DNA from: Isoetes taiwanensis
Lineage: Eukaryota; Streptophyta; Lycopodiopsida; Isoetales; Isoetaceae
Assembly (NCBI GenBank): GCA_021234155.1
Contig: JAJEKV010000058.1
Location: forward strand, 693,814-757,813
DNA length: 64,000 bases
Reading direction: 5' to 3'
Shown: piece after piece, positions 1 to 64,000 of the stretch
Position numbering within the stretch: position 1 is the first letter of the stretch
Layout of the letters: each line of letters opens with the position of its first letter
Notes under the pieces: model-generated
What the model was told of the DNA's origin: nothing
The model's input: the letters and a program-made list of their open reading frames with translations, nothing else
Databases searched by the model: none
Made by a program: the position numbers and the translations under genes

Positions 1-1694
1 AATATGTTGAATGCATGAACCAGGATTGCTTGTTGAGCCTAAACTGTGGATTTAATTTGCAAAGGAAGATTTAATTCTTCACCTAAATTCACCTGTGCAT
101 AAGTCTAGTTGTAAGTCAGACAAGATCCCGAGTTGCCCGGAGGGTCAACTCGGCAGGCTCGTCACAGAACCAAGGGCACTAAGAGCTTCTCAAGCTGCGA
201 TGTTGTCCAGCTCTTCTGTTTGCTTGGGGACTACATCGGAGATACAGAAGAAGGGCCAGAGAAGACTGAACTCCTCCTAGATCAACTAGTGTTACGATTC
301 ATGGAGGGGATCGGATACCATACCCGTTTTCCATTTGACGTAAGCGGTTCTTGCTAAAGCTCAACGCTGAAGGGATGACTTATACCTTGGTGGAGCAGGG
401 AGGACCAAACCCTAACCTTAGTTAAATACTACCCTCGCTGGATATGGCCCCAGATGCTTTGGAGCCGAGGCTCGAGAGAGTAGCCACCGACACAATGGCC
501 ATGGCCCACGAGGAAGATCTTAGGGAGGCGGCTTCGTGCGCACCCGGCTACAAGGGGTCATGAGTATCGTGTATTTGGGACGGGTAGAGCCATGCTGGGG
601 CCACGCTTTTAATACCCCCATACTACTACGATGAGGATGCCCAGTTCTTTATCCGAAGATGTTAACCCCCGCTTCCCCGAGGAAGAACCGATGGATGTGG
701 AACTTGACATGGCGGCCCGACCGGACCGATATCTTGCGAGAGATCCGACGACGGACGGCCGCACGCTTGTTAAGGGAGCAAAGACGCCGAAGCGACAGCA
801 GCTTCGGATACTAGTAGCCGAGACGGATACCGGGTTAGGGGGAGCCCCTAACCGCTTTTACTGGGCGGAAGAAAGACCACCAGCCCAACTCTCCGGGTCA
901 CAATACAAGACCCATTTCGGGTGATGGGTGGGGTTGCGAAGAAGAGGGGATACCCGGCGGACACCTTAGTTGAGCGAGCCGACATCCGACCCCGGAGGGG
1001 AGGGAAGAGACTTCCTCTTGTTCCCCCTCTTCGTAGGAAGCCCCACCGGTTTAGACACGGGGCGGTGGCCACTGAAATCCGCAGTATCGGTTCCGCGGAG
1101 CTTCTCCTTAGGAAGTTGCCGTTCAAGCGTCTTGTTCGGGAAATCGCGCAGGAGTTTAAGACTGACCTCCGGTTCCGGGCGCATGCCATCTTGGCCCTCG
1201 GGTGAGGCGGTGAGGATTATCCGGTTTAGCTTCTTGGCGACGCGAACCTCTCCCCATTGCTATACATGCTAAGCGTGTGACCATCATGCCCAAGGATTTG
1301 GCCTTGGCGTAGGATTCATGGGGAGAGGCCTTAATTGTCCTCAATTTTGTAATATGTGTTGTATCTTTTGTACATCTGTTTTGATTAATATAAAGTGTTA
1401 TCTTAACATCATATTCTATTACGCATTTGCATCTTTGTCTATACATGCAAACTTTCAAATCGAAAAAAAAAAACACACAACAAAACACCATTTTTTTTCC
1501 AATAACCAAATAATAATAAATTATTTCACTTGAGAATATTCTTTTTAAAAAAAAAAAAAACAAAAAAAAAGCTTTTTCTTTTTTTAAACGTGCCCCTTTC
1601 CTTTTAGGGTTTCCAATCTTGTGATAAGCTCTTCCCTTTTCCTATCATCCTCCTCCTCCTAGTAATCTGCTATGGACCATACCCAGCGTCGGCA
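1..1694. other. No gene recognised; decayed GC-rich sequence and A/T tracts
   Basis: I see only short, overlapping open frames in all directions and no recognisable domain. The stretch from about 120 to 1260 is GC- and CpG-rich, like the decayed retroelement DNA that follows. From about 1340 it turns AT-rich and ends in long A tracts (about 1467-1570) that could be the tail of an old retrotransposed copy. No LTR or primer-binding site for the downstream Ty3 element is visible. Confidence 0.4.
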
Positions 1695-1720
1695 ATGGTA
1701 CCCGCGATGGAGAGCGATGG

Positions 1721-2427
1721 GATCCCGATGTCCCCTTTGAGCAGCTCCATCCTTATTTGTTACAAGAGGTGGATCTTATCGCCAATATGGAGACCCATCC
1801 CGACTATGCCGATTTCTTGCGGTTTTACATTCAAGAGATGGTGCCCCAAAGCACTTTCCGTGATGGCGATCCTCCTCGGCTTTACCTCCACGAGATCCGT
1901 ACTTATGCGATGCTTGGGGATGACAAACATCTTTGAGGATACACTTAGGGTATTCATTGGCCAGCCGTGCTCTCATCATGCTCCTATCCTCCTCCGATTT
2001 GGACGCAATGAGACCCAGACCTATTTTGAGGTCCGCTTTGCATTGGCCATTCTTATGGACCAATATGTGGAGTTCGATTACACTCCATTGGAAAAGGGAA
2101 GTTACCTATTGCTTGATGATCCGGAGGAGGATGGCGCATCAGCCATACAGATTTTGTTCGATGGAAGCAGCTACCACCGAACCGCCCGTTATGCAGGCCC
2201 GCGGTCGCAAAGCTTATGCGGGGTTGGATGCCCTTCCCCAATCATGCACAATGGTCGAGTATCTCCTCCTCGATGATATCATGTGGGCATATCACGCCAT
2301 CGCTAACCTTCCACATGACCAAGGACCTGCGTCCCCTGCATGCGAAATGCTCGGCCGGTATTGTCGGGATGACTTCCTTGACTTCTCCCTTCCCCGATTA
2401 TCCTGCGGAAGTCCAACGGCTACTTAG
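1721..2427 (+). pseudogene. Broken coding stretch, product not recognised
   Basis: Three consecutive open segments in different frames follow each other on the plus strand: about 1721-1932, 1940-2275 and 2241-2427. The first reads as an acidic, proline-containing sequence (DPDVPFEQLHPYLLQEVD). The second continues with a similar composition (around YFEVRFALAILMDQYVEFDY). This is the pattern of one reading frame interrupted by small indels. I do not recognise the family. Its position upstream of a chromovirus gag suggests it may be a fragment of a retroelement extra ORF, but this is a guess. Confidence 0.3.
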
Positions 2428-4051
2428 GTTTCACCCGTAAGACCTTGCACCCGTTGAGACCTTGTTACAGCTAAAGGCAATTGATGCTCCAAGATCCCCT
2501 TCTCCGCCACACGAGGATGCTTTTGTTTGCTATGGGACCTCGTGTCCCTAATATTAACGAGGTGGCCATACCAATGGAGGAGGATGAACAGGGAGAAGAG
2601 TTGTGCGATAATCAAGACCATCCGAAAAGAAGATAAGGAAGAGGCCTATGGAGGCGTGTACATCTCAATCTTGAAAGGGAGATAGCGACTAGCGAGATCC
2701 CGACGTAGTAGCTTTTAAGAACCATCTTCTGCCGGTTCTTCCTCTCAGCTTTTCGTCAAGGCCGTGTTATTCTTTTGTTCGAGCTCTCGCCCCTCACGGT
2801 CGAGGCATCTTTTTGGGCGAAGGCTTTTGTCGATTCTGGCGGGACCGCGAAGCTCCCCGCAAATCTCCATTCTTGCCAGTACTTGTGAGTCGCGACTTGG
2901 CACTTTCGCTGCGTTAAGCCAAGACATTGCGGCTTGGATGAGCATGAAAATGCTCGTAGCAGCACCATTAGCTCTTGCTTTTCCTCCCATTGCTTGCTTC
3001 ACCGCCGCGACTCACCATTAACCCCGTGTCGCTACTTCGCCCGGTAGAGCCACCATCCCCTACTTAAAATGGATCAAGGCGGGGGGGCCTAGCTCTTAGT
3101 CCTTTCCTAAGATCCATTAAATGAGTATAGCCTTTGGGCAACTCCACCATATGTATTTTCTTGGAATTAGTATATTTTTGTTTTGAGCCATTATACAATA
3201 TATACGCTATTCTCTTATGATTTGTGTCTATTGTATTAATGAATACAATTCGAATCGTTCTCTTCCATGATGTCTTACTACTGGAATCTAGGGTATAGCA
3301 AAATTGTTCAATCTATATATAATTACTCCTGTCGTCTTGCAGAAGAAACACTGGCGGAGTACGAAGATAGGATAACATTCCAGATAACGAGATGAACAGG
3401 GACCTCCTGAACAGGACTATGGGGAACGATACAACGAGTATCCCAGCGGGAAGTTGGCGATGAGATAGCGGGAGCTTAGGGTGCCGGAACAACCTTATGA
3501 TCGACAAGGGGATGGAAATAGTTACTCTCCTTCGAGAACGTGCTTACGATGATTTGAAATGGACCCTTTCCGCACTTGGGATTATTGGAATATGACCCCC
3601 ACATCAAGCTTTTGAGGATGCTAATGATCATCTCCGGCAAATCTTCTACGCCTTTGCGAAGAGCTCTTCAACCTTCCGATTATTAGCCCCACTTGGGATT
3701 ATCAACCCGTTATTATCCGGGCTTGGGCACGCGTTACAAGCTCGTCGAGGCGTCGCGAGAGTGTCGCTATCTTGAGTCATGTATCCCTAAAACCCTTAAG
3801 CCGCATTTTCCGGTTTTGTGTGTTCCTATGCTTCACTATGACTAGGAAATGGCACATATCGAGGCCCTTTATGTATTATATAACTATAAGTTTATAAGCG
3901 TGTTCCGTATGAACTTCTTTAATGTAACCGTTAGTTAAACTTGTAATTTGAATCTTCCGTCCTTTTAGTGTTCACTTTGTGTTTCTCGATACTACCCAAA
4001 ATGACTTTGTTATAACACTTACTGTTATCGTACTCTTTCTTATATCATTGT
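2428..4051. other. No gene recognised
   Basis: Short frames only. The segment 3530-3850 has coding-like composition (GC-rich, many CG codons) similar to the element downstream, and 3900-4050 is AT-rich. The 5' LTR of the chromovirus should lie here, but I could not match any part of it to the candidate 3' LTR at 9157-10046. Confidence 0.35.
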
Positions 4052-4819
4052 ATGTTTAATATAGACGGTGCACGCAATGCCGCCTGGCAGACACCCTCAA
4101 ATGCAAGTCGATTAACACCCGAACAAGAATTGATGCTGATGAAAAGACAGTTAGGCGAATTACAGGCCTACGTCTTGCATGCTAACCCACCACAGCATGT
4201 ACAACAGGATGCGGAAGTTACCTCCGTTGCCGCCTAGATCCACCGCCGACGGCCGCCCGTCCCCACCACGAACCAGTCCCTGTACCCGCGAAGAGGTCCC
4301 ACTCTAAACGCCCGACGGAGCTCCTCTAGAGATAGTGCCACCTCCTCAAAAGTCCGCCCACTTCAGTGTCATCTGAATCATCCGCATCATCTGGTGGCCA
4401 TGCAAAGCGCCGAGATAAGGAGTACCGCAAGACAGTTGATACAGCCATAACTAGTATATGGAAGAATAGGAAATTGGCCCAGTTTGATGGGAAATCTAGA
4501 AGCGGCTTGAATGCGAATCCTGGCTGGACGAAAATGAAGGAGTTCGGCAGTCCTATGGCATGACAGAAGGATACAGGAAAGGTTGCCACCACAAACTTTA
4601 CGAGCTGCCCGTATTTGGTGGAAGGGCTATGCGAGCCAAACATCCGGGCGAGGAGTAGATGCAACTTTAAAGTTCGCTAAGGCCTTCAAATCGCATTATG
4701 TGCCCGTGCACATAAATGCCAACAGATCCGACTTTCTACGTTGGAAGCGAGAAAGATATGTCCGTCTGAAGCTTACACGGATGAGTTTATGCGCTGGCCG
4801 TATGTACACGTATGAATGA
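4052..4819 (+). pseudogene. Chromovirus gag, N-terminal part
   Basis: The segment 4052-4237 encodes a short peptide with a helical ELMLMKRQLGELQ stretch, as is common near the N-terminus of plant Ty3 Gag. Segments 4366-4563 and 4583-4819 continue in other frames. The second includes WWKGYASQTSGRGVDATLKF followed by a lysine/arginine-rich part. The frames are separated by indels, so no complete capsid protein can be read. Assignment rests mainly on position directly upstream of the zinc knuckle and protease; the capsid sequence itself is only weakly diagnostic. Confidence 0.6.
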
Positions 4820-5715
4820 GAAAAGGGCGCTGGAGGGCTATATTGAGGGTTTGGCACCATCGATCAAACGGATGGTTAAGGCCATCGACCAAATCGATTC
4901 GCGGCCAGGAGGCTAAAGCATTGAGCCTCGAGGAGGACATACCAAGGAATCAGATCCGCGTCTGCTCCTTACTCGCGACCACGCTATCCACACCTTACAA
5001 ACCCCCGCTCTCAAGTCCGGGGCCCTCTCGCCAAGAACTCTTCTTGGCCGCCAGAGAAGAAAAGTCGCTTAGCACGCCCGGAAGGAAACAATGCTTTGGT
5101 AAGGAAGTTGAAACCTCTTACAGTCCATTTCTAAAGAGGCGAGAGAACAAAAGGCCGGATAAGGCATGTTACAGGTGTATGAGGCCTGGACACTTCATGC
5201 AGAATTGCCCATATGTTACCCAGACTGCCCAGCTGGCCATGGCCGACCTGGACTGGGACGATATTGAGTCAACATTACCTGCTGACGAGGACGCTCCCGA
5301 GTACATTCACGGTGCGTCTCATATCCTTGCAGCTATAGAACCGGGTGCTGAAAAGTCACTGTTTGTCATTTCCACCATAGGCCAAGTAGACAGTAAGCCC
5401 TTTGTAATTCTTATGGATACGGGGAGTACACATAATTTTGCTTCTCCTAGAATGGCCCAGGTCCTACAACTGGAAACCCTAAGGTCACGACCGAGGCCTG
5501 TCACTTTAGCCAGTGGTAAGGTTAGACATACTCATGGTCGTCGCATCAACCTTAAGATCACGGTTGCCAGCGCACCGGTTGCTATGGGTGCCGAAGTTAA
5601 TGGATATTGGCAAATCACGACCTCATTGTCGAGAATGGAATTCTTGGCATCCGCAAAAAGCCAACATAGGCTGAAGAGAGAAGTTACCTTCAACGCAGCT
5701 AATGGAGCCACGTAA
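4816..5715 (+). pseudogene. Chromovirus Gag C-terminus with zinc knuckle, plus aspartic protease
   Basis: This is one open frame of 299 codons. It holds a CCHC zinc knuckle (CYRCMRPGHFMQNCP, about residues 119-133), which binds the element's RNA in the Gag particle. A retropepsin-type aspartic protease follows with the active-site triad in FVILMDTGSTHNF (about residue 197). An acidic linker separates the two. The frame closes before the end of the protease domain: the usual C-terminal ILG motif is displaced to another frame near 5640 (EFLASAKSQH region). Gag and protease are fused in one frame, as in many plant Ty3 elements. Confidence 0.8.
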
Positions 5716-6085
5716 CTATAAAAGGTGAACCATTCAACCCTATCATGCGAGTCTATGTCCATTCGACGGTTAGATAAAGCTATATGCAAGCAAAAGCTCC
5801 TCTGCTTAGACTTGCTTCCATTGAGTCGGATGCTAAGCAAAACCAAGTAATCAACATCTTGCCACGGGGGATTGCGGTATTCTCCATGAATTTAGCGATC
5901 TTTTCCCACCACGAGATCCGAAGCTTCCTCCTTTTAGAGGGGTAGAATGTGAGATAGCTTTAGAGCCGGGCACTAAGCCTACCAGCAAGGCCCCTGCACT
6001 GTATGAGTCCCCCGAGTTGGCGAGCTTAAGAAGCAACTTCAAGAGCTACTAAACCTAGGTTTTATTCGACCTAGCGTTTAGCCCT

Positions 6086-6610
6086 TTGGCCCCTATTCTT
6101 TGTAAAGAAAAGGGCGGCTCCTTGAGAATGTGTATTGATTATCGGCAACTCAACAAGCATACCATCAAAAATCGCTATGCTTTGCCGAGAGCGGATGATC
6201 TAATGGATCGGTTGCAAGGGGCCAAATATTTTTCAAAGATTGACCTTAAAACTCGGGATATCATCGGATAAGGATTAAAGAGGAGGACATCCATAAATCT
6301 GCGTTTCGCACTAGATATGGGCATTATGAGTTTCTTGTTATGCCTTCGGATTAACTAATGCCCCCGCTTAACGTTTATGCGGTTAATGAACGATGTTTTC
6401 CGACAATACTTGGATGATTTTGTTGTCATTTTTCTTTGGCGACATTCTCATCTGAAAAAGACTCTAGAAGAGCATGAGAAACATCTTAAATTGGCCCTAC
6501 AAAAGTTAAGGCGTCATCGACTTTTTGCCAAGTTCTCTAAGTGCAAGTTTGCCACTCCAAAGGTTGACTATTTGGGCCATATCATTTTACTGCAGAGGGA
6601 ATTGCTCTGA
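6086..6610 (+). pseudogene. Chromovirus reverse transcriptase fragments
   Basis: The segment 6086-6271 encodes the finger/palm start: [20 protein letters not shown], then [17 protein letters not shown] with the first catalytic aspartate. The continuation (YHQIRIKEED and onward) is present at about 6258-6340 in another frame. The segment 6377-6610 resumes with MRLMNDVFRQYLDDFVVIF, an YLDD active site, and the conserved KFSKCKF/VDYLGHII block. Small indels at about 6255, 6350 and 6410 break the frame, and part of the sequence around the catalytic DD appears duplicated or scrambled. It belongs with the protease upstream and RNase H downstream. Confidence 0.8.
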
Positions 6611-6829
6611 GATCCGGCAAAAATAGAGGCCGTAAGGGAATGGCCTATTCCGAGAAAATGTCTCCGGGTCCTAAGTTTCTTGGGGCTAGCGGGGATATTA
6701 CCCAAAAATTTGTAAAGGATTTTGCAAAGATTGCGGTTCCTCTTACAAATCGACCAAGCATGAGAAGGTAAAGGATTGGATGGAGCCTTTGGAAGACTAA
6801 GGTTCGGGGAAGTTTCCAGCAGCTTAAAG

Positions 6830-7239
6830 ATGCCTTAACCTCAAAGACCCGTTCTCCGTTGCCCGATCCTCATAAGGATAAACTAGTGGCCCACAGATGC
6901 CGCGATAAAAATCGCCACCGGTGGGGTTCTAATGCGGGAAGGGAGGGTTATTGCCTATGATTCAAAGAAGATGAGCGAGGTAACAGCGATATCCTACCCA
7001 TGATCGAGTTGTTAGTCGTTGTTCACGCATTGCGAATATGGAGACACTACCTCCTTGGTAGAAGATTCCAGTTGGACACGGATCACCAAAGTCTCCGTTA
7101 TTTATCCACCCAACCGAACCTCAACCTCCGTCAGAGGAGATGGATGGAATTTCTTGAAGAATATGATTTTGAGATCATGTATAAGCCTGGAAAGCACAAT
7201 GTGGTTGCGGATGCATTGTCACGCCACCCCTCGGTAACC
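6830..7239 (+). pseudogene. Chromovirus RNase H domain
   Basis: In the frame open from 7000, the RNase H end of Ty3 Pol is well preserved: LVVVHALRIWRHYLLGRRFQ, then DTDHQSLRYLSTQ and LRQRRWMEFLEEYDFEI, ending in the typical YKPGKHNVVADALSRHP. Upstream, 6830-6999 contains decayed parts of the domain start. This enzyme would degrade the RNA strand during reverse transcription. The conserved ADALSR block makes the call secure. Confidence 0.8.
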
Positions 7240-8570
7240 CGAACCCATTGTAATGCAATTTCTACACTCACAAGTGAGTTTGGGAAACAGATAAAACAGA
7301 CCTTGGCTACGGATCCCGAGTTCTGTGAAATATGGGCTAGTTTGAGTAAGGAGGCACGCACAGATAAAGAACGCGAAGCTTTCCGTTCATATAAGAAAGA
7401 GGGCAATCTGTTATATCACAAGGATAAGTTGTGTGTACCTCAGACTTCCGGAGTGCGTAAGTTAATCCTCCATGACACACATAACAGCCCTATAGCTGGA
7501 CATGCAGGATTTATGAAGACCTACTTTAAAATCCGCTCCAGTTATTTTTGGCCTTCGATGAAGAAGGACATTGCCAGGTACATTAAGCGATTAACGGGGG
7601 TGTCGTATGGACCAAGGCAGAACAATTAAGGACTCCAGGAGAATTGCAACCTTTGGATGTGCCCAACGCTAAGTGGGAAGTGATAACCATGGATTTTATA
7701 GTGGGCCTTCCACGTACTCTCCGTGGATATGATGCGTTAATGGTCGTAATTAGACAAATTGTCAAAAATGGCTCATTTCTTGCCATGTCGTACCACGGAC
7801 ACCGCCTTTGATACTGCTCTGCTTTTTGCAAAAGAGATCTTCAGGTTGCACGGAATGCCACGGGTCATTGTATCTGACAGAGATCCCAAATTTGTAAGTG
7901 CATTTTGGAAAGATTTCTTCACCACCATACAAACCAAGCTTGCTATGAGTACGACTTATCATCCTCGGGACGGATGGTCAAGCGAGGCGTACCAACAACC
8001 GTATCATAGAGGATATGCTCTGAAGTTATGTGTGGAGTAAGCAATCCCAATGGGCTGACTATATTTATCTAGTAGAGTTTGCCTATAGCGATTATGAAGC
8101 GAGGAGTCTTCGAGAATGTCTCCTTTCATGATAAATTATGGTTATCAATGCCTTACTCGACACATGGCACAACCCCGTCTTGAAAGTGGAGGTTTCTCAA
8201 CAACTCCTCACGGAGATGCAAGCTTTGGTCGAGGAAGTGCGTGGTTACTTGCTAGGCACGCCGATCGTCAAAAGAGTGTAGCGGATAAGCCACGGGACCC
8301 CACGAGTCTTCAGTGGGTGAATCGATTTGGCTTAAGATTAAGGTAAAACAAGCCAAGCTTAAAATTGGTAACTGCAAGAAGTTGGCACCCGGATGGGCTG
8401 GACCGTTCAAAATCACTGAGCGTGTTGGGGAGCAAGCATATCGCTGGACTTGCCACCCGGCAAAGATCCACAAGGTTTTTCATGTGAGTCTTCTAAAGCA
8501 AAGACACCCACGATCGGAGGAGGTTTTGGAAACCCCAACCCTCCACGGAAATGACCGGAGGAGCAGCTAG
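7240..8570 (+). pseudogene. Chromovirus integrase (HHCC, DDE core, GPY/F tail)
   Basis: The zinc-binding N-terminus reads HDTHNSPIAGHAGFMKTYF and continues to YFWPSMKKDIARYIK in the frame ending at 7629; its cysteine pair is lost in a frameshift. The catalytic core follows: MDFIVGLP (first Asp) at about 7690, VSDRDPKFVSAFWKDFF (second Asp) at about 7870, and SSEAYQQ (Glu region) at about 7978 in a degraded HPQTDGQSE context. The GPY/F-like tail LAPGWAGPFKITERV lies in the frame open over 8313-8570. Several frameshifts separate these blocks. The integrase would insert the cDNA copy into the genome; this one is dead. Confidence 0.8.
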
Positions 8571-8740
8571 AGATAGTACACAAGCTCTTCTTGATCGAGC
8601 TTATAAAACGGACCGGGGAGGACTCAAATGCTACAATACTTGGTCAAGTGGAAACACTTGCCGCTGGAGGATGCTACGTGGGTGATGCAAACGGATCTTG
8701 AGAAGCACTACCCGGTTTCATCGCGAATCTCAAGGCCGCA
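8571..8740 (+). pseudogene. Chromodomain at integrase C-terminus
   Basis: After a frame change, about 8628-8700 reads QYLVKWKHLPLEDATWVMQT. The YLVKWK and ATW blocks are those of the chromodomain that ends plant chromovirus integrases and guides insertion to particular chromatin. The upstream part (about 8571-8627) has coding character but is frame-disrupted. This domain is the basis for the chromovirus classification. Confidence 0.75.
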
Positions 8741-9156
8741 CCATCAGCGATGCTATCAACCCCCGCTCCCTAAATAAGCTTGAAGACTTGATTCGCGAGA
8801 ATCATAGCCGCTTCAACCACAACCTAATTATTTTATCTATATAAACGATATATTACCATGTGCGGGCCGATGGCGATGCGTGACTTTGTCCATGTTAGGG
8901 GGTTCTTGATGACCCGATTTCTTAAGCTTTATGTTATCTACATGTTCTGTTGTTGTTAATCTTGGACTTTGGTCCTTGCACTTTTTAATTATGATAAGGA
9001 TGTGAATTGTACTTTTGCTGCTTAAACTGTTGTAAACTTGAAAGCTTTAATATATTACCTTCTAAAATAAGGAATTACCTTCCTTCAGAATGTCATTTAT
9101 TATATCTGTATCTAACCCCAATGCTGAGGACAGCATTATTTCTAAGGAGGGGAGAA

Positions 9157-10046
9157 TGTGACGTTCCAAGTATTTATACGGTATAAGTATAAATATGTTG
9201 ACACGTCACCAGGGATACATACGCCACATGGGGTATGGGAACCTAGGTGGTTCACTTAAAAAGGATTAAATTAGCTATGCTAATTTAATTATTAACAATA
9301 ATAACCTATAACTAAGGAACTAACATTTAAAAACCATAATTAAGTTAATTATGGTTTGGGAGGGCGCCACGTGGCCACCCTCGATTGGTTAGCATGATAA
9401 TGCTAATTGGGGTCAATAGGGTGGATCACCACCCCCATATCAGCCACAACTCACCTTGAGCAGTGGAGCGCCACCTTTGTGACCAGAGCTGAGCGCCACC
9501 TTGAGCAATTGGACGCCACCCTTCTTGCACAAGCTGAACACCCAGACCAAGAAGATGGAGATCCCCAACGACAATGGGTCGAGCCGAAACACAGGTGGGT
9601 GGCTAGTGTAGTTGTGAATTCTAGGATAAAAAAGCCCCACATGGGCACACACTGCTTGGGTTGCTGGTCTATTCTCTCTGTGTTTACTCGTAGGAACTAA
9701 CCCTTGATTGTAAAGGTAGGTTCTCTATATATTTCGATTCTGGTTTTGCTTGTAATGGATGGACTGGTGGTTGTTAGCCTAGTGTTACTCTGGAAATGGG
9801 GAATTAAGGGGTAGAGACCTCGGAGGCTATTTATTGTAGTATGCTCCTAGATAGAGCCCCTGTATTATCCAGATTAATTGCGGCACATGCACAAGAGCCC
9901 AGGTCATAGATGCTATGGTGCTGGCTTAGCACCGCACAAGGAACACAAAGGGTGAAGTCCTGAGGTGGGGTCTTGCCACGAACATAAAAGGCTCACAGGA
10001 CTCCTATAGCGAGCTAGACGATAGCCAGGTCACGTAGGGCGGGTAT
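9157..10046 (+). repeat. Probable 3' LTR of the chromovirus
   Basis: A purine-rich tract (about 9143-9156, GGAGGGGAGAA core) lies just downstream of pol, as expected for a polypurine tract. The sequence after it begins TGTGACGTTCC, a start typical of plant chromovirus LTRs. A plausible end is ...GGTCCGACA at 10046, because LTRs end in CA. No second copy is present to confirm either boundary, so the 3' limit is uncertain. Confidence 0.45.
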
Positions 10047-10717
10047 GGGTCCGACACTCCCCCAGGTGGGAAGGTGTGACCATTATGGGGCACCTTGCAC
10101 TTTGAGTAGATTTAGGGCTTGAGTAAGTCGGGTATTTGGGATGCGGGGTCGCTGATGCGCGCGCGTATTCTCTAGCTTCCAAAGCCCATGGAGCCACCGC
10201 GGATTACGGAAGGGGCGCTTCCCCTGCCTCATCGGACCGGGATTTCATGAACCACGGAGTAGGCTCGGCGGGGTGATGCCTCGAGCCTCGTCTCCTGAAG
10301 GCTATAAGCGGCGCCATAGCGTGAATTGACCCATCCGCAAAGTGTGCACAGGAGGGGCGGATGGAGTGGACAACCCCAGCCAATGTTCTATGCCACCCAA
10401 CGCCATGTCAAGATTACGCCGCTGATCTCTTGAGGCCCTAGCCGGGCCACGATCCTCACCGGAGTGCGAACCGGGGTAGAACCATGGGTTTGGGGTGTTT
10501 TCTTAGGTTTAGATGCATATTCTTTGCCGTTGGTATTTGGATGGATATGCCACCCTTCGAGGTGGTTATTTATATGTGATTTATGCTGTGTGCTAACCCT
10601 TGTATTCACGCTTCCGCGACGTAGGAGCCCCATTGAAGGCGTGGGCCGAATGACCCCTTCGTGTCCTTCTTTCGGGCATCATATTATAGATGGCCCGGAA
10701 TAGACGGAGGGCCCTGC
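10047..10717. other. No gene recognised
   Basis: GC-rich and CpG-rich sequence with no domain in any frame. It may still be part of the retroelement LTR if the end proposed at 10046 is wrong. The composition resembles 1-1300. Confidence 0.3.
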
Positions 10718-10963
10718 TCATGGCGAGTTGGTCGCCATGGGAGGGGAAAGTCCCCGTATGTATACGTCCGAGGGTCGTATATGTGCAGGGAGCGTCATGA
10801 TCACACTAGCCTTGCTCAAATTGATATGCAGGCTAGTTAGGCTGCCCAAATGCTCTAAGAGTTTCCTCATACCTTTTACTTTGGTGGATAGGAATCCTAG
10901 GTCGTCAATATAGAGCATAAGTGGGAGCTCGGTATGTCCTAGTGTTAAGGCATGTGTATCCAT
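10718..10963 (-). pseudogene. Reverse transcriptase fragment (non-LTR type)
   Basis: On the minus strand an 81-codon frame contains LMLYIDDLGFLSTKVKGMRK followed by LHINLSKASVI. This fits the palm of a non-LTR reverse transcriptase: a YxDD active site (here YIDD), then a helix and the inNxxKt motif. Nothing of the endonuclease or the rest of the enzyme is present nearby, so it is an isolated fragment. It abuts an oppositely oriented Ty3 integrase tail. Confidence 0.55.
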
Positions 10964-10989
10964 GTTTGTTCTTCTAGCGCTACCTTATT

Positions 10990-11351
10990 ATGAGAATTTA
11001 GGAGAAGTTCCAACTCCTAATCAAGTGCATAATAGAATGGATGATGTGCTGCAATTGCAAGAGATGAGACAAGAAGCAGCAGACTTCAATATGAGGCATA
11101 AGCAGAAAGTAAAGCTTATCAAAGACAAGTTACAGGTTGTCAATCCATTTGAGGAAGGGCAATTGGTGTTGTGCAGGACCACTAAGAAGCATCTATCCAA
11201 ATTTCAAAGCCCATGGGAAGGCCCATTTCTGATTGATAAAGAGGTACCAGGTGGGGCTTTCTACTTGATGACTCCAGAAGGGGAATTGTTGCCTAATCCC
11301 AGAAATGGCAAGGATCTCAGGCCTTATTTTGAAAGAGAAGTGCTATTCTAA
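10990..11351 (+). pseudogene. Ty3 integrase C-terminal fragment
   Basis: The frame encodes a charged helix (QLQEMRQEAADFNMRHKQKV), then FEEGQLVLCRT, WEGPFLIDKEV and a PGGAFYL block, ending ...GKDLRPYF. This is the GPY/F module that ends Ty3 integrases, of the non-chromodomain kind. The catalytic core is absent upstream, so this is the 3' remnant of a second Ty3 element. Following sequence to about 12180, which ends CTCTAACA, could be its LTR, but no partner copy exists to test this. Confidence 0.7.
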
Positions 11352-12180
11352 GGGATTCAGATTTGGCATAGCTCCAATTACAGAGAATTGTGGAGAACTT
11401 TTGGGTTACAGCAGGTCGTTTTTCTGTAAAAACATATGGTGACAGTTCCATAATACACAATCTATCCTACATCAAAAGATGTGTTTTGGCGATACGAATC
11501 CAACGAGCTATGGTGCAGGTCAAACGGACGTCTGGAACTCAAGATATCAGCTTTCAAAGTTTGCCACAGTTACAGAGGCTCTGTTTCGTCACTGTCATTT
11601 TCGACCAGGTTGTTTGTATCAGTCATTTGGATTTGAGAAGGGTGTAAATGGGTCATTTGGGGACATGTCCCAAGGACCATAGTAGTATGTTTTGTTGTGG
11701 GTTCTCTGCCACGGAGTGGCATATTTTCCCACTGTGGTCGCCACTGTTGGGGTGATCACCACTCACCACACTCATCACCACACTTGTCACTACTCACCAC
11801 ACTCATCACCACACTCATCATCACACTCGTCACCACTCACCCCACTCATCACCACACTTGTCACCACTCACCACACTTGTCACCACTAACCACACTCACC
11901 ACTATTGAGGTGGTATAGAAGATAGTATACCGTATATGGAGTGATGTACGCACATGCACGCGTGCAGGATATTTGCACGTATCCATGATGATCATAGTAT
12001 TGTCTGAGGAGAGAGAGAGAAGAACAGAGGGAGACGGTGTATTGAGGGAGAGAGTGTTTTCATTGATCTAGCTATGGAGTTGATCATTCTTTGTCTTGTG
12101 CATTGCCTTGATCTGATAGATTGAGCTTGGATTGTTGGGTTTTTCATTATTCTTGCAAGGTTAGAGTTCAGGCTCTAACA
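11352..12180 (+). repeat. Possible LTR remnant following the integrase fragment
   Basis: This non-coding stretch directly follows an integrase tail and ends with GGCTCTAACA, a plausible LTR end in CA. A TG start at about 11389 (TGTGGAGAAC) is one candidate boundary. It contains a minisatellite (about 11753-11905) and a short GA tract at 12007-12025. With no second LTR in the window this stays tentative. Confidence 0.3.
11753..11905. repeat. Minisatellite of CACTCATCACCA-type units
   Basis: Roughly twelve degenerate 12-bp units alternate between ACTCATCACCAC and ACTTGTCACCAC types. The plus-strand translation is a histidine/threonine/serine run, which is an artefact of the repeat. Confidence 0.85.
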
Positions 12181-12801
12181 GGAGAAAAAAAATTTAAGGA
12201 AAAAATTTAAGGCCGCGCATTGTTACTTTTACATTAACAATGCAAATGAAAGTCTAATTTATATTATGCCATGCAATTTGAAAGTCCACTTTTTAGGGTG
12301 ACCTTCAAAAAAAAGTAAGGGCAACCCTTCAATTTCCAACCCTGATCCAATAACAGATATTGCACAATGCGCAGTAGTAGAATCTAGAAAGTTCTTGACA
12401 ATGTAAGAGTCACCTAGACGCAGTGAATCACCAAAATCCTGCCAAAGAACAAAGAAAAGTTAAGAAACTTAAAAAAATACATGTAAATAAGAAAAAAACT
12501 GGAAAAATCAACCTCTAGCAGAGCAGCGCCTCAATGCAGAGTAGTCTCGACACAAAAAATCGACAAAAACCTGCACAACAACAGACAAAAGTTAGGAATA
12601 AGCAAAAACACAAGCAAACAATTAGAAACTACGAAAAAAGACCTCCAGAAGACTAGTACCTCGACGAAAAGAAACCTGGACACAGAGCGCCTCAAGACCG
12701 AGCAGGGCCAGATGCCGGAGACGGAGAAGAACGGCGTAAGACAAGGAGGAAAGGAAAAAAAACCCTTAAGCAAAAATTCCCTACCCTTCGAACATTACGT
12801 G
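12181..12801. other. No gene recognised
   Basis: A-rich, low-complexity sequence with repeated GACAAAAA and CCTCAA words between about 12480 and 12690. Minus-strand frames here are phenylalanine- and leucine-rich consequences of the A tracts and show no domain. Confidence 0.4.
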
Positions 12802-12908
12802 GTGGAATGTCCCTGGTAGGCCAGATGGCAAGCCCGGGTGCGGGCCCTGGGTCGGCCAGGTGGCAAGCCGGGCCCGCACCCCGTGTAATGGCCTCCAGGG
12901 ACATTACC
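12802..12908. repeat. Small hairpin element (MITE-like)
   Basis: Arms AATGTCCCTGG near 12806 and CCAGGGACATT near 12895 are inverted copies. Further in, CGGGTGCGGGCCC and GGGCCCGCACCCCG pair as well. A direct repeat (GGCCAGATGGCAAGCC and GGCCAGGTGGCAAGCC) lies inside. The whole can fold into a GC-rich hairpin of about 105 bp. No target duplication is evident. Confidence 0.6.
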
Positions 12909-12957
12909 CCTGCCGAAAGGGGATCGACAGCTTGGGCAGTATGTGACAAACTTTAAA

Positions 12958-13413
12958 GGGAAAAACTCTAAAATACCCTTATGTTTTGCTAAAATTAACA
13001 AAACGCCCCTAGTTTTGGGGGTATTTTTATAAAAATGATCATAACTTTTTTGTGAGGATCCAAATGAGAATGAGGCTTTCAAAGCTTTTGTAAAGGAGAA
13101 TGAGATCTTTCCATCAAAGGTAAGATCATATAAATCGGAGTCTTAAATCACAAGTTATGCTATTTTTAATACACAAGAAAATTGTAGAAATTTCAGAGGG
13201 ATTTACGAGACCATAACTTGAGATTTCAGAATCCGATTCAGGAGATGTTAACTTTCATGGAAAGATCTCAACCTCTTTTACAATATATTTGAAAAGCTCA
13301 TTCTCATTTGGATCATCACAAAAAAGTTATGATCATGTCCATAAAAATACCCCCAAAACTAGGGCCGTTTTGTTAATTTTAGCAAAACATAAGGGTATTT
13401 CAGAGTTTTTCCC
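12958..13413. mobile_element. Long-armed hairpin MITE, MULE-like, next to CNX3
   Basis: Two inverted arms of roughly 200 bp face each other. Both start GGGAAAAACTCT and run through blocks such as CCCTTATGTTTTGCTAAAAT, TAGTTTTGGGGGTATTTTTA and ATGATCATAACTTTTTTGTG. Only a short centre (about 13165-13200) is unpaired. The flanks are AACTTTAAA (12949-12957) and AACTTTTTA (13414-13422), matching at 7 of 9 positions. A 9-bp duplication and long terminal inverted repeats are typical of Mutator-like elements. It encodes nothing. It ends 183 bp before the CNX3 start codon, so it sits in or next to the promoter. Confidence 0.8.
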
Positions 13414-13596
13414 AACTTTTTAAATAACTAACGAGCATATTTCCTGAATAATTTAACCTAGGAAAAAATATGGAAAACCCCACAGATTTTGATCGGGAAA
13501 CTTGCTGGATTTTCGATTACAGGTAGGATGCTCGAGTTGGGCTCATAAATGGGGCCCTCTAAAGAGAGATAGGTATGGAGAACAGAGATACGGACA

Positions 13597-15257
13597 ATGG
13601 GGCTCTCCAAGCTGTTAATTAGCCGATTTCCGTCTTTGATGATTAGTACGAGAGCTTTGTCTAAATTCTCTAATGAGAACATCGATGCTTTAAATAAGGT
13701 AAAATACTTACTCTCTACCTTCATTATATCAATCTGGTTCAGGTAAAATTGTTTTTGTTCGAGCAGTTTGCATTGTACATCCAGTTGCATTATTCTTTGT
13801 ATCTACCTTGAAGTTTCTGGAACCCAATATCTGGAATGTTTCTCCTGGTATTGTATTGGTGGTAGTAAATATTCATAAACATTTCTAAAGTTTGGTTAAA
13901 CTGGTAATTGTCTGAAATGTTGAAGAACAACCTGTTCAAATGTACCAAAATGGCACGTGAAAGTTTGAAATTTATGTATGTTGGCCATCCAAGACGTGGG
14001 GTCTTCCATGGCAAAATCAAAGTTGCTGATGCCTTGGGGTACTTTGTCCACAGAAAGGCTAAAGGAAGACCCATGTGTAACGACGCTGGTGACAATTTGT
14101 TTTCCTTTTCAAATATAGCAGATTGAAGTGGGTCAATTGGTATGCTTTACACATTGGTAGCCACTTCATGAACAGAATTTGCTTTTTTGTTCTCTTTGTG
14201 GTGATTGTTGTAAAACAGTCCATGCAAAATGGAATTAGCCTTAAGGAATCCAAATGACACACCATGGCCCCCCCCCCCTTTTTTTTTGGCCTTTCGACAT
14301 GCAATATTAGTGTGTAGTGTTCATGCTACTTCTGGGAAGAAGACAAACAAATTTAATTCTTACGACAGCTACTAGTTAAGGTCCTTGAATTTTAATACTT
14401 CAGATACAGATACAGGAAATTTTTCATAAAGGTGTCCATTAGGAAAGTTCAAGCATTGAAAGAAAAATGCCAGCATTATTCTCAGTTTCATATCTAGCTA
14501 AATCTTAAATAAAATCAGAAGCTTAATCAAAATGGAACAACAACTTCAGTTTCATACACGGTTTTATGTGATCGCAAATGCATGCTATTGCTATTAGTAC
14601 ACAGAGTTGTGAGTTGTTTAGTCATACAAGGTGATTATTGTAATGATCCTCTTCTGGTTATGACAGGAATTTTTGTCCGTGTTTGGCGAATCAGATCAAG
14701 AGGGAACTTCTGGTTTCCCTCAAGCAAAGGTTCATGATTCCGAAGATACTCAAATTCCAGCAAATTATGGACGGCATCTTAGTCTCACACATATTGATGA
14801 ATCAGGAAGGGCTTCAATGGTAAATGTTTCAGGCAAATCTGACACAAGGAGGATTGCAGTGGCCTCTGGGAAAGTCCTCTTGGGTCCATTGACGTTTAGC
14901 TTGGTGGCTGCTAATAAGATAATGAAAGGGGATGTCCTTACGGTTGCGCAAGTAGCTGGAATACAGGCTGCAAAACAAACTAGCAACCTAATTCCCCTTT
15001 GCCACAATATTCTGTTGTCCAGTGTTAATGTTGATCTCAGGCTAAATGAAGCTGATAATGCTGTGGATATAAATGCAGAGGTGATGTCAGTTGGTCCAAC
15101 AGGTGTAGAAATGGAAGCAATGGTTGCTGTTTCTGTTGCTTGTCTCACTGTTTATGATATGTGTAAAGCTGCATCGAAGGAAATACAAATATGCAATATT
15201 CAATTGGAGTCGAAGTCTGGTGGAAAAAGTGGAGTTTGGACAAGAGCTCCTGAATAA
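13597..15257 (+). CDS. CNX3: Cyclic pyranopterin monophosphate synthase (MoaC/CNX3), mitochondrial
   Basis: This enzyme completes the first step of molybdenum cofactor synthesis: it converts the MoaA/CNX2 product to cyclic pyranopterin monophosphate, in plants in the mitochondrial matrix. I read two exons, 13597-13698 and 14667-15257, joined in phase 0 across a 968-bp GT-AG intron, giving 230 residues. Exon 1 encodes an arginine- and serine-rich presequence lacking acids (MGLSKLLISRFPSLMISTRA), then NIDALNK. Exon 2 has the whole MoaC domain: DTRRIAVASGKVLL, GIQAAKQTSNLIPLCHN (substrate-pocket His), TGVEMEAM and TVYDMCKAASKE (catalytic Asp/Lys region), and a KSGGKSGVW tail. The key residues are intact and the frame is open, so it is probably functional. 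The start was chosen because it is the ATG whose frame runs into a good donor (AAG|GTAAAA) and gives a credible presequence. Confidence 0.92.
13699..14666 (+). other. CNX3 intron
   Basis: The donor is GTAAAATACT at 13699 and the acceptor is TTATGACAG ending at 14666, after a pyrimidine stretch. The intron holds no gene. It includes an odd simple tract at about 14266-14290, where a run of C followed by a run of T is bounded by GGCC on both sides. Confidence 0.8.
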
Positions 15258-16911
15258 TCATGTAGGCTTGCTTTTAACTGCTTCCTTGAAATTAGTTTGA
15301 TTGATGATGTGCATTGCGTCTCATAGTAATTTATGAAAATTATACCACTTGTTTGGCTAGATTTTTCTTTCTCCATTTTCCTTGAAGGATGTGCTTTGTC
15401 TCCCTTGTTTCATGATTCTTGGGATTTCTAATATGCTGTCAGTCTATGTTGTGCAGGGTTTTTGTATTTCGGAGCGATCACGATACTACGAAAATACAAT
15501 TTGGCTGGATCCATGAGGTATTAGATTAGGTGGAGTCAGTCAGCACTGTATTGTTTGGCCAAGAAGACACAGAAATAATAATTGAATGTCCTATACATGC
15601 ATGTCTAGACCAACACCCAACTTGCACATCTGAAAGCCATATGATGTTTTCAACACAACAAGATGAAAGCAATGTACTCAAGTTGAGTAAAAGTGAATGC
15701 TCCATCGTCAAGGTAGAGATGATATAACTTCCATGGGCCCTCTTTGATGATTGTAAGTTTTAAAGTTTTCATTGTGGTTTTGTTAGCTAGCTGGACGTAC
15801 CTAAGCAAAATCAAAGTAGTTTCATGTATTCAACAAGGGTTATAGTACTTGATTTTACTAGATTACTAGGCTTATCTTGAGCTTCAAGTTGATTTACAAA
15901 GTGCTATGCCCTGCATTTTATGTGAATATAAAATGCATATGCTATTAAGGGATGTCTTTTCACTACATTTGCAGCAGATTTTCAGTTTATGTAAGATTTC
16001 GTTATCAGTATTGTAGAAGCTCAAAACAGTGGAAATAATAACTTGGAAGATTTGGTATATATGTTGTCCTAGCAAAAAGCTTGACCTATGAAATAATGTC
16101 TAGAAAAGGGAGTTGCAAAGACTTGGGCTTTTGAAAAGTCACAGAACGCTAAGACTTTAAAAGGCCATTATCAACAAGTCCAAATTAGAACGCAAAAAAA
16201 TGCAAGAAGAATAGAATAGGATTTTTATCATCCACGGAAACCACAGAAAATGCAAGAAGAATGAAAATTAACATAAAAAAAAAAAGGAAAAAAAGAAATC
16301 TTCTATGAAGCATCAAATGCCAAACTAGTGATCCATTCTCAATTTGCCAAATTCTGATGTGACAATCATCTGTAGGCTCAACTCATTAAGTTATTCTATA
16401 TTTATATCCACTTCGCCATAGCTAGAACGATTCTAGTACCAATGAAAAGCGCACATGCTAGCTCCAACATAGGAAGACGGATTGTGATGAGGCAGTGCAA
16501 CATTGGTAGAACCAAAAGAAAGTGGGTTGCTTCCTATGGCTCCAAAGAAGCAAATCATTTGAGGTGAAGAGCCCTACCATGATTGTTCTTCAATTGACCG
16601 TGCTGCAACATTTAAATATTAAGTTTGAATATTCTCGACATATTTGCCTTGATACAGTAAAGTTGATTGCTTTTAACACAAACACTAATCAACCAGTGTT
16701 GCTTTTATTGGCAAAAGTGGGCTAAAGCTTGTCCTATGTATCGTCTAAGTTTTATTTGTTGAGGACATAGAGGAAAATCAACAAGCACAAACATGGTTGA
16801 AGATGAATTTACGAATATTATAATAAGCATTTGGGATAATAATTGGGAAGGATTTGTCCCATAAATACTTAAGAATCCAGTTATAAATCTTCAAAGTGGA
16901 TGATAGTGTAC
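15258..16911. other. CNX3 3' region and intergenic DNA
   Basis: AT-rich sequence with no recognisable coding domain. The first few hundred bases probably include the CNX3 3' UTR. A short direct repeat (AATGCAAGAAGAATA-like) occurs at about 16199 and 16249. Nothing else stands out before LINE-C. Confidence 0.5.
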
Positions 16912-17126
16912 CTAAATAAATAATGATAGAATGGGCTCTATTAACCCTCCAAAGAAAGGCCGCCAGCCAGTCTTAGCTGCATAGACCCCGCCACCGCCGC
17001 AAGTTGCCTCACCTTCTTGCTTTGCTCGACGTCTCGGGCTACTTCCATACGCCATCCCCCTTCTCGCCCGCCACCACCAATCCCCACCGCCGCCCCCTCG
17101 CCAACAAATAGGAACTGTGCCTCCGC

Positions 17127-17612
17127 ATGGTCTCCTGGAATTGTCGGGGCTTCCCATGGCAGAAGGGAGATAGTCTCAACTCAGTTGCCGCAGACATGGA
17201 TCTCATCTTCCTCATAGAAACATGGGAGCATGCAGGACACATGATACCCGACTTGTCAGGATACCAGCGCTACTCAATCTTCAATGATTGCACAGGAAAG
17301 CGGGGGCATGGGGGGGTTGCCTGCTACTACCGAACGACCTTGGCACAGTCAATCTCCTTGTTCAAGACAGACAAGCACAACCGGTACCTGTGGGTGCGTG
17401 TGGAAAACTACAATAGCAGACCCCTCTTTGTGGCAGCCCGCTACTTTCCACATGCAGAAAGCAACTTCTATCACACCCATTCGGATGTGGATAGGCTGGA
17501 CCCCTATATCGATCTATATGATGACATCTGGCGGCATAAGCGGTTAGGCGGTGTCATACTCCTTGGAGACTTCAATGCGCCGCGACCGGGTAGAACAATG
17601 CATGAGATTTGA
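17127..17612 (+). pseudogene. LINE-C endonuclease domain (APE-like), truncated frame
   Basis: This domain nicks target DNA to start reverse transcription. The frame opens with MVSWNCRGFPWQKGD, the usual WNxRG start. It carries the catalytic glutamate region in DLIFLIETWEHAGH and GGVACYYRTTL in mid-domain. It ends shortly after LLGDFNAPRPGR, the conserved GDFN active-site block. The C-terminal third, with the SDH motif, is lost to frame changes after 17590. Confidence 0.8.
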
Positions 17613-18752
17613 TCCCTTGATCGATGATATATTGCAGTGCGTCCCGCGAAGGAGCTTGGCCACGGACATCGATGACAATCGTGTCACGCTATGGTTGATA
17701 GATTGCTTTTGCTCTGCGGTATCTTTGACACGGTAATCTACAATGGGTAGCACGGTGGCCGTCCACCAAGAAACACTTGTAGGCAGGGAAAACCAGGGGA
17801 GGGAGGATCTAGTGTGGTGGACTATGTCTTTGGTGCTGGCGAAAGGATATGCATGTCGTCAAGCACTTCCGTGTGGGAACAACTAATAGTGATGAAGAGA
17901 TCGACTGCACCACTTACCACTCTACTTGAAGTTGGCTTGGCGTTGTGCGAACCCCTGCAACAACTCCTCACATGCCTCACCACGTTGGATTATGAACATG
18001 CGGGGGCTTATGCCCGGATGCTTATAGATGACCTGGCGCAGAAATTTTGCAATATCCTACACTAGAGCAAATGCATGACGGGCCGGTGATGTGCTTAGGA
18101 TCTTGGGCGAGAGGTGCTTTGGGATAAGCCCATTCGCGACGGACCTCCGAGAACACAACCTTCCCACGTAATCAATGGTTTGATGCGAGTGCAAGGAACA
18201 CAAACGCTGGCTCTGCCAAGTCACGCACCGCTTTACGCCCACAGAGCCGACAAAGCGATGCAGCGTCTTCCTTAAAGCTAAGAAAGCCGTACACATGCGG
18301 TGCATCAAAGGGAAATGTTTTACCTCCTGGAACGTCATCCCAGGACCTCTGGCGAAGGGTTCTTAGAAAGCCAGTACAAACCACAGGGAATATCACTCCC
18401 GAGCAGTGGAGGCAATACTTGCAACAGCTATACGACCCTCAGGGTGCACATGCATCATTACCCCTGCAAGAAGGCCCAGTGCTGGAAATCACAGAATCAG
18501 ACGTGGAACAAGGCTTGCAGCGTCTTGCCAATGGGAAAGCCCCAGACCTGGATGGTATGCAGGGCCGTCCATCATACCAGTGCTGACCGCCTTGTTCAAC
18601 AAGGCATTACAGGAAGGCTTCCCGCTGCAGTGGACCAATAGCAGAGTTGTTCCCATCTATAAGGCAGGTGACCACACCGCCCAACCAATTACCGAACAAT
18701 CATGGTCAGTTCGGTGTTTGCAAAATTGTTTGCTGGGATTCTCGAGCAGTAG

Positions 18753-19559
18753 TTGACGGGCTGGGCAAAGGCAGCGGAGGTGCGGGCCCTCATCCAGGCA
18801 AGATTCAGACCCCGGCACTCAACTATTGACCACATCTTCACGTTGCGAACTCTGGTTGAAGACAACAGGAACCGCCGTCAGGATCTATATTGTTGCTTTG
18901 TGGATTTTGCGAAGGCGTTTGACATTGTACCTCGGGAAAAACTATGGGCAAGATTGCGACAGCTGGGGGTTCTTGTAGATTTGCAGAATGCAGTGTACAG
19001 GCTATATGAAAGATGCTCAGGTCGGTTGCAGCCGACGAGCCAAGCATTTGATAGTAGTATCGGGGTTCGTCAGGGATGCCCTCTCTTCCCAACATTGTTT
19101 GGGCTTTACATTGATCAATTGAAGAGCTGGCTTGCAAATAACGAGGGCGATGGAGCTCATCTTCTCTACCAGATCATCAGACAATTAATATATGCTGATG
19201 ATGTGGACCTCCTAGCTTACACACCAGCAGACATACGACATCTCGAGGCCCTGGACACATTCTGCCAAGCGACTGATATGCGCGTCAACCTGGCCAAGAC
19301 TAAGGTGGTTTTCATATCATCTTCACGTCAGCCGAGGATTCCCTCCTTCAGTTACCGAGGGCAGAATGTGGAAGTAGCATCCACATACAAATATTTAGGA
19401 GTGGAGTTTCCTTCTACTATGTACTGGGACACATCCATACGGATACGAGTGACGGTGGGCTCGAAGGCACTATATGCAATGCAAAACAATAGTCATAGAG
19501 CGGAGTTGTATGATTGGGCCCATCAGTCACACTCGTTCAAGGTCTTAGACTTGGAATGA
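18753..19559 (+). pseudogene. LINE-C reverse transcriptase domain
   Basis: This is a 268-codon frame with the hallmark blocks of a non-LTR reverse transcriptase in order: ALIQARFRPRHSTIDHIF, CFVDFAKAFDIVPRE (first Asp), GVRQGCPLFPTLFGLYIDQL, IYADDVDLLA (catalytic YADD) and RVNLAKTKVVFI, then TYKYLGVEF. The N-terminal fingers are upstream in other frames (around 18540-18700, KALQEGFPLQW). Catalytic residues are intact, but the protein is disconnected from its endonuclease. Confidence 0.85.
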
Positions 19560-19700
19560 CTTGGAGCAGGTGCAGAAAGCCTTCTTAGTACGAGCACTAG
19601 GGTGAAGTCCACAGTCCCATATCAAATTCTACTGCAGGAGACAGGATTCTTGTCTCTTTAGAGGGCGGCTTTTGATCGCCACATTGTCTATTTTCAAAAG

Positions 19701-20303
19701 GTGATCAATATGGACGATGCTTGTCTCCCTAAACTAGCTTATATCATGGCAATGGGGCGGCAGCGCCTCAAGGCCTGCTGGAGGGAAAAGAGAGCTCAAT
19801 GGTTGGCTAGATGGAATGTGCAGAAGCACAGGTGTATACATGTGCAAACGGAGGCAGATCGCCATACCTTTCTCAGCAAGCTTTGGGATGCCAATGCCCT
19901 TGAACATATCAAGACAGCACACTACCAGCACCATATAAATCCCACATTGGAACGAGGCCCGCAATGCTACCTGCATACACACTTGCCTATGAAAAGGTGC
20001 AGACTCATTGCCTCCATTCGCACAGGGGCACATCATCTTCGAATTGAGACGGGCAGATGGATTGGTGAGCCACGCCAGGACAGGCTCTGTCAATGCTGCC
20101 AAATGGGAGTCATTGAGGATGAATCTCATACTCTTCAAAGTTGCCCAGCATATGATCAAATTCGGACGCGCTATGCTGAGTTGGTCAACCCTGGCCAGCC
20201 GTTACATGTGACATTGAGCACAGCATCCGTACGGGTGCTGGGATCATACCTTCAGGAGGTTATGGACATGCGAGATCAGCTATGTCCTTGGGCACACATT
20301 TGA
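19701..20303 (+). pseudogene. LINE-C C-terminal segment with zinc-binding motif
   Basis: This 200-codon frame is the end of ORF2. It has a basic, helical first half and a cysteine/histidine motif (CQCCQMGVIEDESHTLQSCP, about residues 131-150) of the CCHC type found at the end of many LINE ORF2 proteins. It is out of frame with the reverse transcriptase. The same segment recurs at 63351-64000. Confidence 0.75.
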
Positions 20304-20510
20304 CATGTATATATACATTTATTTCATGATGATGTATACTTGTGCGGTTTGATAAAGATTCTTATTATCGCCACGATTTTTTTTCCTCGAAAACCCTTGG
20401 TGGGGGTTTTAAACCTGCATAAATAATAAGTTTGTTATGGCTCATACGGGTCCCATAGGCCAATTGGTCCCATTGGACGATAAAAAATCATTCTTATTCT
20501 TATTCTTATA

Positions 20511-20879
20511 CCCTCACTAATTTCTCTCATTCTTCTTCAATCTCATACCTCTCTTACTTAGAACATCTAGCCAAGCCCCCAACTCCATTACAATAACTGT
20601 CAAATCTAGAAGTTCACCACCTACCATTCGATATTTCTGCAGTAGTAAAACTGGGGACATTAGGCTGCAACTCTATATTGTGAACACAAGCGATAATTTC
20701 TTTGAAATTTTGTCAATAATGCATCTAAGTAGATTGGACAGAAAATTTGCAAAGGCCACGATCTTGTTATTTGCAAGTTCAATTAAAAAGATCTATTCTC
20801 CCATCACCTTGCTAAGTCCTACAATCATAGTGAAATCAAATCAAATTTTAGTATGTGAAGGGCACTTGGAAACTTTAAC
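20511..20879. other. No gene recognised
   Basis: AT-rich sequence between the tail of LINE-C and the 3' end of LINE-A. No poly(T) run marking a LINE-A tail on this strand is evident, so its exact 3' end is unknown. Confidence 0.35.
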
Positions 20880-21572
20880 TTAAGTTAGAAAATCAACATC
20901 CAGACCATCAGGTCTATGAGACGCATTTTTTACACAAACAAAAAAATTGTAAACAGCATAAAGTTTAACAGCCTCTCCCACAGTTTGGAGAGTACCGGTC
21001 TCCTCTCCCAAACACGATTCGTAGTCCTCTAAAAGTGTTTTGTATCCTCGTACATATTGTTCTCTCAATTCTAGGATATCTGTTAAGAATTTGCCAATTA
21101 CCTTGCAGGAAGCCTAAAAAATTCCCCAAGGGTATTGGCCCGAACCGCACGGTGTCCTCCTCACATAATCTACACAACAGAAGTTCTTGCGGTATGTCCC
21201 CCCACTGACCCACCTAAATACCTCGATGGTGTGAGCTAAGATGCATCCTACATATTGTATGCCTCTTATGTAGTGAGATTTTTTCTCTTAGGTAAGGCAT
21301 TTCAACCAACTCTGGATTCATCCATTTTCTATAACTCCATTTTTTGTTTAGTCATGCTCCACATTTTTTGTTTTACTTTGTCCAACACAAATAATCTTGC
21401 GTGCAACGCATTTGATGACATCTCCTCAACATCGATGCCCCATTTTTGAAGCCATCTACGAAAGTCGGCATACCACCCCTTGCTCTCGCTATGTTTCATA
21501 GTAGCATGTGGCAGAGTATGGTCATCCAAAGCCCGCAATTTCCGTACATATATGACTGTCTGGCATAGGGCT
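20880..21572 (-). pseudogene. LINE-A ORF2 C-terminal tail
   Basis: Minus-strand frames 21329-21607, 20965-21213 and 20880-21068 continue beyond the reverse transcriptase. One contains GDIPQELLLCRLCEEDTVRF, consistent with the start of the zinc-binding motif in LINE ORF2 tails. No complete CCHC can be read in one frame. The downstream end of the element is not clearly marked. Confidence 0.5.
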
Positions 21573-22763
21573 TCACCCTCTAAAGGCATTAGGCAGCAAC
21601 ATAGCATAAGGTGTCTGCACCTTTACTCCCAATTCAGCAAGTAGAAATTTCTTTTGGACTCTTTCTATCTTCTTACATCTGTCCAATGATAAACCAGACC
21701 CCCATATTGCCCATTTATATAAAACTGCCTGTTGAACCAAGGAACAGAACAATTTTTTCTTTAGCCCAAAATAAACAATATCTGCATTCTTGCATTTTCT
21801 CTGCATCGCAAACAAGGCTTTCAGCCCCCCATCCACTCTTTCATCCACTGCCTTATTCCACCTGTATGATTGATCTACTAGCAGGCCTAGATATTTATAG
21901 GTAGATATTGTATCCACCTTTTCCCCTTTATAGTAAAAAAACATATCTGTCCATCTTCTGAATGCCAAGATTTTAGATAGATTGACGCTCATGTCCATCG
22001 AGTCACACAGAGCTGCTAGAGCAGCTAAGTGTTTTTGTAACCCCCCATACTTTTAGCAAAGATAACCACATCATCAGCATATAATAGCAGAAATATCACA
22101 TAACCCATTAGTGTTGCTCCATCTCCTCCATTGTTGGAAATCCAATCTTTCAATTCATCAATGAAAATGCCAAATAAAATAGGCGACAATGGACATCCCT
22201 GTTTAACCCCAATATTGCTTTCAATTCCCACGTCCTGTGGCAAAGGGAAGGATAAGTGTACCCAAACTTTTTCATATAGTGTAGCGACCGCATTCTGAAA
22301 ATGTGCTGGGACCCCTAGTTTCTCCATTCTTTTCTATATGTTTGTTCTTCTTACTGTATCAAAAGCTTTGGAGAAATCAATAAAAAGCGTAAAAAGTGGC
22401 TTCTTCGTCTTCTTCACTGAGTCTATTATGGTCCTGAGCACCAAGATATGGTCAACTGTAGCTTTTTTAGGTCTAAATCCTGCTTGCATCCTAGATCGTT
22501 TTCCATTCTCCTCTGCCCCGGAGCTTATTTTATGCTTTACAAAAGTTGCAAAAAGCTTTATAAAGAGACTGCTCACCATGATCATTCTGTAGTTGTTGGG
22601 ATCCCCCCGTATCCCCTGATTTATGCACAGATACTACCCTGTTCATTTGCCAGCTGTGTGGAAAACCATCCTGTATAGCAGCATTTAGCAATTTACCAAT
22701 CACTTCTGCCGTCACTGGTCCTACCCACTTAAGCATCTCAACCCTTAGCCCAACATGTCTCAT
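21573..22763 (-). pseudogene. LINE-A reverse transcriptase domain
   Basis: Minus-strand frames at 22530-22763, 22334-22585, 22025-22327 and 21573-21998 give consecutive blocks: AIQDGFPHSWQMNRVVSVHK, MQAGFRPKKATVDHILVLRT, LFIDFSKAFDTVRR (first Asp), GVKQGCPLSPILFGIFIDEL, LLYADDVVIFAKS (catalytic YADD), then MDMSVNLSKI and TYKYLGLLV. Frameshifts lie between all four frames. The active-site residues themselves are preserved. Confidence 0.85.
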
Positions 22764-22949
22764 GCTTTCCCATTCGCAAGTTTATGAATTCCCATCTCAA
22801 CATCTACGGCGTGAATCAATAAATTATCATTGCTTTTTTCCAATTTCTCATCGATCCCATTTACATAGTACAACTTCTTAATCTGGTGTATGTCTGTCAA
22901 GATCTAATTCTGACATTGTAGCCGCCTTACTTTTCAGCTTACTCCAGAA

Positions 22950-23752
22950 TTATTTCAGATCCTTTGCTATCATGTCTACCATTTCCCGTTGCTTTACTAT
23001 GGTATATTCTCTCTTCTTTCTTCTTACCATTTTCATATAGATGTTTCTCTTTTCCAACTTAACTTTCCCTTTAGCTTCTTTGTAAGACTTACGCAGCTGT
23101 TTGCATTCATTATCAAACCAATGGTTACATGGCACCCCCTGGGCTCTTCGAAAAGAGCCAAAACATTCATTTGCGGCATCTAGCAAGATAGCACTAAGCT
23201 TAGCATCTATATCACTAGCCTTTTCTGGCCATTGTACATTTTTGGCTTTATGCTCACATAGCTCCATGTACATTTTTGCTTTGTGGAAATCAAAAGACAA
23301 CGAGGTATAGTTCTTACCTGATACAATATGACTCGACTTGCTTGGGAGTTTTAGCTCAAAGATTAGCGGCATGTGATCTGACTCTGGGCAGTCTCTGATG
23401 TAAAAGTCAAGAATAGATTCCATTAAGTGCAGCAATCAGGTCGTCCACCACACTCGAACCTGTTCCTATAGAGCCAACTGATGTGCATTTCCCTGAAAAT
23501 GGATATTTGGCAATCCCATTGTATATAAACCCAATCCCCCACACATGTTCAATAGGTGCCCCCCTTTCCGATCCTGTTTTGCATACCTCTTCCTCATCTA
23601 ACATTTCTAACCAAATTGCCTCCTCCGATGAGCCAACCATATTTGCCTGTTTATTTGCTATGCGGCCATTGAAATCCCCTACTAGGATTATTTCTCCGAG
23701 ATTCGACCCCCCTTTTCGATCTGATCCATCTCTGGGTCGAATTTTCAGGGAG
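22950..23752 (-). pseudogene. LINE-A endonuclease C-terminal part and linker
   Basis: From 23752 the minus strand reads ISLKIRPRDGSDRKGGSNLG, then EIILVGDFNGRIANKQANMV, the GDFN active-site block of an APE endonuclease. A frame change near 23430 leads to FYIRDCPESDHMPLIFELKL, the conserved SDH block that ends the domain. The frame 22950-23435 continues into a lysine-rich linker (CKQLRKSYKEAKGKVKLEKR). The first part of the endonuclease is not adjacent; its start is at about 46560-46640. Confidence 0.75.
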
Positions 23753-23813
23753 ATTTACCAGCTGGCCCTGTAGAGGGTCAGCAAATTCGAATTCTCCTAT
23801 TTCTTAGCTTTCT

Positions 23814-24053
23814 ATGGACTCTAAAATCTTTACAATTGTCAAACAGGGTGACGGATTTACTTGTGGTTTTCTGTGTGGTTCTCCTTCAGAATTGTGGGAT
23901 TCGTTAATTGTAAATCAGTGGTTTCCAGATTGCCTTTTCCAGAAAGAATACTCCTTCATCCCGAGTTGCACAGAATTTGTTATTCAGATGCTCCATTCTT
24001 GGTTGGAAGAGTTCATTGGAAGCAAGCTTATTGTGAAGGTTTATTCTGAATAG
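23814..24053 (+). pseudogene. Small frame in LINE-B 5' region, product not recognised
   Basis: An open frame of 79 codons (around VKQGDGFTCGFLCGSPSELW) lies between the LINE-A junction and LINE-B ORF1. Its frame is open to the stop at 24053 and it has coding-like composition. I do not recognise it. It could be an upstream part of LINE-B or a gene fragment carried by it. Confidence 0.3.
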
Positions 24054-24217
24054 TAAACTGCTTGTTTCTTTGCCTTGTTTGCAAATTATGGCTTTTTTTG
24101 GTATTCCGACCTTTCTTATTGATAGTTAGCTTCTCTGCTCCTCCATTTCCATTTTCCTTCTCTATTTCCTAGCCGTTTCCTAGCCCTCTCTTCTCAATTA
24201 TCACCCCCCTTTCTTCT

Positions 24218-25276
24218 TTGTTGTTTTCCCCTGCACTTTTCAAATCTTTAATGACTTCGGCTGAAAATTCAAAAAAAGAAAAATATACTTCTGCAAAAAC
24301 CCTAAACTTCAGTTCTATCTCTTTCTTGCACCATTTTATGCGCCTGTCTGCCTGTGATCGAGCCAATCTGCTATCCCAGTTAAGTAATTTCCATGAACAT
24401 CCTTCTTCTTTCATAAAATTTGGAGATTTCTCTAACTCTGATTTGATACAAAAAGGAATGTATCATCTTGATCGATCCACTCCTATCCGGGATGACCTCT
24501 CCAAAGATCCTGGCTACAATGGTGTCCCGATCCTAGATGCCAGAGGTATTCCTATTCGAAATGGACCCCAAAGGCCAGCTGAAGAGATCCTTACAGATCA
24601 AGAACTTGCCAACAACCTGGATCGAATGAAAGCTCTGACCCCGCCCTCAGTTGATCTGTTCAAAGGTATTAAGCTCCATTCCAATGTCATTGCTTCAAGA
24701 ATTCAGTCCTTGCAAGATACTGTTGTCTTGGTTAAGGTTGATAAAGTCGGGTTGAAAATTGAAAGGATGTGGGACCAGCTCTTAAAATTACACAAAGGAA
24801 TTATGATCAACTCTATCTTCTGGTTAAATTTTCCTTATATCATGATTGAATGTGGTTCCTCTAGAACTGCCAATTATTTTCTCAAAACTGGTCGAGCTAC
24901 TTGTGATTCTTTTCAACTTAACTTCCTTAAGTGGAGTCATACTCTCCCTGATTTTGAAAAGTTATGCATTGCTCATGTTCAAATGAATGATCTCAGTCCA
25001 ATTTACTGGCATGAAGAGTGTTTCTCTCAAATCTTCAACTCCATTGGAACCTATATTGCAAATGTAATTTTTTCCTTCAAGCCTCCTAGATGCTATGTTC
25101 AAATTGACTTCTCCAAGCCAATTCCAACTTCTTTACCATTCATTGACTACTTTGGATCCAAAGCTTCTATGCAATTGAGATGGGTAGGTCTACCAAACCT
25201 CTCGCCATATTTGCAATTCCGTGCACTTTTCCAACTCTCAATGTGCAAGCCCTATAGAAAAGGAAGATTTCTCCGA
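24218..25276 (+). pseudogene. LINE-B ORF1, N-terminal part (DUF4283-like), split by LTR element
   Basis: This is the ORF1 protein of a plant L1-type LINE, an RNA-binding partner of ORF2. The open frame contains a long N-terminal region, then a DUF4283-like domain (about residues 185-350) with MWDQLLKLHKGIMINSIFWL, YFLKTGRATCDSF, a late CYVQIDFSKPIP and MQLRWVGLPNLSPYLQF. In the ORF as it stands, the reading runs into the LTR at GRFLR and stops within two codons. Conceptually leaving out the LTR element and one copy of its duplication continues the frame into the sequence at 40704. The usual zinc knuckle after DUF4283 is not visible. Confidence 0.7.
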
Positions 25277-25864
25277 TGTTAGTCCCAGGCCTCCCTGCAT
25301 GACTATTCATGCATACAACGGACCAAGTCAAGTCCAAGGATCCACAAACCAGAACGGGTCACGCCGTCAAAGGCCACGCCAGAAAGACTAAGCGACCACG
25401 CTATCAAAGGCTGCGCTGCTGCCAAGAGGCGGCGCAGACAAGTGACGCCCGTCACCGCCCAAGTCGGCGTCCAGGCGTGATTCCGTGCACTTCAAGAGGC
25501 ACCGCCAAAGATTCTTACAAATCAGGCCTCCTTCCGAGTCGCACCGAGATCGGTCGAGTGTCTATATTGGGCCAAAGGCCATTGTACTATATATATGAGT
25601 AGAGCTAGCACATGAGTTTTAGATGAGTTTTGAGTCTTGTCTCACATTGGTTTTCTCTCGATTGCGAGAGCTCATGTATCTTCATTGACATCAAGGAAGT
25701 TATTCTCATTATTGTGATCTCATTGTTCTCTTTTTGTCCTGTTCTCTTTTCCTTGTTCTTTTCTTGCAAATCCCGCGTGACATAGTCCCCGGATTCTCCT
25801 GTTAGATCCAAGGGTCCTCACAGAGGGCTGTCTTGCAGGAGTTCCCGAACCCAGACCCCAAACA
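25277..25864 (+). repeat. 5' LTR
   Basis: It starts TGTTAGTCCC and ends ACCCCAAACA just before the primer-binding site. A TATA-like stretch (TACTATATATATGAG, about 25585) probably drives transcription. Compared with the 3' LTR, the middle (about 25565-25735) is almost identical, whereas the GC-rich first 280 bp differ by many small indels. Confidence 0.85.
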
Positions 25865-25865
25865 C

Positions 25866-25883
25866 TGGCGCCGATGCCGGGTC
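25866..25883 (+). promoter_or_regulatory. Primer-binding site, tRNA-Asp type
   Basis: TGGCGCCGATGCCGGG is complementary, with one or two mismatches, to the 3' end of plant tRNA-Asp (ending ...CCCCGGCAACGGCGCCA). It lies one base after the 5' LTR end and about 28 bp before the gag start, the position needed to prime minus-strand DNA synthesis. Confidence 0.8.
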
Positions 25884-26754
25884 TGATTCGAATTTCCTTT
25901 ATTCTGTTGCCATGTCTGCACGAAACTTCACTCCCGAAGAACTTCTTTCCCAGACGGCGTCTCGCTTGGAGCGCAACCAACGACGGGAAGTTGTTCGCGA
26001 CATGTATGGATCTGCTTATGACATTGAGGGAGGCCACATTCGGTCTAGGGCTCAGTCGGCGCCACCCACCCCTCGTGTCCTGTCTCGTCCCAGTTCCCCG
26101 CCTCAAGCGTGCAAACATTGCTCACAGCCTCAGTCACCTCATCACTATCAGGAGCCCTATCAGGTTCAGCCTTCTCAACCTTACTTTCATACACCAGAGC
26201 ATGCCTACATCCATCATTCTTCTGGCCATACACCTCTGCCTTCACAACCATCATCTCCTCCGGGCGGACATGGATATCCACATGTCTCTTATGCTCCTCC
26301 CCAGGAATTTCCATTCCCTACATTTCCAACCGCTCTTCCTATTTACAACCTTACCGACCTCAAAACCAATGATCAGGCACCTCCAGTACCTCCCCCTCAG
26401 GCACCCCTTCATCAAGGTCTTTCAGGCACCATGCCACCTCCCACTCCGCCTCAATATAATCCTTATCCAGTTCCTGTACAACCAAGTACTTTCACCTCTA
26501 CCTTTCAGACCCTAAAGCTGACTTATCCCACCTTTGGCAACACGAAAGGCAAACCTTTAGACCAAAGTGCTCAGGCCCACATGGAAGAATTTGAGGCTCT
26601 GGCTGCCCTGAATGGTCATGCACAACCTCAACTGAAATTCCACATCTTTTCCACCACACTGCGTGGCTCTCCTCATCAATGGCTCATGTCCAACAAAAGC
26701 CACTGGAAACAAGATTGGTCAGACACAAGGCCTCCAAAAAATAATCGTTATTAG

Positions 26755-29210
26755 TTTTTCACAACAATTTTTATATGAACCCACTATAAGAAACTAATGT
26801 TACTTTGTGGGTTAATACGTTGAATTACTACTAACAGTTATATAGCGTGGTTCCTATGCATGATTTATTTTGCTAATTCATTACTACAGTTCATCATCGT
26901 GGTTCTTCATAGTAGTTATTTAGTTTGCTTCATAATAATGCTTTATTGTTGTGTTTTATGTATGTGGCTTAATTAATAATGTAAGCCATAAACCATTAAT
27001 AAATACTGCAAATGAAATTGGTTTTCTAATAAAATTATCTTACACCTTTCACTAAAAACTATGCATCTTTTTGTAAAAACTAGTGTTGTTTCATATGAAC
27101 CATTCGATGCATCTTTTTGTAAAAACTAGTGTTGTTTCATAGGAACCATTCGCGTTATGAAGGTGTAATGAACAACCAATTGTTATGAGTTTCTCTATCA
27201 AACTCTTAATATTTTGTTTGGTGTAATCTGCATGGTTTAAATGACAAATTTAGAAATGTTCATTAAGCATTCCATTGTTATTTTATATTGAAAAGACTTA
27301 ATGGCTTTTTGGAAATCTTATGTGTGGTCATGAAGTAATAATGACTTACTTGTCCTTGCAATTTATAAGAATGGGTGCAGGGATTTGAACCCTAATATTT
27401 CCATTTTTCCAATGATGAACTAGCAATGAGGGCATCACTTCGCAGCAAAGTAACAGAGCATTCTTCAGCGAGTAATTCCAAATATATCTTCGTTGCCCAT
27501 GCATTGAATTTTACAAATAGTATAGAATAGAATATAGAATAGAATAGTATAGAATAGACTTTTATGGGACCTAAACAATAAGGAACAGAGAGAAAAAGAG
27601 AACCCAATAAATAAAAGCAATCATCATATAAGAGAACCTTAAAAGACATGAACAAAAGAAATGCATGTTATGCACCATCAAAAGTGGTCTACAAACTTGT
27701 AAAATCCCTTAAGGAGCATTTGCCATAATGGGCATCAAAATAGTGAACTAAGCTACACCCTTAAATCTATACCCTTGGACCTATGGCAGTTTTTCTACAT
27801 CACACCATCTTCACAAGCATAGTACAAGATTTAGGCTACAATCTATTGTTTATTTCTGAACAACAGATGTATGATTTGATGGCAGCATCTCCTAATTTGC
27901 AATAGAATCAGATAAGAGAGCATGCTTATACCTTTGGAATGAGCACCATCTCTAATGAAGAACTATTTTAGCACACCAATGGCAATCTACAAAAATTCAT
28001 AGAACCATTTGTAAACCTTCAAAAGATCAAAGAGTGTGCATCTCTGAAACACTCTTTGAGAGTATTAGAACCAACATAATACCTTTATCTATAGAAAAAA
28101 CATTAATAAAAAATTTCACAATACAAATGAGATGATTATGGCTGCATAAAGTTCACAATCAAGATTCGCGTAGTCCATAAACATTAAGTTTCCTGAGCAC
28201 TTCAGCCATAACAATTACCCTTTTATTAATGACGGGTGTTAAAATAAAAAGAAACGACACTAATAATCTTCTAACTTCAAGAGTGACGATTTTAATCTTC
28301 TAAATAGAAGAAAATAATAAGGTCAAATAGAACAGGTTTATCACAATATTACGTAAGCCAAGTAGAAAATAAAACTTGAACACATGCATGAACTCATTAA
28401 GGCAACGTAAAACCAATTCAATCCATTACATACCATGTGGAAAAGGTCAAGAAGACATTGAAGGACTTCCACAATTCGGCATGCAATGCGTATTCTCTGT
28501 CATACTAATTGGAATCATTGCAGCAATTTTCTTTGGCAGTTGCTGCTGTATAGCCTATAAAACATATCATCCAATTCAAGAGAAAATATAAGAAGAAAAG
28601 AACTAGAAACTGCAAGCCATTAGGACTTGCATCAATGTAATCTACATAAAACAATGCCAAACTATTCTCTGATCAGTAGAATGACAGCTAAAAATTCTCA
28701 TTAACACGCAATGATTTCTAGAAGCTCCCAAGGACAAGCAAAAAAATACATCCATGACGTTAGGTTCCTAAAAACATATCATTGACATTACTTTGAAAGT
28801 TAGTATCCTCAAATAAGGGTTTCTGGAACATAAAGTAATGTTTGTTAGCAAGTACTATTTAAAATAGAGGCTAAAGATGTAAGAGGTCAAATCGAAGCTC
28901 TTTAGACAAAAACAATCTAACATAGCTGAAACGTGTCCAAGAATAGACGAAATGTCAACGATAAAAAAATGTTTTATTAGAACAAACAACTTCCTAACCT
29001 CTGCAACTGTGCGCATCAATAGAGTGAGTATGTCCGCATCCATAGAGTGAGTAAAAGGGGTTCCAGGCTCCTAAAAAATAATCCCAAGCATGAACCTGAA
29101 TAGAACATAACGAGGAAACATATGTTCCAGATGAGACAGGTTGAGGCTATAAATTGATCATGCATTAAGAAAGACTACCTTTTGTTGGAAGCCGTGTATT
29201 TGTGTAACAT
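26755..29210. other. CACTA-like element interior, left part: no gene recognised
   Basis: AT-rich DNA. A duplicated 40-bp block occurs at about 27060-27148 (both contain GCATCTTTTTGTAAAAACTA). A short ATAGAATAG-type tract is at 27518-27560. The small frame at 28376-28591 has a hydrophobic stretch (FSVILIGIIAAIFFGSCCCI) that would suit a membrane helix, but it has no wider support as a gene. Confidence 0.4.
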
Positions 29211-29263
29211 TCACAGCAGATCGTTGATTCACAGCAGATCGTTGATTCACAGCAGATCGTTGG
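29211..29263. repeat. Three tandem copies of an 18-bp unit
   Basis: The unit ATTCACAGCAGATCGTTG occurs three times in direct succession within the CACTA-like element. Being a multiple of three it encodes the repeated QRSAVN on the minus strand. That frame has no other sign of being a gene. Confidence 0.9.
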
Positions 29264-30338
29264 AGACAAAAAATGCCAGATTGATGGTTCTGGCTCGAAA
29301 AGGGGAATGATCGCTCCGCCGCTGCCGAAGGCGATTTCACCTGCTGCCGCAAAAAAGAAAAGCCCTAACTTTTTATTTTTTAGTCTATTTGCTTTTTTAC
29401 CTTATTCAACTTTCCCGCCTAGCTTAACATTGCCTCCCACTTGCTTTTTCACCTTCTTCTTCCTAGCACGTGCTACTCCTAGAACCTTAAATTAAAGCGT
29501 TTAGAATCTTAAATTAAAGGCATCTTAAAATATGGTCCCCAATGGTGAATGGGGATAATAGACTAGCCTAATATGTTAATAAGATAGAATATTAAGTTAA
29601 GGATGATGCAAGCCTACGTCAAAATTGTGAATAATATGACACTAAAATAGAATATTATGTTTGGGATAATGTGTTCCCATGGGCCCTTACCCAATGCATT
29701 CTTAACCTGAAAGAGATTCAATCCACCTTGTTACGACTATGGTATCCGGGGCTTGGTGAGCTCATGAGGGCGAACCAGCCCGCACCACACATAAGGGCCT
29801 TGGGGGCACATTACCCCATGTAATGGTCATCTGGGAGCAAATTGTCATCGTTCAATGTTGTTGGATGCCACATGGCATGATCTCAAACAGGCAGGGGAAA
29901 GCATGTCCGGGGAGCCATTTTGGATATAATCTGGGCTTGAAAAAGGCAATACGTGCTTCCACCGAACATTAAGTACTTAGTTTGTGATGTTGTAGTTTTT
30001 GTTTATAACATGTACTTCAAATAAATGATTGATGATACTACCAGACATAATTTTGCTAATCAAATGACTATGTAAAACAATTCTAATGAATAAGTTTGCT
30101 TGCTAACTCAACGTCTTCGCTGGCGCGGGACAAAGAACACATAAGCTAAGGACATTACTGCCACTTATGCGGGCATATTGTGGACACACCATTAAAGAAA
30201 AATACCACATTGGCACCACTTGGCTCGCAAAAAGACTACTACAGAATTACCTCTCACTAGGATGACATTTTATATAGATTACGGCTAGAATGTCAACGGC
30301 TTTGGCCACATTAAATGACAAATAGATGAACTTATATT

Positions 30339-30453
30339 GGGGAATGCCACAGGGGACCCCTTTCCGATTTTTTTTTTTTTTTTTTTTTTGTCACCGGCAT
30401 TAGCCGGAAGGGGTCCTTTCCAAACCGGAAAAGGGGACCCTATGGCATTTCCC
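30339..30453. repeat. Small inverted-repeat element with internal T tract
   Basis: Left arm GGGAATGCCACAGGGGACCC (from 30340) and, inverted from 30453, GGGAAATGCCATAGGGTCCC pair along about 28 bp. A run of about 20 T lies between them, followed by GTCACCGGC. It is probably a tiny MITE inside the CACTA-like element. A related T-run/GTTACCGGG junction is at about 60812-60835. Confidence 0.65.
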
Positions 30454-30454
30454 A

Positions 30455-30629
30455 ACAAAATGGAAGTTGGGTTGTCTAACGTTTTGTCCTTTTTGTCTTT
30501 TGTTGGGTCACTCATTTTCGATTCCATTCATTTTTGAACCCCAACTTCCATTCCGGACTAGAAAGATTGCCACCTGGCATCACCAAATTAAACTTCAAAC
30601 AAAAATGGAGACCCAACTTCCATTTTGTG
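30455..30629. repeat. Second inverted repeat, adjacent
   Basis: ACAAAATGGAAGTTGGG (30456) is matched in inverse by CCCAACTTCCATTTTGT (30612), with another partial copy of the arm (CCAACTTCCATT, 30541) between. It directly follows the preceding hairpin. Confidence 0.6.
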
Positions 30630-31444
30630 TAGACGTCATATGTGCCCCCTTATTCAAGAAGGTTTCTATGGGAATACAAGAGATTGGACGGGACGATAAA
30701 ATTCAATTTGATCAATTCTTAAATGACATTATTACTTGTGCACTTTAATGCTTTACAAATGGAAAAATAATTGTATTGCCATATTAGAAAAAAAAAAACA
30801 ATAGATTTTCAATTTGCCACTTAAACTACTCAAAAATGTGTCATTTGTGCCACTTCCGGTTGCCCCTAAAAGCAAACCCTCATTTATTGCTATTACAATT
30901 ACCTAATTGAAAGCATTGTGGGGATGTCAATATGCTCAATCATTCAACTACATGCGTGTATTCTAAAAAGGTAATATGGATAAATTTGAAAATGTCTAGG
31001 TTGAAAATCATTTTGGTTGAACACTAAAAGGTGCGATTGTCTTGATGTCGTCTAGGACTAATGCTTTTTATTGTTCATTCTACAAAATCATACTTTAAAT
31101 AAATTGTTTTAATAAATCACTATGCCATCCAAAAACCATTGTTGATTAATGTCAGGCGCATAGTAGATGAGACTCGCCACTTGAGGTGATTTTTACAAGC
31201 CACTACTAGTTTTAGTTAACCATTAGGACCTACCTAGAAACCACAACTAGTTTTTAAAAACCATTATGGCATTGATAACTAGCATCAAAAACAATATTAC
31301 AAACCACTACTAGTTTTGAAAAATCGCTATTGCATGTGGTTTTCTGTCTATCAAATAATTCATGTATAAAAAACCATATACATCATGGTTTCTAGACGTT
31401 TTAATACTAGTTAAATATAGCAATTCATTTTTGGACTCCTTGTG
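30630..31444. other. CACTA-like element interior, right part, and subterminal repeats
   Basis: No coding domain. The last 280 bp contain several AACCACTACTAGTTTT-like words in direct and variant forms, as expected for the subterminal transposase-binding region of this class. The terminus is at 31444. Confidence 0.5.
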
Positions 31445-32499
31445 AGAAATGAAAACTGCTTTTCTTTCTCACTATGGAACCACGGATGATGATCAACTTC
31501 ATCTCAAGCAACTCAATGACCTTTAACAAGAGCCCACGGAGTCCGCTAGGGATTTTGCAGATAGACTTCACATACCGCTTTCAAAGAAACTCAAGGAGTA
31601 CCCAAGACAGAGCCGGATCTTGGTCCAGTTTCTCCAAGGACTTCCTCCCAAATATCCGACTCATGATCAATACCGCGCTCAAGACTTTGGAGCAGGCTAT
31701 CGACCTTGTCAATCACTCAGTCAATGTTTCCTCCCGTGGTGTGGCTCTTCAGGAGCTCCCTTTCATTCCACCGGTCATGGTTCCAAAGACTACTGTACAA
31801 CCTCAACACGCCAATCAGCAGCGCAGTCAGATCTGGTGCCATATCTGTCAATACCAAGGCCACTTGGCAAATAAGTGCAACTCCACCAATGGCCCACCTC
31901 ATTGTAAACAATGCAACATGTGCAATCATGCCACGGAAGAGTGCACTCGCACTCATCCTACACCTTTCCGCAACAAGATGGTTTATCAAGTGCAAACCAC
32001 ACCTCAGCAACAATCGACATATCAGCCGCAACAACTGCAGGCTCAACACACTCAACCCTATCAGCAACCTCAGCAACAACGGGGACCAAGCACTCGCCCC
32101 CCTTTTGATCCTTCTAAAGCTCAGTGTTATCACTGTCAAGAATGGGGTCATACCACCACGGCATGTCCTCAACTTCCACAAGTTCAGGTGCAGCTTCTTG
32201 GCACCAATCAGACCACATCGGTCCGCCTCACGGCTTACCAACTCTGGATTGCCAATGGCAAACAAGGCCGTTCTTCGGAAACCACCCCGCGTGCCTCAGC
32301 AATCACGCTATCAACCAGCTCCTACCAATCACCCTCAGATGGATCAACAAGCCCAGAAAGAAATTTTTCAGGCTCTTAATCCTCCAGTACAGCCGTCAAA
32401 TTGGGTTGGTTTGGTTTCACGCCAGACCAGGGCGTCACGCCCCTTGACCATTATTCCTCATGGCACGCAACCTGCTTTTGCAGTCGACACGATCCCTCA

Positions 32500-33544
32500 T
32501 GAAAAGGAAAAAAAGGTTCACTTTGCACCTGACTTGGAGAAACTCATGCCTCATGTCATGCCTAAAGTACGCCAAAGCATTCTGAACCTCATGCAAGCTG
32601 CTGAAGGCCGCACGTTGGCTAATGTCCATGCCACCACCAGAGCTCAACAGCGTCAAGACGCACCTTCCACATCTCAACCTCCACGCCTCTATTATCCGAA
32701 TATTGCTGCAGAGGTGGAGCTACTCAAAGAAGTTGCTGCTTCATTACCACGCACTCCAGCTCCCGTGGATCCAGCAGATCCCTTTTCTCATGTGCCTCTG
32801 GAACTCCAAGAGGAGCTGGCAAAAATCAAAATTCCTTTAAGTTTGGCAACAATTTTGAAACTGTGTCCTGCTCTCAAGGACCAGTTACCACTCCCAACAG
32901 TTTTGGTTGGGGCCGTCGCTACCTCTACACCCACGGTACATGCCACGGTGGGCAATCAACAAGTCAATCATGTTCAAATTGACAGAGGTAGCGCTGTCAA
33001 TCTCATCACGGATAAACTCCGCAAGCAAATGGGCATCAAACAACTCTATCGTGCCCCATATGACATCAAATTGGCTAATGGCCATATCACGCGACCTCAA
33101 GGCGTCACGCCTCTTCTTCACATCAACATTGGTGATCTCAGATTTCCCTTAGAATTTGGTGTTTGGAAGGCTGGAGAAGATCCAGGTGATTATGAAATGT
33201 TGGTCGGCAGACCTTTTCTCCGACAGGCCAAGAGTATCCATTACTGGGCCACGGATCAGTTAGTCATCACCGATGGTCACCTCAATGCCACTATGGACTT
33301 GGAAACCGGCAAGATCATTTCGGTCGACCATGCTGAACCCTCTCTCTCCGACACCGATTCTGAGGACGCCCAGAATATCTATCACGTTCAGGCTCCACCT
33401 GCGAGTCTGCCTCTGTCATCCTACCCCGAATATGCTGATCCTTGGGGAGAAATGACTCTTGATCAAGACCAGGCTGTGGCTGCTTTGCTTGACCCCTACC
33501 TGGCTCCTTGCAATCGCATCCAACGTGTTGATCACTTTTCGTGA
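32500..33544 (+). pseudogene. Gag-Pol junction and aspartic protease of the LTR element
   Basis: In the long frame ending at 33544, after a Gag-derived linker, the protease domain begins near 32940: VGNQQVNHVQIDRGSAVNLI, then KLANGHITRPQGVTPL and YEMLVGRPFLRQ. The family active site is D-S/T-G; here the middle position is arginine (IDRGS), which should abolish activity. The ILG-like end block (MLVGRPFL) is intact. The frame stops at 33544, and pol continues after frame changes. Confidence 0.8.
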
Positions 33545-33899
33545 TGCGCACCTTCCTCCCCGATCCTCGTTGATGTACACGCCCATGAAGCAACCTCCGC
33601 TGATGACAATCAAGAACCTATCTTCTTCACCACGCCAGGCGCCACTCATCCCGTCATGCTTCAACCTCCTGCTCATATTGTTCAAGACACGTGGTTATCC
33701 CACATATTCGGACTCACGGCGCAGAGATTGTGGATGTTGGCAACAATCAGCCCGGCCCAAGATTGCCAATCTTCCGACAATCTCTATCGTAAAAGGGCAG
33801 ATCACGCTGCTCAAAAAGTTCAAAACACATTTTGCCCGGAGCTACGAGACCTTCGGGGATCAACAAAACTTGGGGAACTCACCATTCCTACCAAATCAG

Positions 33900-34626
33900 A
33901 TGCACGTCCTGTTTAGCAACGATAGTACCGGCTCAACCCCAATTACCGTGATCGTGTCAAGGCAGAAATTGACAAACTCCTTGCTGCAGGTTTGATCTAT
34001 GAGGTCAAACATTCTGAATGGGTGAGCCCCATCGCCATTGCTCTCAAACACAATGGTAAGATCCGGCTTTGCGTGGACTACCGAAACTCAATCGTGCCAC
34101 GAGGCGTGATCATTTTCCACTTCTCTTCACGCACTGTGTTCGAAGAGGTCATTGACATGAGATGTACTCCTTCATGGATGGTTTTTTCCGCTACAATCAG
34201 ATCTCAATCAAAGAATCTGATCGACTCAAGACTACTTTCACCACCCCGTGGGGCACTTTTGCCTACAAGATGGTTCCTTTTGGATTATCAAACTCTCCAT
34301 CAACGTTTCAACGCATCATGCTCTCAGTTTTTCATGATTTTATGAAGGAAAATCCCTTCCTGCAAATTTTTCAAGATGACTTCTCTGCCTACAGTTCCAT
34401 GGCTGACCATTTGGATAAATTGGAACTCGTCTTTCAGAAATGTGATGAGTCCGGCATTAGTCTCAATCCCGAGAAATGCACCTTCTGCGTCACCTCCGGT
34501 GTTCTGTTAGGACATGTTGTCAGCAAAGCAGGTATCACCACGGATCCCCGCCAAAATCGGGCCAGGTGCTCAAAGCTCACGCACCCGCCAATATCAAGGA
34601 GACACGCTCTTTCCTGGGTAAGGTAA
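33900..34626 (+). pseudogene. Reverse transcriptase of the LTR element
   Basis: About 33941 onwards reads AEIDKLLAAGLIYEVKHSEW and PIAIALKHNGKIRLCVDYRN, with the conserved CVDYR block. After a frame change near 34110, the frame 34162-34626 gives MDGFFRYNQISIKESDRLKT, FTTPWGTFAYKMVPFGLSNS, LQIFQDDFSAYS and LNPEKCTFCV. The catalytic box is FQDD where most Ty3 enzymes have Y(V/I/L)DD. The segment around the first catalytic Asp (MDG...) is preserved. Frameshifts separate it from protease and RNase H. Confidence 0.85.
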
Positions 34627-35200
34627 ATTATTACTCCACCTTCATTCTTGGACTCGCAGCCATTGCAGATCCCATCCATAAACTCACGGGTAATGAATCC
34701 ACCTGGGCTTGGAATTCCCAGGCGGATGCTGCTTTCCAACAGTTGAAGCTTTTGCTTACTCAGGCCCCGGTTCTTGTTCCTCCTCAATGGGACAAGCCCT
34801 TTCATGTACATGTTGATGTCTCGGCGTTTGCTATTGGAGCTGTTCTTTCTCAAGCATATGATGCGCACACTGACAAACCCAACAGATATGCCAGCAGAAA
34901 ACTCAATCCCGCCAGAAAGAACTACTCTGCCCGCGGGTAGCGAGGCCTTGGGTTTAATTTTCTGTGTCCAACGTTTCCGTCACTATCTCTTAGGCAGTCA
35001 GATCAAGTTCTTTGTTGACCACCAAGCACTCCTTTACTTGATCAACAAATCCACGCCCACGGGCCGAATTGCTCGTTGGGTCCTTCTTCTGCAAGAATTC
35101 GCGCCTTTTGAAATTGTTCATAAGGCAGGAAAATCTCATGTCGTACCGGATTATCTTTCACGCATTCACACAGATGATCCCTCCACGGGAGTTTCAGATG
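34627..35200 (+). pseudogene. RNase H domain of the LTR element
   Basis: The connection region (SFLGKVNYYSTFILGLAAIA) leads into RNase H: PFHVHVDVSAFAIGAVLSQA (first Asp), YASRKLNPARKNYSARG with a stop, then EALGLIFCVQRFRHYLLGSQ, FFVDHQALLYLINKS and the end IVHKAGKSHVVPDYLSRI. It is a single RNase H with no second copy behind it, unlike the dual RNase H described for some Tat elements. Confidence 0.8.
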
Positions 35201-35339
35201 CATTTCCTGACGCTCAACTCTTTCTGGTCACGGCCACGGCCCATTGGTTTCATAACTTTCAGCAATATCTTCTCACTGGTGCTCTTCCTCCCGCCCGACC
35301 GGACGCTCTCCGCACAAGCTTCGTTCCCCGCCACCGGTT

Positions 35340-36518
35340 TCTGGCCAGAGGTCCGTGACTATACCATGGTTGCAGGCCATTTGTACAAACGCAGCAAAGA
35401 CATGGTCCTCCGTCGTTGTGTCCTCCCTCACGAGGTGTCCGATATTGTTCGACAAGCCCACGATGGGCTTGGTGGTGGTCATTTTAGTGGTGACGCCACG
35501 GCACGCAAAATTCTTCTGGCAGGATACTTCTGGCCCACGCTCTTCAAAGATGCCCACGCTTATGCTCGCGCACGCGGTGATGTCCGGCGTGTGGGAAAGC
35601 CCACGGCCCGCGGACGCCGCCCTTTGACGCCGGCCGCCACGCCACATCCCTTCAAATGGGGTATGGATTTTGTAGGCCCATGGATTCCACCCGTAGCGGC
35701 ACACCCGCGTGCGCTATATTCTCGTCATCACGGATTATGCTACCAAATGGGCGGAAGCTTGTGCACTTCCGGACAACACTTCGCCACCAAAGACGGCCAA
35801 GGTTCTTTACACGCACATCATCACGCGTTTTGGTTGTCCCACGGAACTTGTTAGTGATCGTGGCGTGCACTTTGTCAATCATACTATCAAGAGCTGACGG
35901 ATTATCTTCACATCCAAAGACCTAAGAGTACTTTACTATCCTCAAGGCAATGGCTTGGCTGAAAGTACCAACAAAACACTCATCACCGTTCTCAAGAAAA
36001 TTTAGACGCTTTTCACAAGCAGATTAAGGACAAGTTGCCCTCTTGTTCTTTGGGCTTACAACACCAGTTTCAAAATAGCTACTGGCCACACTCGTTTCAA
36101 ACTGGTTTATGGTCAAGAAGCTCTCATGCCCTTTGAATACATTCTTCCCACTCTCCGTTTTCAACTAGCTACATCCCATAATCCTCCTGCTGCACTCAAG
36201 GAACGGGTTTATCAATTGGAACAGTTGGATGAACTTAGGCGCGATGCTTACATTCGTGTTCTTCATGGACAACAGTTGTAGAAATCCTTGCATGACAAAC
36301 GACTTAAGACAAAAACATTCAAAGAAAGAGATTTGGTTCTTCTTTATGATTCACGCTACAAAAATTTTCCGGGCAAATTAAAGTTTAGATGGCTTGGTCC
36401 TTATCAAATTGTTCAAGTGGTACAACCCAAATTTCAAGTTGGTCAATTAGATGGCACTCCATTACCTACATTGGTTAATGGCTTTCGCCAAAAACAATTT
36501 CATACAACCGAAAAGTGA
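35340..36518 (+). pseudogene. Integrase of the LTR element (no chromodomain)
   Basis: The zinc-binding start reads VLPHEVSDIVRQAHDGLGGG and LLAGYFWPTLFKDAHAY. The core has GMDFVGPW (first Asp), VITDYATKWAEACALP, LVSDRGVHFVN (second Asp) and YYPQGNGLAESTNKTL (Glu) at about 35938. The GPY/F tail in the frame 36288-36518 includes DLVLLYDSRYKNFPGKLKFR and WLGPYQIV, the FPGKL signature of the Athila/Tat branch. At least four frameshifts or stops occur. The pol end at 36518 is clear. Confidence 0.85.
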
Positions 36519-36709
36519 AAATCATCCACCGTCACGCCTCCGCATACGCACACAAATGTGATAGTGACTAAAAGGCGACATATTTATATTATAAAGGTGA
36601 AATTTTTACAAAATGAGGGCCGCGCCCATCTATTTCCGCTATGGGCAGAGCCCTATTTACAAAAATGGGCTGAGAGCCCTATCTACTAAATCCTAAGGAG
36701 AAAAACCCT

Positions 36710-36976
36710 CTACTCCGGGTTTGGAGCAGAGGTGATGCGCAGGATGTGGTAGTAGTTCTGCTCTGGATCCCAGCGCAGGTGAATCACCACCTCCATCCCG
36801 TTGGTAAGGGGATCGGGATGCTCAGCCATCCCTGCACACCACCCATCCATGGCAATGCCACGGTTGTGGCACCGCCAGAGGTCCAAGTAGTCCATCTTGC
36901 ATGTTATCCACTCCATGCAGTTAGACGGCATGGTGCACTTGTCGTGAAGTCCAGCAGCAGACATACTGAGCGCCAT
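36710..36976 (-). CDS. Antisense ORF between pol and the extra sense ORF, unknown product
   Basis: On the minus strand a frame from the ATG at 36976 to the stop at 36710 encodes 88 residues (MALSMSAAGLHDKCTMPSNC...). It is rich in Cys, Trp and His: CMEWITCKMDYLDLWRCHNR and MDGWCAGMAEH. I do not recognise a domain. A TATA-like box (CTATAAAAG, minus strand, 37006-37014) lies 30 bp upstream, so antisense transcription is conceivable. The first ATG is then very near the start site, and the second (four codons on) may be used. Antisense ORFs between pol and the 3' LTR are known in the Tat branch, which supports it being real. Confidence 0.5.
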   Translation of the reverse strand: MALSMSAAGLHDKCTMPSNCMEWITCKMDYLDLWRCHNRGIAMDGWCAGMAEHPDPLTNGMEVVIHLRWDPEQNYYHILRITSAPNPE

Positions 36977-37005
36977 CGGGTGTCTCAGCTTCACCCATTG
37001 TTCAT

Positions 37006-37014
37006 CTTTTATAG
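37006..37014 (-). promoter_or_regulatory. TATA-like box for the antisense ORF
   Basis: The plus strand reads CTTTTATAG, which is CTATAAAAG on the minus strand, about 30 bp before the first ATG of the antisense frame. Inferred from sequence and position only. Confidence 0.4.
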
Positions 37015-37514
37015 TCCCACCGACGGGACTCCTGTTGACGTGGTCCAATCAGACAATTTGCCAACGTGCTCGCAATGCAAGGCTCTTTCCAAATGGGAAA
37101 TCTTTTCTCCCGCCGCATATCTAGCCATGGTACCTTCTGACACCTTCGTTTTAATGATAGCCCGCTTCGAGTTACCAGCATTAAATGACATCCCTTCTTT
37201 TCACGCCCGTCGACCATTAATGAGCGTCCTTTCGCCAGCTATCACATCCGATCATTCTCTTACGTCGCATCTCCACCGTTCATTGCTTCTCCCTTTACCG
37301 TTTGGGGACTTAGCCAAATTTTGCCTCTCAATCGCCTCCTTTGCATCTGTCGCCACCTGGCCTCATCAACGGTTGCCGGTTCATTCTCATCATGCCCCTT
37401 CGCCAACACTTGTGCGCCCTAGAACCTTTTCGCCTATCTGCGCTTTCGTCCTCCGCTCTCCGCACTCCGCCTTCTCCAGCAAATTCTTCCTGCTCCTTTC
37501 CGACGCTCTTTGTC

Positions 37515-40133
37515 ATGGCTCCTGCACCCAAATTTTCTACACTTCAAGCTTCTGCTCCACGGGATCCGGCTGCTTTTGAGCCTGTGAGTTTCTCGACTCC
37601 CACCTTTCGCGAGGCCCTTGTTGGTCCGAGTCGAGAAGTGGCGGAACGCCAGGCGCTTTACGAATTTTCACAGTGGGAACTCCCTGCCCCAAATCCGGCA
37701 CAATTGAAGCAGTTTGTTGCTCATATCGTCAACAGCCCAGAAGGATATGCTACTGTGGTCGATGGCACCACCATTTTGCTTACACAGCCCCTAATTTCTG
37801 AGGTATTCCATATTCCTTTGCAACACCTTCTTTATCTTGGGCTGCCTTACAGGACATCGATGTCACTGAGTTCGGCGCTCCTGCTTATCAAGCAAACATG
37901 CATCGTCTCACCAACATTGCAAAGAGCCACGACACTTTTGTTAAGTTTCTGTGGCGCAAATTGCTTGGGTATTCTATCAAGAACACCCATATCAATAAGC
38001 CGTTCTATAATGTTGTGATCACAGCCATCCGCTCCAATCACCATATTGATTGGCCACAGATGTTGTTCTACTGCCTCCTTCAGGAAGTGGATCGCATTAG
38101 GGCTGCCCCCTCTTCTGTCTTTGAAGCCTCCGTGGGTGCCATCTTCAAGCCATCATCTGCAAATACCTTCCTACTCCTGGGTCCCCGACCACATCTCGTA
38201 CCACAACTCATCAATCCTTTCATTCCCTACCTCACAATCAACAGGCAGGAACTTCACGCCACTCTTCACCTGGTCATCTTCAACACAACAACACGCATGT
38301 CACCGTCTCCTCTTCCTCCACTGAAACCAGGCCTTCCACTTCCCGTCATGTCTCTCAAACATCTCAGACAAGGCCGCAACAGGGACCTGCACCTCCACAT
38401 CCTCGCCAACTTCTATATCAATATCAGCAGGATGTTCAAGCTGTTGCTCTCAAGTTGCAAGAAACCCAGGAACTTCTTATGAATGGGGTTCAAGCGTCTC
38501 TGGAGGCCTCGGACGCGGTCCACAGAGACCTTCAAGCTGCTACCACGCAAGTTCACACTCTGGAGGAGACACTTCAAGAAAAGCATGAGGCTCTCTTAAC
38601 GGCCCGTGAAGATCTCAAACTTGCCCAAGATCAGAACAGCCTGCTTACTGATCAACAGGCTCAGTTGCAAACCTCCATTCAGGAATTGCTGGAAAACGTC
38701 AAAGCCAAGGATACCCTCTTGTGCGATAAGGAGAAAGACCTCGGGAAACTCAATACCTTGTATACTGAGTTACCGCCAACAAGTTCAAGACCTCACAGAG
38801 CGTGATACTCGAATCACCTCTTTAGAAGCTCAGCTGTCCACGCTGACCTCTCAGCTCACACCTCTCCAAGATCAGCTTACGGAGGCTCAAAAACAGAAAA
38901 TTGTTGATGACGCCGAGATTGCCACGCTGCGCCTCAACACTCCTGGGCAATCCTCTTCACATGGCACGCTATCTCATAAACGGGTTCAGGATCAGTCCCG
39001 CCTTCTTTTAGAAAAGGAAAACCGGATCCGTGACCTCGAACACCAGCTACAGCAAGCTGTTCAGTCTGCTGATGAGGCTCAAACCAAACGAGAAGGCTAC
39101 ATTACCATTGCCAGCAACATGTCCGTCGACTTCCCTATTCCTTCCATATATTTTGATTATGTGGTTGCCCGCCGCCACCTCTTTCTTCTGAAGTGGTATG
39201 CGGCAGACAGTCCAGTTGATATCCACCTGCGCACTGAGGATTTTCTTCGGATCTGGCCAGACCTCTCCATTGAAGACAAAGGTTTACTCTGCGCCCTTTT
39301 AGTCTTCGACCTCATTCACTGTGAAGATCCGGATTTGATCACATTCAGAGTTGTTCAGCCGACGGCGTACATTTTCCATGACTTCTATCTCGCTGATACA
39401 CAGGACAAATTTCATGATGGGCCACATCAGAACTTTCAGGGTGACTCACAGGTTCAATGGTTGCTCTTAGACAACAACCCCTATCTGTCAGATCATGATC
39501 GAACTCACGCTCTTCATCAGGAGTACATGCCCGAGCTTGCTCATCATTTACCTCTATGGCAAGCTGAAATGCTGGAACAATTGGGAGGATGGTGCAACCC
39601 TGGACAACATTTCAAATTGGATTTATATTGCCAATGAGCGTGGTTGGCAAAAGCCCGCTGATGCTATTCATGGCCTTGATACCTTCTTGCAGAATGCGGC
39701 CACCTCACCGGACCCTTCAGTTCACCGTCAAGCTGGTTTCTGTGCTGCTCTGAAGTGCATCCTGGTCAGCTCCTTAAATCGGCAGCGTCCTATTTTTTAC
39801 TGCAACCCAAATGCCAGCGTCAGTGCCTTCGGTCTTCAGACCTGTCTTCTCATGGAGTGCCAGTTTGTTCCTTCGGAAGCACATGCTGCCCTGGAAGACA
39901 TGGTGCGCTCTCACTTCCTCATTGATGCAGATCCTGCCCTTGGGCTCAACACTCCTGATGCTCTTCAAATACGCCAGGATCTCATTGGCCATTACCATAA
40001 TGGAGCCCGTCCTCATTCCCGTGAGGATCATTTTCAAACTGCTGGATTCCCGCCATCGGAATCACTTCCTCCATTTCTTCACTCTGAGTGTCGTTTGGTG
40101 GGGAGGTTAGTCCCAGTGCCTCCCGACATGTGA
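37515..40133 (+). pseudogene. Long extra sense ORF downstream of pol, with coiled coil
   Basis: An ATG at 37515 opens MAPAPKFSTLQASAPRDPAA; the reading then continues through four frames. An N-terminal globular part includes LISEVFHIP, MHRLTNIAKSHDTFVKFLWR and NKPFYNVVITAIRSNHHIDW. A coiled coil (about 38450-39120) has TTQVHTLEETLQEKHEALLT, RDTRITSLEAQLSTLTSQLT and RIRDLEHQLQQAVQSADEAQ. A C-terminal part has FDYVVARRHLFLLKWYAADS and WIYIANERGWQKPADAIHGL, ending at 40133 just inside the 3' LTR. I cannot assign a function. The N-terminal part resembles the putative plant transposon protein domain seen in Athila-type extra ORFs; that is recollection, not a search result. About 870 codons in all, far larger than a typical extra ORF. 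Confidence 0.6.
40097..40106 (+). promoter_or_regulatory. Polypurine tract
   Basis: GGTGGGGAGG lies immediately before the 3' LTR, the site where plus-strand DNA synthesis is primed. It overlaps the end of the long extra ORF. Confidence 0.6.
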
Positions 40134-40698
40134 CTATTTATGCATACAACGGACCAAGTCAAGTCCAAGGATCCACAAATGTGCACGGGTCACGCCAAAA
40201 GCCACGCGCTAAGACTAAGCGCAATTCACGCGATCAAAGGGCGCTACTGCCGCCAAGAGGCGGCGCCGTACAAGTGACCCGTCCACCGCCTCGCGGCGTC
40301 AAGTGATTCCGTGCACTTCAAGAGGCACCGCCAAAGATTCCTGCAAATCGGCCTCCTTCCGTGAGTCGGCACCGAGATCAGTCAGAGTGTCTATATTGGG
40401 CCAAAGGCCATTGTACTATATATATGAGTAGAGCTAGCACATGAGTTTTAGATGAGTTTTGAGTCTTGTCTCACATTGGTTTTCTCTCAATTGCGAGAGC
40501 TCATGTATCTTCATTGACATCAAGGAAGTTATTCTCATTATTGTGATCTCATTGTTCTCTTTTTTGTCCCGTTCTCTTTTCCTTGTTCTTTTTCTTTGCA
40601 AATCCCGCGGACATAGTCCCCCTGATTCTCCCCGTTAGATCCAAGGATCCTCATCGAGGGTCTGTCTTGCGTGAGTTCCCAAACCCAGACCCCAAACA
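40107..40698 (+). repeat. 3' LTR
   Basis: This copy of 25277-25864 starts TTAGTCCCAG and ends CCCCAAACA. The TATA-like TACTATATATATGAG recurs at about 40414. It is followed by the putative target duplication and by LINE-B ORF1 sequence. Confidence 0.85.
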
Positions 40699-40703
40699 CT
40701 CAG

Positions 40704-42412
40704 ATCTCAGAAGGAAGGAACAAGTTGATCAATTTCAAGTTGATCAAGTTCAGCACCAAATTCAGGATTCAGGAAACAAAGGCATCAACTTGAGCAGAAT
40801 GTTAGGCAGATGATGGTTAAATATAATTCTGGAAACATCAATGGCAGTTATAAAAGGATCCAAAAGAAAAAGAAATTGGCTCAAGAAAAAATGGCAACAC
40901 ACTTAGAACAATCTCAAGCTCATAGCCATCTCTCTGCATTATCTGGGTACTCATCATTGGTTCATCCTACTGTTAAAATAAATGTATTGAACAAAGGTAG
41001 TATGGATTCCATCAACAAAAATTGTGCTCCAATTGAGAAATTCAAGCTCAAAGGTCCAATTCAGGTTGCCACAGTAATTCAAGACAGAGCTTCATCAAAG
41101 GGAAAGGCCAAAGTGACTTACAACACTTCTGACCTGCATAGCACCTTGAATTCCATTCTGGAATCAAGCAAAAACAACCTTATGGAAAACTTGTCACATA
41201 AACAGCATAACAAAGGGATTGTTATTCACTCAAATGCTGGTACATATCCAAATGACAGTAGCAAGCAATATGGAAAACCAGTCTCCAATGACAAAAATTG
41301 CAAATAAAAAGTAATATGCATGCAAACCAAATGGAAATGAGGTTCCATTAATTATAGATGTGGAAAGTACTGAGCAGAACAAAGTAAATGAGCATCCAGG
41401 CTCATATCTAAACGATGGAAAAAATATTATGCACAACAGGGATTCTGAGCAACCTAGCTCCAAACTAGGTTTGCCCCTATAATTCCAAGCATTCCCAGGT
41501 CAAGATTTATATCCACCAGTTCTCCAGGATATTTCTGGCAACTCTTCCAAAGATATTTCTCCAAAGGTTTTCTGTTCAAATAGTTTTAACATTCTAACTG
41601 ATTTATCTGAGGATTTTTGTGCAGACACTTTGGAGCCAATTACCTTTGTTCCTTCATCTCTTGATCCTCCCTCCTCAAGCCTTCATGAGCCTGATCTCAT
41701 TGACCTTTCCCCAAACATTATTCCTCTGACATTTCATACAGATAATCTTGGTGGAATCTCCCCAATCATTGCAGACCAGATAACAGAACTGCAGCAGGAT
41801 TTGAACTTAAACAATTTGGTCATTAAAGACTCTCAAGAAAGCACTCAGGAAAGTGGTGAAGGATCACAGAACAGTATGGAGACTGATATTTTAGATAGTG
41901 CTAAAGGAGACTGCACAGAGATGGGAACAGAGATCAACAATGGACAAGCCAACAAATATGGCACCAATGCAGAACTGGCCAGCAAGACAATTGATAATCC
42001 AAACATGCTCCTGAATGTTCAAAATCCGCTAGTTCAACCAATGAATGCATGTTCTAAGGATTTGGAGCAACTCACTCCCAAGCAAGTCCAAGAAACTCAT
42101 AACCCAGATAATTTGATTTCTAATTCCTTATTAATTCATGATTGCTGTAACTCTAAATTCTGGGAATGTCCACACACCCCAGCTGAACTTGAAAATGATA
42201 AAGAAAATTCTGACCCTATTGATCTTGTTGTAGCCAACTGGGATGATGATTCCTTTCTGAAAAAGCCTTCTGATCTAAAGTCTGACAATTCAAATTCATC
42301 TCTGCCTGTGAAGCAAATAAAAGGGAAAAAGACAAGATTTAAGAAAAGACATACCTTAGCTGAAACTCCTCAGCCCAATACTAGACAGAAGAAAAAATTG
42401 AGAAATCATTGA
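40704..42412 (+). pseudogene. LINE-B ORF1, C-terminal part
   Basis: After the LTR the ORF1 frame continues as RRKEQVDQFQVDQVQHQIQD and closes at 40813; further frames (40810-41307, 41630-42412) carry it on. The protein is hydrophilic, rich in Ser, Asn, Lys and Gln, with no domain I recognise. The last part (ENDKENSDPIDLVVANWDDD) ends in a basic stretch (KGKKTRFKKRHTLAE) that could be a nuclear localisation or nucleic-acid-binding tail. ORF2 begins 34 bp after its stop. Confidence 0.55.
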
Positions 42413-42446
42413 GCCTGGCTGATCCTTTATTCTGTGTTTTAAACTT

Positions 42447-43436
42447 ATGAAGATTTTATCTTGGAACCTAAGGGGTATAAAAGGCCCTCTTAAAAGAAGA
42501 CGAGCTATTGCTCAAATTAGGCAATTCAATGCTGATATTATCATGCTCCAGGAATTGAGGTTACCTCAATTTGAATGTTCTAACTTGGCAGACTGGATCT
42601 CTCCTGGTAGTAATTCCATTTGGATTGAAGCCACATGTATTTCAGGAGGCCTTTGTATTATCTGGAAAAAGCTAAATCACACTTCCATATTCAATAGCCC
42701 TTGCAAAACTTGGCAGGCTGTTACTTTTTCCTCAGCTGAGAACAACTTTGGTATAATAAATATTTATGCTTCCACAGACTCAAGAGATAGAGAATCTCTC
42801 TGGTTGAATATAGACACTTGGTTGTCAAATCATAATAATTCAACAATATTGGGGGGAGACTTTAATAATACTCCATCCTGGGATCTCAAGGTGGGTAAAC
42901 AACTCAACTTACCTTGTAATGAGAAGATCTCCTGGAATAATCTCATTGATAATCATCTCTTACATCATATTCCATCTTCAACTGCTAAATACACTTGGAG
43001 CAACAAGCAAGAGGGCAGTAAAAGAGTGTTCTGTGCCTTGGACAGATTTTACATCACAAATTTGACCAATGGCTTTTGGGACAATTGTCTGGTTACCAGT
43101 GATGAGTGCACCTCGATTTCAGACCATCAACCCCAATTCTTAACCATCAAACATGAAATCTCGATCACCAGACAAGGCAATATACCATTCAAATTCAATT
43201 GCTCTCTTTTGAAATCCGAGGCCTTATGTGCTGAATTCAAGTCTTTCTATTCTAATCTACCAAGAGTTAGCCTGAACAACTCTACATCCTTGAGGGAATT
43301 TTATGTTAATATCAAAGCAGCAAAAGGATGGATTAAAAATTGGGGAAAATTTATCATCTTCAGAAAAGTGTTGAGAAGAATAAATATCTTCATGAAATTA
43401 AGAGGGTTAGGTTGCAGCTTCAAGATGATCCTCTAA
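42447..43436 (+). pseudogene. LINE-B ORF2, APE endonuclease domain
   Basis: The ATG at 42447 opens MKILSWNLRGIKGPLKRRRA, the standard start of plant L1 ORF2. The active-site blocks follow in order: DIIMLQELRLP, GGLCIIWKKL, ILGGDFNNTP, KRVFCALDRFYIT and CTSISDHQPQFL. The endonuclease is complete to about residue 235 and looks intact. The frame then drifts: the linker to the reverse transcriptase continues in another frame at 43340-43591. Confidence 0.85.
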
Positions 43437-43599
43437 ATATTAATTTGCATTTATTAGAAGGTAATCTGGAAAATTCTATCAAATTAATAGAGGAACATGA
43501 GGCCAAAGGTGCTGCTATCTCTTGTAAGTTGAAATATCATGCCAATTTAGATAAGGAAAATTCCAAATTGACTGGAGACCTATTTCATTGACTAAATAA

Positions 43600-44128
43600 C
43601 ACTTCTTATAAGGTATGAGCAAAAATCATTGCCAATAGAGTCAAGGGCCATTTACAGAATGTTATAAGTCCTTCTCAATCTGCTTTTCTCCCAAATAGAT
43701 TTATTTTGGACAATTACATTGCTGCTGTTGAGGGGCTTCACTGGAATAGGCATACCAAACAAAATTGTATTCTTTTGAAATTAGATTTTTCAAAAGCCTT
43801 TGATACAGTTCATTGGAATTTTATTAACTTTGCTCTGAATTATCTTGGCTTCTCAGAAAAATTCATTCATTTGATTCATGGTTTGAACTCTAGATCTCAA
43901 TCTGCTGTATTGATCAATGGCTCTCCAGGCTCTTTCTTTCCTCTGGCAAGAGGGGTTAGACAAGGTTGTCCCCTTGCCCCCTATATCTTTATTGCTGTCA
44001 CTGAGATTCTCACTCGAGTGATCAACCACCAGCAGAGTCTTGGTAACATTAAGGGTTTGCTTTTGCCAGACAATACTTCAAATATGAATATTCTGCAATA
44101 TGCAGATGATTCCTTCAGCTTTCTCTAA
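43600..44128 (+). pseudogene. LINE-B ORF2, reverse transcriptase with internal deletion
   Basis: After LTGDLFH and stops at 43591-43618, the sequence jumps to AKIIANRVKGHLQNVISPSQ and FLPNRFILDNY, so the N-terminal reverse transcriptase motifs between them (roughly 150-200 residues in relatives) are missing. The rest is good: LLKLDFSKAFDTVHWNFINF, GVRQGCPLAPYIFIAVTEIL and ILQYADDSFSFL (catalytic YADD). A stop follows the YADD box at 44128. Confidence 0.8.
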
Positions 44129-45589
44129 AATGATGTCTCCAATATTAGTTCCTATCTTGAGATTATCAAGGCTTTTAGTGCAGCATCTGGCATTGCACTC
44201 AATCTCAATAAATGCAGCATTATTGGAGAGATAGACCAACCTTCTATTTGTGGAATTTCTTGCATAAACTCCTCTCAAGCTTCTAAACTATTGGGGTTAC
44301 CTTTGTCCTTGGACAGCAATATCAAGGGATTGTGGAATCCAATCATTTCCAATATCAAAAAGAAATTGAATTATTATGGAAACTGTCTTTCCATGGCAGG
44401 TAGAAGCATAATTGCCAATAATGTTATTGCAAGTTCTCACATTTATTTTTCGTCTGCCTTGCTTGTTCCAAAATCCATCTATTTACAGCTTGAGAAAATT
44501 GTTAGAAACTTTATTTGGGGCAAAAATCATCTCATCAACTGGAATTATCTTACAAAGCCAAAATCCAAAGGTGGCATTGGTTGTAAAAATCTCTTCCTTC
44601 GTGGTTCAAATTTTAGTTGGCAAGTATATCCGAAAACTCTTTTTCGTAAAAAACAACCCAGCTGCTATTTTTATTAGATATTGGTTGGAAAAGTGCAAAT
44701 TTAGAGGCCATCCAACTATTGATCATAGCCTGCTCCTGACATCTCTCCTATAATGAGAAATATGATCATTGCTTGGAATAAAATTTCGGGTTGTTATGAA
44801 CACCAAAGAGCCAATAACTTTAGCTCTCATACTTCAATCTTCTGGAATCCTATTTTGTCAAACTCCAGAAGTACTCCCCTCGCCTTCAAGCATCCTAGGA
44901 AAAATGTTGGTATTACTTCCATTGGGGATCTTCAAATGGATAATAGATGGATCACTTGGACAGCTTTGAAGAGGAAGTTAAATGGCACACTTTCAGATAA
45001 AAAGCTTTATAATCACATAAAAGCTGCTTTGTCTAATTTTGTTCTTGGAACAAACTCACTGCCTATGGATTGGATTTATAAGGGTAAGCCTAAGTACAAG
45101 GTCTCCACAGTGTACAGTCTCTTAGCTAATAATGATAAACCATCCAAAGCTAAATACTACTGGAATATCAATGATTAGCAAGATTCTGAACTTTGTAAGA
45201 ATATTTGGCTCTCCTTATGCACCCCTAAAATTTCCTTCTTTATCTGGTTACTGGCTAATAGGAGCTTGCCTAATCTGGAATCTGCTGCTAAGCTTTATAA
45301 TCCTAGCAGGCTTAAAAATGGACTGTCCCTTATTTCCTCAACCTGTGCTCTATGTCATGAATCTGCTGAGTCTATGATACATATTTTCCACTGCAGGAAG
45401 TTAAATGGTCTATGGAATTGGTGTGAAGATAACTTCAATGTCAAAAAAGCAAATTCTTTTATTGATTATTTTCTGACCAATGATGTATTCTATAACACTA
45501 TTCTTCACATTATTTTATGGAATATTTGGAAACACGGGAACAGATGCTTATATGGGAACCATCAGACTTCTATTTTCTGGATTAAATAA
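44129..45589 (+). pseudogene. LINE-B ORF2, thumb to zinc-binding reverse transcriptase tail
   Basis: Frames at 44291-44677, 44753-45178 and 45266-45589 cover the C-terminal half. KLLGLPLSLD and LSMAGRSIIANNVIASSHIY are typical of plant L1 enzymes after the palm. SLISSTCALCHESAESMIHI followed by FHCRKL is the zf-RVT zinc-binding motif (C-x2-C...H-x3-C type). It is broken by frameshifts at about 44130, 44680 and 45178. Confidence 0.75.
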
Positions 45590-46554
45590 ACATTATTCAT
45601 GAATTCCAGAGCACTGCCACTGTTCAGAAAGGGCAAAATGATTCTTTAAATGGAAAATGGAATAGTATTGGAAGATATTATGGAAAATTTAATTTATTTC
45701 AATTGCATTGTTCCAATACTAATAGTAGTCTTTTCTATGATTGTGCTAGAATATCTGGACTTCTGTAAGAGGGACCTGGACACCAGCTTTGATCTCAATG
45801 AAGCCATCAGATACAAGGGTCAGATTAATACTCAGGTCAATGCTTATCAGGATTTTTACTGGAAATCAAAAATTCATGAGAGAATCTTCCCTAGACTCGA
45901 AGAATTCCCGGTGTCAGAGATTCAATGGGGTTATGAGTTCTGCAAGAGCACCTACCAGATGTACACTGTTCTGGTTTCTGGAAATCAACAGTAGGCATAT
46001 GACAGAAAGGCAGTTTACATATTACAGAGAGTGCTACTACCATCACAGGGGAAAAGCAGATGTCTATGGGAATGTGTTGATTCTAATGGCCACATCCTGT
46101 GTCTCTGATCTTCTGGAATGCTTGGATTGGGGGAGACACACCAACTTTATCCTGAGCCCGACCTTCTCTGACCACTTTCCTTTCCTTGACCCATAAATCT
46201 TATTTCCTTAGCCAATAGTGTTGTCAAATTTTCATCCTTCATTTTCAGGTAATTGGCGACTTCGTGCTGCTTCAAGCTTTCTCAGACATTTCAGATCTTC
46301 AAGGAACAGATTTCTAGTACAATTCCTATTTTGACAAACTTCAGGAGATATCGGTTATGTTATGCAGTTCTTTGCATATCAATCCTTTTTTGGTTATGCA
46401 TTGAAATACTTTAATATTCTACCTTATGTTTCTGCTATATATTTTGCTTAATCATATTGTAGTATCTTGATCCTCCATGATCAAGTACTTCAACTACATG
46501 TACTTTTTAATCTATAATTAATGGAAAAAATCTCATTCCCTCAAAAAAAAAAAA
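45590..46554 (+). other. LINE-B 3' region and poly(A) tail
   Basis: Coding-like but frame-broken sequence (frames 45650-45994 and 45789-46196) follows the zinc motif; it could be a decayed RNase H region, but I cannot show catalytic residues. An AT-rich 3' UTR ends in 15 consecutive A at about 46540-46554, immediately followed by GAAGAAGATAATATC belonging to LINE-A. Confidence 0.6.
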
Positions 46555-46555
46555 A

Positions 46556-47530
46556 AAGAAGAAGATAATATCTCAATTTTCAGTTTCCAAAGATTTCATC
46601 TTGGTTATGTCTAGCCCGTTTATATTCCATGCACATAACCTGATGGTCGCGACTTTCTATTCGCGATCCTCTACCACTACTTTGCCTCCTCTCCAATAAG
46701 CGTGTTGCCCATTTTGCCTGGCCTCCTTCATTTTCTGGATCTCCCCTTGCCTTATTGCCTTGTGCTTTTGTTAAATTCTCGTTTATCCATTAGCTCAGCC
46801 CTTTTCTGTAAGACCTGGGATCTATGTTCCATGCTGGCGAATTTGACCACAATGTTTCTCCCTTCTTCGGATGGCCGGCCTACTCGAAAAGCATTGATTA
46901 TACCAGGTTCCCTTTTCAGTCAAAATTTTCCGGACCTCTTCCTTTGTATTTTTATGATCCCTTTCTAACAGCCCCACAAATCTCAAATTTAACTTTCTGA
47001 CGTCGCTCTTGCTATTCCAAGACATTATATATTCGCTCATTTAATTTATTAATGGCCATAGTACCGCCTTCTTCAGCTCCCATACAAGCCTGTTGTAGGT
47101 CAGATTCTTGCCTTGGATTTTCCTTCATCTTTATTATATCCTGCCTAATAGAAATGTTTTCTGCCCTTGATTGAAGTGATTAAGTCATACTTTGCATGAG
47201 TTCAAGCATTTTCGCTTCCCAGATTGCAGCTTCTTTTTTGGAGTATTCCATCATTTCCAATATCTTCATCATTAAATTGCGTGACACAGAGATTTCGGTA
47301 AGCATCTGATATAGGAACCCTTGTGTGCTGTCAAAGCCCATCCCTGGTACAGGTTGCATCCCAACAGTAGTAGGTGGGCAAAACACAGGGGGCATTCCTG
47401 TCTGTCCCATCGTCTGTGCCATGCCAAGGGACGATTGTGCCATGCCAAGAGACGACATTGGCTGAACAGAATCGTGGTTGTACTATCCCTGTTTTATCTG
47501 ATTCGTCCCAAACTATATCAAACAAAGTTG
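46556..47530 (-). mobile_element. LINE-A, 5' part: ORF1 and start of endonuclease
   Basis: Reading the minus strand from about 47530 down: an ORF1 protein, then the start of ORF2 with LCAWNINGLDITKMKSLETE (about 46640-46580), the WNxNG start of an APE endonuclease, and DIIF at the junction with LINE-B's poly(A). The remainder of the endonuclease and the reverse transcriptase are at 20880-23752. About 100 residues of endonuclease are missing between the two halves. Confidence 0.72.
46775..47458 (-). pseudogene. LINE-A ORF1 (L1 ORF1p/Transposase_22-like)
   Basis: The first frame (47458-47180) has methionine- and glycine-rich repeats (SSLGMAQ twice) and a helical end (EISVSRNLMMKILEMMEYSK) that could trimerise. 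After frameshifts, VRKLNLRFVGLLERDHKN and KEEVRKIL (47040-46940) and then, in another frame, AFRVGRPSEEGRNIVVKFAS followed by HRSQVLQKRAEL (46890-46790) match the RRM and C-terminal domains of L1 ORF1p-type nucleic-acid chaperones. This is a different ORF1 type from the DUF4283 protein of LINE-B. Confidence 0.65.
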
Positions 47531-47894
47531 CGTATTAAACGGGAGCAAATCATCGAAACGAGAGCGAAAGGAATATTCCTCAAAGATTCCTTTTTTTTTT
47601 TACAAAAGGGGATAAAACGAGGTTAAAAAAAAAAGATGCATGAAATTCTATTTTGACCCCCCCAAAAGTGACTAATTTTTTTGTGCAACGAAAGAATTGA
47701 CTTTTTTAAAGTGTCATTTTTCTTAGCAAATAGAATGTTCTTGAAGTATATTTTATGAGAGAAACCCTAATTTCAGAGGATAAAATATTTAACAAAAAGT
47801 TGAAGTTAGTCCGTAACTGAAACTGTAGTATTCTCAAAATTTGAAGATAGAATCTTCATATTCACATGCAAAATTTACAGTTTTTTTCTAAGAC
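47531..47894. other. No gene recognised
   Basis: AT-rich sequence between the 5' end of LINE-A and the stop codon of the DUF7869-like gene. I looked for an inverted match with 55328-55700 as possible element termini and found only a 12-bp word (AAAGATTCCTTT, 47578; inverted at about 55625-55636), which is too short to rely on. Confidence 0.35.
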
Positions 47895-50800
47895 TCAGTT
47901 ATGTGCAAAAGTATGAGGAGTGATGAAGGAGGGATCCAGGACGTCATCATGTTCATTTATGCCATCCTCATCACCTTCACTTCTTTCACTGTCACTAGAG
48001 GAAGTGCTTGAGTTATCTTCCTCATCACTATCAACAGATGGTGTAGCATTGCCACCACCTTCTTCATCCTCTTCTTCGTAATTACAAGCTTTTTTAAGCA
48101 AATTGATAGTCCTCCTCGTAGACGATTGTCAGATTTCAATTTAAAATCATAGCACAATATAGTCACGTCATTAAGGATCAGCTCATCCCTACAACCCACC
48201 TTCTTGGACTTTCTCCCTTTTCCTTGGCTTCTCATTTCTAACTCATATCTACCTTCAAAAGCATTTTCTGAGCGTGTTGCAAGCCAATGAATCTTGAGTT
48301 TAGTGACTAAGCCTTCCTCCTTGACTGTGTCAAGCACTTTTGCTATCCGAAAGGTCGATTTGTCATCCTCCTCGGTTGGAAGAGCAATTAGCATACCCTT
48401 GGTAATTTCGTGTGATATTACCTTGAGGCTCATTCCTGCGTCTTGGTTCGAGGTACATGACTCGATCCTCGCTCTTCTTCTAACTCGCAGGTGCTAATGT
48501 AGCATTGCTTGGACCTGCTTGGTGTTTGGGGTTGATGGAAGGTGTTAGGCCATCCAAATGGTTCTTGCAACCGTCTTAGAGCTATATTTTTTCACAACAA
48601 TTTTTTTGTTCGAGAAAGAAATTACTCCACCACATCCGATCTTCTTCTAAGAAGTACTTAAAGCCCGAGGAAATTCCATTTTCATGGCTTTTAAGGATGA
48701 CTCGGGGTACTTTTCTTCCTTTGGACTCCTTAGGATTTTTGAGAGGAAGTTGTTCTCGCACGCTCTATGAAGGAAGTGTCCGGAATATATTTAAGGAAGC
48801 GTAATCCTCTCGGTGGACTCCAGTCCGGTGGTATACTTCTTCCCCAGAAGAAACTTCGCCATCCTTCAAGTAGAACTTGATGTGATGTTGAAAGGTGAGA
48901 TCATTCAACTTGTTCACGCCTTGTTCTCTCATGCAACGTTGAGAGAAAATAAACTCTCTGAAATCAGCAGTCTCCTTAAGAAGATCGATCACTGAAGTGG
49001 GAGTGTAAGAATCTTCAATAATTCGAACTAGTGTAGGAAGAGAGAAAGCCTTCTTCCTTCTAAGGCGCACAGAAAATCTGCTGAACATTTGGTCAATTTG
49101 ATCATGAGTGTGGCCTACAAGTAAGAAACCGAGCTTCACTTTTCTAAAGATCCCTAGCTCCACTAACATAGCACAGTATGCAAAGAGTGTTTGATTCTTG
49201 TTCTCCCTTGTAGTGTTGTCAAGTTGCAGGTAAAGCACTGGTGGTAATTGCTCTTGCTCGCACAGGACCTTGTTAAGAATTGTAATTGTGAGGTTCGGGT
49301 CACCATGCAAGTTTGGATATGTCAAAAATACTTTGCACTTTAGACTTCCTTTGAAGACCATAGCTCCTACAAGGTGGACCTTAACAAAACATTCCTCCGC
49401 ACATCTTTAGGAATGTTCAAGAATTGTGGTAGAGTAGTTTTTTTTGGTCCATTCCATCAATCACAACAGACATATATATTGCGGTGGACGTTCAAGAGCT
49501 TTTTTTCGTGGCTTGGCAAGCTTTCTTCTCTCTCTGCGCTTGTTGTTCACGATGTCCGGCAAGGTTCTCATTGCACAATATCTCAGAAGAAATCAGGTCA
49601 AAGCACTTTCTTTAAAACAAGTGAGAGATTGGAGAACGTGAGCTTACTTCTTTCGACCTCTGTCTTTGCAGTTTCTCGTTGACTCTTTAATTCTGCACAC
49701 CTTGAGCAAACAGACATTCTATGTTTTCTGGGAATTTTCACAAGACCGAATTCACTTTTCCACAAAATCGGTGAAGTGTGAGTAAGAGATGTCTTTGAAG
49801 CCGAAAGCAAGTCTCGTTGTACTCATTGAAAACATCTTTTTGGTGATGTTATCGCTTAAATGATACATGTTGTCATTAGGTAGTTTCTCACATGTTTCTC
49901 TGAAATATTTCTCCATCCATGACACAAAGAAAAAGGGCATGCATGGTTACAACTCTTCTTGGTCCACAATGATCATCGATTGCTGGATTTTTGTCCAGTC
50001 TTTTATGTATTCTAGACATTCTGGTGGACCCTAAACGGTGGACAACCATAAAACATTTCTGGCAAACTTCTTCACGGTTAATGTAGTGCAAGAAGGTGTT
50101 GCGGTCTGGTTTTACATGATAAGCTAAGTAGGCATTCTGGTCTGCCAATGTCATGGAACTGTAGTTGTCTCTAACTGCCCGTAATTTAGCCATGTTAAAT
50201 CTGTTAATGCAACCCAATGAGCAGCATTTAGTTCTCAAGAGTTTCCTCATTTTGTGTTCATCCATAAGATTTCTTCTTCTTACAGAGGAGCACGCCCTCA
50301 AACCAAAATCCACCTTGAATTTCTTCGAAGATTGGCTGGAGAACATGTAATCTCTTTGTTCCTCGTTGGGGTTTTCATCTTCTGATGAAACTTCTACTCT
50401 GGGGGTGACTTCCTCTGTCCTGAGTGGTGTGTTTGTAGAGGAAAACAGACCACGTGAAGTTGTTCCCGGAAAAGGCGGTGGTACAGTGTTAAAGGATGGT
50501 GATGGCCCATAAGAGGTTGTGGCATCAGCTGTTCTTGTACCATCTTGAAAAGGAGTTCTTGCAAACATCTCCTTTAGAGCGGACTGGAATTCTGCAAAGC
50601 CATGTGTCACAACCGTTGTGTGAAGAGGAGTGCATGCTGGAGCATCGTCCTCATTTGTAGTGAAGTCCTGGTGAGAGAAATTGTAGTGAATCTCACAGTC
50701 TTCTTTACTTTCTGTGTTCCTTGTATGTTTGAATGAAGGGGGCGAAGCTACAAATGGGGGGGAGGGGAGTAGCTTGTTCTTGAACACCCGTTGTTGTGGA

Positions 50801-51063
50801 GCTTCTGTAGGTCCCGGGGATGGAACAAAGGGTGGTGGCAACATGCTCCGAACAGGACTTGGTGACGGTTGGAAGGGTGATGGAAGTCTGTTACGTGCTG
50901 GACTCGGTGTGTCTTCGAGAAGCAACAACGACGAAGATGATGTAGGAGTCGGAGAATGCCGGTCTTCAGTAGAAATAACGTTGTTCCCAAGCGTGTCCTC
51001 AGAACTAGACGAGTTTGAGACAACAAAAGGTGGTGGAAGCTTGTTCACGAAGCGGTTCGTCAT
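47895..51063 (-). pseudogene. DUF7869-like protein, possible transposase of the methyltransferase element
   Basis: The minus-strand ATG at 51063 opens a 390-residue frame: a proline/serine-rich, probably disordered half (PPPFVVSNSSSS), then a cysteine-containing domain (KCCSLGCINRFNMAKLRAVR, CQKCFMVVHRLG). Later frames give WMEKYFRETCEKLPNDNMYH, PRKHRMSVCSRCAELKSQRE, SVVIDGMDQKKTTLPQFLNI, YLQLDNTTRENKNQTLFAYC and FLLVGHTHDQIDQMFSRFSV. The spaced DGMDQ, LDN..ENKN and GHTHxxID motifs are those I associate with DUF7869, a family widespread in eukaryotes with a possible RNase H-like fold. A C-terminal module (TKGMLIALPTEEDDKSTFRI) and an acidic tail end at 47895. At least five frameshifts or stops break it. 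It is divergent from the methyltransferase gene, 754 bp away. Confidence 0.65.
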
Positions 51064-51817
51064 TTTAACAACTGCAAAATAGTGAAGAGATTTGAGAAAC
51101 CTTCTGTAGTGCAGAGCTTTTCTTATTCCCGAATACACGCCCACGTAGTACAAGTAGAAGTTCCAGTACTAATCAAGTGAAAGTCAAAATAAAAGCTATT
51201 CTGGAATACACAGGATTAGGATAATAGAGCCAAACGTATTCCGCTTCACATAGGAAAAGTGCAAGACGAAAATGATACCTTTAAAAGGAAATTTCGGCGC
51301 CTTCAGTTGCGTATTCCAGTCTCTGAGCTCAAGTCGCCAGCGCCAGCGCCTTCGATTAAAATATTCAGAGACTGTATTCCGATCGACATAGAGAAAAATG
51401 GAGAGGTGAGTTAGAAAGTACAACGTACAATCATTTGTGTGCTTGTTTGTTATTCCCGAATACACTATCGCCTTCACTCGAAGGCGAAGGTGTATTCCGG
51501 AATACACTTTCGACTTCGCGTGAAGGCGAAAGTGTATTCCGGAATACACTGTCCACTTCTGGGTTTGAAAGGTCTTTTCTTGCGCTATTTTTAGGCGTTT
51601 TTTAGGCTTTTTAGACTTGTTTAAGCCTGTTTTTGTGTCAAGGTTGCACTCTTGTTTTTGCCTTTTTGACCTGTTTTTGTACTATTTTGTCTTTTGTTTA
51701 AGACATTTTGTATTCTGGAATAGCTTTCTACCACTGTTTTCACTAACAAAGTCGTGTTTACACTTAAATGTGTACAGGCAAGAAAGCGGCAAGAAACATC
51801 AGAAGAAGCCCATCAAG
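51064..51817. promoter_or_regulatory. Shared divergent promoter region with palindromes
   Basis: The 754 bp between the two start codons contain at least three full copies of a palindrome near TATTCCGGAATACAC (about 51459, 51490 and 51531, spaced 30-40 bp), one TATTCTGGAATACAC at about 51202, one TATTCTGGAATAGC at 51710, and several half sites (GTATTCC at about 51236, 51314 and 51375). The spacers also contain inverted CTTCGxGTGAAGGCG words. The palindromes may be binding or modification sites for the encoded proteins. A T-rich stretch and TGTGTACAG|G at 51770-51778 could be a 5' UTR intron end. Confidence 0.6.
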
Positions 51818-53176
51818 ATGTCCCAGAAGCCGCACCCACAGAGAAGGGTTGAAGACGATGCTGCGCCTGCGATTTACGAAAACCCTCAAACGCAGTGGTT
51901 CTTTACTAGAGGAACATCTGGAAAGTACAGTACCCTTACCTTCTTGCATGTTTGTCGGAGTGCTGGGAATAAAAGGTACGATGACAGAGAGTTTGTTTGC
52001 ATGGGCACCATACAAGCTGTTAGTGAAATAGCCGGGGAGTCAGGACAACGAGGCAGACTACCCTTTGCGACGACCCAAGGATTTATTCATGTTGATGAAG
52101 CCTACTTTAGAATGATCAAAGTAAACCCGCCGGCGCTTTACAAGTATGTGTCTCACTACATCAACAAGAAACCGCTCAGTGTGATAATCAATGAGATTCG
52201 AAGCACAACAAGCGAAAACTTCGCTTACAGCGAGTCAGAGAAGGGGGAAGAGGAAGATAATGGGAGTGCTTCAGTGAGCCCATCAGGGAGCCCATCAGGG
52301 GGGTCATCAGATGGAGGGTCCCAAGAATAAGAAGCAGATGTTCCGCCAGTGCCGCCAAAAAAACAAAGCAGGCCAAGAGCCAACATAGCCGCTAAGGAAC
52401 CAAAGAAGCGGAAGGTAAAGCAGCTTGAAGTTGCTGAAATCGACGAGGAACAACCAAAAATGAAGAAGGGAAAGGGCAAGGCTCCTGGGGTGGCCATTAA
52501 AGAAAAGAAGGTGGATAAGACCTCAGAGAGGATGGAACAAATAAATCTTAACAAGTACGTTCAAGGGGTAATATACTTGCCAGTAACTTCCATGAGGTTG
52601 CCACTGAAGAATGAAGCTGGTGAGCGCCCCCTTCAGGTTCGAAAAATCTATGCTGATCATTTAAGAAATTTGAAGGACAGAATAAAGAGCAACCCCAATG
52701 CCCATGTTGCTCCAATTGTTGTTCTTGTTGATGTAACCCGATTGCATGGACCCCAAGGACTACTGACGAGAAAAATACTGATTACTTACATGCACTATGT
52801 CCTTGGGGGAAACCACCGCTTCAAAGCAAGGAGACAGTTTGTACAAAGAAAAACAACCCAAGATATCTCTCGTGCTCTGCTTGTTCTTTCTCGTGGGCCC
52901 GACATTGCATTTAAGAAGCCAAAATCGTTGCCAACACGCACAATGCTGACAACGAATATAAGCTGAAAATGAGCTTTGTGGACAAAATCAGGTTCATGCA
53001 CAGGGAATATATGATATTTAAAGACAAATATGGAGATGATTTGAAGAAACCACAATACTCATTGGAACTAAAGGAAGCGTGTCTTTGTGGAGTGTCAGCC
53101 AAATACGGCGAGGCTAACAAACGGCGCCTCTAATACCACACGACAACCGGTTCCAAATAGCCTTCGAGATGGCAGA

Positions 53177-53242
53177 GTAAGTTGTTTTTGTATTCTGGAA
53201 TACCCTGCAGCCCTCCCACTGATATCGCTTTCTTCTCTCCAG
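53177..53242 (+). other. Intron 1 of the methyltransferase gene
   Basis: Donor GTAAGTTG, acceptor TTCTCTCCAG, 66 bp. Despite its size it contains one copy of the element palindrome (GTATTCTGGAATACC, about 53191). Confidence 0.7.
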
Positions 53243-53473
53243 ATTTGGGACCTATAAAACGAAATATTCACCATGTTCGAGCGTGGTGATTTGAAAAGCA
53301 AAGGAAAGGTCTCCGAAAAGAAAAAAGGATCCGACGTCCCCAAAAAGGAAATGACAATCACCGTGGTGGCGAAAATGCGTGGGCTTCCGCGGATATGGAT
53401 ATACTAGAAAGGCTACGCAAAAAGGTTGTCGATAAAGAATTTACACTCAAGAAATGTCCAAGGAGCTCCACAA

Positions 53474-53857
53474 GTAAGAATGCCACTTTGTTTTTTGTTT
53501 GGTAGGGAGAAGTGTAGTTCGAAAAACATTGGCTCACACACGAAGGCCAAAGTGTATTCCGGAATACACTTTGGCTTTCATGTGTGAGTCAAAGTGTATT
53601 CTGGAATACACTTTGCCTTTCGTGCGAAAGACAAAGTGTATTCCAGAATACACTTTGGCTCACACGGCAAAGTGTATTCCAGAATACACTTTGACTCACA
53701 CACGAAAGCCAAAGTGTATTCTGGAATACACTTTGGCTTTCGTGTAAGAGCCAATGCGTATTCCAGAATACACTTTGGCTTACAGTTTTTTGAATAGTTC
53801 TTTCTTGTTGCTTTCCTTTTTAGTTTTCTTCCTTCTAACGTTTGTGTGGTGTTACAG
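53474..53857 (+). other. Intron 2 of the methyltransferase gene, carrying the palindrome array
   Basis: Donor GTAAGAATG after ...TCCACAA, acceptor GTGTTACAG before CCAGAAAAATG, 384 bp. In phase 2 it joins SKELH to QKNVITCQTC. Most of its length is the six-copy 42-bp repeat array. Confidence 0.7.
53549..53778. repeat. Array of six palindromes with 42-bp period
   Basis: Units AAAGTGTATTCCGGAATAC... (24-bp palindromes of form AAAGTGTATTCYRGAATACACTTT, written in two overlapping pieces) start at about 53549, 53591, 53633, 53669, 53711 and 53753, i.e. steps of 42, 42, 36, 42 and 42 bp. The spacers are variants of GGCTTTCGTGTGAGAGCC, themselves partly self-complementary. The centre alternates CCGG, CTGG and CCAG. 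The array lies entirely inside intron 2 and is bounded by the same GGCTCACAC word on both sides. Confidence 0.92.
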
Positions 53858-53996
53858 CCAGAAAAATGTCATCACATGTCAAACCTGCTTAATGGAACAA
53901 TTAAATGTTGACAGCTGGGAAAGGTGCAAAGAGCTTTATCCTATCGCAACCTCAGACGAAAGGATTGTCCAGTATGCCTCAAATGTTGAAGGCTGG

Positions 53997-54057
53997 GTAT
54001 GTTGATTTGTTTTTTATATTGTTGTTTTTCTTGTTACTAGGACGTTCTTTTTTGCAG
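53997..54057 (+). other. Intron 3 of the methyltransferase gene
   Basis: Donor GTATGTTG, long T-rich stretch, acceptor TTTTTTGCAG; 61 bp. It joins EGW to SKKKNKD in frame. No palindrome is present in this one. Confidence 0.7.
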
Positions 54058-54506
54058 AGCAAAAAGAAAAACAAAGACCTGCCGGAGGGCTTCATGCACT
54101 TGGTCGTGACAAATAGAGAAGAGAGGGAGGGGCGGACAAAAGTGTTCTAGATTCTGAGCCCTCCGATTACGAAAGGTTTACAATGTTCGATCAAAATAAC
54201 CTATTCTCTATTGTACACGGTGATTGCACCAAATTACCCAAATCAATAAAGCCCCAAGATTTTACCTTGGTAATAGCTGACCTTCCATATGGATTCAAGC
54301 TCAAAGACACCGCCACGTACTCTGACGACCCGACCATTTAAAAACTCGAGTTTAATGCTTTTCGTCGACGCATATAAAGATTACCACGCGGCAAAACATT
54401 GGAGGTTGGTCGTATTTCACTCAAGCATGCAATCCGGCCTTGTGGAAGCTGGTTTTAAAAATCATTTTGGTTCCCCTACGCAAGCTGGTTATGAAAACAT
54501 GGTTTG

Positions 54507-54657
54507 GTAAGCACTTATTCTGTAATACATATGTCCTTATATTTGTTTTAAGTTCTTTTCCTTTTAGTAACACCTGCGAGCAATGATAGGGGTTTCTATT
54601 CCGGAATACGTTTCCTTCGGCTGTACTTAAATCCTCTTTTCTTTTTTTGTTCTTAAG
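54507..54657 (+). other. Intron 4 of the methyltransferase gene
   Basis: Donor GTAAGCAC, acceptor GTTCTTAAG; 151 bp, splitting a TGG codon to join YENMVW to YKTNINY. It contains a palindrome variant, CTATTCCGGAATACG, at about 54595. Confidence 0.7.
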
Positions 54658-55327
54658 GTACAAAACAAATATAAATTACCATGGCGGAGGCCCTAGACTG
54701 TTGAGTAAAGTCGAATATCTCCACGTCGCTTATTGGAGTTTTGATGGGAAACGTACAATGGAACACTTCAACACAGCAGCGTGTCAGAACTTTTCGAACG
54801 TGTTGGAGTTTCCAGCGGTTTTGCAGAAGCTTCAGGACCCTAGTGCACAAGGAAGAATAGTGAATCACTATCAGAAGCCACAGAAGTTGATTAACCATCT
54901 TCTGGACATGTTCTCACGTCCAGGAGATTGGGTGCTCGACGCATTTTCTGGCTCTGGTACAACTATTGCTTGTGCACTAAAAAAGGGCCGTAACTGTGTA
55001 GCAATTGATATTGATAAGGAGGCTGTTAGTTTTATTAAAATGAGACTTGCTGCTTTACCAACTCTACCAGACGAGAATCAAGGGTTGGGGGCAAAGTCTA
55101 ATTCTGATTTTGCTAAGATGACATCATCAGAAATACAGCCTCCCTTTACAAGCTCCTTAGATGACGAAGCTACTTTTGCAGAGTTGAAAGAAGTAGCTCT
55201 TGCTGCCATACCGGAATCAACTACTGACACTGAGAAGCCTAAGTCACCAGAAAACGGTGAGAAGATACAAACCGACCAAGCAGAGAGCAGTAAGAAAAAT
55301 GAAGAAGACTACAATTTAGATCTCTGA

Positions 55328-56086
55328 CGGACCTTTTGCTGTGGTTAATTACTGATATTTATTATTGATTGCCATTACTGATGTAACAAAAAAACAGTAA
55401 AGAAATTATTATTATTATTTTTACTAAATTTGTGTTTTTTTATACATCCACCTACAAATAATTTTGTACTCATGTCTCAATTTTGCTATTTTCACGTGCT
55501 TCACTCCAAAAACGAAAGTCGTGTCCAAAAAATACCCCAAAACTAGGCCAAAAAAAAACTGATACTCCTAAAACTTTAAACCTCTCTTAAAAAAGCCCAT
55601 TTTTTAGAATGACGTGTTTTTTCTAAAGGAATCTTTCAAACGGGAGTGCTGCAACACTCCCGTTTAATTTGCAACCTTGTTATCAGCCCAACCTATAAAG
55701 CAGGTGGGTTTGCTACTGCAAAGCCTATTAACCCAACCTGTATCGGCCCATGTGAAACAGGTGGGTTTGCTGCTGTGATGAAAGTAGATGTTTAGCACTA
55801 CTGTGGAGAATTGGCAGATATGGAGGCTCTATTTTTCTCTAATCTTCTTGTACATAGTATAATTCCACTATGAATTTGAGCACACTACAAAAAATTTAAC
55901 ATCAACTTTTAAGTAGTTTTCACAACACATTACTTCATCTGACCACACCTAGCCTACATGTGGATATATGTGAATTACAATATGTGTTGCAACTAGTTCC
56001 ATTGAATATCAAACCTCGAATTGCTCTTATTTTTGTGCTTTGACTTGCCAGCAACTATAGCCTTATTTTTGTGCTTTAACTTGCCC
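55328..56086. other. Non-coding DNA with a short hairpin and a duplicated phrase
   Basis: No gene. A perfect 11-bp hairpin AAACGGGAGTG...CACTCCCGTTT is at 55638-55665. An approximate duplication (CAGGTGGGTTTGCT twice) lies at 55699-55776. A TTATTTTTGTGCTTT repeat pair is at about 56027 and 56062. The word GTCCAAAAAATACCCCAAAA at about 55523 resembles the arm of the MITE at 12958-13413. Confidence 0.5.
55638..55665. repeat. Perfect short hairpin
   Basis: AAACGGGAGTG and CACTCCCGTTT, 11 bp each, around a 6-base loop. It could be a transcription- or replication-related structure, or the tip of an element end. It lies about 310 bp after the methyltransferase stop. Confidence 0.7.
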
Positions 56087-56476
56087 AAAGGGGCATCAAA
56101 CATGTTAAGAAATTGAACTATTAAATTAAACTCCTCGTCCCCCCCCACCCCTCCCCTTCTCCCCCAGTTGTTTTTGCTGATATTCGTCCATCAGTATGCT
56201 CAGGCCATTGGATGTCAGTTTCGGACGATCCCAACCATCATTAGACGCAACTCGTTTTTTAGTAAGTTTTAGTTAACTGTCAGTTTAAAATACACAATTA
56301 ACCCAAATATTGTGAGATGCATTGTACACATGTACGATACACATATATTGACGTATGTATTTGGGGCTCCTCACCAACCGTTGGACGTCCTGCACGAATA
56401 TCAGCAAAAATAACTGGGGCGGTCCGGGGGTGTTTAATTTAATGGTTCAATTTCTTAATATGTTTGATGCCCCTTT
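56087..56476. mobile_element. MITE-like inverted-repeat element
   Basis: The left arm begins AAAGGGGCATCAAACATGTT and the right arm, inverted, AAAGGGGCATCAAACATATT. Matching continues through AAGAAATTGAACTATTAAAT and, further in, TTTTTGCTGATATTCGT. The arms are about 100 bp, interrupted by a C-rich tract (56141-56166), around a centre of about 180 bp. No clear target duplication. No coding capacity. Confidence 0.75.
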
Positions 56477-58352
56477 CAATGATTCGTTGTGCTATATCTT
56501 ACTGCATATAAAATTACTTGCTCACCTTTCCGGTTCCAAAAATAAACAAAAAAATTCCAAAATGTCCAGATTTGGAACCGGATATTGATTTCCGGGACGA
56601 AGCCATACCTTGAATAGCAAGCTCTGTGAGCCGCCTCAAACGCATAGCTTGGGCCGAGCTCACTCTGCGGATGCACCGCCGCCAGACCTGGGAAAATCAG
56701 CCTGGGCCGAGGAAGGATGGAGAAAACAGCGCAGCCACCAACGAAGTGCACCCAGAGCTAAAAAAACCGGGTAAGTTGCTGTCTCTAGCCTCAAAGTTTG
56801 CTCTGCATATAGTAACAGATATGAAATTTGCTTTGGGGCAAATGAGAATTGATTGAAAATTGTCCATTTTAGAGACTAAATAGTTAAGCTTCCCTTTTAA
56901 TTCCAGTGAAAAAATGCATCGGCTCAAAAACTACTATGTGCCTTTGAGCAATTTAAAACCAGCTAATTGCAGGATAAAACCAACCTTAGAGTAAGGGAAA
57001 ATCAGGTGGCATGGCTTTAGTTTCAAATCCGGTGAGATCAAATGGTTTCGCTCAAAAAAGACAGAATAAGGCGAAGAATTTCTATCCAGCATCATGCGAG
57101 GCAGATAACCATTGATTGAGTCGGATTACCGTCCTCTCACTGTCTGGTTTAATCGAGGTATTTTTCTTCCTTCCGATCTCTTTCTTTTGTGTTTGGCTTT
57201 GTTTTGCTGGGTTGCGTACATGGCATTGCAAAATCTATGTGCTGCAGCGGCGAATTTAAATAAATTGCTTTGACCCAGCTCTATCTGCTCTGTATTTGGG
57301 GCTTAAAAGATTGCACCCGACCCAAACTTGGTTCTGTTGATAATTTCGCTAGACAGGCATTAAAAATTGCCGTATTAAAAACATAAAACGGAATTACTGA
57401 TTCAGACATGCACGAAGAACAACCAATTCCGTCTATTCCATTATTTCGGAGCATCTAGCCATGGAATATAATCTATAAATCTGGGGCAAATATATCATTT
57501 TCTCTGTTTATTTTGAGTCGAAGATTCATGTAACTCGCTAAATTGGGCCATTTTTTTGCTTTCTCCGGCTCAAGGCAAATATTCCTCTTTCAATCAGATG
57601 TTCTGTGATTGAGATTTCGGCCAACTCCATAGTCTAATTTGGGTATCAACTTATAACGGTAAAGTCGAATTTTCAGCAAATTTTTATGGTCTGCTGCCTG
57701 AATCACAGAATTTTTCAGCAAATTTTTATGGTCTGCTGCCTGAATCACAAAATTTTTTATGTCCTGAGTTACTGGCTTTCCAAAATACAGCTTTCCTCTC
57801 TCAGATACTCTGCCCAATGAAAACTCCATAATTTCTTGCATCCGGAATGCCAATTATCATGGAATTTGCCCTCAAAACTGCAGAGACGGAATTCAAATTT
57901 TGCCGTTAGAAGCACAGGAAGAACCAAATTATAACTATGCAAGAATTGAGGGCAGCCACAGAGCTGAGAGTTTTGCGGTCCAACAGGCATGAACCGACCA
58001 TAGGAGGTCGATTTTGATCTGTAGAATTCACAGACTGCATAGAGCTCCGAGCAATCCCACTGTAGAATTTCGCCCAGATGGAGATTTAATAGTTAGAAAT
58101 TCAAACGGCGAATTGCTCTGGAGCTTCGGGACCCTTTTGTGGCATATGCATCCAAGAATGCTGCATGCCAAGCCACAATGAAAACCATTTGTTGGTTCTA
58201 TGGCTGATTTGAATCTGATATCTCTAATTGATATCTTTAATTTTGTTGCTTCTAATTGAAGCTTCTATCTCTGATATTGAATAGCTTCTGCCGCCTCCAT
58301 GTTCTTATGGAAACTTCCAGCGTGGCCTTCAAAATCCAGCCGCAAGTCCCAT
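56477..58352. other. No gene recognised; one short tandem duplication
   Basis: Short frames only, none with a domain. A 42-bp unit containing CAGCAAATTTTTATGGTCTG occurs twice in tandem at about 57668-57754. Compositionally ordinary intergenic DNA. Confidence 0.45.
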
Positions 58353-58513
58353 CGCAGTAAATGTCGGACGCTGACTTAAATGGCAAAAAATCCGCTAAGT
58401 CCACAAAAATGCCGTGTAATTTTTTTTTTGGCGTGGCTATAACATGTCAAACACACGGATATACCGCGGATATACCCGTGGGTATAACATGTCAGCGTCC
58501 GATATTTACTGCG
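58353..58513. mobile_element. Small MITE with 22-bp terminal inverted repeats
   Basis: CGCAGTAAATGTCGGACGCT at the left is matched, inverted, by CGCAGTAAATATCGGACGCT at the right. The interior carries a further self-complementary stretch (CACGGATATACC...GGATATACCCGTG) and ACATGTCA/AACATGTC copies. About 160 bp, no coding capacity, no clear target duplication. Confidence 0.75.
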
Positions 58514-59170
58514 CTCCCCGCAAGTCGGGCTGCCCCACAATAGATCCGGGCAGCTCACGCTGATACTAACAACGATGGTACTTTTAAGGGGTGCTTACAT
58601 TTTCCAATGGTACCTAAGAGATATATTTAAGATATTTAAACTCCTTCCTTTAAGATACTAGGCTTTACACATATTTATCGACATAATGCTAATATCCCAT
58701 AACCCATTTACCAAGGTGCACCATAACATTAGAACTAAGGAACATGCGGCATCTCTTATTTCAATGACCACACCAAGTCAAAGAATATTATGTTACCTCG
58801 AACAACAACATACACGTCAATCTTTACAAAATGGTTGCAAATTTGCGGCCAATAACCCACTAAATATTGCCCATAGACATCTAAAGTATAGAATCTATTG
58901 CAAATTAGGATGTGGCTATATCCAGTTAAATTATCAAAGGTATAAGGCTTCATCGATACATATTTGTAAAACTAGTGTTCTCCAAAGCCCAAAACTAGTG
59001 TTCTCCCCAAGCCGCCCTTTTTTAATGGTTCCTGCCAACGTGGCAATACCATATGACGACGCCCATGGAGTAACCTGGGTTCAATTCCCAGGGGCGCGCA
59101 AAATCATTACCATAACATACTATACGTCCCTACTATTCTATCCGCTGCACACAACGTACTTACACACATA
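58514..59170. other. No gene recognised
   Basis: An AT-rich stretch with a 170-codon open frame (58686-59198) that has no domain, no coding bias I can see, and whose end runs into the inverted-repeat element that follows. I do not consider it a gene. Confidence 0.4.
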
Positions 59171-60280
59171 CCTTAACGTCCTGTCCCTCAGCATTTAGCC
59201 GTAGGATTAAATCCCAGCCGTCTATTCTAAGAAGTTATATCCAGTAACAATTTGGGCTAAAACTGTTATGACCATAACAAGAATGTTATGTCCATAACAT
59301 CCTCTGCTGCACTGTTTTTTTGGGCACTCTACTGTGGACCGTGGTCGATCCCTCACAAAAGGCCGCCATAGCCAGGCCTCCGGCCTCCATAGCCAAGCCT
59401 CCGTACTACCGTACGGCCTCGGAATTTCCTGGCCACATGGCCAATGGTGCCATTCCACGCCCATAACTCCGGGGAGGGCGTTATCGCCTTTAACGCCCTT
59501 GGGTAGGGCATCTAGCGTAGTGACCGCCATAGCCCGCCTTTGGGGAGCCCGCGACAAGATTCCAAATACGGCTTCCACGAGAATCCCGGCAGTCGAGATA
59601 GTTTCTTTAAAAACTCACACACAGCAACAGGATTTAAGGATCAAACACCTGTTTGTGGCTGGAAAAATAAAGCTAACAAGGGCCGATACTCACACATAGC
59701 AACAAGATTTAAGGATCAAACACCTATTCGTGGCTGGAAAAAGAAAGCTTACACAGGCCGATACTCACACACAGCAACAGGGTTTAAGGATCAAACACCT
59801 GTTTTGGCTTGAAAAAGAAAGCTCACACAGGCCGATACTACATCAATGGATTTTAAATGGAACAAAGGGAAAGCATCTGGCCGCATCCTTGTTTTCGAAA
59901 TAGAGCCAGCTCTGTTTTTGAAACAGAGCATCTGTTGCAGCAAATAGAGGGAATTTTGAAAAAAAATCAGAAACCCGGCATGATCCATTTACGAGTAAGA
60001 GAGGATTTCGAAGCTTACATGCCCGGCTAGAACTGGCGACCGTAGAACTGGCCGGCTATGGCGACTGTAGAACTGCCCGGCTATGGCGACGGATTTTGGC
60101 TATGGCGGAGGGCCCAAAAGAAAGAAACAGAACGCGTGGCAGCAAAGAAAATGTTATGGCCATAACATTTTGTTATGGTCATAACTAATTGGGCCACATA
60201 ATGTTACTGGACATAACATCTAGAGATCAACGGCTAAGATTAAATCCTACAGCTAGATGCTGAGGCCAAGGACGTTAAGG
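59171..60280. mobile_element. 1.1-kb element with about 130-bp terminal inverted repeats
   Basis: The left end CCTTAACGTCCTGTCCCTCA and the right end, inverted, CCTTAACGTCCTTGGCCTCA match onward through GTAGGATTAAATC, AGCCGT, GTTATGTCCA and TTATGACCATAACA for about 130 bp. The arms are full of small ATGTTATGxxCATAACAT palindromes. The interior has a three-copy 68-bp tandem repeat and GC-rich sequence. No transposase. The arm length suggests a MULE-type non-autonomous element, but no 9-bp duplication is visible. Confidence 0.75.
59612..59840. repeat. Three tandem copies of a 68-bp unit
   Basis: Units starting near 59618, 59692 and 59766 share AAGGATCAAACACCT, GGCTGGAAAAA and GGCCGATACTCACACA. 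The plus-strand frame through them encodes repeated TATGFKDQTPV peptides, which I regard as incidental. Confidence 0.85.
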
Positions 60281-62245
60281 ACGGAATAAAGACATCTCCA
60301 ATCTGTTTGACGCATTTAAAACAGGGGCTGCACTGGAGCCAGATCATGTCGCTGCCGGTGTCAAGAATCGTGAAGGGATTTTTGGGGCTTAATCATCCGG
60401 ATTTTGGGGCCCTAAGTCCGGATTTGTAGCTTGGCGAATCATCTAGCTTGGGCGCCATAGCCGTGGGAAAAGCTTTGCCCGCATGGCTTCTTTGCACGGC
60501 TTTGATCAAGCGATCCGAGAAAGAGGGCGGAGACTCTAGGATTGAATCCCCTCGCGGTATGAGCTCCACCTTTAATCAGCCGGAATCTTGCCCCTTTGCA
60601 CAACGGAATGCCAAGAGAAAACAAGAACTTGCGTAACCATTTCGGGCCGTAACTTGAAAACAAGAACTTGCTACACGGCTTAGTAGCGACCCATTTCGAT
60701 GGCATCGCGAGGACACGGAGGTGGCTTGAGCCCATTTCGGCCAAGCTGGCCATCTTTGCCGCAGCCGAGTCTCGAAATGGGTGCGATCCTTCAAACTCGT
60801 TGTTACGTGAGTTTTTTTTTTTTTTGTTACCGGGCAAAGCCCCCGATCGTCTTGGAATCAAAGGCCAAGCTTGACTATGGCGGCCCACTCGCTAAATGCC
60901 TCGGCCAGGGCGTTAAAGGCGATGCGTCCTCCCTCGGCGTTATGGGCGAGAAAAATGGCCATGTGGCCACGTGGCCCTCGAAATTCCGCCGCCCGGTCTT
61001 TCGTCTTCCACATGGCCACATCAAACCATTTTATGGCCCATAACTCCTCGAGAGGACGTTATCTACCCCATAACTTTCAAAAGCGGGCTCCGCCAATCTT
61101 CAATTCTTGTATTTATATATTATTATAAATAAGCTACATAATGCATGCGTAATAAATATAAATGTTGTAAAATGCAAATATGTGTGAATGTTGTACCTAA
61201 ATAGGTGCGAAAATATAAAAAACAAAGATGGCCTAGGGGTGTGCATGGGTCCAAAATTTTGTTTGGCCCTTCCGAGCCTAAGGGTAGTTCTATATAACAC
61301 GAACTCTATACTTGAAAAGTGTTGCAATGGAACTACATGGAAAATGGATCATGTGGTATGAAATAATATTAATATAGTAAAGAACATGAGATACAGGTAT
61401 ATTGTAGGATATAACGGTGTAAATATCCCTAGTCGAGCATACCTTCTTCTTTGATAGGTTGCCTTGCGACCTCAAATACCTTAGAAATATATCATGGCCT
61501 CCCAGACCATTGAAATATGCTTCGAGTCAAAGACAACCTTGTAGCAAGTAATAAAATGGACAAATAAAAGAAAACAATAACAATCATGAATCTTACACTT
61601 ACATTACAAATTGACAAACAAATGTGTAAATAATAAATAAAATGTATGCCAATATGCATAATAATATTATTATGTGTTCAGGATACAAATTTGGAATTAC
61701 ATTTCAAAAGATCCTATAAGTAAGTTTGTCCATTGACAGCAAGTTAGCTTATTACAACTTGCAACTTTGATCTCCTGTGGAATAACCCTTGCCCAACACG
61801 CAAATCACAACTATGCAATTATACAACTTGGCAAAACTTACTTCAAAGCTTTCTTCAGGTGGATGCACATGACAAGAGGCTTGCAAATTATGCTTTGAGA
61901 CGTATATCCTTTCGTTCTTCTTTGAAGGACTAAAATACAAGTAAAAGCAACGAGATTCTCATGAACATAGTACTGGACCTTGCTGCCTGCATGAACACAG
62001 CTTGCTACTCGAGCATAATAAGCTATATCTGTGTGAACTGAGGATTTGTGAATTCTAGCTCTCATACAAACAAAGCTAAACTGCAAATTTACCGTGACGA
62101 TGAATGTTGTATATCTCTTATGTAAAAATATCTATATGGCCGCAAAAGAAAGTAAGCGGTGTTAAGTACTAAAGGGACTCAACATGCATGCATTGCATGG
62201 TATGCATGCACAGTGTGCATACATTGCAAAGTGCATGCATGGTAT
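60281..62245. other. No gene recognised
   Basis: The first part (60281-61090) is GC-rich, shares short phrases with the interior of the preceding element (CCATAACTCC, TGGCCACATGGCC) and has a T run at about 60813. It may be a related, rearranged element. The rest is AT-rich without coding signals. Confidence 0.4.
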
Positions 62246-62465
62246 GCATGCACTATCATGCATGCACTATGTGCATGCATTGTGTGCGTGCGTGCATGCC
62301 AAAACCATAGGTTGGGAGTGCAAAGTAACAAGAAATACAACACGCGCTCTATCCATGCATGCACTATCATGCATGCATTATGTGCATGCATTGTGTGCAT
62401 GCGTGCATGCCAAAACCATAGGTTGGGAGTGCAAAGTAACAAGAAATACAACACGCGCTCTATAA
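62246..62465. repeat. Two tandem copies of a 105-bp unit with TGCATGCA palindromes
   Basis: Both copies run from GCATGCACTATCATGCATGC through GTGCATGCC, AAAACCATAGGTTGGGAGTG to CAACACGCGCTCTAT. Alternating purine-pyrimidine TGCATG words also extend upstream to about 62180. Frames through the repeat (histidine/cysteine-rich) are artefacts. Confidence 0.88.
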
Positions 62466-63350
62466 ATACTGTTGGCACAAATACAATAGCAGAATTATAT
62501 GCATAGCAATGCGCGACGAATCATGTTTTGTGATATTCCTGGCTATGTTGTTTTAAAACCCCTCATCCTGATGTCCCTGCTAACCCTTTGAACCGAAATC
62601 ACAAATTTCTATGTACATTAGCCCTGAGCCGGATGTTTGAATTTTGAAATTTGAGGAACTCCTAAATGTGACTAAATTATATGGTAGGCTATCTGCATTT
62701 GTCGGTCAGCTATTAAATACCATGAGCAATTAATGGCTGACCTGCATGGATGTTGGGGGTCAAAGGCCATCCGCGAGCTAAGCTACTATAACCAGAGCCA
62801 TTCTTAGTAGGACCAGGGCTTTTATGTATAGGAATATATATCTTTACGATATGCGTTGGCGATCACAAATGAATGGGCACCGGAATCATTGATCCAAATA
62901 TTTGAACTCTCTATAGTTTTGTGTTTTTGTTTTTATGTTTAAGTTTAGTTTTGTGTTTTTTGTTCGTGTTTATATTATGTGATGGCGAGACGATGATGCT
63001 ATCACAATTAGGTGATGTGTTGAAGATGAGGTGATGATGCCATCACCAATCTACTATATCTCATGTGATCTGAAAGAACCTGTGATGCTTTTAGTCATGA
63101 TGACTTGGAGTTTCTTGGAGGATTGAGATCGAAATTATAAAATTAATAAAATGTGGAGAATTCTCTATTGTATTGGCCTCACAGGTTGCATTTAATTCTG
63201 TCTTGGCGGATTCAGGGAGCATCACGCAAAGACATTAGGTATGATTTCAATTTTCTAGCTCTATAGCGATGCTTAGGTTAGATTCCCAAGGACTGTCACA
63301 TTTATAATTGTTTATAGGCCCATAATGTGTTTCTCTTTGAAGTGTATGCT
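62466..63350. other. No gene recognised
   Basis: Non-coding AT-rich DNA with TGATGATGCCATCAC-like words at about 62992-63044. It ends where the truncated LINE-C copy starts. Confidence 0.45.
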
Positions 63351-64000
63351 CAGCAGGAGACAGGATTCTTGCCTCTTTAGAGGGCGGCCCTTGATCGCCA
63401 CATTGTCTATTTTCAGAAGGTGGTCAATATGGACGATGCTCGTCTCCCTAAACTAGCTTATATCATGGCAATGGGGCCACAGCGCCTCAAGGCCTGCTGG
63501 AGGGAAAAGAGAGCTCAATGGATGGCTAGATGGAATGTGCAGAGCACAGGTGCATACATGTGCAAACAGAGGCAGATCGCCATAGCTTGAAGCAATATCT
63601 TGACGCTTGCTTCATCATCAAGCTTTGGGATGCCAGCGCCCTTGAACAGGTCAAGACAACACACTACCAGCGCCACATAAATCCCACATTGGAACGAGGC
63701 CCTCAATGCTACCTGCGCACCCACTTGCCCATGAAAAGACGCAGACTCATTGCCTCCATTCGCACAGGGGCACATCATCTTCGAATTGAGACAGGCAGAT
63801 GGATTGGTGAGCCACGTCAGGACAGGCTCTGTCAATGCTGCCAAATGGGAGTCATTGAGGATGAATCTCATACCCTTCAAAGTTGCCCAGCATATGATCA
63901 AATCCGGACGCACTATGCTGAGTTGGTCAGGCCTAGCCAGCCGCTTCATGTGACGTTGAGCACGGCATCCGTACGGGTGCTAGGATCATACCTTCAGGAG
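63351..64000 (+). pseudogene. LINE-C 3' fragment, second copy, cut by window end
   Basis: From CAGGAGACAGGATTCTTG onward the sequence closely follows 19636-20260 of LINE-C, including the zinc-motif segment at 63820-63900. It differs by scattered substitutions and one insertion of about 20 bp (around 63585-63610, CTTGAAGCAATATCTTGACG). It begins abruptly within ORF2, the usual 5' truncation of incomplete reverse transcription. Its 3' end is beyond the window. Confidence 0.85.

Follow-up and report, generated by a model that had tools for sequence, protein, structure and literature searches.

A multicopy DNA transposon of Isoetes taiwanensis carrying a predicted beta-class DNA methyltransferase gene and repeated palindromic sites

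In eukaryotes, methylated DNA mostly carries 5-methylcytosine; whether plants also methylate adenine or the N4 position of cytosine is a matter of debate. Enzymes that act on DNA methylation are encoded by several kinds of eukaryotic mobile element. Fungal terminal inverted repeat (TIR) DNA transposons have captured a TET/JBP dioxygenase, which oxidises 5-methylcytosine; as in the element described here, the gene for a DNA-methylation enzyme lies beside the transposase, and genes pass between elements (PMC12730594, available part). The present element differs in residing in a plant, in its predicted bacterial-type methyltransferase, in a second, likely DNA-binding domain and in its repeated palindromes. 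Retrotransposons of dinoflagellates and charophytes likewise encode a DNA methyltransferase, but these are C5-cytosine enzymes (DNMTs) outside PF01555 and the carriers are not DNA transposons; DNMT-bearing DNA transposons in marine viruses are also mentioned (PMC5890265, available part). A bacterial-type permuted PF01555 enzyme is found in a eukaryote in bdelloid rotifer N4CMT, an allelic host gene pair fused to a chromodomain, for which the available part of PMC8885841 states no eukaryotic homologues; the enzyme described here (M) is instead cargo of a multicopy transposon and gave no chromodomain match. The titles and opening abstract lines of an open-licence paper collection yielded no report of a PF01555 enzyme in a eukaryotic DNA transposon.

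Here, we describe a TIR DNA transposon that is present in many genomic copies and carries two divergent genes, within a 64,000-nucleotide stretch of Isoetes taiwanensis DNA (the window). Its 25-bp terminal inverted repeats, alike at 22 of 25 bases in the window copy, bound an element of 8,161 bp (47521-55681), and the terminal-repeat pattern was matched twice within the window but not once in 100 shuffles. An earlier note, made from the letters of this DNA, had described the divergent two-gene content correctly but had given its span as 47895-55327; the terminal inverted repeats set the true bounds. That note had also proposed looking for ends and target duplications in other genomic copies, and these were found. 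Both ends were located in 13 of 21 elements and at one of two further loci of the same 1.66-Gb genome, and each of these 14 elements has a perfect 4-bp target duplication directly flanking it (ATCA in the window copy). The left-end sequence recurs with at most five mismatches in 18 of 20 other copies. Its terminal inverted repeats, target duplication of constant length and multiple dispersed copies are those of a TIR DNA transposon. The 4-bp duplication agrees with that of the Sola superfamily, compared by duplication length alone; membership in the IS3EU superfamily, which has a 6-bp duplication and TAYGG ends (PMC12730594, available part), was rejected in view of the 4-bp duplication and the AACA termini. 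A hairpin of AAACGGGAGTG lies directly inside the right terminal inverted repeat.

Table 1. Features of the window copy (positions in the window).
Feature	Positions	Strand	Basis
Left target-site duplication ATCA	47517..47520		identical 4 bases outside both ends
Left terminal inverted repeat, 25 bp	47521..47545	+	shuffle test; end common to other copies
Transposase gene (DUF7869 protein), decayed here	47898..51063	-	ORF reading and profile match
Transposase C-terminal region; counterpart in homologue P0002 predicted BAH-like	47960..48493	-	weak structure matches
DUF7869 catalytic region, several frame pieces, predicted Asp triad	48768..49491	-	PF25273, conserved columns, P0002 fold
Divergent intergenic region, 6 palindromic sites	51064..51817		site count; likely promoters of both genes
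M, five predicted exons, decayed here	51818..55324	+	ORFs, splice-site comparison
M N-terminal region, no family assigned; in 18/20 copies	51818..52327	+	copy comparison
ParB/sulfiredoxin-like region of M	52532..53130	+	motif LGGNHRFKARR, 52802-52834; alignment to P0124
Predicted intron 1, GT-AG, 1 palindromic site	53177..53242	+	splice-site placement
Predicted intron 2, GT-AG, 6 palindromic sites, 36-42 bp spacing	53474..53857	+	splice-site placement
Predicted intron 3, GT-AG, 0 palindromic sites	53997..54057	+	splice-site placement
Methyltransferase motif IV, DLPYG	54279..54293	+	sequence reading
Predicted intron 4, GT-AG, 1 palindromic site	54507..54657	+	splice-site placement
Methyltransferase motif I, DAFSGSGTT	54938..54964	+	sequence reading and Pfam
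Right terminal inverted repeat, 25 bp	55657..55681	-	shuffle test; end comparison among copies
Right target-site duplication ATCA	55682..55685		identical 4 bases outside both ends

The minus-strand gene encodes a DUF7869 protein, the predicted RNase H-type transposase of the element. In the window copy the protein was stitched, as far as its catalytic part, from seven frame pieces. The catalytic region contains DGMDQ, LDNTTRENKN and GHTHDQID, motifs already read there in the earlier note; it matches the Pfam family PF25273 (DUF7869) at 48768-49406 (E = 2.6e-51), and an Asp triad is conserved in the DUF7869 alignment columns. The fold check suggested in that note points the same way: the predicted model of the homologue P0002 combines an RNase H-like fold with the acidic triad of DDE/D transposases and resembles RNase H-type transposases and integrases, its best fold Z of 8.1 being close to the level reached by models without a clear match. 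As the likely transposase, the DUF7869 protein would cut and join with a 4-bp stagger. The C-terminal region has no Pfam match, and the corresponding part of the P0002 model weakly matches BAH-type chains of plants and of DNMT1. Members of the same Pfam family, with conserved Asp/His motifs, occur in Riccia, Ceratopteris, Adiantum, sea urchin, Clytia, oyster and Cymbomonas; no mention of DUF7869 was found in the open-licence papers searched.

The plus-strand gene, M, had been described as intron-containing, and four predicted GT-AG introns can indeed be placed in it; of their predicted splice sites, donors 1, 2 and 4 and acceptor 4 are shared by most of the eight other copies examined. The window copy is decayed: the reading frame of M is broken in places and contains a TAA stop at 52328, and neither transposase nor M protein would be made from it. 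M is predicted to be a beta-class DNA methyltransferase, a class that the earlier note had recognised from DLPYG ahead of DAFSGSGTT, and would act on N6-adenine or N4-cytosine: a PF01555 (N6_N4_Mtase) domain is matched in Pfam (4.5e-18), and motif IV precedes motif I. In a motif survey of frames of at least 60 codons, repeated without the length filter, motif IV read DLPYG in 11 of the 12 other copies where the region was found (DLSYG in L027), and motif I read DAFSGSGT in all nine where it was found. The usual motif IV is DPPY, and the departure from it counts against the methyltransferase reading. No MT-A70 match was obtained in M with Pfam at E values up to 1, which does not place it in the MT-A70/METTL4 group. 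A restriction-modification system was rejected, since ten element ORFs scanned with Pfam gave no nuclease match; in a PADLOC scan of three ORFs, the best 25 of 64 matches were methyltransferase or mad2 models.

The domain and the order of motif IV before motif I are shared with phage and bacterial beta-class methyltransferases (phrog_67, 8.8e-28; CcrM, 1.8e-8), but M has predicted introns and lies within a plant transposon, and its identity to phage records is 22-27% among the best 25 of 428. With region 250-800 of M as the query, the protein search returned a single weak match, from a bacterium. A search with the methyltransferase core gave four weak matches (E 3.5e-4 to 0.036) and three EukProt gene models labelled Gb_, presumably Ginkgo biloba, which are the only close relatives of M found outside the Isoetes taiwanensis genome and in which motif IV is altered or absent. 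Neither the methyltransferase exon nor DUF7869 had a relative in two scans of viral contigs, and thus a viral carrier was not seen. Of the earlier proposal that the element captured a DNA-modification enzyme, the presence of M as transposon cargo stands, whereas descent of the enzyme from bacteria or phages we infer from remote similarity.

M likely carries a ParB/sulfiredoxin-like domain in addition. For the ParB-like domain of the earlier note, the motif LGGNHRFKARR is in place and coincides with a weak sulfiredoxin match (E 2.9, with two unrelated chains scoring better), but support from profiles did not follow, the Pfam, PHROG, NCBIfam and PADLOC sets giving no ParB-domain match in M. Near the motif, P0122 and P0124 gave DUF6551 matches of 0.019 and 0.032, neither of which reached the DUF6551 cut-off. 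A single-sequence PDB search with the ParB-like part found nothing, and the structure model of the M relative P0124 had a pLDDT of 30.8, too low to use. The methyltransferases of the two phage neighbourhoods examined were plain ones, annotated without any fused domain.

The two genes travel together. Of 20 further copies retrieved by their similarity to the transposase, which is how the compared copies were picked, 19 hold pieces of M in the same divergent layout. Two genome searches, each with 150 places scored, reached many contigs, and the weakest listed places had values of 2.6e-95 and 6.4e-109; the transposase search scored 150 of 9,007 candidates. Given the choice by transposase similarity, the counts are not those of DUF7869 elements as a whole. 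Among the 150 methyltransferase places listed, 32 (the window's included) lie within 12 kb of a listed transposase place that is divergently oriented and one lies near a transposase place in another orientation, against a chance expectation of 0.33 pairs. A chance pairing of the two genes and a single-copy host gene were both rejected. The outcomes that the earlier note had named as fatal, genes that never co-occur or a single-copy host methyltransferase, were therefore looked for and not encountered, and its eukaryotic mobile element with two divergent genes is borne out by ends, duplications, copies and linkage. Transposase parts differ between the chosen copies by pS 0.00-0.14, which would fit a recent spread of the element.

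Codon comparisons show purifying selection on both genes. Across four clades separated by deep splits, the main exon of M has a median dN/dS of 0.04, with synonymous change close to saturation. The comparison left out gapped and stop codons, copies matching less than 70% of an exon, and pairs with pS or pN of at least 0.74, with dS of at most 0.02 or with under 40 codons in common. Methyltransferase exon 5 retained 81 of 120 pairs, its dS serving as a lower-bound guide and the ratio being rough.

A palindrome with the consensus CAAAGTGTATTCCGGAATACACTTTG occurs at 4-17 sites in each of the 13 elements counted, and the sites are often 41-42 bp apart. A spacing of 42 bp corresponds to four helix turns and would place the sites on one helix face. 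In the window copy the palindromes are confined to noncoding parts, and the terminal repeats lack them. Their centre is CCGG, with CG, TG or CA as the central dinucleotide in 144 of 168 sites (63, 42 and 39, respectively). Transposase and methyltransferase distances between elements are uncorrelated (Spearman 0.05, Mantel p 0.36), whereas distances among parts of M are correlated, as are those among parts of the transposase; methyltransferase modules have been swapped between elements. The palindromic sites and this module exchange are what is new here.

The best explanation overall, with a probability of roughly 55%, is a transposon with an RNase H-type transposase and a self-marking methyltransferase. 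M would recognise the palindromes of the element that encodes it and methylate element DNA, the methylation would control how active the divergent promoters are, and the mark would distinguish element from host DNA, with the result that copy number is held down or host silencing is resisted. More tentatively, the ParB-like domain might read the 26-bp palindrome, set on one helix face in the region upstream of both genes and in introns, and M write a bacterial-type mark there, a parS-like self-label, while methyltransferase modules circulate as cassettes; we know of no such label in eukaryotic transposons.

A considerably less probable alternative treats the palindrome arrays as recombination hot spots or minisatellites, unlinked to M and merely permitting module exchange. 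The uncorrelated distances of the two genes and the fall in identity between L034 and L036 near the intergenic array are as this would predict; against it, single sites also lie in two short introns (1 and 4) of the window copy, the older subfamily L044 keeps 16 sites, and identity between L023 and L027 falls in the ParB-like exon, outside any array. The arrays could also serve as RNA hairpins.

Two narrower forms of the self-marking reading both seem rather unlikely as they stand. In one, the mark made by M, or binding of M to the palindromes, would block host CG methylation of the element, as TET/JBP genes may do for fungal transposons. The CCGG centre and the predominance of CG, TG and CA, as decaying methylated CG would yield, are in keeping with this, as is the published finding that several lineages of DNA transposons have taken up a DNA-modifying gene (PMC12730594, available part). 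The CpG observed/expected ratio of the 13 elements (0.52-0.84), however, resembles that of the window flanks (0.62 and 0.72) and gives no sign of protection. In the other, element methylation would act as a replication-coupled brake on transposition. Dam methylation limits Tn10 and Tn5 transposition, and purifying selection on M and the six sites upstream of both genes would suit such a brake, but the terminal repeats are without palindromes. That M is only a passenger, a gene from the host or from bacteria that is carried along without being needed any more, is highly improbable, for although stops interrupt the matched exon at some listed places and the window copy is broken, the low dN/dS across the four clades and the constancy of motifs IV and I speak against it.

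A high-copy plant element with a predicted methyltransferase of bacterial type, under purifying selection, provides a concrete candidate enzyme for the debated plant marks, and the GTGTATTCCGGAATACAC sites provide a concrete predicted place for the methyl mark that is checkable in native reads. DUF7869, a domain of unknown function, gains a likely role as transposase in a widespread group of elements. The element would also be a case of a DNA-marking module that moves between transposons independently of the transposase.

The element in the window is bounded by 25-bp inverted repeats, identical at 22 of 25 bases, and ATCA lies directly outside both its left and right ends. The terminal-repeat pattern matches the window exactly twice at up to 3 mismatches and has no match in 100 shuffles. 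Within the element lie two divergent genes: on the minus strand the putative transposase gene, encoding DUF7869 (PF25273, 2.6e-51 in Pfam), and on the plus strand a gene, here called M, that matches the methyltransferase family PF01555 (4.5e-18). In the M model, four GT-AG introns separate five predicted exons, and donors 1, 2 and 4 and acceptor 4 recur in the majority of the 8 further copies compared; both genes are decayed in the window copy.

Features of the window and of one related locus
Feature	Coordinates	Description
Two-gene element	47521-55681	8,161 bp
Transposase C-terminal region	47960-48493	P0002 (a DUF7869 homologue) residues 384-492; weak likeness to BAH-type chromatin-reader chains in a predicted model
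MITE-like short element	56087-56476	48-nt inverted-repeat pair, 94% complementary, 294 nt between; adjoins transposon on right
LINE	42447-46557	Upstream of transposon; endonuclease-like and reverse-transcriptase-like frames, poly-A end (by eye)
MoaC-like frame	14673-15257	Resembles plant MoaC-type molybdenum cofactor gene (by eye)
Second left end, same element family	L035 (another copy), from 9649	About 0.9 kb past right end of L035 copy

A search of the window's own assembly (1,658,258,908 bases, 1,110 contigs) with the DUF7869 exon gave 9,007 candidates, the best 150 of which were scored (weakest listed, 2.6e-95). We compared the 20 best transposase matches besides the window, together with two weaker ones. 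Both ends were located in 13 of the 21 elements formed by the window and the 20 best, and all 13 are flanked by a 4-bp duplication without mismatch (atca, tact, cttt, ttgc, attg, tctt, atat, acat, gcta, ccta, gttg, taag and ggta); the other 8 have a single end inside the stretch fetched. L044, one of the weaker copies, belongs to an older subfamily with other terminal repeats and the duplication ggga, and keeps both genes; in the other, the broken L043, neither an M piece nor an element end was found. The element has a mobile structure, and we put the probability that it is a DNA transposon at about 97%.

The transposase gene and M are linked in this genome. Among the 20 best copies, the M N-terminal region is present in 18, the ParB-like region in 19 and the methyltransferase in 15; all three occur in 15 and at least one in 19, and only in L029 was no M region found. 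In a reciprocal search, the final exon of M served as query and the best 150 of 3,617 candidates were scored (weakest listed, 6.4e-109). When the best 150 places of each search were compared, 33 of the M places lay no more than 12 kb from a transposase place on the other list, against a chance expectation of 0.33 for such pairs, and the remaining 117 could have unlisted partners. Orientation was divergent in 32 of the 33, the window's pair included, with a distance of 5.1-6.3 kb in 26 of these 32.

Comparison of the copies demonstrates a purifying-type signal of selection as well as exchange of modules. Three transposase parts gave median dN/dS values of 0.22, 0.21 and 0.40; the medians for M were 0.09 (N-terminal), 0.13 (ParB-like), 0.04 (exon 5), 0.11 (tail) and, from 16 pairs only, 0.25 (motif IV piece), compared with 0.81 when an intron of 8 copies was treated as coding sequence. 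The methyltransferase exons of 16 copies fall into four clades, with synonymous differences of 0.05-0.40 within and 0.63-0.87 between them. The transposase cores of the same elements differ by 0.00-0.14, a narrow range that is expected because copies were selected by transposase similarity; the finding is the wide spread of the partner M. Synonymous difference in transposase and methyltransferase is 0.00 (rounded) and 0.67 for L034 versus L036, and 0.01 and 0.69 for L022 versus L023. Distances in the transposase core do not correlate with those in the methyltransferase exon (Spearman 0.05, Mantel p 0.36). Correlated distances were obtained for the ParB-like region and methyltransferase (0.56, p 0.004) and for an upstream transposase part and the M N-terminal region (0.76, p 0.002). 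Among five pairs examined, some have breaks close to the intergenic array and others have them inside M.

Motif IV was located in 12 of 20 copies (DLPYG in 11, DLSYG in L027) and motif I in 9 of 20, reading DAFSGSGT in all 9. Outside this genome, three EukProt gene models with the label Gb_, presumably Ginkgo biloba, matched M in a protein search (E 2e-44, 1.8e-30 and 4.3e-29), followed by four weak matches. Since their catalytic motif is changed (DIPHG in P0122, DISQG in P0123) or missing (P0124), these models may be inactive or misannotated. Identity of the methyltransferase to phage records was 22-27% among the 25 listed of 428. The ParB-like motif, GGNHS..ARR, aligns to GGCHSVEARR in P0124; a profile of 11 sequences gave sulfiredoxin as a weak match at the motif (E 2.9), outscored by two unrelated chains (0.17 and 0.32), and nothing better turned up.

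In the transposase, the C-terminal region, weakly BAH-like in the predicted model and with no support from Pfam, could guide target choice. In three gene models from Riccia and Adiantum (P0076, P0082 and P0041), DUF7869 shares the protein with reverse-transcriptase zinc-binding, cellulase or integrase domains; these are probably nested insertions or model errors.

Transposons bearing DNA-modifying genes are already known, with TET/JBP genes on fungal DNA transposons (PMC12730594) and DNMTs on retrotransposons (PMC5890265). In bdelloid rotifers a PF01555 enzyme works as a host gene, and the study that describes it found no eukaryotic homologues of that enzyme (PMC8885841); M lies within a DNA transposon. 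A limited literature, covered by titles and the starts of abstracts, gave no account of a eukaryotic DNA transposon that carries a PF01555 enzyme.

The elements carry a palindromic site, TATTCNNGAATA, with 168 occurrences in the 13 elements with both ends (4-17 per element) and 7 in their flanks, of which at least that of L035 contains a piece of another copy. The window copy has 6 sites between the genes, 8 in introns and none in exons. The consensus, CAAAGTGTATTCCGGAATACACTTTG, derives from 69 neighbouring units, selected for their spacing and for agreement at 7 or more of 12 bases; of the 99 spacings below 120 bp, 61 measure 41 or 42 bp. Genome-wide there are 2,585 exact copies of the 18-mer and none of its reversed control. 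Central dinucleotides among the 168 sites are chiefly CG (63), TG (42) and CA (39), the pattern that decay of methylated CG would give. That M acts on its own element's sites is a tentative reading, held at somewhat less than even odds; narrower forms of it would make M an anti-silencing factor or a brake on transposition, and the rival to it is that the palindrome arrays have no function. The DUF7869 protein would move the element; if M does act on these sites, it would bind the palindromes and methylate element DNA, and this methylation may set expression or mark self.
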